IMG/VR virus record: IMGVR_UViG_3300044970_000388
Location: 1 to 25,492 of that record
Source of the DNA: a virus
Strand: one strand, 5' to 3'
Length of the DNA stretch: 25,492 nt
Part shown: positions 1-25,492 of the stretch, piece by piece
Layout: each line of letters begins with the position of its first letter
Numbering within the stretch: the stretch's first letter is position 1
Notes under the pieces: generated by a model
Told to the model about the DNA's origin: nothing
Database searches by the model: none
Seen by the model: the letters and a program-made list of their open reading frames with translations, nothing else
Position numbers and translations under genes: made by a program

Positions 1-1671
1 ATCTATTGCTTTTAAATCCTTCTGTAAAACTTCTTCGGCAGTTTTTAGTATCGCGGCTTCTTCTTCAGTTAGATTTTTAGCGTAGTTAAGTTGTAGGTTC
101 TTTAGTTCTTCTTCGTATTTTGTTCGATTAATTTTGCCGTCTATAAACTTTTTATCTAAGGCTTCCCGTTCCGCTTTGTTTTGTTCTTTTAGGAAGTTGT
201 CCCTAAATTCTACAAACGCATTATTACGGGCTTGTTTTTCTTTGTCTATTCCTTCTTCAAGTAAAGAAAGGTCTTGGTTTAATTTCTCCTTACGAAGTTT
301 GGATTCTTCGTCTTGTGTTTTGTTTATGTTATCTATTATTTCCTTGTTCGCTGCCTTCGTGTCCTTGACTACTTTTTGGTTATTGCTTATGGTAGTTTTT
401 GTAGTTGTATTACTATTCTTTGCTTGTTGGGCGGCTTGTTCTTTTTGTGTTCTTGCTAAATCAGCTTCGAATACTTTTAGGTCATTATTCGCGTTGGCTA
501 AATCATTTTTGGAAGCCGCTAAATCTTTATTACTTTTTTCGATGGTAGACCAAAGTTCATTTAGTCGGGCTATTTCTTCTTTAGACCCAAACACGGTAGA
601 ACCTTCGCCTTTTCGTAAAGTACTTTTAAAAAGGTCGTATTGTAGTTTCGTTTGCTTAACGATACCTTCGTTCTCCTTTACCAAGTCTTTTCGGTATTGA
701 ATAGACGCTTTAAGTCGCGCTCTTTCTAAATCTGTGGTGTTTTTTCCCTGCGCTTTGGCTAAACTTATTTGTCTATTAAACGCTTGGTCTTCCTTGTTAA
801 AAGATTCTTCACGAACTACCATACGTTGACGGGCTTTTGCTATTTCCCTATCTATGTTAGCTATCTGTTGGTTAGTTCGCTTCTTGTCGTTTTCAGACAT
901 TTGTTCGGAAGCCCCGTCCGTTAGTCCAATCCAATCGGTAAACTCGGCTATTTTTTCACCACACCAAGTAAATGCAGCTCCTAATTTGTCAAGGTTTCCA
1001 ATTAACATACCAACCAAAACAACTATTGCACCTATTCCCGTGCTAATTAACGCGGCTCTAAATGCTTTCATAGCTACGCTCGAAGCCGTTGTAGTAGTAG
1101 TTAACGTTGTTTGTGCGGTTGTTTGTGCTTTGGTGGTCGCCGTGTCTACTTGTTTGGCTACTATGTTTTCTTTGGTAGTTTTAAAGCTACCCGTTTGAAC
1201 AAACCTATAAGCGGCAGTTGCGGCAGTTAGTAGACCTTGACCTATTGCGGTTTGGCTTAATACCGTACCCAAGTTTTTAAATTGGTCTTTGGCTTCCATT
1301 ACGCCTTGTAAACCTTGGCTTAATGCCATTGCGCTTTGGATTCGTACCATAGTTTTTTGTAGGTTTTCGGATTCAACACCGATTAAACCCATTGCACCTT
1401 CGTATGCTTGGAAGGCGTTTAATGCGCCCCCAATCGAACCCGACAAGGCGTTAAACTTTGCGTCGGGGTTAAATGCGTCTACCAAGTTTTTAGAGTCTTC
1501 TATTTGGTCTTTTAATTCGGCGGCTGCCTTGGCGGCTTTTACCGCTTCTTCTGAAGTTGCCCCGTATTGCTCTGTAACTTTTTGAAGTTCTGCTAACGCT
1601 TCGCGGTATTGGCTTTTTAAGGATTTAACATTATCCTTTATTTCTACTTCTATTTGTCGCTTTTCTGCCAT
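1..1671 (-). CDS. Tail tape measure protein (3' end cut off by window)
   Basis: The reading frame opens with ATG at 1671 and stays open for 557 codons to the window edge, so the C-terminus is missing. The N-terminal ~60 residues are charged and helical. Residues ~110-200 are Ala/Thr/Gln-rich. A strongly hydrophobic stretch at about 200-225 looks membrane-spanning, as is usual in tape measure proteins. From ~270 onward the chain is Lys/Glu/Asn/Gln-rich predicted coiled coil. Length, composition, the single hydrophobic segment and its position after the tail genes fit the protein that sets tail length and is ejected into the host envelope. Its start overlaps the preceding 60-residue gene by 22 nt. 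Confidence 0.85.
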   Translation of the reverse strand, partial: MAEKRQIEVEIKDNVKSLKSQYREALAELQKVTEQYGATSEEAVKAAKAAAELKDQIEDSKNLVDAFNPDAKFNALSGSIGGALNAFQAYEGAMGLIGVESENLQKTMVRIQSAMALSQGLQGVMEAKDQFKNLGTVLSQTAIGQGLLTAATAAYRFVQTGSFKTTKENIVAKQVDTATTKAQTTAQTTLTTTTTASSVAMKAFRAALISTGIGAIVVLVGMLIGNLDKLGAAFTWCGEKIAEFTDWIGLTDGASEQMSENDKKRTNQQIANIDREIAKARQRMVVREESFNKEDQAFNRQISLAKAQGKNTTDLERARLKASIQYRKDLVKENEGIVKQTKLQYDLFKSTLRKGEGSTVFGSKEEIARLNELWSTIEKSNKDLAASKNDLANANNDLKVFEADLARTQKEQAAQQAKNSNTTTKTTISNNQKVVKDTKAANKEIIDNINKTQDEESKLRKEKLNQDLSLLEEGIDKEKQARNNAFVEFRDNFLKEQNKAEREALDKKFIDGKINRTKYEEELKNLQLNYAKNLTEEEAAILKTAEEVLQKDLKAID

Positions 1672-1832
1672 TGGTTTTCCCTTTTAATAATTAACTCGCG
1701 TTTCGCTTGTTTGTACGCCCCCTTAACTGACGTATGTAGTTTGTATTTTCCCTTTGCAATTTCTATTGTTTCGTGTTTATTTACGAATTCATCTATTTGC
1801 AAAAGTTGGATTATCGTGTTTAAATAGTTCAT
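1650..1832 (-). CDS. Small hypothetical protein in tail operon (60 aa)
   Basis: A 60-residue, Lys-rich protein with no recognisable domain. It starts with ATG overlapping the stop of the upstream tail gene (ATGA at 1829-1832) and ends 22 nt inside the tape measure gene, so it is tightly coupled within the tail transcript. It begins with a hydrophobic, leucine/isoleucine-rich helix and has a basic second half. A small gene just before the tape measure is often a chaperone, but the better chaperone candidate here is the frameshift pair at 6202-6962. Confidence 0.6.
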   Translation of the reverse strand: MNYLNTIIQLLQIDEFVNKHETIEIAKGKYKLHTSVKGAYKQAKRELIIKRENQWQKSDK

Positions 1833-4126
1833 CGCGTTTGTCTGATTATGTTAATAGTTTCGTCTTGCGTTTCTCCGTTCGTTAAATCGTAAACTACGAA
1901 AATAGTTGTTACTTGGTCAACACTTAAAGTAATATTAATAACTTGGCTTTGTGTTATTTCTAACGGGTCTATTATAACGTCGCTTTGTCCACTTGAAAAC
2001 GTAGCCTTGTAGGCTTGGTTTGGTAGGTTTATTCCTATGTCTATATTCGTTTCTTCATAACCTACTTGGATTATTCTAATTGGGCTAATAGGCATAAAAT
2101 CGTTAAGAAGTTCGAAGGTAGTTTCACCCGTTACCATATTCGTTTTCATCTGATTAATTAGGTATCGTTTGTCTCGTATAACTAACCTATCGTTTAGTTG
2201 TAGGCTTGTCAGTAAACTTGTAGGAAGATTCGCCTTAATTGTGGTAAGTCGGTTTTTTGGATTAAACAAATTCGTCAAGTACGGAAAATAATACGTTCGG
2301 AACATAGATTGGTTAATAACTTGTAACCAATAGGTAGAAGTTTCGGGCGCAAAGTTCAAGGAGTAATCAATACCCAATACTTTTAGGTCTTGACCAAACA
2401 TAACATAGTCGGGGTTGGTAACGTTTCCCGTTCCATCGGTGTAATGGATATGGTGCGGTAAAGTAACAGACCCAAATTTGTAAAGTAAACAAGGTTTAGG
2501 AATATAAGGCGCAAACGCACTATCTAACGAGTACCCTACTTGAAGTCCCGTTGGGTTTCCTAACTCGAAGAATTGATTAAATAGTAGATTCTCAAAAGGA
2601 AGTTCTACGTTAAATTCTCCCCCGTCGTATGGGTATTGATATTCCGTGTTTCCGTATTCCCTTAACGCTTGGTCAAAAAACGCTTTGTTCATAAAGCTAT
2701 TTGACTGTTGATACCTAAAAGCTATTTTCTTGTATAACTTTACGCGGTCTATTCCTATTTCGGTTTTGTCCGTGAATTTAGTTATGTCGATAATTGCACC
2801 CGCGGAATACCAATCGTCCAACGGGATAACTTCGTAAGTGTTGGGCGCAGTACCATAGCAAGTTAGGTTATATTCCTTTAGGATTCCCGAAACAAAATCT
2901 TGTACCTTCATAGTAGGCGCTAACCAAGCAAGGTTAGTCGTAGCGCTTGTAGTTATGGTGTTAGTTGAATAGTCGACAAAGTCATTATAACTTACAGAAC
3001 TAATAACATAATCAACTGAATACGTCAATAAAAAATCAATGCTTAAACCAACGTCGCTTCGAAGCTGAAAGGTGTATACGTCGTTTAATCCTTGAACGTT
3101 TGGAATCGCCACCAAGTTTCCGTTAGTATTATATCCTAATCCATTCCAAGTTGCATAAAGAGTACCATTCTGATAAACATCTATATAAAATGGAATTGTA
3201 GGGTTTGAGTTGTTTGATATAAATAAATAAACATTATGAAAACTAACGCCCGACAAAAAGTTTAAAGTTACCGTACTATTTAAGATGTCAACGTAAGGAA
3301 TAAGATTATAAATTCCGTGACCACCCCCACCGACAAAACTATTTAAAGTAATATTTTCGGGTTGGCTTGTAAAGGCAAAGTTATTTCTATTTTTAAACCA
3401 AAGGTAAGATTGCGTAAACTTTGGGTCGCTCAAAAAAGTACCCGTAAAATTCACTCCGTATCTATTTTCGATTAAATTAAATATCGAAGCTACCCTAACG
3501 GCAGGGAATAGTTCTCTGTAATCTATTGCCCCTTGGTTCGTCCTTATGTCGTTAGTGTTCATAGGAATATTAACAAAAGGTAACCAATTAGGAAGGGTTG
3601 CAGTCGGTTGAACTGCGCCGTATTCCCAAATCCGATTGGAAGTTATTAGCGGGTAACATACGTCCCAATCAATAGCCCCGTTAGTAATTCTTTGGTAAAC
3701 TTCAGCGAAACTATAGGTATGATTTATTGGGGTGTAGTCAAGGTCGCTTAATAAATCTTCGCCTACCAAGTCTTTAAGGGTTGTAACGTCTCCATAAAAA
3801 GTAATCGTATAGGAGTCGGGTTGTCCGTTTTTCAATTGGCTCTTTTCCATTTGAATTTTGCCCCTACGAAAAAAAGTCATATCAATTTCTATGTACCCGT
3901 CTAAACGTTCTTGGTAGTTAATAGAACTATTCAAGGCGTTCTCGTAGAAGTATTCCCAAATTGAATTATTCTTGGGGCTTGTAGGAATCGTAAACGACTG
4001 CGAAAAGTCGGTAAACGTTTTACTTATGTCTTGTATATTTTGAATAGTCGAAGTTACTTCTATTACTTCGTCGTTAAATAGGTCTAATTGTTGACCTTCT
4101 ACAAAAACCCTTACTTGTCTTTTCAT
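1829..4126 (-). CDS. Large tail/baseplate structural protein (765 aa)
   Basis: A 765-residue protein lying directly upstream of the tape measure region. Its opening (residues ~10-55) carries a pattern I associate with a Bacteroidota-phage tail family: a short LDLF motif, then an acidic turn, then alternating beta strands with 'DIS...F..FS.SFTIP'. The rest is rich in aromatic and Asn/Thr residues and predicted beta structure, with no catalytic motif visible. It starts with ATG at 4126, overlapping the stop of the previous gene by one base (TAATG). A distal tail or baseplate-hub role is inferred from size, composition and place, not from a defined domain. Confidence 0.65.
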   Translation of the reverse strand: MKRQVRVFVEGQQLDLFNDEVIEVTSTIQNIQDISKTFTDFSQSFTIPTSPKNNSIWEYFYENALNSSINYQERLDGYIEIDMTFFRRGKIQMEKSQLKNGQPDSYTITFYGDVTTLKDLVGEDLLSDLDYTPINHTYSFAEVYQRITNGAIDWDVCYPLITSNRIWEYGAVQPTATLPNWLPFVNIPMNTNDIRTNQGAIDYRELFPAVRVASIFNLIENRYGVNFTGTFLSDPKFTQSYLWFKNRNNFAFTSQPENITLNSFVGGGGHGIYNLIPYVDILNSTVTLNFLSGVSFHNVYLFISNNSNPTIPFYIDVYQNGTLYATWNGLGYNTNGNLVAIPNVQGLNDVYTFQLRSDVGLSIDFLLTYSVDYVISSVSYNDFVDYSTNTITTSATTNLAWLAPTMKVQDFVSGILKEYNLTCYGTAPNTYEVIPLDDWYSAGAIIDITKFTDKTEIGIDRVKLYKKIAFRYQQSNSFMNKAFFDQALREYGNTEYQYPYDGGEFNVELPFENLLFNQFFELGNPTGLQVGYSLDSAFAPYIPKPCLLYKFGSVTLPHHIHYTDGTGNVTNPDYVMFGQDLKVLGIDYSLNFAPETSTYWLQVINQSMFRTYYFPYLTNLFNPKNRLTTIKANLPTSLLTSLQLNDRLVIRDKRYLINQMKTNMVTGETTFELLNDFMPISPIRIIQVGYEETNIDIGINLPNQAYKATFSSGQSDVIIDPLEITQSQVINITLSVDQVTTIFVVYDLTNGETQDETINIIRQTR

Positions 4127-5226
4127 TAGATAACGTTATTAATTAAGTCGTTACTTTGCTCGAACTCCAAAACGTAGTTAATCATATGGTTGTTAATGCT
4201 CTTTTGTTTGTCGATTCCTTTCGTCTTTAATTTGACGGGTTCGTTATTCAATAAGATTCTTTCGCTTAACATTAATTGCTGAAGATTAGAAGAAAAGGAT
4301 TCGTCTACCCAACCCGTGTTAACTCGGTAGCTAATTATTCCGTTCGTGTTGAAGGTTTGTCTTTGGTTGGCTTGGGTGTCCCAACTTCCAAACAATCCCA
4401 TTTCTTGCATTAAATTAAACTCGGTTGTAGAAGTTTCCAAACTTTCGTAAGATGCCTTGAAGAAAAACTCCCTTTGCCAAGCCCCGTACATATTAATGAA
4501 GTCCACTACTTGAACGTCGTATTTACATTCTTCTATTGGGTAAAAAGTAGCAGTCCAAAGTAATTGCGCTCCGTTAAATATTTCTACCTTGTTTCCCGTA
4601 AGATAATAACTTGGTCGAACTCGGTAAAGATTGTACATAGAATTTCCACCCGTAATTGAATACTGCCAAAACAAACCCGTTTGTAACTGCGTGTATTTTA
4701 CCGTCCAATGGGTTTCTAAATATGCCGTAAAAGTACCCGCCCGTTCAAGGCTATTTAACAATGGGTTATTGTTTGCGTCGCTCCAAAAGTAATAGTCTTT
4801 TTTGTCAAGGTGTACGGGCATTGTAAATATATGGCTTGGGTTGTAACCTTGCGAATAATAACCGAATCCATCGTATGCCCAATATGTTGTGGTTCCTAAA
4901 AGTACATATGATTGCGTAAAGGGGTCTAACCAATATTCTTTTACGTCAACTAATATGTATTCGTTTACGTTTAGTAAACCTTCATCTGTGGCGTAATTAT
5001 TAATAAAAGTCGTGTGTTCTATGTACTCCAATAGGTATGGGGAAATATTGTAAAGGGTTTGGGTGTTGTTACTTGCAGGAATCAGTTTCTCCAACGTGTA
5101 ACTTGGCGCTATTGGGGGCGTAGTTCCGTTTTGATAAATATACAATTCTACCTTGCTACCTTCTTGGGTAGGTTGGTTAATTTCCACAATATAGGGGCTT
5201 CGTGCAAATATTCTGTTAATCGCCAT
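4126..5226 (-). CDS. Tail structural protein (366 aa), function unassigned
   Basis: A 366-residue beta-rich protein with many Tyr, Trp, Asn and Thr residues. The N-terminus ('RSPYIVEI') followed by repeated beta strands resembles structural proteins found beside the large tail protein in Bacteroidota phages. There is no signal peptide, membrane segment or enzyme motif. The ATG at 5226 overlaps the upstream gene by 11 nt and the stop shares a base with the next start, so the tail genes are translationally coupled. It is probably a distal tail or baseplate component; receptor binding is also possible. Confidence 0.6.
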   Translation of the reverse strand: MAINRIFARSPYIVEINQPTQEGSKVELYIYQNGTTPPIAPSYTLEKLIPASNNTQTLYNISPYLLEYIEHTTFINNYATDEGLLNVNEYILVDVKEYWLDPFTQSYVLLGTTTYWAYDGFGYYSQGYNPSHIFTMPVHLDKKDYYFWSDANNNPLLNSLERAGTFTAYLETHWTVKYTQLQTGLFWQYSITGGNSMYNLYRVRPSYYLTGNKVEIFNGAQLLWTATFYPIEECKYDVQVVDFINMYGAWQREFFFKASYESLETSTTEFNLMQEMGLFGSWDTQANQRQTFNTNGIISYRVNTGWVDESFSSNLQQLMLSERILLNNEPVKLKTKGIDKQKSINNHMINYVLEFEQSNDLINNVI

Positions 5227-5749
5227 AATTCTTAAAGTTTTCTTTCATTATTGTATCGAATAATTCTTCGGCTTCTAATCCGTATAGTTCTACCATTTCG
5301 TCGGGTAAATTCTTAAATGCTTTTTCAAAAGGTGTTGTAAAAAAAAGGCTTGGTTTTATACCACGATTCCAAATTGACCTTATTATAAATTTGGCAGTCA
5401 TATCGTAACTAATAAACTTTCCTCGCTTGTCGCGGAACTTTATTCCCTTACGTTTAACCCATTCTTTTATGCCTTTGGTTAACCCGCCTTTTATTCCCGT
5501 TCCCGTGCCAAATTGGAAGTCGCTTAAACTACGTCCCGACTTGACACCCCTAACCCCGCGGTCTTGGTAAAAACCGTATTCTAACATCTCGAAGTAAAGG
5601 GTTATCGAATTGGGGTTAACGGCTACTTCGCCTTCTAAACTTTGTTGTAAACTACCCGTACTATTTTTAGCGGATAGATTATTTTTCGCGTTCTGTATAA
5701 CGTGGTCTCTGAATATTTTTAAGGCTTCTAATTGGCGTTCCTTTTCCAT
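5216..5749 (-). CDS. HK97 gp10-like head-tail/neck protein (177 aa)
   Basis: A 177-residue protein with helical N- and C-termini and a basic centre. The segment 'YGFYQDRGVRG' (about residues 77-87) followed by a Gly/Lys-rich loop resembles HK97 gp10-type tail completion proteins of Bacteroidota phages. It begins one base before the stop of the upstream gene region (ATG at 5749, neighbour's stop at 5750-5752). Neighbours on both sides are tail-completion and tail proteins, which supports a neck role. Confidence 0.55.
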   Translation of the reverse strand: MEKERQLEALKIFRDHVIQNAKNNLSAKNSTGSLQQSLEGEVAVNPNSITLYFEMLEYGFYQDRGVRGVKSGRSLSDFQFGTGTGIKGGLTKGIKEWVKRKGIKFRDKRGKFISYDMTAKFIIRSIWNRGIKPSLFFTTPFEKAFKNLPDEMVELYGLEAEELFDTIMKENFKNYGD

Positions 5750-6205
5750 TTAACAGATAGTCATTTCGTTAGGGAAGTCTACGTTAAAAGTCATAGCCCA
5801 CCCCGCCAAGTAGTTTTCGAATCTTTCTATAAATGGTTCGCAGTTAGGTGCGCCGTTTAGTTGGTACAAATCGTCCCAAATGTTTCCGTGTTTTAGCATT
5901 TCAAAACATCGGTTTAAAATTGCTAACTGAGTATTTAAAACGTCTATTTCATTGTCTGAAGTTTCAAACTTTCCCGAAGGTTCTTCCTTGCGTTGGCTTA
6001 CGTTATCCATTGCGAGAATAGTAACCGACGCGCTAATAACGTTGTCGTTAAAGTTTACATTGTTAACCATAACGTGAACCAATGGAAAGATATTTTGTTT
6101 GCCTAAATCCACGTTAAAAATAGACCCTTGCGTTATTGTGTTAACCAAAGGGTCGTTAGTAAAGTGTGTTTTAAGCGTATCAAGTAAAGAATAGTAACCC
6201 GTCAT
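5750..6205 (-). CDS. Putative tail terminator/completion protein (151 aa)
   Basis: A 151-residue protein with a short helical start ('YSLLDTLKTHF'), a beta-rich middle containing 'PLVHVMVNNVNF', and an acidic C-terminal part ending in a hydrophobic strand. This layout resembles minor tail/terminator proteins that complete the tail tube. The ATG at 6205 overlaps the stop of the chaperone T frame (ATGA, 6202-6205) and the stop is directly followed by the next gene. No defined domain is visible, so the assignment rests mainly on size and place. Confidence 0.5.
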   Translation of the reverse strand: MTGYYSLLDTLKTHFTNDPLVNTITQGSIFNVDLGKQNIFPLVHVMVNNVNFNDNVISASVTILAMDNVSQRKEEPSGKFETSDNEIDVLNTQLAILNRCFEMLKHGNIWDDLYQLNGAPNCEPFIERFENYLAGWAMTFNVDFPNEMTIC

Positions 6206-6474
6206 AATTTAGCCTTTTTAATTTCCATTAATTCAATCTCGATTTTCTCCGATTCAAACGTCAAATAGGTGAGACATTTAAATAATCCGTATTTTGTAAC
6301 TGTGTCATATTTTGTAAGGTCTCCTTTAGCGAGTCCGTAAATTGAACTATACCACCCCCACTTTTTCCCAAATTGAGTTCGTGCGCTAAAGTCAGAAACT
6401 CTTTCTCGTTCGTCTTCAGTTCGTTCGTCAAATAGTCGAGGGTAGCGCTTAATAACTCGCTTCCTAAACTCCAA
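6202..6474 (-). CDS. T-extension of tail assembly chaperone, reached by -1 frameshift
   Basis: This open frame has no ATG and begins exactly at the end of a run of nine U in the mRNA. It lies in the -1 frame of the 233-residue gene at 6261-6962. A one-base backward slip after codon 163 would add these 90 residues, giving a fusion of about 253 residues. The segment contains 'FGKKWGWYSSIYGLAKGD', which resembles the C-terminal T part of G/GT chaperones in related phages. A free-standing product starting from the TTG at 6474 is less likely. Its stop overlaps the next ATG. Known biology: in lambda, G and G-T chaperone tape measure assembly. Confidence 0.75.
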   Translation of the reverse strand: MEFRKRVIKRYPRLFDERTEDERERVSDFSARTQFGKKWGWYSSIYGLAKGDLTKYDTVTKYGLFKCLTYLTFESEKIEIELMEIKKAKL

Positions 6475-6962
6475 AAAAAAACACTTGAAGAAATAGCTAC
6501 GTCCATAGGCGCGAACTTCATACCTTCACTAAATGCAGCCGCCCCCGTGTACTCCATTATTTCGTATTTTTCTCCTTTACGAATTGTAATAGGTCGGTAC
6601 ATTACTGCCATAGCTTTATGGTAGTCTTCCCACTTCGATAAATAGTTTTCAAGGTCTACATATTCCCCAAAGGTTATATTCTCAAGGTCGGGAATAAATC
6701 CAAATTCTATATCGCCTATTTTAAAGGTAGGTTTAAACTTTGGCTTCTCTTTGAAGATTTCCGTAAAGTGTCCAATTAGTTCATTAATAGAAGTTAGTTT
6801 TAGTTTAACTACTTCTTGAAGTTTCAACCCGCAAAATATTTCAATCATTTTTTGTGCTATAAATTCTTCGTCGTTAGACGTTGCTTGTAGCTTTAAAAAT
6901 TCTTGGTAGTTACATAATGGTATTTCACTAATTGAACTTGGTACGACTATATCTAACTTCAT
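6261..6962 (-). CDS. Tail assembly chaperone, G-like form (233 aa)
   Basis: A 233-residue soluble protein. Residues ~97-125 read 'ITFGEYVDLENYL...' then 'MAVMYRPI', a pattern I associate with Bacteroidota-phage tail chaperone-like proteins. Codons 161-164 read GTT TTT TTT TGG, forming the slippery run at 6473-6481 where ribosomes can shift into the overlapping frame at 6202-6474. Without a shift translation continues to the stop at 6261. It is expected to bind the tape measure protein during tail assembly. Unusually, it precedes the neck-type genes rather than directly preceding the tape measure. Confidence 0.7.
   Translation of the reverse strand: MKLDIVVPSSISEIPLCNYQEFLKLQATSNDEEFIAQKMIEIFCGLKLQEVVKLKLTSINELIGHFTEIFKEKPKFKPTFKIGDIEFGFIPDLENITFGEYVDLENYLSKWEDYHKAMAVMYRPITIRKGEKYEIMEYTGAAAFSEGMKFAPMDVAISSSVFFWSLGSELLSATLDYLTNELKTNEKEFLTLAHELNLGKSGGGIVQFTDSLKETLQNMTQLQNTDYLNVSPI
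6473..6481 (-). other. Programmed -1 ribosomal frameshift site (nine U)
   Basis: Nine consecutive U in the mRNA. In the zero frame, codons 162 and 163 of the 233-residue gene are UUU UUU and are preceded by U (6480), giving the heptamer U UUU UUU at 6480-6474. After a -1 slip the next codon is UUG at 6474-6472, and the frame stays open to 6202. No strong downstream hairpin is obvious by eye. Confidence 0.75.
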
Positions 6963-6972
6963 ATTATTATAA

Positions 6973-7155
6973 TTAATTTTTCGTGTTTTTGTAATTCAAA
7001 ACAAATTCGTGCGCCCTTACAAGCATTTCAAAGTGTTGGGGAAAACGTGCCATATTATTAAATACTATTTTAACCTGCTTACCCGTTCGTTCATATATGT
7101 ACGATTCTACCCGCGCAATCATTACTTGAAGGTCGTTCGTATTACCGTACTGCAT
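6973..7155 (-). CDS. Small hypothetical protein after terminase (60 aa)
   Basis: A 60-residue basic protein with no recognised domain. Its ATG at 7155 lies inside the last codons of the large terminase gene (14-nt overlap), and its stop is 10 nt before the chaperone gene. It is predicted mostly helical. The coupling to terminase translation suggests a genuine gene in the packaging/tail transcript. Confidence 0.6.
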   Translation of the reverse strand: MQYGNTNDLQVMIARVESYIYERTGKQVKIVFNNMARFPQHFEMLVRAHEFVLNYKNTKN

Positions 7156-8302
7156 AACTTCCGTAATATGAACCTAACCCTAACGTTTCCATTTCGTGGT
7201 ATCTAAACGCATCGATAGCGTGGTTATTAAAATCGATTGGTTTGTTTAATCGTTTTCCTTGCTTGTCCGTGTCCCAAATGTACGAGCGTAATTCTTTGAT
7301 TAAATTACCGCTATTAGAAGTAACAAGGTATTCGTTACGCTGAATTACGTCTATTCCGTAGTTTATTGAATCCTTACCCTTTGTTACTCCTTTAATCGTT
7401 ATTCCGTATCTTCTTATTTCATCTATTGATTTAGGTTCGGAACTATCCGCGTAAACCACTACGTTTTTTGGTAAGAGTTTAGCTATGTCGCTATTTAGCA
7501 ACCCCGTTTGGTAGGCTAACTCGTTAACGATTCGTTGCCCGTTATAATTGTATATTTCGATTATTGCCGTCGGGTCGTTTGTGTAACCGAAGTCTAATCC
7601 TATTCCAATTAGTTTGGCTTCTTTGGGTATCGTGTTAATTTGTTTCCAATTGGAGAACACAACCCCTTCTAACATACCCAACTGACCTTCGCCGTAAACT
7701 TTCCACCAATTCGCCCAATAGGTAGACGTTTTCGCTTTCTCGCGGTTCTTTTCTATTTGGTCAATAATTGATTGGTCTAACGCTTCGTTATCCTTGTACG
7801 TTAAAATTAAAAAGTCGGAATCGGATTCGTCTTTTAGTTCGGTGTGTACCCAAAATTCGTTAGCAGGGTTGAAGTCTAAATAAACTTCCTTCCGTGTTCG
7901 AATAGCTAATTCGTTGTAGGCATCAAAGGTAATATTGTTACATTCGTTTATGTATAAGATGTCCCTTCGCGCACCCCGTAGTTTACTCGAATCGTCTGCG
8001 GAAAAAAATTCTATTACACTTCCGTTGGCGAACTCGTAACGAAGTAATGACCTGTTAAAACGTTCTTCGAAATACCTGCCCGTGGATTTCATTATTTTTA
8101 AGAAGTCCCGTAGCGCACCCCGTCTTAAATGCGGTATAGTTTCAGCAACTACCGATATTTCTAAACTTGGAATAGTTGCCGCCTTATTAATTAGTACGGC
8201 TAAAATAGAATAAGTTTTTGAAGCGCTCGTGCCACCTTGAATAATCTTAATTCGTTTTTTAAGGCTTAATACCTTATTCGTTGCAGTTGTCCTCTTGAAC
8301 AT
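7142..8302 (-). CDS. Terminase large subunit
   Basis: The 386-residue DNA-packaging motor. The ATPase domain has a Walker A-like motif 'QGGTSASKT' (residues ~22-30) and a Walker B 'ILYINE' (115-120, catalytic Glu120). The C-terminal RNase H-like nuclease domain shows 'GLDFGYTNDP' (Asp237), 'VYADSSEP' (Asp286) and 'NNHAIDAFRY' (Asp364), the three acidic positions expected for the metal-binding site. Length is at the short end of the family but all motifs are present. The ATG at 8302 lies 29 nt inside the small-subunit gene, a usual arrangement. It pairs with the portal, encoded 13 kb away at 21731-23509. Confidence 0.93.
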   Translation of the reverse strand: MFKRTTATNKVLSLKKRIKIIQGGTSASKTYSILAVLINKAATIPSLEISVVAETIPHLRRGALRDFLKIMKSTGRYFEERFNRSLLRYEFANGSVIEFFSADDSSKLRGARRDILYINECNNITFDAYNELAIRTRKEVYLDFNPANEFWVHTELKDESDSDFLILTYKDNEALDQSIIDQIEKNREKAKTSTYWANWWKVYGEGQLGMLEGVVFSNWKQINTIPKEAKLIGIGLDFGYTNDPTAIIEIYNYNGQRIVNELAYQTGLLNSDIAKLLPKNVVVYADSSEPKSIDEIRRYGITIKGVTKGKDSINYGIDVIQRNEYLVTSNSGNLIKELRSYIWDTDKQGKRLNKPIDFNNHAIDAFRYHEMETLGLGSYYGSYAVR

Positions 8303-8603
8303 CGGGGAATAGTGGTTGTTCTAATAACGTTTGTTCTATTTGCTGAACGGGTGCGCCATAACCGCTATCCATTAACGCCTTGTATGCGTTTACGTCTCCT
8401 TCACGGGCTTTTTTAATTAGCGCCAAGGTCATTAAATCTTCTTGGCTCATTGTTTCGTTTTCGCCTGTAATTGGGTTCTTTAGGTTTTGATTAACTTCTA
8501 ACCATTGGCGTGCTATTGTACTTCGGTTCTTGCTTCCTTTTGGTCTTCCTGCGGGGTTTCCGCTTTCTCCTTTCTTGAATGGTATTAAATCTTCTTTGCT
8601 CAT
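8274..8603 (-). CDS. Terminase small subunit
   Basis: A 109-residue protein whose N-terminus carries 'FKKGESGNPAGRPKGSKN' (residues ~9-26), the basic Gly/Pro motif of DUF5681-type phage proteins found beside large terminases. The middle ('MTLALIKKAREGDVNAYKALMDSGYG') is helical and fits a DNA-recognition or oligomerisation helix pair. It directly precedes and overlaps the large subunit. It probably recognises the packaging start site. Confidence 0.85.
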   Translation of the reverse strand: MSKEDLIPFKKGESGNPAGRPKGSKNRSTIARQWLEVNQNLKNPITGENETMSQEDLMTLALIKKAREGDVNAYKALMDSGYGAPVQQIEQTLLEQPLFPDVQEDNCNE

Positions 8604-8618
8604 TCTGTTTTTGTTCTG

Positions 8619-9701
8619 TTATTTTAATTCAAAAGATGCGGTTATTCTATTAGCTGAATATCCTCCTTCTTTTCTAAATCCTGTTATTGTGCTGCTTTTA
8701 CTTTTATTTATTGCTCTACCTATTCTCAAACAAAGCCATTCATTTGATTTTTTTAAAGCATTAATTAAACTTGGCGCTGAAGTTACTATTGTATATCTCC
8801 ATTTTTCTTCTTTATATATTTTACCAACTTCATTCAATATTTTTATGCCTATTCCTGCTCCTTGATAATCGGGCAAGATAACTAATCTATGTACTTTTTT
8901 TAAATCTTTTGATATTGGATGTGGAAAATGAAGTATACTTATAAACCCTGCTATTTCATCGTTAACTGTTGCTATAAATACATTAGCAGCATTGTTATGT
9001 GAATGGCTTAAATAATGGTGCTTAGCAAACATTTTCCAAATGCTTTTATCTCCGTAATTGAATATCTCAAATTTGATATTTGGTCTATTTTTTTTTTGCC
9101 CTTCAAAACTTTGAAAGGTCATTGTATCGGTATTAAATACCCAATCGGGAAGTAACCAATCTTGTACATCAAAATGACAAGTAACTGCTATAAATTTTTT
9201 ATCCGTCTTTCTAATTGCTTTTTGCATAGCAAATGAACCTATTTGTGCTACGTTTCTATCTACTACACTTGTAAATTCATCAAACACAAATAATTCGTCT
9301 TTTTCTAAAATAGCACGTGCCAAATCAACTCGCATTTTTTGACCATTACTTAATACCGAATATGGTTTTAACCAACTTGGTGGACTAGAAAAGCCTACTG
9401 AATTAAAAGCAGAAGTTATTTGTTCAACACTACATTCTTTAGGCATATCATCTAAAACAGTTTCGGCGCTATATTCATAAGAAGTAATATAGGCGTTTTC
9501 AAATAATTGTTTAGCTATTGTAGTTTTACCCGTTCCGCTTTTTCCTACAATTAAACCTATTTGCCATTCGTTAGGAATATCAATATCTCCCTTAAAATGT
9601 TCAATTACGTTTTCGGATTGTAAATCAAATTTACCAATCACTGAAGCAACTCTAAATGTTTTAGTTGGCTTTACTTCTTTTATAATGTCAAAAGTCGGCA
9701 T
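8619..9701 (-). CDS. ABC-type ATPase fused to GNAT acetyltransferase
   Basis: A 360-residue two-domain protein. The N-terminal ABC ATPase has Walker A 'GKSGTGKTT' (53-61), signature 'LSNGQ' (117-121), Walker B 'LFVFDE' (137-142) and an H-loop His176. There is no membrane segment, so it is not a transporter. The C-terminal ~150 residues form a GNAT domain with 'HHYLSHS' (~228-234) and the acetyl-CoA loop 'QGAGIG' (280-285). This architecture matches COG2401 (ABC ATPase fused to predicted acetyltransferase), whose function is not defined. It overlaps the ParB-like gene by 22 nt and has an SD-like GAGGAGG 7 nt before its ATG (9709-9715), unusual here. Codon use is more AT-rich than the terminase genes, suggesting recent transfer. 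Target unknown; DNA or protein acylation are both possible. Confidence 0.85.
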   Translation of the reverse strand: MPTFDIIKEVKPTKTFRVASVIGKFDLQSENVIEHFKGDIDIPNEWQIGLIVGKSGTGKTTIAKQLFENAYITSYEYSAETVLDDMPKECSVEQITSAFNSVGFSSPPSWLKPYSVLSNGQKMRVDLARAILEKDELFVFDEFTSVVDRNVAQIGSFAMQKAIRKTDKKFIAVTCHFDVQDWLLPDWVFNTDTMTFQSFEGQKKNRPNIKFEIFNYGDKSIWKMFAKHHYLSHSHNNAANVFIATVNDEIAGFISILHFPHPISKDLKKVHRLVILPDYQGAGIGIKILNEVGKIYKEEKWRYTIVTSAPSLINALKKSNEWLCLRIGRAINKSKSSTITGFRKEGGYSANRITASFELK

Positions 9702-10204
9702 TCGTAACCCTCCTCAATTAATTTGTTATAACTATTTTCTTGGTGTTCTTCGTCTTTACATACAATTTCAATTCTATATAAATTATCTATTGTACTTGAT
9801 AAATCTTTTAATTCTGAATCCATATCTTCCTTAAAAATTGGAACGTCTAATCCCCACTCATCTAATTTTTCAGCATCCCATTCATTAGCTAAATTATCCC
9901 AATCCCATTCGCCAAAACCTACGTTATCTTTGATTAGAAACTCGGCTTTTTGTTCTTCAGTCCATTCGTCTGCTAAGATTATCGGTACTTCTTTGTAGTT
10001 TAGTTCTTTTAACGCTTTTAAGCGCATATTACCACCTAATACAACGTATTTACCGTCCGTGTCCGTAAAAACGATTAGAGGACGTTTATTTATCATATCG
10101 GGAAACTCTTGAATACTATTTACAAGTTTCTTAAAATTATCGTCTTTAATTAGGCGGGGGTTCTTTGGGTTTGGTTTAACCTCGTTTATCTTTACTATTT
10201 GCAT
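9680..10204 (-). CDS. ParB/Srx-fold (ParB N-terminal domain) protein
   Basis: A 174-residue protein. Residues ~1-95 form a ParB/Spo0J N-terminal domain, with a proline/asparagine-rich first strand ('PNPKNPR') and the diagnostic 'GGNMRLKAL' (57-65). The classical ParB helix-turn-helix is missing. The acidic middle is followed by a ferredoxin-like tail ending 'EGYECRLLTL'. Proteins of this type sit beside terminases or DNA methyltransferases in many phages, where they are thought to bind DNA and may bind or hydrolyse nucleotides. Here the partner is an ABC-GNAT fusion rather than a methyltransferase. It overlaps both neighbours. Confidence 0.82.
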   Translation of the reverse strand: MQIVKINEVKPNPKNPRLIKDDNFKKLVNSIQEFPDMINKRPLIVFTDTDGKYVVLGGNMRLKALKELNYKEVPIILADEWTEEQKAEFLIKDNVGFGEWDWDNLANEWDAEKLDEWGLDVPIFKEDMDSELKDLSSTIDNLYRIEIVCKDEEHQENSYNKLIEEGYECRLLTL

Positions 10205-10301
10205 CCTTTAAATTTTCTTCGTAAGTAGACGAACAAACCGCTAAACGTTGGTCGGTTTCGGGAAATTCTTTATTCATTGTGTCATCGGACATACAACGCA
10301 T
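10176..10301 (-). CDS. Small Cys-containing protein (41 aa) with a clear SD
   Basis: A 41-residue gene beginning at ATG 10301, ending 29 nt inside the ParB-like gene. It has a textbook AGGAG at 10308-10312, six bases before the ATG, which is unusual in this phage and supports the start. The peptide carries 'CMSDD' early and 'FPETDQRLAVCSS' later, resembling short Cys motifs seen in phage proteins near packaging or head genes. Function unknown. Confidence 0.6.
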   Translation of the reverse strand: MRCMSDDTMNKEFPETDQRLAVCSSTYEENLKDANSKDKRG

Positions 10302-10314
10302 AACAAACTCCTTT

Positions 10315-10719
10315 TTATTCTCCTGTGGATTCGGCTTCGTTAGTGGCATCTTTTTCTTCTTTATAAACTGCGTAAAGGGTATTCAACTTATTAACGATTT
10401 CACGGAGACACGAACCGCATTGTGTGGGTTGTTGTTTTTCGTGTAAAACCCTATTGTAAATTTTTAAGATTTCTCTTTGTTCGCTTGGACTAACGCTACT
10501 TCTTTGACGGTTGTAGAATTTATCTAAAAAGTTGTATTCGTCTTCAGTTAGACATTCGGGTTTCTTATAACGCCAAAGTTCGTTTAACTTTTGTTTACGT
10601 TCTTCGCACCCGCAGTCTTCGCCTAATATCCATTTAGCAACCTTTGCTACTCCCGTAGCTTCTAAAATTTGTTCTACGGTGTCGCCAAGTCCTTCGGCTT
10701 GTTTCTTTTTTCGTGCCAT
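10315..10719 (-). CDS. Hypothetical Cys-rich protein (134 aa)
   Basis: A 134-residue protein with a basic N-terminus, the segment 'GLGDTVEQILEATGVAKV', then 'GEDCGCEERK' and a late 'CGSC' pair, giving a possible CxC...CxxC metal site. The layout resembles conserved hypothetical proteins upstream of terminase genes in Bacteroidota phages. It lies 3 nt after the previous gene and is probably co-transcribed with the sigma factor. No enzymatic motif is visible. Confidence 0.7.
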   Translation of the reverse strand: MARKKKQAEGLGDTVEQILEATGVAKVAKWILGEDCGCEERKQKLNELWRYKKPECLTEDEYNFLDKFYNRQRSSVSPSEQREILKIYNRVLHEKQQPTQCGSCLREIVNKLNTLYAVYKEEKDATNEAESTGE

Positions 10720-10722
10720 AAT

Positions 10723-10938
10723 TTATTGTTTATATGTTAATACTTGTTCTTTAGTTCCTAAAATAATCGTGTCGTCGGTTAGGGTTTCGGTTTTAATTAC
10801 TTCTAACCCGTGGTGTTCTTTTGGGTAGGTCGTATATTCTTTCGACAACCAAAACTTAACCTTTATTTCTCGCAGGGCTTGGGAACTCCAACCCGTTTTT
10901 TTTATCATTTCAGTTAATACCCTTCGTTTTGCTTTCAT
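10723..10938 (-). CDS. Small hypothetical basic protein (71 aa)
   Basis: A 71-residue protein whose first half ('LTEMIKKTGWSSQALREIK') could form a helix-turn-helix-like pair, followed by beta strands. The ATG overlaps the sigma factor stop (ATGA at 10935-10938), so it is translationally coupled to it. That position makes a sigma partner or regulator possible, but nothing in the sequence proves it. Confidence 0.65.
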   Translation of the reverse strand: MKAKRRVLTEMIKKTGWSSQALREIKVKFWLSKEYTTYPKEHHGLEVIKTETLTDDTIILGTKEQVLTYKQ

Positions 10939-11465
10939 TTTATTAATTCAAAATCCGTGTTTTTGTAATCTTCGTATTCTTCTCCAACGGCTTCTTTTAT
11001 CTTTGCTTTGCAGTTTTTTAAGGTGTTGAAAATCGAACTGCTCGAAATAGTTGTTTCTTTGGCTATGTCTCGTATGCTTAAATCGGTATCCTTATAAACT
11101 TCGAATAGTTTTTGGTCGTACCAATGCCAAGAATCCACTTCGTCTTGTATCTTCATTAATAACTTGTAGTAGGCTTCTTCTTTCTGAATTTCGCTTGGTT
11201 CGTCTTTTACTACGACTTGTTCGAGCGGGACTTTTTCCAATCGTGAATTACTGCGTAAATGAAGAAGGTAAAGATTCCTGAGAGTAAAATACATAAATCC
11301 TTTGTTAACTTGACCATTCTTAATTATGTTTTCGGGTTTGCAATACTTGTAAATTCGTAGGTAGGCTTCTTGAACGATATCTTCAGCAAAAAAATCTTCG
11401 CCGAAAGATTCGACTACTTTTACCCATTCCTTATGGTCTTTTGCTACTATGTTAAGCCATTCCAT
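10935..11465 (-). CDS. Phage RNA polymerase sigma factor (sigma-70/ECF-like)
   Basis: A 176-residue protein with two sigma domains. Region 2 spans ~28-72 ('AEDIVQEAYLRIYKY', then 'FMYFTLRNLYLLHLR'). Region 4 spans ~95-160, with a helix-turn-helix 'LSIRDIAKETTISSSSIFNTL' split around residues 129-149. The size fits a minimal ECF-type sigma factor. It is the first gene after a promoter and terminator pair (11482-11543) and heads the transcript that leads to terminase and tail genes, so it is a candidate for redirecting host polymerase to later phage promoters. Its own promoter looks like a host vegetative type. Confidence 0.82.
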   Translation of the reverse strand: MEWLNIVAKDHKEWVKVVESFGEDFFAEDIVQEAYLRIYKYCKPENIIKNGQVNKGFMYFTLRNLYLLHLRSNSRLEKVPLEQVVVKDEPSEIQKEEAYYKLLMKIQDEVDSWHWYDQKLFEVYKDTDLSIRDIAKETTISSSSIFNTLKNCKAKIKEAVGEEYEDYKNTDFELIK

Positions 11466-11481
11466 TTGTTTAGTTTGTAGT

Positions 11482-11514
11482 CAAATATAATGATTAATTT
11501 TTAATCGCAACAAA
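11482..11514 (-). promoter_or_regulatory. Bacteroidota-type promoter for the sigma factor gene
   Basis: On the minus strand TATATTTG (11489-11482) matches the TAnnTTTG -7 element. A -33 TTTG at 11514-11511 lies 21 bases upstream, and another TTG is 18 bases upstream. The predicted transcript would start near 11476, about 11 bases before the ATG at 11465. Confidence 0.7.
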
Positions 11515-11543
11515 AAACAAAAAAACCGACTAAAAAAAGTCGG
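11509..11543 (-). terminator. Rho-independent terminator of the early operon
   Basis: Minus-strand CCGACT (11543-11538), a six-base T loop, AGTCGG (11531-11526), then a T-rich tract (11525-11512). It closes the transcript that contains the HTH gene. Its T-tract overlaps the -33 element of the following promoter. Confidence 0.85.
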
Positions 11544-11550
11544 CTTAATG

Positions 11551-11757
11551 TTACATTCCCTTGCTTACTCTGTAAACGTATTCGTCCAAGGTTCTTAACG
11601 TTTTTATGCTTACCAATGCGCCCGACAAAAATCGGTCTATCGTGTACTGATGCATCTTTAACCCTTTGGACTTTATTTCCTTGACTACTTGGTTTCGTGT
11701 TTTGGTAAGGAGAATTTGTTTTAACTCCTTTCGTAAACTATTATCGTCTATAAACAT
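11551..11757 (-). CDS. Small HTH DNA-binding protein, probable regulator (68 aa)
   Basis: A 68-residue basic protein with a Cro/CI-like helix-turn-helix pattern: 'RNQVVKEIKSKG' as a first helix, then 'MHQYTIDRFLSG' as the recognition helix, then 'KTLRTLDEYV'. It is the last gene of the early transcript, immediately before the terminator and sigma-factor promoter. A role in regulating that neighbouring promoter is plausible but inferred. Confidence 0.65.
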   Translation of the reverse strand: MFIDDNSLRKELKQILLTKTRNQVVKEIKSKGLKMHQYTIDRFLSGALVSIKTLRTLDEYVYRVSKGM

Positions 11758-11759
11758 AA

Positions 11760-11996
11760 TTAAAAGGGTAAATCGTCTTCGTCTATTATTTGCGTGTGGA
11801 CTTGTTTAGGCTTTTCGTTAGCGTATGGTTCACTAAATGAACACGAAAAATACTTTGTACCCTTACTTGATTCTTTAAGCCATAAAGACATATCAAATTC
11901 TAATCCGTTAAAATTTCCTTTTCCTCGGTAGTCGGGTTGGTTACCTTGCTTTTTGTCGTTCTTAAAAATCGCTCCCGTGTTTTTTTTTGTTTCCAT
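11760..11996 (-). CDS. Small putative ssDNA-binding protein with SSB-like tail (78 aa)
   Basis: A 78-residue protein with a central beta-rich segment ('GLEFDMSLWLKESSKGTKYF', residues ~31-50) and an acidic, phenylalanine-ended tail 'IDEDDLPF'. Bacterial SSB proteins end in a similar DDxPF peptide that recruits repair and replication proteins. It sits among recombination genes. The core is shorter than a standard SSB OB fold, so it may be a minimal or different ssDNA-binding or tail-mimic protein. Confidence 0.6.
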   Translation of the reverse strand: METKKNTGAIFKNDKKQGNQPDYRGKGNFNGLEFDMSLWLKESSKGTKYFSCSFSEPYANEKPKQVHTQIIDEDDLPF

Positions 11997-11998
11997 AT

Positions 11999-12220
11999 TT
12001 ATTTATTTAAGTTTATTTCGTTTTCGTTTAGTCTATCGTTTAAAAAGTCCCGTAGCCTTTCAACTATATTCCATTCGTCTTCGTTTAGTTCTTCATACTT
12101 GTATAGTTTACGGAGTTCTTGTTCAATTCTCCAAATAACTACAAACATATCTTTACCCTTTGTTGCGCAGTAATAATCGTGTTCGTCTTCGGGTAGGTTA
12201 AATGTTAGTTTTGCTTTCAT
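11999..12220 (-). CDS. Small acidic hypothetical protein (73 aa)
   Basis: A 73-residue protein beginning 'MKAKLTFNLPEDEHD'. It resembles small conserved phage proteins encoded near SSB and recombination genes that combine a beta-strand start with a helix containing 'WRIEQELRKL'. An upstream in-frame ATG at 12247 would add nine residues. I chose 12220 because related proteins begin near this motif and the overlap with the previous gene is smaller. Function unknown. Confidence 0.6.
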   Translation of the reverse strand: MKAKLTFNLPEDEHDYYCATKGKDMFVVIWRIEQELRKLYKYEELNEDEWNIVERLRDFLNDRLNENEINLNK

Positions 12221-12425
12221 AGGTTTCGTTATAGTATTGTTCTGCATATTCTTCAGGTGTATTTTTCATCCAACATCCTTGCAAATGATTTTTTAAATAA
12301 GCTTCAATTATCTGCTCTTTCTCCATCTCTTTGGCTTGTTCAATGTGGTATCTAAAATCGGGAGTACAATTTTCCATACCCCCAAAGTATTCTTCAATTA
12401 ACCACTCTACTGCTGTTTGTTTCAT
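12198..12425 (-). CDS. Hypothetical phage protein (75 aa)
   Basis: A 75-residue acidic, helical protein starting 'MKQTAVEWLIEEY' with 'IEQAKEMEKEQIIEAY' (residues ~28-43) and 'AEQYYNETY' near the end, a pattern common in uncharacterised early proteins of Bacteroidota phages. The ATG overlaps the stop of the upstream 59-residue gene (12422-12425). Base composition is more AT-rich than the adjoining exonuclease gene. Confidence 0.65.
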   Translation of the reverse strand: MKQTAVEWLIEEYFGGMENCTPDFRYHIEQAKEMEKEQIIEAYLKNHLQGCWMKNTPEEYAEQYYNETYESKTNI

Positions 12426-12601
12426 ATAAGGTTTATTTTAGGTGTTAAATCATACGCAATACATATTAATAAAATAAATGTAATATCTTCAATAATTAAT
12501 GGTGTACCAAATCTTTTAACAATTTCATCATAAATAGGAAGTTTACCATTTTTTTCTTTTAAGTAATCTTCTAAATATTTTCTTGCTTCGTCTTTTGTCA
12601 T
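12422..12601 (-). CDS. Small hypothetical protein with hydrophobic C-terminus (59 aa)
   Basis: A 59-residue gene locked by ATGA overlaps on both sides: its ATG (12601) overlaps the exonuclease stop and its TGA (12422) overlaps the next ATG. The first half is charged and helical ('TKDEARKYLEDYLKEK') and the second half is hydrophobic ('IIEDITFILLICIAYDL'), perhaps a membrane segment. The double overlap is the main evidence that it is translated. Confidence 0.65.
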   Translation of the reverse strand: MTKDEARKYLEDYLKEKNGKLPIYDEIVKRFGTPLIIEDITFILLICIAYDLTPKINLI

Positions 12602-13269
12602 AAGGTTTTCATTAATAGGTTATAGTATTCTCTACATAGTTCGACACGTTCTTTTATTTGCTCAATTACGGATTCGTCTTTTTGCACGAACCAATATTTA
12701 ACGCGTCTGTTTTTCGGAATATGTCCGAACTTGTGTTTAGATTCAACTTCTTTTCGTACTTCCGTGTTTTCTTCGATTAGATGAAGTTTCCAATGGGTAC
12801 GGCGTATTTCGTCTTCAACTATTTCTAAAGGGGTGTCGATTAGGCAATAAGCTAAAACGGATTCTTTTTTACCCGTTAACCACATATAACCCTGCAACTG
12901 ATAATAATAATCTTTATTTGGTATTTCAGTTTCAAACCACGGGAAGGTAGCAGCGTCCCAAGAACTCTTAACGTCTATTAATACTTCGTCCGTGTTTACG
13001 TCGGGCGTTCCTTTAATCCATTCGTTTTCAAAAAATTCGTCGTTCTTGTAAATAAAGTTATAATTGAGAACCTCGTTAACCAACCCTATCGAAAGGTCTT
13101 CTACTTCGTTTCCTTTATCCGTGTAACGTGAACTAAATTCTTTTTTAATGCCGTACTTTTCTTCTAAAACAAGGTCTTGAACGTACGTTTTAGCAGTTTG
13201 CGAAAGGACTTCCCCCGGCTTTCGGGGGTTAGTCATTATTTTACCAATTTGAGAAGCCCTGACTTTCAT
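12598..13269 (-). CDS. YqaJ/lambda-type recombination exonuclease
   Basis: A 223-residue PD-(D/E)XK nuclease. It has 'GNEVED' (53-58), the core 'KGTPDV' (Asp90) followed by 'VLIDVKSSW' (Asp99, Lys101), and 'YYYQLQGYMWLTG' with the family's conserved Gln (residues ~121-133). Such enzymes resect double-strand ends 5'-3' for annealing recombination. It directly follows, and overlaps, the ERF annealing protein gene (ATGA, 13266-13269), giving the standard two-component Red-like system. Confidence 0.88.
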   Translation of the reverse strand: MKVRASQIGKIMTNPRKPGEVLSQTAKTYVQDLVLEEKYGIKKEFSSRYTDKGNEVEDLSIGLVNEVLNYNFIYKNDEFFENEWIKGTPDVNTDEVLIDVKSSWDAATFPWFETEIPNKDYYYQLQGYMWLTGKKESVLAYCLIDTPLEIVEDEIRRTHWKLHLIEENTEVRKEVESKHKFGHIPKNRRVKYWFVQKDESVIEQIKERVELCREYYNLLMKTL

Positions 13270-13793
13270 ACGTTTTCGATTAGTGTTAATTGAGCGTCTG
13301 TTAAACTAAAGTTAGATAGTAATTCTTCTTTAGTGTACTTACCCCCTGCAATAGCTTCTAAAGCCTTGCCTAAACGCTTTTGGTCAATGCTTGGTTTCTT
13401 CGGTTCGTGCTTTACTTGTTCGCCCGAAGCGTCGGTATCTTTGTCCGTAACTAACCCACAAATAGAAGATAAGCAGTAACGACGAAAATAAGTACAACCG
13501 CTCCCGAAGGATTGGTAAGAGTTCATACCTTTAAGTTCTACTTGCGGAATTAGGGTAGTGCTTTCTATTGATTCCCCACTTTCAACGTGAAAAAGTACGG
13601 TAACTAAATAGTTTTCACCTTCTTTAGAATTTAGCAACTGCGTAAATCCTAATCCGTGTTTAGCTAATAACGGATTAATCTTTTCAAAAATAGCGGGTAA
13701 ATCAGCGTAAGAATAGCCGAAGCCTTGCGTTCCCTTGTGAATTACGGGTACTTCTTGTTGGAAGGCTGCCAACGATTTGAATAAATGTTTCAT
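13266..13793 (-). CDS. ERF-family single-strand annealing protein
   Basis: A 175-residue protein with ERF features: 'YSYADLPAIFEKINPLLAKHGL' spread over residues ~28-49, the 'SGESIESTTLIP' strand, and 'SYQSFGSGCTYFRRYCLSS' around 92-110, the family's 'GS..TY.RRY' motif, followed by 'DKDTDASG'. ERF proteins anneal complementary single strands and work with a 5'-3' exonuclease, which is the next gene. The leader contains an AACGCTATG-like start context shared with two other early genes, and a small hairpin. Confidence 0.88.
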   Translation of the reverse strand: MKHLFKSLAAFQQEVPVIHKGTQGFGYSYADLPAIFEKINPLLAKHGLGFTQLLNSKEGENYLVTVLFHVESGESIESTTLIPQVELKGMNSYQSFGSGCTYFRRYCLSSICGLVTDKDTDASGEQVKHEPKKPSIDQKRLGKALEAIAGGKYTKEELLSNFSLTDAQLTLIENV

Positions 13794-13810
13794 AGCGTAT
13801 AAAAATTAAC

Positions 13811-13829
13811 GTGCGTTACCAAGTCGCAC
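13811..13829 (-). promoter_or_regulatory. Small hairpin in the ERF leader
   Basis: Minus-strand GTGCG, nine-base loop, CGCAC, located 18 bases before the ERF ATG and followed by a short T-rich stretch. It could be a weak terminator or a translation-control element. The stem is only five base pairs. Confidence 0.3.
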
Positions 13830-13842
13830 CCCTTGTTTTTAA

Positions 13843-14145
13843 TTACTTAACCAATCCTTTAACGTAGTAAACGGGTACATTCATATTTTCTTTATCATCA
13901 GGACTTACTGCGCCATCATAAAAAACACCTTTACCAAATACTTTTTCAATATCATTATCGGAAAACCATCCATCATATTCAACTACCAAACAAGCAAAAG
14001 GTTCTCCGATTGTTTTTGTTAAAAATATACTATTGTTATGAGTACGTTGAGTGGTATCGTTTTTAGAATAAATCCATAAGTGATTCATTCCTTTAGCTTT
14101 TAGGCTTCTATTATACTGCTCTTGTGTTAATTTAATTGTTTTCAT
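13843..14145 (-). CDS. Hypothetical early protein (100 aa)
   Basis: A 100-residue protein of unknown function, beginning 'MKTIKLTQEQYNRSLKAKGM', with a beta-rich middle and Tyr/Val-rich end. A longer frame from a TTG at 14172 is possible, but that codon falls within the -7 promoter element (14170-14177), so the mRNA cannot include it. The ATG at 14145 also has the same AAAACGCTATGAAAAC context as the gene at 18299. It is the first gene of its own transcript and is AT-rich compared with its neighbours. Confidence 0.7.
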   Translation of the reverse strand: MKTIKLTQEQYNRSLKAKGMNHLWIYSKNDTTQRTHNNSIFLTKTIGEPFACLVVEYDGWFSDNDIEKVFGKGVFYDGAVSPDDKENMNVPVYYVKGLVK

Positions 14146-14169
14146 AGCGTTTTCGTTTTTAATTATACA

Positions 14170-14199
14170 CAAATGTAATACTTATTTTTTAATCTGCAA
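14170..14199 (-). promoter_or_regulatory. Bacteroidota-type promoter
   Basis: Minus-strand TTG (14199-14197), a 19-base spacer, then TACATTTG (14177-14170), an exact TTG-N19-TAnnTTTG match. Transcription should begin near 14164, about 19 bases before the ATG at 14145. Confidence 0.75.
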
Positions 14200-14219
14200 T
14201 ACTTTGATATAAATTTTTT

Positions 14220-14627
14220 TTAAATTTTTTTTTCTATTAGTTCTTTTGACCTTTCAAAGTAAGCCATTAACTCAATATCGTTAAAGGAATTTTCACGGGG
14301 TTTTCTTCCCCCTATTCTTATTTGTCCCTTTAGTTTTTCAAGTTTTCCGTATATAATGCCGTCGTAACACTTCCAAATAATTACGGGGTTCGTCTTTTTT
14401 TCCATTAGCTTAACTAACTTTCTTACGGCTATGGGTAACGGGTAGGCTTCTTCTATTGTTTTGTTTCTCCCTTTTACTTCTGCGTAACCTATTATTCGTT
14501 CGTCTTTTAATAACTCAAAATCTATGTCGTTTTCGTCCAACTTTCTGCAACTTAAATCGTATTCATCGCAAAAAATCGCTATTGCCTCGCATTCGTTTTG
14601 TAGGTCTTTAAGTGTTTCAAAGCGCAT
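14220..14627 (-). CDS. PD-(D/E)XK-like protein, possible resolvase (135 aa)
   Basis: A 135-residue protein with a compact nuclease-like core: a helix, an acidic strand 'ENDIDFELL' (about 32-40), and 'GYAEVKGR' (about 47-54) matching the E-x-K part of PD-(D/E)XK enzymes. The following 'YPLPIAVRKLVKL' forms a helix. It lies directly downstream of and overlaps NinG, so a DNA-recombination role such as junction resolution is reasonable. Family identity is not certain. Confidence 0.55.
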   Translation of the reverse strand: MRFETLKDLQNECEAIAIFCDEYDLSCRKLDENDIDFELLKDERIIGYAEVKGRNKTIEEAYPLPIAVRKLVKLMEKKTNPVIIWKCYDGIIYGKLEKLKGQIRIGGRKPRENSFNDIELMAYFERSKELIEKKI

Positions 14628-15132
14628 TTATTTTAAATTTATATTGTTTAATCAGTTCTTTAAGTTCGTCTTTTGTCCACTTCTTTACTTCGTGGGCTTT
14701 GGCGTGTAGTTCTATTAATCTTTCAGCGCCTATTCTCTGTTGGATTCCGATTTGATAGTTTAATAAATTACCGTGTTTAAATTGATTACAAGTAACACAC
14801 TGAGCGTGTACGTTATCTTCGTCAAAGGTTACTGCCTTATGTCCACCCATACTGAAATAGTGTCCTGCGTCGTATTTCGCTCCTAACGGCTTTTCACAAC
14901 TTACGCAAGGTTTATCCTTATCGCGTAGTCGTATGTACTTGTTAAAGGTTATTTGGGCTAATTTCAGAAGTTCGGGAAGCGTTTGGAGTTCGTCTTTTAG
15001 TATCTTCTTTTTTTTCTTCCATTGTTTTTCCTTTTCAGTTTCTACCCAAACACGAACGCAGTCGGATTCAAAACAATATTTTTGATTAAATCGAACGGGA
15101 GTAAATACGGCTTTGCAGTTTTTACACCTCAT
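14617..15132 (-). CDS. ninG: NinG/Rap-like recombination protein
   Basis: A 171-residue protein with an N-terminal zinc-finger-like cluster (Cys3, Cys6, Cys20, Cys25), a basic helical middle, then an HNH-like core: 'CVSC' (76-79), 'DAGHYFSMGG' (88-97), 'FDEDNVHAQCVTCN' (103-116) and 'QQRIG' (131-135). These match lambda NinG, a structure-specific nuclease acting on recombination intermediates. It overlaps the flanking genes and sits in the replication/recombination operon. Confidence 0.9.
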   Translation of the reverse strand: MRCKNCKAVFTPVRFNQKYCFESDCVRVWVETEKEKQWKKKKKILKDELQTLPELLKLAQITFNKYIRLRDKDKPCVSCEKPLGAKYDAGHYFSMGGHKAVTFDEDNVHAQCVTCNQFKHGNLLNYQIGIQQRIGAERLIELHAKAHEVKKWTKDELKELIKQYKFKINAL

Positions 15133-15422
15133 AACTCCGTGGTTAGGCTTTCTATTTCCGTTTTTAGTTCCTTGTTTTCCAACTTCAGTTCTAAATTGAT
15201 TCTTTCAAGCCTAAAACAAGTTTGCATAGCTGCCCTATATTCCTTTTCTAAAGTGTGGTAAGCGTTGCGAACATCGTTTAAATCGATTAAACTTTGCTCC
15301 ATAGAATCTATAAGGTCTTTTCTATGGGGGTGTTTTTCTTTTATTTCGTCTACACTTACCCGAACCTTTGTAAAAGTGTGATTTAAAAGTACACTTGCTT
15401 TAATTAGTGTGTAATGGTCCAT
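15129..15422 (-). CDS. Hypothetical coiled-coil protein (97 aa)
   Basis: A 97-residue protein with a predicted coiled coil over its last ~45 residues ('RLERINLELKLENKELKTEI'). The ATG at 15422 is preceded by an A-rich leader and the stop overlaps the NinG start. Its place between the ATPase and NinG suggests an accessory replication or recombination factor. No specific family recognised. Confidence 0.6.
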   Translation of the reverse strand: MDHYTLIKASVLLNHTFTKVRVSVDEIKEKHPHRKDLIDSMEQSLIDLNDVRNAYHTLEKEYRAAMQTCFRLERINLELKLENKELKTEIESLTTEL

Positions 15423-15432
15423 AGTTATTTAT

Positions 15433-16296
15433 TTAAAATCCGTGTTTTATTACTTCTATTGGGTTAACTCCGTACACTTCAAAGCCTAATCCGTAGTTAA
15501 AATTACATAAAACTTGCTCATTTAACCCCGTGTGTTTCCCGCCCGTGTCCATATCCTTTACTTTTTCTACTCCTACCATAGTTTTATACTTCATTTCTTC
15601 GTGTTTAATTAACCTGTGAATAACAAACATATCGTCGCATCTATTAAGAAAAGCCTTCCCGCCTTCGATATGGTCTTTTAATGGGGGCTTTAAATGTCCT
15701 TTCCAATCGCCTTCAGTATATAAGTTGCCACTTCGTCCACTTTCCGTATTGGGGTGGGTGTTTATATAGATAGTCATACCCGTACGATTAACGAACTCCC
15801 TTGCTTTATTCATAAAAGTGTAGTTCCCTTCGTATGTCATTTCTCTATCTAACCCCGTAAAAGGGTCAATTAACGCAACGTCGCACCCCGAATTTTCAAA
15901 TATGGTCAAAAGTTCCAACGGCTTATAAAGTTTTGAGTTATCCACGAAGTAAAAAAATTGTTCTAAATAACCCAAGTAACTTTGAATCTGTTGAGTAGTT
16001 AGGTTTTTAAAAGGTTCACCCGCATACATTTGTATTATGTCTCTTAATATTTGTCCCTTTTGGTTTTCTCCCGACCACAAACAAAACTTTAATCCGTGTT
16101 TTAATGCCAAGACAAGAAAGTACCAATTAATCCAATATGTTTTACCTACGTTGTCGTGTCCTAAAATAATGTTTAGTTGTTTACGTTTAAATCGTAGGTG
16201 TTCATCTAACCCGCAACCAATACCCAATCCTTCTTTAATCTTCCCTTCTTTGTAGTCAAGTAGGTATTTAATTGTATCTCCTTGTTTAGTCAGCAT
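15433..16296 (-). CDS. DnaB/RepA-type RecA-fold replicative ATPase
   Basis: A 287-residue single-domain RecA-fold ATPase. It has Walker A 'GHDNVGKT' (46-53), a 'CLWSGEN' strand (72-78), and Walker B 'CDVALIDPF' (138-146), followed by 'IYINTHPN' resembling the sensor strand of RepA/DnaB proteins. The N-terminal DnaB domain is absent, so it resembles RepA-like helicases or a helicase fragment. It overlaps the initiator gene upstream by 11 nt, a pairing typical of phage replication modules. The Walker A uses Asp-Asn-Val before GKT, an uncommon variant. Confidence 0.8.
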   Translation of the reverse strand: MLTKQGDTIKYLLDYKEGKIKEGLGIGCGLDEHLRFKRKQLNIILGHDNVGKTYWINWYFLVLALKHGLKFCLWSGENQKGQILRDIIQMYAGEPFKNLTTQQIQSYLGYLEQFFYFVDNSKLYKPLELLTIFENSGCDVALIDPFTGLDREMTYEGNYTFMNKAREFVNRTGMTIYINTHPNTESGRSGNLYTEGDWKGHLKPPLKDHIEGGKAFLNRCDDMFVIHRLIKHEEMKYKTMVGVEKVKDMDTGGKHTGLNEQVLCNFNYGLGFEVYGVNPIEVIKHGF

Positions 16297-16963
16297 TTCG
16301 ATAGTCTTTAGTGTCTACATAATTAAGCATTTTTTGAACGTAGTTATACGTCTTCATATCGTCGGATAATTCTTCTTCTTTTGGTAGCTTGTCCCAAAAT
16401 AAACCTTGCCAACCATTTTCGATAGAATTAGAAATAACAAAATTACATTGTTCTTCAGTAAAGTTTTGCATCTTATTTAAAATTGTTTCCTGCGTAGCTT
16501 CTTGAATTGGTTTTTTAATCTGTTTTCGATATGCTACCCACTTGTCTAATATTAGTTCTTTTTCATTCTTTTCTTTCTTATCATTCTTGTTTGTTGTTAG
16601 TTGTTTGTTAGTCGTTTGTTGTTTGTTTGTTAGTGGTTTGTTAGTTGGTTCGTTTTCGTCTTGGTAACATTCATATTTACAGATAGTTATAAGGCTATTT
16701 CTGTTTGTTGATTTAACTATTATTTCGTTTGTCTTTTCAAACTTATTTAATAACGTTCTAATCGTCTGAATACTTATGCCCGTTTCCGCTGAAATCTTAC
16801 CTAAAGACGAAATAAATTGACCCCGTTTTATGTCTATTCCTTGCCATTGTGAATCCTTATGGTTAGCCTTTAAGAGTATGTATAAGAACAAGTGTACCGC
16901 TTCGCTTTTCTCGAACCATTGCCAATCTAAAAACTTTCTGTGTATCTTAATCCAACCGCTCAT
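16286..16963 (-). CDS. Replication initiator (lambda O / DnaD-like)
   Basis: A 225-residue protein. The N-terminal ~95 residues ('GWIKIHRKFLDWQWF' ... 'SLGKISAETGISIQTIRTLL') form a winged-helix DNA-binding domain typical of phage O-like proteins. A Thr/Asn/Lys/Gln linker at ~105-130 is encoded by repeated GTTTGTTAG-like units (see 16589-16644). The C-terminal part resembles DnaD/DnaT-type helicase-loading regions. It is followed and overlapped by the helicase-like ATPase. Its leader contains a structured RNA. Confidence 0.8.
   Translation of the reverse strand: MSGWIKIHRKFLDWQWFEKSEAVHLFLYILLKANHKDSQWQGIDIKRGQFISSLGKISAETGISIQTIRTLLNKFEKTNEIIVKSTNRNSLITICKYECYQDENEPTNKPLTNKQQTTNKQLTTNKNDKKEKNEKELILDKWVAYRKQIKKPIQEATQETILNKMQNFTEEQCNFVISNSIENGWQGLFWDKLPKEEELSDDMKTYNYVQKMLNYVDTKDYRNAD
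16589..16644 (-). repeat. Iteron-like repeats inside the initiator gene; candidate origin
   Basis: On the minus strand CTAACAAAC occurs at 16611-16603, 16633-16625 and 16644-16636, with two near copies (CAACAAAC) at 16621-16614 and 16596-16589. Lambda places its origin iterons inside gene O, so the position fits. The alternative is a simple low-complexity linker coding region. Confidence 0.5.
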
Positions 16964-16981
16964 ATGTAAATTTTAATCAAT

Positions 16982-17072
16982 AAAAAACCCTCGCAACTCC
17001 GTAGGCTCTCACTTCTACTTCATTACAAGGGTTAGTAACTTCTTTAAGGTTCTATAATGTGAGAGACGAACC
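16982..17072 (-). ncRNA. Structured leader RNA with possible kissing loop and terminator-like end
   Basis: If transcription starts about six bases after the -7 element, the RNA begins GGUUC near 17072. It can form hairpin 1, GGUUC/GAACC (17072-17068 with 17052-17048). It can also form hairpin 2, AACCCUUG/CGAGGGUU (17033-17026 with 16993-16986, one U-G pair), followed by U residues. The loop of hairpin 1 contains CUCUCAC (17065-17059) and the loop of hairpin 2 contains the exact complement GUGAGAG (17012-17006). Both cannot be free of each other, so a kissing interaction or an antiterminator/terminator switch is possible upstream of the initiator gene. Structure predicted by eye. Confidence 0.55.
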
Positions 17073-17077
17073 ATTTG

Positions 17078-17085
17078 CAAATATA
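17078..17085 (-). promoter_or_regulatory. -7 promoter element (TATATTTG) of the leader RNA
   Basis: Minus-strand TATATTTG at 17085-17078 matches TAnnTTTG. No TTG is seen at the usual -33 distance, so it may be weak or need an activator. It lies just after the stop of the DnaA-like gene. Confidence 0.45.
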
Positions 17086-17090
17086 ACTAA

Positions 17091-17489
17091 TTAATTTAAT
17101 ATTTGTTCATTTTCGTTTTTATATTCGTTTCTTTTTATACGTTCTTGGATTGCTTCGAGTTCCTTTATACTTCCGCAGTTTAAAACATCTATAAACAAGT
17201 CGCTTAGGCTTCTACTTATTTCGAAGTTGTTTAGTTCGTTCCTTAAAAACTCCGTGTCTAACATATAAAATTTGTCGCTTTTCTTTTCCCAATACCTTGC
17301 GTTATTGTATGCGTGAATACAAGTAGCGTGGTTCTGTTTTAGAAGTTCTGCTATGTATGGGTAACTTGCACCGTGTCTTCGTAGGAAGTAGACAAGGTAG
17401 CTTCGTTGGTTAACGAATCTTCTTTTTCTGCATTTAGTTTGTAGTTCAAGTTGGCTAATTAGGTCTTTCGCCTTTTCGTAAAGTGTCAT
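17091..17489 (-). CDS. DnaA domain IV-like DNA-binding protein (132 aa)
   Basis: The segment 'RSYLVYFLRRHGASYPYIAE' followed by 'NHATCIHAYNNARYWE' resembles the DnaA C-terminal DNA-binding domain, including a version of its DH(S/A)T signature (here NHAT). The protein lacks the AAA+ domain. I use the ATG at 17489, which has an A-rich leader typical here; an in-frame TTG at 17522 would add 11 residues. It is followed by the initiator and helicase genes, so a role in origin recognition or control of host/phage initiation is likely. The last ~50 residues are helical. Confidence 0.7.
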   Translation of the reverse strand: MTLYEKAKDLISQLELQTKCRKRRFVNQRSYLVYFLRRHGASYPYIAELLKQNHATCIHAYNNARYWEKKSDKFYMLDTEFLRNELNNFEISRSLSDLFIDVLNCGSIKELEAIQERIKRNEYKNENEQILN

Positions 17490-17561
17490 ATCTGTTTTAT
17501 ATTTATTATTAATTTTTCCCAAATGTCCAACACTAATTTAGCGTGGTTAGTATCGTATGCG

Positions 17562-17750
17562 TTAACTATCGTAGTCGTTCGTTTCTTCCTTGCTTTCGGG
17601 TTCGGTTGATAATAGTGTGTTATGATATACTTCTTCATATTTCGCTTGTATTACGTTGCAATAATGGTTAAAGTTAAAGTGTCCGTTTCGGTGTGTCCAA
17701 TCTTTGTCTTGAACCCACCATTTAATCTGTTCTATTAAACTATCTTTCAT
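17562..17750 (-). CDS. Small hypothetical early protein (62 aa)
   Basis: A 62-residue protein rich in Trp, His, Asn and acidic residues ('WWVQDKDWTHRNGHFNFN'), ending with a very acidic tail. It begins two bases after the stop of the upstream gene. No domain recognised. Small acidic early proteins often act on host machinery, but this is only a general possibility. Confidence 0.55.
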   Translation of the reverse strand: MKDSLIEQIKWWVQDKDWTHRNGHFNFNHYCNVIQAKYEEVYHNTLLSTEPESKEETNDYDS

Positions 17751-17752
17751 CG

Positions 17753-18052
17753 TTAGTATTTTTCGTTATTAAGTCCGTAGTTATGCCAATCGTCTTCTAT
17801 TTCTTGCCACCAATCAAAAACACCTTCAGCGGCTAATTCTTCCCAAGTCCAATAGTAAAGACCTTCTATTTCGGCTTCCTTCATTTCGTAGGGTTCGCAA
17901 TAATCAGAGTGGCATAGTTCACAATAGATGTTACTTAATTCGATTTCGTAAGCCCCGTGTTTATCCACTTTGATTTGGTAGTTACAAGTCCCGTAGCGGT
18001 CGAAGTATTCGAATTCAACCGTTTCTTTTTGTTTATTTAAGGTAATTAACAT
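17753..18052 (-). CDS. Hypothetical acidic early protein with Cys motif (99 aa)
   Basis: A 99-residue protein with a beta-rich N-terminus and a short Cys/His cluster 'YCELCHSDYC' (about 44-53) that might bind a metal. The C-terminal half is strongly acidic and rich in Trp and Glu. The ATG overlaps the end of the upstream 31-residue gene. Function unknown. Confidence 0.6.
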   Translation of the reverse strand: MLITLNKQKETVEFEYFDRYGTCNYQIKVDKHGAYEIELSNIYCELCHSDYCEPYEMKEAEIEGLYYWTWEELAAEGVFDWWQEIEDDWHNYGLNNEKY

Positions 18053-18141
18053 ATGATTAAGAATAAAAGGTTATAAGATAAAATATACATAGCAACCAAG
18101 GCTAAAAAACTAACTATCGAGTTAACATACGGGTCTTTCAT
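18046..18141 (-). CDS. 31-residue predicted membrane peptide
   Basis: The ATG at 18141 overlaps the stop of the 53-residue gene (ATGA at 18138-18141) and the TAA at 18046-18048 overlaps the next gene's start region. After a short polar start ('MKDPYVNS'), residues ~9-30 are almost all hydrophobic, predicting one membrane helix. The coupling on both sides supports translation. Possible roles include superinfection control or anti-holin, unproven. Confidence 0.5.
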   Translation of the reverse strand: MKDPYVNSIVSFLALVAMYILSYNLLFLIIC

Positions 18142-18299
18142 AATTCAGTTATTAAATAGTTAGATAAGTCATTTACATTCGAGTTGGCAAACAATAGTTC
18201 TGCGTAAATTTGGCAGTCTTGCAAATCGTACTGCTCGGTTAATGAAGTCCAAAGTTCATTTCCATCTTTGTCTAAAAATTCAATTTTAAAAGTTTTCAT
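18138..18299 (-). CDS. First early gene, hypothetical protein (53 aa)
   Basis: A 53-residue protein beginning 'MKTFKIEFLDKDGNELW' with a beta-hairpin-like start and a helical second half. It lies about 30 bases downstream of a good promoter, and its start context AAAACGCTATGAAAAC is identical to that of the gene at 14145. Function unknown; its place as the first early gene suggests host-takeover or regulation. Confidence 0.6.
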   Translation of the reverse strand: MKTFKIEFLDKDGNELWTSLTEQYDLQDCQIYAELLFANSNVNDLSNYLITEL

Positions 18300-18307
18300 A
18301 GCGTTTT
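18297..18307 (-). repeat. AAAACGCTATG start-region motif, inverted copy at 18469-18479
   Basis: The 11-base motif contains the ATG of the 53-residue gene. The same motif is at the start of the 100-residue gene (14153-14143), an 8-base version (ACGCTATG) precedes ERF (13798-13791), and reverse complements lie upstream of terminators at 18469-18479 and 23898-23905. Confidence 0.6.
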
Positions 18308-18335
18308 TTTTAATTGTTTAGTGAATAACTATACG

Positions 18336-18367
18336 CAAATATAAATAGTAAGTTTCAATCCACCAAA
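18336..18367 (-). promoter_or_regulatory. Main early promoter (Bacteroidota type)
   Basis: Minus-strand TTTG (18367-18364), a 20-base spacer, then TATATTTG (18343-18336). This is a full match to the flavobacterial/Bacteroides consensus. It lies in the 187-base gene-free stretch between the late terminator and the first early gene, which is otherwise very AT-rich. Confidence 0.8.
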
Positions 18368-18441
18368 CTTTTTAACATTTTTTTTTGATTTTTTAACAAA
18401 TTATTTTATAAACCCTTGATTTATAAGCGTTTTCAAGACAT

Positions 18442-18463
18442 AAAAAAAGGGGCTTTTGCCCCC
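18442..18463 (-). terminator. Rho-independent terminator after the lysis block
   Basis: Minus-strand GGGGGC-AAAA-GCCCC followed by seven T (18448-18442). It lies 24 bases after the metallophosphoesterase stop and insulates the late transcript from the early promoter. Confidence 0.9.
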
Positions 18464-18468
18464 TAATT

Positions 18469-18479
18469 AAAACGCTATG
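18469..18479 (-). repeat. CATAGCGTTTT motif before the terminator
   Basis: In the 3' untranslated part of the late mRNA, exactly complementary to the start regions of two early genes (18297-18307 and 14143-14153). A shorter copy, CATAGCGT, precedes the tail tube gene terminator at 23898-23905. Confidence 0.6.
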
Positions 18480-18486
18480 CGCTAAA

Positions 18487-19353
18487 TTACAACGGAAATT
18501 TGAAAGAATCTATGTTTTTAACGTACGAGTTATTAACTTCTTTTGTTTCTATTTTCAATATCCTACCGCCTAAAGGCTTCGGGGGTGCGCCTCTTTCAAC
18601 GTGCCAACCTATGTACCCGTCGTTATATTCTTCTTTATAAGTTCCCGTTAGCATAAGGTGAATAGGTTTCTGTTTAACTGAGTAACCTTGCTTCGAATGA
18701 AAATGCAGTTCTTCCCGTTGGTCGTTTCGTCCACTATTTTCGTGTATATGCCCCATCGAAAATACGTCCATATCTTCGTACATTTCTAAAGCCCTTGTAA
18801 GGTTTAACGCTCCTTTTGTGACTATTCCACCGCCACCACTTCCGTGAAAATACTTAACTTTCGTACTAATTATTGAATTACTATGGAAGTTTTGTTTAAC
18901 AATTATCCAACCACCGTACCCGCCCGTATGTATTTCGGTTTGGCACTTGTAGTTAAGTAGGTCTACGAATCTTCTTAATAGGTCTGTTTCTTGAAATTTA
19001 ATTACTCCGGTCTCGTGGTTTCCGTAACCGATTACTTTAATGATTTCAGCGTAAGGTTCGAACCATTCTACGGCAGTTTCTACAATCGAATCTAAATACC
19101 TCGCGTTGTTATGTTCGGGTCGTATGTCGGATTTATTGCGTCGGTTGTCGCCTCGCCCTTGCATCAAACAAAAGAAGTCCCCGTTAATTATTACGGGAAT
19201 GTCATTCTCTTTGCAGAAATCTAAATGCTTTTTTAATAGGTCGCGGTCGCAATGTGGGTTGTCCCAATGTATGTCTGATAACATAGCTACGTGAACTAAT
19301 TTGCCTTCTAACTTTAGTTCGTGGACATTTCGTCCGTGTTTAATTACTTTCAT
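18487..19353 (-). CDS. Metallophosphoesterase (calcineurin-like)
   Basis: A 288-residue enzyme with the full set of dimetal phosphoesterase motifs: 'SDIHWD' (Asp27, His29), 'NGDF' (Asp59), 'GYGNHE' (Asn112, His113), 'YFHGSGG' (His170) and 'GHIHE' (His202, His204). The fold is that of calcineurin-like hydrolases that cut phosphodiesters in nucleic acids, nucleotides or lipids. It is the last gene of the late/lysis transcript, overlapping the spanin candidate by one base (TAATG). Substrate is not evident. Confidence 0.88.
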   Translation of the reverse strand: MKVIKHGRNVHELKLEGKLVHVAMLSDIHWDNPHCDRDLLKKHLDFCKENDIPVIINGDFFCLMQGRGDNRRNKSDIRPEHNNARYLDSIVETAVEWFEPYAEIIKVIGYGNHETGVIKFQETDLLRRFVDLLNYKCQTEIHTGGYGGWIIVKQNFHSNSIISTKVKYFHGSGGGGIVTKGALNLTRALEMYEDMDVFSMGHIHENSGRNDQREELHFHSKQGYSVKQKPIHLMLTGTYKEEYNDGYIGWHVERGAPPKPLGGRILKIETKEVNNSYVKNIDSFKFPL

Positions 19354-19847
19354 TATAACTGATTTCTATAACGTAAAAGTAAACTAATCCTATTAAAAAA
19401 CGAAGAATTAAGAATAAACCGCAAAAAGAAGCCTAAAACAAAAGCTATCAATACCACCCACCACGAAGTACGATATTTAACGACTTGTTGCGTTTTTACC
19501 TTGGCTTTGGCTTCGTGTTTAACTATCTTAACTTGGGTGTCGCCTTTGATTTTTAAGGTCTTTATTCGTTCCTTATATCGAATTCTTTCTTGAAATTTCG
19601 TGGTTGGCACGTATACATTTTGAAAGTTTATTACCGTATCGCGATATGCGATATATTTTTCGTAAACAATCGAATCGTTAATTATAACGGGGAAAGAATC
19701 TATTGTAGTAATCCTTATTGTGTCGGTTTCTTGTACCACCTTTAGCCCGTGTTTAAGCGCCTTTCGGTAGTGGTATTGTGCTTGGCGTTCACTTGAACAC
19801 GAAAACGCCGTTAAAACGACTAAAAACGCTATTACAAATAGTCTCAT
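19353..19847 (-). CDS. Candidate unimolecular spanin (lipoprotein plus C-terminal TM)
   Basis: A 164-residue protein with a lipoprotein signal ('FLVVLTAFSC', lipobox Cys17, then SSE) and a strong hydrophobic segment near 129-147 ('WWVVLIAFVLGFFLRFIL'). The ~110 residues between are predicted periplasmic, polar and beta-rich. Outer-membrane lipid anchor plus inner-membrane C-terminal helix is the topology of u-spanins such as T1 gp11, which join the membranes in the final lysis step. It directly follows and overlaps the endolysin gene, as expected. Assigned from topology and position, not sequence similarity. Confidence 0.7.
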   Translation of the reverse strand: MRLFVIAFLVVLTAFSCSSERQAQYHYRKALKHGLKVVQETDTIRITTIDSFPVIINDSIVYEKYIAYRDTVINFQNVYVPTTKFQERIRYKERIKTLKIKGDTQVKIVKHEAKAKVKTQQVVKYRTSWWVVLIAFVLGFFLRFILNSSFFNRISLLLRYRNQL

Positions 19848-20437
19848 ATTTCGAGCAAAGTGTAAGAGAATTTATTCCCGTGAATCTTCGCAGCTTTCTT
19901 GCATATAAACATAAAGGTTTCGAAGTCCTTTACTCTTTTAAAAACTTGACATCCTTCTGACCAATTTTCAACCCAAGTAGAATCCGTACCCGCCTTGTGT
20001 ATATTGATTCCAAAAATTCCCGTGTCCGTTTTGATTTCGTCAAACTTTAAATCTCGGTTGGCATCGCGCCACACCGTAACGTTCCCTAATCTTTGACATA
20101 ATGCGTCGTATTTTCCACGATGTTTATCAATAGCCCAAACACCGCGATATTGACCTGCTACTAACCGCGCAACTCCTTTTGGATTGCCAAATTTCTCGAC
20201 ACCTTTTTTACCTGCGTCGGTAGTGGCATTCCAACAAAAGAACTGCCAATTCCCTAAAGAATCTTTGTAAGAAATAGTTATGAAATCGTCAAACACGTTT
20301 GTTACCTTATCGGCTATCGAAGGGGCGTTATTCCTAACCCCTACTATATTAACGTCGTAACCTTTGTTAGCCGTATCTTCAAACCATTTGTAGCCCTTAT
20401 CTTTAACGGCTTTTTCAATTTGTTCGCGTGTGTACAT
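19844..20437 (-). CDS. Endolysin-like protein with YkuD-type His/Cys motif
   Basis: A 197-residue protein without a signal peptide. The C-terminal part contains 'GINIHKAG' (His147) and 'WSEGCQVF' (Ser160, Gly162, Cys163), the arrangement of L,D-transpeptidase/YkuD catalytic sites that act on peptidoglycan peptides. A family with a similar 'GINIHRA...WSAGCQVF' pattern occurs beside holins in Bacteroidota phages. Genes for a holin upstream and a spanin candidate downstream support a lysis role. Whether it hydrolyses or cross-links peptides is not known. Confidence 0.72.
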   Translation of the reverse strand: MYTREQIEKAVKDKGYKWFEDTANKGYDVNIVGVRNNAPSIADKVTNVFDDFITISYKDSLGNWQFFCWNATTDAGKKGVEKFGNPKGVARLVAGQYRGVWAIDKHRGKYDALCQRLGNVTVWRDANRDLKFDEIKTDTGIFGINIHKAGTDSTWVENWSEGCQVFKRVKDFETFMFICKKAAKIHGNKFSYTLLEI

Positions 20438-20440
20438 AAT

Positions 20441-20869
20441 TTAATTTTTAAACTCCGTAAGGTCGTTTTTGGTGCGCGTTAAAAACTCCTTAAATGATTT
20501 AAGAACGTTCTTACCCGTGACATCTTCGTACGATTCGTTTATAGATTTAATTTCGATAAAAGTACAAAAGAAGGTAAATGCTTTAGTTAATACCAAATCT
20601 ACTGATACAAAAAGTCCTAAAATATCTTCAAGTAAATATTTTTCTAAAAAATAAACAGACACAATCGCTCCGATATATAACAAAGTTTTAGAAACTGTTT
20701 TTGTCAATTCAAATGACCTAAAAACTTTCCATCCTCCTAATTTTACACTTTTCCATATACCAAAAAATAAATCTAAAATAGTAAACGTAATTACAATACC
20801 AAGAAGCGGTTTTATAGGTGCTAATATTGATAGTATCGAAAGTAAGAAAAGGGAAAGTTTAGTTTTCAT
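20441..20869 (-). CDS. Holin (phage holin family 4-like)
   Basis: A 142-residue membrane protein. Hydrophobic helices lie at ~5-35 ('FLLSILSILAPI', 'LGIVITFTILDLFFGIWKSV') and ~58-75 plus ~82-105, with the holin-family 'LD..FGI.K..K.GG' pattern after the second. The charged C-terminus (~115-142) is cytoplasmic in type. It sits immediately upstream of the endolysin gene with a three-base gap. It should form membrane lesions that release or activate the endolysin. Confidence 0.8.
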   Translation of the reverse strand: MKTKLSLFLLSILSILAPIKPLLGIVITFTILDLFFGIWKSVKLGGWKVFRSFELTKTVSKTLLYIGAIVSVYFLEKYLLEDILGLFVSVDLVLTKAFTFFCTFIEIKSINESYEDVTGKNVLKSFKEFLTRTKNDLTEFKN

Positions 20870-21038
20870 TTGGGTAGTTCCAATGGGCTAATAATTGGTA
20901 TGTAATGTATGCGCAAAAGGTAGCGCTAAATAGTTTTTGGTAAATTGGTATGTCATCGAATACGGCAAACAGAAAACCCGCGTAACCGCATATATAATAT
21001 ATAAGTCCTAATCCTTGAAGGTGGTCTAATTTTTTCAC
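20859..21038 (-). CDS. Small two-helix membrane protein (59 aa)
   Basis: Starts at a GTG (21038) that overlaps the stop of the preceding 40-residue gene as GTGA; a TTG further upstream (21065) is less likely. Two hydrophobic segments ('GLIYYICGYAGFLFAVF' and 'LFSATFCAYITYQLL') suggest a membrane hairpin. The gene ends 11 nt inside the holin gene. It may be an anti-holin or second holin; the place fits but nothing more specific is visible. Confidence 0.6.
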   Translation of the reverse strand: MKKLDHLQGLGLIYYICGYAGFLFAVFDDIPIYQKLFSATFCAYITYQLLAHWNYPNEN

Positions 21039-21157
21039 CCGACTAAATTTGTATTGGGACTCCAACTATCGGCACAAATAGAACCCCAACCGATTATATT
21101 TTTTGCACCTTGTCCCCAACCTATCATATTAACCGCACCTTGTCCCCAATAGTTCAT
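21035..21157 (-). CDS. 40-residue Gly/Trp repeat protein
   Basis: A short gene with ATG overlapping the stop of the previous mini-gene (21154-21157) and a stop overlapping the next start. It contains a 10-residue repeat, 'WGQGAVNMIG' then 'WGQGAKNIIG', then 'WGSICADSW'. This GWG-repeat type is a recurring small protein in Bacteroidota phages. It looks like an aggregation or structural tag rather than an enzyme. Function unknown. Confidence 0.6.
   Translation of the reverse strand: MNYWGQGAVNMIGWGQGAKNIIGWGSICADSWSPNTNLVG
21105..21149 (-). repeat. 30-nt tandem DNA repeat in the Gly/Trp mini-gene
   Basis: TTGGGGACAAGGTGC occurs at 21119-21105 and 21149-21135 on the minus strand, exactly 30 bases apart, so the repeat keeps frame and encodes the WGQGA motif twice. 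Confidence 0.75.
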
Positions 21158-21231
21158 TTCTTATTCAGTTTAATTAATAACTTCGTTAGCTTAATAATGT
21201 TTTGTTTTTTAGGCGTATAAATCTTTTTCAT
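21154..21231 (-). CDS. 25-residue highly basic peptide
   Basis: The ATG at 21231 overlaps the connector gene stop (21228-21231) and its TGA overlaps the next ATG. The peptide is Lys-rich with a spaced Ile/Leu pattern ('IIKLTKLLIKLNKK'), an amphipathic cationic helix. It may be a real product or a coupling leader; its size keeps this uncertain. Confidence 0.45.
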   Translation of the reverse strand: MKKIYTPKKQNIIKLTKLLIKLNKK

Positions 21232-21731
21232 AAAAACCAACCCGTATATGTTGTGGAATCTGAAGATGGGTAAACATCTCCGTTACTATTAGTGGTGTAT
21301 TCGGGAAACAACGCATTGTTGAAACTCATATAATCTATGAATCTTTCGGTGTAATAAACTGCTAACTGCCGTTGCTTTTCTATTAAAAAGTCTACTTCGT
21401 TTTTATCTACGTTAGTGGCGTTTTCGGAACTATGTTTAAAGATTCCCTTGTTTGCTATTGTATAGGCTTGGAAGGGTAGAAATTCAACCATTGCCCAATG
21501 TATTAACATAGGCTTTAAATAGGTTTCGACAAGGGTTAAATAAGGGTTTATTAACGTATTGTTTATTATGTCGGTTTTAATCTTCTCTAATAAGTCCGTA
21601 CCCGTGTAATTTTGTATATGTATGTCCTGCGCTACCTTTATCCATTGTATAAAGGTATCCGTATCCATATTCCCGTTAACTGCGGTAAATCGTACTAAAT
21701 CGTCGCGGGTTATTAATAATGCTTCAGCCAT
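21228..21731 (-). CDS. Head-tail connector (DUF6712-like)
   Basis: A 167-residue, mainly helical protein beginning 'MAEALLITRDDLVRFTAVNG', resembling gp6-type connector proteins encoded after the portal in Bacteroidota phages. The pattern 'YLKPMLIHWAMVEFLPF' (about 71-87) forms a central helix. It starts at the portal stop (shared base at 21731). Expected to form the ring under the portal to which the tail attaches. Confidence 0.65.
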   Translation of the reverse strand: MAEALLITRDDLVRFTAVNGNMDTDTFIQWIKVAQDIHIQNYTGTDLLEKIKTDIINNTLINPYLTLVETYLKPMLIHWAMVEFLPFQAYTIANKGIFKHSSENATNVDKNEVDFLIEKQRQLAVYYTERFIDYMSFNNALFPEYTTNSNGDVYPSSDSTTYTGWFL

Positions 21732-23509
21732 TATTTAAATCTTTTATTGGTTGGTAAAAAGCCATTATACGGCATATCCACGGGGCGTTGGGCTACTTTC
21801 TTATCGTTCTTAATAACGTAACCTAATTTTTCCGCTTTAGTCCCTGCAATTACTTTAGCGTTAGGGGAATTTACATCGATTCCCGTACCTTCAAAACTTG
21901 CGTAAACTTGTTTATTCCATCTGTGGTGGCAGTTACCGCCCCCTTTGTAAAACCAAATCGAATAAGTGTTAGCGCCTCGCGCCCCCCAACCTTCGTTAAC
22001 TACTTGCTTTGACATTCTTTCTATGTCTTCTTTTCGGTAAATCTTATTTGCGGCTATCATTTTTTTACAGAACTCCCGACTCTTTGCCGTTGTAACTCCT
22101 GCATAAACGTAACGTGTAATAAATTTAATACCGTCTATAACATCGTCTTGTTTACTCTTTGAGTTAGGAAACGCTACGCCCGTGGAAACTATCTTTTTCG
22201 CTTTCTCAAATAGTGTTTTTTTGCGCTCTTTGAATAATTCGTTTTCCGCTTCGTCGGTGTCGTAATCTAATTCGTATTCGTCTACCAATAACCATTCGGG
22301 GTTAGGGTCTTCTCCAAGTTCAATTAATGCCGTAGCTACTTCGTTGTCTAAATTGCTTTGGGCTTTTAGTTCTGTTGTATCTGCCCCCGTTTCTTCGGCT
22401 ACTTGTTCTTCTGTTTGTGCGTTTTCAAGGTCTGTAAATTCAAGTGGTTTGAGCGTCTTGAAGAATAGTTTTAAACTAATTCCGTTATATGCTAAAATGC
22501 GGTCGAAGGCTTCTAATATTTCTTCTTGAAATGGTCGAATAACCATATTATTAAAAAGAATAAAAGAGTTCTGTAATTCATCAGCGTTAGAACTAAAGCC
22601 ATTTGTTGATGCAATACCGAAAAGTAACGGGCTTGTAACGTTGTGTCCTAACATTATTTTTCGTAAGCATTCTTCAGAAAGGTAAGTATAATGGTCGGGC
22701 GCGTCGTTTAGTGGTACGTCGTCTATTGTGGTTTTTGATTCCGAATTTTGATTAAAAGCAACTATTACTTTTTCTCCCTTCGAACCCGTTAACTTACCCA
22801 TAACCTTTTGGGCTATTAGGTCTTGTTGTTCTTCGCTCGGGACTCCGTTGTTAAAGTTGATTACTTTCGTTCCGCTGAAGCCGTGTTGAACTTCATTAAT
22901 AAGGTAGTCGGAAACTTCTTCTTCTAAAACTGCGTAAGGTATCGCGCCTTGGTAGTCGGGATAAGCATAGTATTTCATCCCTACGCCGTAAGGCTTAACA
23001 AACATTATTTCTACTTTCTCCTTTGAGAATCCAAAGGCGGGTAGCCTTTTAGGTTCGTATTTTCGTGTGTCTTCCCAATTATCCGAGTAATAATAACCCG
23101 TAATTTCTCCTTTTTCGTTGCATTTTTCTGCGCGTAATAGGTTCACGGGTATATGATAAGCCTTTAGAATCTTATCGTGCTTGTCGTTATAATGTACTTG
23201 TATTGCAAATTGACCAAATAACTTCCTATCGAATACCATTTTTCTAACGCAATCGGTAGAAAACAAAGTCATCATTTGCGCGTATTCGTTGGGCTTTCTT
23301 GAAGCGTCCAAGGCGCTTAAACCTTTTCCGTAAATAAGTCGCGCTACGTTGTTTATAATGGCGCTATTCGTGGTCGACTTGGTGTACCTTTCTATCAAGT
23401 AACCGAAGTAATTATTATCTTCGCCGAATTCTACCCAATTATCGCGCTTCGATTCTTGAATCGTTGGTTGTTGGTATTCTGCTAAATGTAAAACGTGTAT
23501 ATTATTCAT
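21731..23509 (-). CDS. Portal protein with extra C-terminal domain (592 aa)
   Basis: Residues ~1-380 form a portal protein: helical stem and wing regions, 'GEDNNYFGYL', 'INFNNGVPSEEQQ' and 'GHNVTSPLLFG' (about 283-293), typical of Bacteroidota-phage portals. An acidic linker (~365-430) leads to a C-terminal ~160 residues with 'SREFCKKMI', 'GWGARG' and 'GGGNCHHRW', a Cys/His motif reminiscent of Mu F-like minor head domains. A fused minor-head domain would explain the long size (592 against the usual 400-500). It overlaps the genes on both sides and pairs with the terminase at 7142-8302. Confidence 0.82.
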   Translation of the reverse strand: MNNIHVLHLAEYQQPTIQESKRDNWVEFGEDNNYFGYLIERYTKSTTNSAIINNVARLIYGKGLSALDASRKPNEYAQMMTLFSTDCVRKMVFDRKLFGQFAIQVHYNDKHDKILKAYHIPVNLLRAEKCNEKGEITGYYYSDNWEDTRKYEPKRLPAFGFSKEKVEIMFVKPYGVGMKYYAYPDYQGAIPYAVLEEEVSDYLINEVQHGFSGTKVINFNNGVPSEEQQDLIAQKVMGKLTGSKGEKVIVAFNQNSESKTTIDDVPLNDAPDHYTYLSEECLRKIMLGHNVTSPLLFGIASTNGFSSNADELQNSFILFNNMVIRPFQEEILEAFDRILAYNGISLKLFFKTLKPLEFTDLENAQTEEQVAEETGADTTELKAQSNLDNEVATALIELGEDPNPEWLLVDEYELDYDTDEAENELFKERKKTLFEKAKKIVSTGVAFPNSKSKQDDVIDGIKFITRYVYAGVTTAKSREFCKKMIAANKIYRKEDIERMSKQVVNEGWGARGANTYSIWFYKGGGNCHHRWNKQVYASFEGTGIDVNSPNAKVIAGTKAEKLGYVIKNDKKVAQRPVDMPYNGFLPTNKRFK

Positions 23510-23834
23510 ACATTATAAAGTCGTTAATGGTTTGATTAGAAACGTAGCCCCCGTTATTTACTGAGAAAGTGTTAATAGGTTGGTTAGTACAAAAAATACG
23601 TTCCTTTAAAACTATGTTTGAACCCCCGTCTTTTAGTACCATCCAATAAAAATGGTTTTCTTCAGTTGGAAGTACGCCGCTAAAAGTATGTACATAATCG
23701 CCACCCGTGAACACACCCGTAACAACTACCATAACATTTGTATTTTCATCGGTAAGTTCTAAAGTTACGGGCGTTCCGTACCTTGGTATAAAGTCGAAGG
23801 TTTGGCTTACGTTAGATTCTTGAACTACTATCAT
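23502..23834 (-). CDS. Small structural protein (110 aa)
   Basis: A 110-residue beta-rich protein beginning 'MIVVQESNVSQTFDF' with 'PVTLELTDENTN' (about 22-33) and 'HFYWMVLKDGG' (about 61-71), a family pattern of small structural proteins in Bacteroidota phages that may decorate the capsid or complete the tail. It lies between the tail tube terminator and the portal, and overlaps the portal start by 8 nt. Confidence 0.55.
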   Translation of the reverse strand: MIVVQESNVSQTFDFIPRYGTPVTLELTDENTNVMVVVTGVFTGGDYVHTFSGVLPTEENHFYWMVLKDGGSNIVLKERIFCTNQPINTFSVNNGGYVSNQTINDFIMYE

Positions 23835-23869
23835 ATATTAATAACTCTTTATTCGTTTTTTTGTGCAAT

Positions 23870-23892
23870 AAAAAAGGGGGCTATTAACCCCC
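23870..23892 (-). terminator. Rho-independent terminator after the tail tube gene
   Basis: Minus-strand GGGGG-TTAATAG-CCCCC followed by six T. It is preceded by CATAGCGT (23905-23898), the same arrangement as the terminator at 18442-18463. It may give partial read-through, because no clear new promoter precedes the next gene. Confidence 0.85.
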
Positions 23893-23915
23893 AATTTACG
23901 CTATGAACAAAAGTT

Positions 23916-24479
23916 CTATGAATTAACTACCGTAGGGTTGTTAAGTAAAGCAACCAATGCCGCTTCGTCTGAACAATCAAGGAAGTTAGCGATTACGGGC
24001 TCTTGACCCGTAAAAGTCAATCCGTATCCGTTCATATCGCCCAACGCAGTACCATTTGAGATAGTCCCCGCAGTAACGTCCATACCTCTTACAAGACCTG
24101 CGATAAAGTATTGATTATTGTTATTTTCAACGATAATGTTAGGTCGTCCGTAAGATAACAATTTAATTTCTTTGTGTGTTACTGCGTCTTGTTTTTTCAA
24201 CTGAATAGACAACACTTGCTCAAAGAAAGTAGTTCCGTTTTCGCGTGAACTTGTAATAGTTTGTTCGAAAGAGTTTGTACCCTTTAATTCGAACTTGTAA
24301 ATAGAAGATAAGGCGGGTAAAGAAATCCCCGTAATTAAATCTGAAAGGGCGGGGGTAGGGTCGTAAGTAATGTCGGTTTGTGGGTCATAAAGACCATAGT
24401 TCAAAATATAGATATTTCGAAGTCCACCAACCGCGTCTTTACATTGCTCTTCCCGTCCGTGGCTAATATCGCAGCTCAT
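23916..24479 (-). CDS. Probable major tail tube protein (187 aa)
   Basis: A 187-residue beta-rich protein with 'GREEQCKDAVGGL' near the start, 'SSRENGTTFFEQ' (about 77-88), 'YGRPNIIVENNN' (about 110-121) and 'DMNGYGLTFTGQEP' (about 148-161). This pattern, ending in a Gly-rich strand then a conserved Glu, is what I associate with Bacteroidota-phage major tail proteins. Terminators on both sides indicate a strong separate transcript, fitting a protein made in bulk. Placement between capsid and portal is unusual. Confidence 0.65.
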   Translation of the reverse strand: MSCDISHGREEQCKDAVGGLRNIYILNYGLYDPQTDITYDPTPALSDLITGISLPALSSIYKFELKGTNSFEQTITSSRENGTTFFEQVLSIQLKKQDAVTHKEIKLLSYGRPNIIVENNNNQYFIAGLVRGMDVTAGTISNGTALGDMNGYGLTFTGQEPVIANFLDCSDEAALVALLNNPTVVNS

Positions 24480-24501
24480 AATTTTTAGTTTTAAAAAGTT
24501 T

Positions 24502-24531
24502 AAAAAAAGGGTGGCAGTTTATCCACCACCC
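24502..24531 (-). terminator. Rho-independent terminator after the capsid gene
   Basis: Minus-strand GGGTGG (24531-24526), an 11-base loop, CCACCC (24514-24509), then seven T. It lies 21 bases after the capsid stop and helps isolate the abundant capsid message. Confidence 0.88.
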
Positions 24532-24552
24532 CGTTATATTTTTAGTTATTGA

Positions 24553-25491
24553 TTATCCGTAAACTACGATGTCCTCGATAACTCCGTATTGCGCACCTGC
24601 TGCCATTCGCATAACGATTCGTACGTTATCGTCTCCCAATGTAGCGCTTGTATCGATTACTCTTACTTCTTGGGTGTCGCTTAAAAGTGAACATCCGAAA
24701 TAAAGGTTAGATACAGTTGTAGCCATCATAGAGTCAACAGGAAGTCCGTTAGCCATAAATACAGGAAGTCCGTTAAAAGTAAGGCTTCCGTTAGCATACC
24801 ACTGAGTTCCTAAGTTGTTAGTACCCGCGTTAGCTTCAGAACCCGTTAACAATCCGAAACCACCAAGGGCGGCTACGTATGCTTTAGCAACGTTTTGAGA
24901 AACGTAAATTTTAAGGTCGGGCTTTCCGTAAAGAGTAGACGGGATAGCATCGTAAACGGCTTGCATTTCACCGATAACGTTAGCGGCAGTAATAGCAACC
25001 GAAGGAACTAATTGAGCGGGTGGTAAGTTAGGGTCAACCAATGCAGTTGAATAAAGCCCGTCGAATTGTCCTGAAGTTGCGTTAGAACCTTGCCAAATAG
25101 AAATCTCGTTAGCGGATGCTACTTTTTCAGCGGCGTAAGCTATTAGATAATCAGCAAAAGATTTAGGCAAAGTGTCGAAAGAAGAGTAACCCATTTCGAT
25201 TGATTGCCAAGTTCTGTGGAACTCTGATTTACAAAGAGTCATATTTACTTGTAGGTCTTTAACCTCTAATACTCGCTCGGTAAGGTCTACCGTACCCACG
25301 GGGGTAAAGTCGCAAGTAGCATCTTTCAAGAAATCGGTAGTCTCCAAACGTTGGATAACCGCTTTAAATTTTACGTTAGGCATAACGGTAACCCCGCCAC
25401 CTTCGATAGTTGGTGCAGAAAGTAGGGCTGCGGAAACATATTTCCCCGCCCACTGACCTGCGTAAGTTGTAGTAATTGTTGGATTTGGCAT
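24553..25491 (-). CDS. Major capsid protein (HK97-like fold)
   Basis: A 312-residue protein, soluble, with 'YAGQWAGKYVSAALLSAPT' near the start and 'FHRTWQSIEMGYSSFD' (about 92-107), helix-rich, then 'LKIYVSQNVAKAYVAAL' (about 197-213) and a beta-rich end. Length and layout fit an HK97-fold capsid subunit of the Bacteroidota-phage type. The own terminator just downstream suits an abundant product. The ATG at 25491 is one base from the window edge, so a longer N-terminus cannot be excluded. Confidence 0.78.
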   Translation of the reverse strand: MPNPTITTTYAGQWAGKYVSAALLSAPTIEGGGVTVMPNVKFKAVIQRLETTDFLKDATCDFTPVGTVDLTERVLEVKDLQVNMTLCKSEFHRTWQSIEMGYSSFDTLPKSFADYLIAYAAEKVASANEISIWQGSNATSGQFDGLYSTALVDPNLPPAQLVPSVAITAANVIGEMQAVYDAIPSTLYGKPDLKIYVSQNVAKAYVAALGGFGLLTGSEANAGTNNLGTQWYANGSLTFNGLPVFMANGLPVDSMMATTVSNLYFGCSLLSDTQEVRVIDTSATLGDDNVRIVMRMAAGAQYGVIEDIVVYG

Positions 25492-25492
25492 T

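Follow-up and report, generated by a model that had tools for sequence, protein, structure and literature searches.

Guanidine-II and other kissing or pseudoknot riboswitches consist of tandem hairpins joined by a loop–loop contact. Kissing loops, with attenuation before replication genes, are likewise familiar from ColE1 RNA I/II and from the pT181 and pIP501 attenuators. In phage P4, the leader of the replication operon gives rise to the CI RNA of immunity, a small RNA in which internal complementarities govern termination, the stops there depending on Rho and on RNA acting in trans. A direct link between loop–loop pairing and a terminator is described for the guanidine-IV (mepA) riboswitch, in which read-through is controlled by a kissing loop that joins the terminator hairpin to a hairpin upstream of it: the contact hinders completion of the terminator stem, and the polymerase reads on (PMC11611296). 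IsrK, from the Salmonella prophage Gifsy-1, is a phage RNA with its own promoter and terminator that reads into the operon behind it (PMC4825925). For phages of Bacteroidota little is known about the timing of replication genes, and the leader described here occupies the position at which control of replication at the RNA level would be most effective.

The leader element and its fold

The window, meaning the whole stretch of DNA analysed, is a 25,492-base IMG/VR phage record whose genes are encoded by the minus strand. The element covers about 90 bases of that strand (91, from 17072 to 16982) and is flanked by a DnaA-type and a DnaD-like gene. From 5' to 3' on the minus strand the features are:

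17091–17522, minus strand: upstream gene, a small protein with a DnaA C-terminal (domain IV) helix-turn-helix (PF08299, E 3e-8)
17078–17085, minus strand: putative promoter -7 box TATATTTG, of the sigma-A type of Bacteroidota (from sequence and conservation in relatives)
17072–17073, minus strand: predicted transcription start, +1 at about 17073 (from box–hairpin spacing and published -7 geometry)
17048–17072, minus strand: hairpin 1, stem GGTTC (17072–17068)/GAACC (17052–17048), stem pairs double-changed in relatives
17059–17065, minus strand: kissing strand a, CUCUCAC, complementarity kept in relatives
17034–17047, minus strand: single-stranded linker UUAAAGAAGUUACU (from alignment A2), with a UUAUU-type core conserved in relatives
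16986–17033, minus strand: hairpin 2, the terminator hairpin (from the fold and double changes)
17006–17012, minus strand: kissing strand b, GUGAGAG, in the apical loop of hairpin 2, complementarity kept in relatives
16982–16987, minus strand: U tract of the putative terminator, six U, with the RNA 3' end predicted near 16982
16286–16963, minus strand: downstream gene, a DnaD-like helicase loader (PHROG 2514, E 1e-30)

A preliminary description of this DNA had pointed to three exact complementarities, and all are present on the minus strand. GGTTC and GAACC pair as the stem of hairpin 1, GGUUC-(G U CUCUCAC AUU AUA)-GAACC, whose loop combines the kissing strand with a conserved AUA (17055–17053) that is invariant in alignment A2. 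The second, AACCCT/AGGGTT, proved to be merely the base of the 12-pair outer stem of hairpin 2 (17033–17022 with 16997–16986), followed by a GAA/GGA internal loop, an inner stem of four pairs (GUAG/CUAC, 17018–17015 with 17004–17001) and a 10-base apical loop, AAGUGAGAGC. The third joins the two loops, CTCTCAC (17065–17059) in hairpin 1 being complementary to GTGAGAG (17012–17006) in hairpin 2, and a kissing helix of seven pairs is possible in the window element. The terminator-like U tract is also seen, at a distance of 18 nt, not 19 as first counted, from the ATG of the downstream gene (16963); this is indeed a replication gene, but one for a DnaD-like helicase loader and not for an established initiator.

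Folded without the pseudoknot, the window element reaches a z of -2.28, with 7 of 200 shuffles equally good, and single-sequence folding generally gave z values of -1.8 to -2.3, modestly better than chance. Such values would still accommodate chance complementarities around an ordinary terminator. Single-sequence folding is weak evidence, and the case for the structure rests on the comparison of phages.

Relatives of the element

Homologues were collected by several routes. A first pattern, constrained for kissing and run over viral contigs, returned many, together with chance matches, and two scans left unconstrained in the kissing sequence yielded variants with other, matching kissing pairs. 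So as not to select for the kissing contact, 80 phage loci were then fetched by the DnaD-like protein alone and searched with a covariance model, R2, which encodes hairpins 1 and 2 and not the kissing pairs; R2 was trained on sequences picked for good kissing, and some indirect bias stays. It located 71 copies in the 80 loci, all on the strand of the DnaD-like gene, and an earlier model (R1), lacking hairpin 1 as well as the kissing pairs in its structure, recovered this element from most loci given to it. Nine loci had no R2 match: three offer too little upstream DNA, two carry a divergent form and four have none, which puts the element in 73 of the 77 loci with enough upstream DNA (71 by R2 plus the 2 divergent). 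Phages carry one copy each in 29 of 32 records tested. Alignment A5 comprises the copies from the protein-fetched loci and the R2 search.

No match to the element or to the loci of eight relatives was found in Rfam 15, where E values up to 10 brought up only a chance snoRNA, and a literature search found no paper describing it. An exact-pattern scan of genome contigs for bacterial homes gave 18 hits, none of which matched the model, and the element appeared in 0 of 399 and 0 of 395 Bacteroidota genomes, among which there was no positive control.

Comparative evidence for the kissing structure

Kissing pairing is kept in all 70 complete copies, with 21 distinct pair sequences and never fewer than 6 Watson–Crick pairs. 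Across 49 distinct rows, 98.9% of 1352 cells are paired, as against 69.1% in shuffles, and cells changed on both sides number 376, as against 99. Compensatory double changes occur in 24 of the 28 pairs of the structure, including six of the eight kissing pairs: pairs 1–6 are all double-changed, and the last two are an invariant AC/GU. In the stem of hairpin 1, 99.2% of cells are paired and every pair is double-changed in relatives, and hairpin 2 is paired in 97.9% of outer-stem and 100% of inner-stem cells, with double changes in both. Ranked by corrected mutual information, the top 19 column pairs fall without exception within the proposed structure, the kissing helix contributing six, and the ranking brings out no further covarying helix such as a competing antiterminator. 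Mapped on a phylogeny of the DnaD-like proteins, the kissing sequence has changed at least 36 times, a count that recombination or tree error could inflate, and GC-richer relatives (L131, L183, L354) preserve the contact with different bases.

Covariation across related phages had been proposed as a check in the preliminary description, and its reservation that homologues might lack compensatory changes falls away, since they show many. What it had envisaged, a pseudoknotted, kissing-loop RNA that would start at a promoter and end in a terminator before a replication gene, is supported at the level of sequence. The same covariation refutes chance complementarity, whose probability we regard as negligible, and from these alignments we judge it close to certain that the structure is real. 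As read from the comparative data, the element is a new, previously uncatalogued kissing-loop RNA family of tailed Bacteroidota phages.

Two copies, L008:2711–2801 and L010:240–330, have 0 differences in the 90 other columns and 5 in the kissing blocks, a matched switch at two separated places between CTCTCAC/GTGAGAG and CTTCCAC/GTGGAAG. Diversifying selection on the kissing strands was considered and rejected: the switch is striking, but there is no overall excess, kissing strands and the rest differing by 0.213 and 0.211, respectively, in pairs at 15–25% divergence. These data also bear on a dual function resembling that of IsrK, by which the terminated short form would act in trans on the read-through form. 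The kissing strands are mutually complementary, and one molecule could therefore bind another, L008 and L010 differ at kissing positions only, and IsrK likewise has a promoter, a small RNA and a terminator ahead of an operon reached by read-through (PMC4825925). However, the kissing strands diverge no faster than the rest, and pairing within a molecule should outcompete pairing in trans; a dual function of this kind seems quite improbable.

Promoter, predicted RNA ends and gene neighbourhood

The TATATTTG box of the window lies 5 bases before hairpin 1, and among 94 distinct copies 87 have TAnnTT[TG]G no more than 25 nt ahead of hairpin 1, 5 nt being the commonest spacing. Mapping of transcription starts in Flavobacterium psychrophilum places the TAnnTTTG box at -12 to -5 (PMC9723704), and the RNA is therefore predicted to start at the foot of hairpin 1. 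The coincidence of RNA start and hairpin proposed earlier holds to within a base, the first base of hairpin 1 becoming +2 if +1 is at about 17073. At the other end, the T run of the U tract is conserved in relatives. Both the promoter and the terminator activity of the element are putative. Further upstream on the minus strand, positions 18446–18464 form a plain intrinsic terminator (AGGGGGC AAAA GCCCCTT and a T run), and 100 bases past it lies a second TATATTTG box (18336–18343); from there, ahead of the kissing-loop leader, the DnaA-like gene seems to be transcribed as a unit of its own.

The DnaA-domain protein family supplies the upstream gene in 79 loci, usually ending 15–40 bases before hairpin 1. 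On the other side a co-directional ORF always begins 13–50 nt after the element, and the distance from U tract to next start codon is mostly 17–22 nt, whichever gene follows. That first gene varies among DnaD-like, several families of 60 aa, HNH endonuclease and GIY-YIG-like, with DnaD and a DnaB-like helicase coming after the variable gene. Because the gene after the leader varies while DnaD follows, the RNA is a feature of the operon's head and not of one gene. An HNH endonuclease is the first gene in 13 loci (L025, L036, L042, L197, L198 and others) and a GIY-YIG-like gene, assigned by eye, in one (L072), as if genes could land at the junction of leader and replication genes without damage to the leader.

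Location between DnaA-domain and DnaD-like genes, which applies to most loci, would also suit a replication RNA, that is, a transcript or R-loop that primes or marks a phage origin between the two genes, much as plasmid kissing RNAs control primers. Such a role is nevertheless very unlikely, given that the element of Tenacibaculum phage Gundel_1 is located elsewhere and that an antisense promoter box downstream (TAnnTTTG on the opposite strand) is not conserved (3 of 110).

Variants and losses

The divergent form (L375 and L423, on the same contigs as L023 and L075) reads CCC-GATGCAG-GGG / GGG-CTGCATC-CCC, with 7-base, fully complementary loops. Another form, in L092 and L093, was found via the DnaA-like gene and has 6-base loops, GTGCAG and CTGCAC. 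L023/L075/L076 and L092/L093 represent two further architectures at the same place upstream of replication genes, both missed by the covariance model.

Isolated phages carry the element as well. In Cellulophaga phage phi18:3 (R2 E 3e-7) it falls inside 3052–3202 of KC821620, on the minus strand, and the kissing strands are CTTCTGAC/GTCAGAAG. Phages phi19:3, phi46:3 and phi13:2 (L343, L344 and L345; about 1525–1620) have a reduced form behind the same promoter, in which hairpin 1 is almost absent and the terminator tip, TTGTGAGA, has a 5' segment, TCTCACAA, as its pairing partner. Gundel_1 has its element ahead of an antirepressor gene, not DnaD. Only one copy, L307 near 800–900, has broken kissing (GGTCTGAC versus GTGAGAGC), as a real loss or perhaps a chimera. 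One lineage (L024/L071) has lost the element, its two genes being joined directly, with no copy elsewhere.

A putative conditional terminator

Analysis of these features leads us to favour, at an evenly balanced probability, a conditional terminator acting in cis in which, by analogy with guanidine-IV, the loop–loop contact sets read-through. Transcription would begin from the element's own promoter at the base of hairpin 1, whose loop would engage the tip of hairpin 2 in 7–8 bp while the 3' arm of hairpin 2 is still incomplete; the contact can precede the finished terminator because kissing strand b lies 5' of that arm. Hairpin 2 and the U tract would constitute an intrinsic terminator, and at the sequence level a terminator hairpin with U tract is present between promoter and first gene. 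The contact may then alter the frequency with which the polymerase is halted some 18 nt short of the next start codon; this frequency would set expression of the helicase-loader/helicase operon, the stopped product being a compact RNA of 90 nt. Its sign could be either: the contact may favour read-through as in guanidine-IV, or equally clamp the terminator. Candidates for what tips it are a ligand, a protein, magnesium and the rate of transcription.

Action in cis is suggested by the near-constant gap to the following gene and the clean loss in L024/L071; co-orientation is weak evidence for it, because all genes of these modules run one way. Against a cis terminator, no covarying antiterminator helix is seen, and the Gundel_1 element precedes an antirepressor gene. 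Furthermore, the terminator hairpins are strong, at a mean of -18.2 kcal/mol, which suits a stand-alone RNA too. The main rival, possible though doubtful, is a stable small RNA of the phage that would work in trans, with RNAs or proteins of the phage or its host as targets; promoter and terminator would then bound its gene, the kissing fold would protect it against nucleases and the operon would be fed by ordinary read-through. Conserved signals defining both RNA ends, a compact fold without a free 5' end, the strong terminator in most copies and the lack of a conserved antiterminator all agree with it. It accounts less well for an element that always lies 13–50 nt before a co-directional ORF and that one lineage lost cleanly with no copy elsewhere, and the window holds no antisense target beyond chance, the longest match being 10 nt where shuffles give 9–15.

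Several further candidate readings were tried and rejected. An antiterminator between GGUU of hairpin 1 and AACC of hairpin 2 is lost in AAGCC-type relatives, which retain hairpin 1, and for one between the linker UUAUU and AAUGA, it is the 3' arm of hairpin 2 that changes in step with AAU, whereas the linker does not (L007, L016, L072). The 19-aa ORF MVRLSHYRTLKKLLTLVMK, a would-be leader peptide from an ATG beside hairpin 1, lacks both ATG and frame in relatives. The AUG inside hairpin 2 (AAUGAA) was rejected as a start and is taken to be structural, since the number of codons up to the stop differs among relatives, of which some (L072, L157) are without AUG.

For the conditional terminator, a speculative and rather unlikely extension is that the conserved, unpaired bases surrounding the kissing helix, namely AUA in loop 1, GAnGU in loop 2 and the linker UUAUU, may make up a binding pocket. 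Its metabolite or protein ligand would signal the state of host or infection, and binding would decide read-through. If true, this would be a new class of phage RNA sensor, and commitment to phage DNA replication would be under RNA control.

Significance and comparison with known systems

The element has an RNA fold with strong support, is absent from Rfam 15 and occurs in most related phages examined, and it probably controls when the replication genes switch on. Its mechanism is directly testable, because isolated phages (phi18:3, Gundel_1) carry it and matching kissing strands can be exchanged together, and its covarying kissing loops provide a natural series for studies of loop–loop energetics and terminator control.

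Among described RNAs, those of plasmid copy control differ in that their pairing is with an antisense RNA, whereas here it lies within one RNA. Comparison with the P4 CI RNA at the level of architecture sets the intrinsic terminator of the element apart, and IsrK acts on translation in trans, the kissing fold not being common to both. Guanidine-II has the same tandem hairpins with loop–loop contact, but the element is without its conserved ACGR loops and has instead a helix of 7–8 bp with freely covarying sequence. Guanidine-IV is alike in its leader of about 100 nt and in kissing between the loops of an upstream hairpin and a terminator hairpin. There, however, a fixed loop binds the ligand and the genes controlled are for efflux (guanidine/multidrug transporters), whereas here both loops covary freely, in 21 kissing sequences, ahead of phage replication operon genes; lacking the defining loop sequence and gene context, the element is not a member of guanidine-IV. 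Control of a terminator by a kissing loop is thus already known from guanidine-IV, while the family described here is new.
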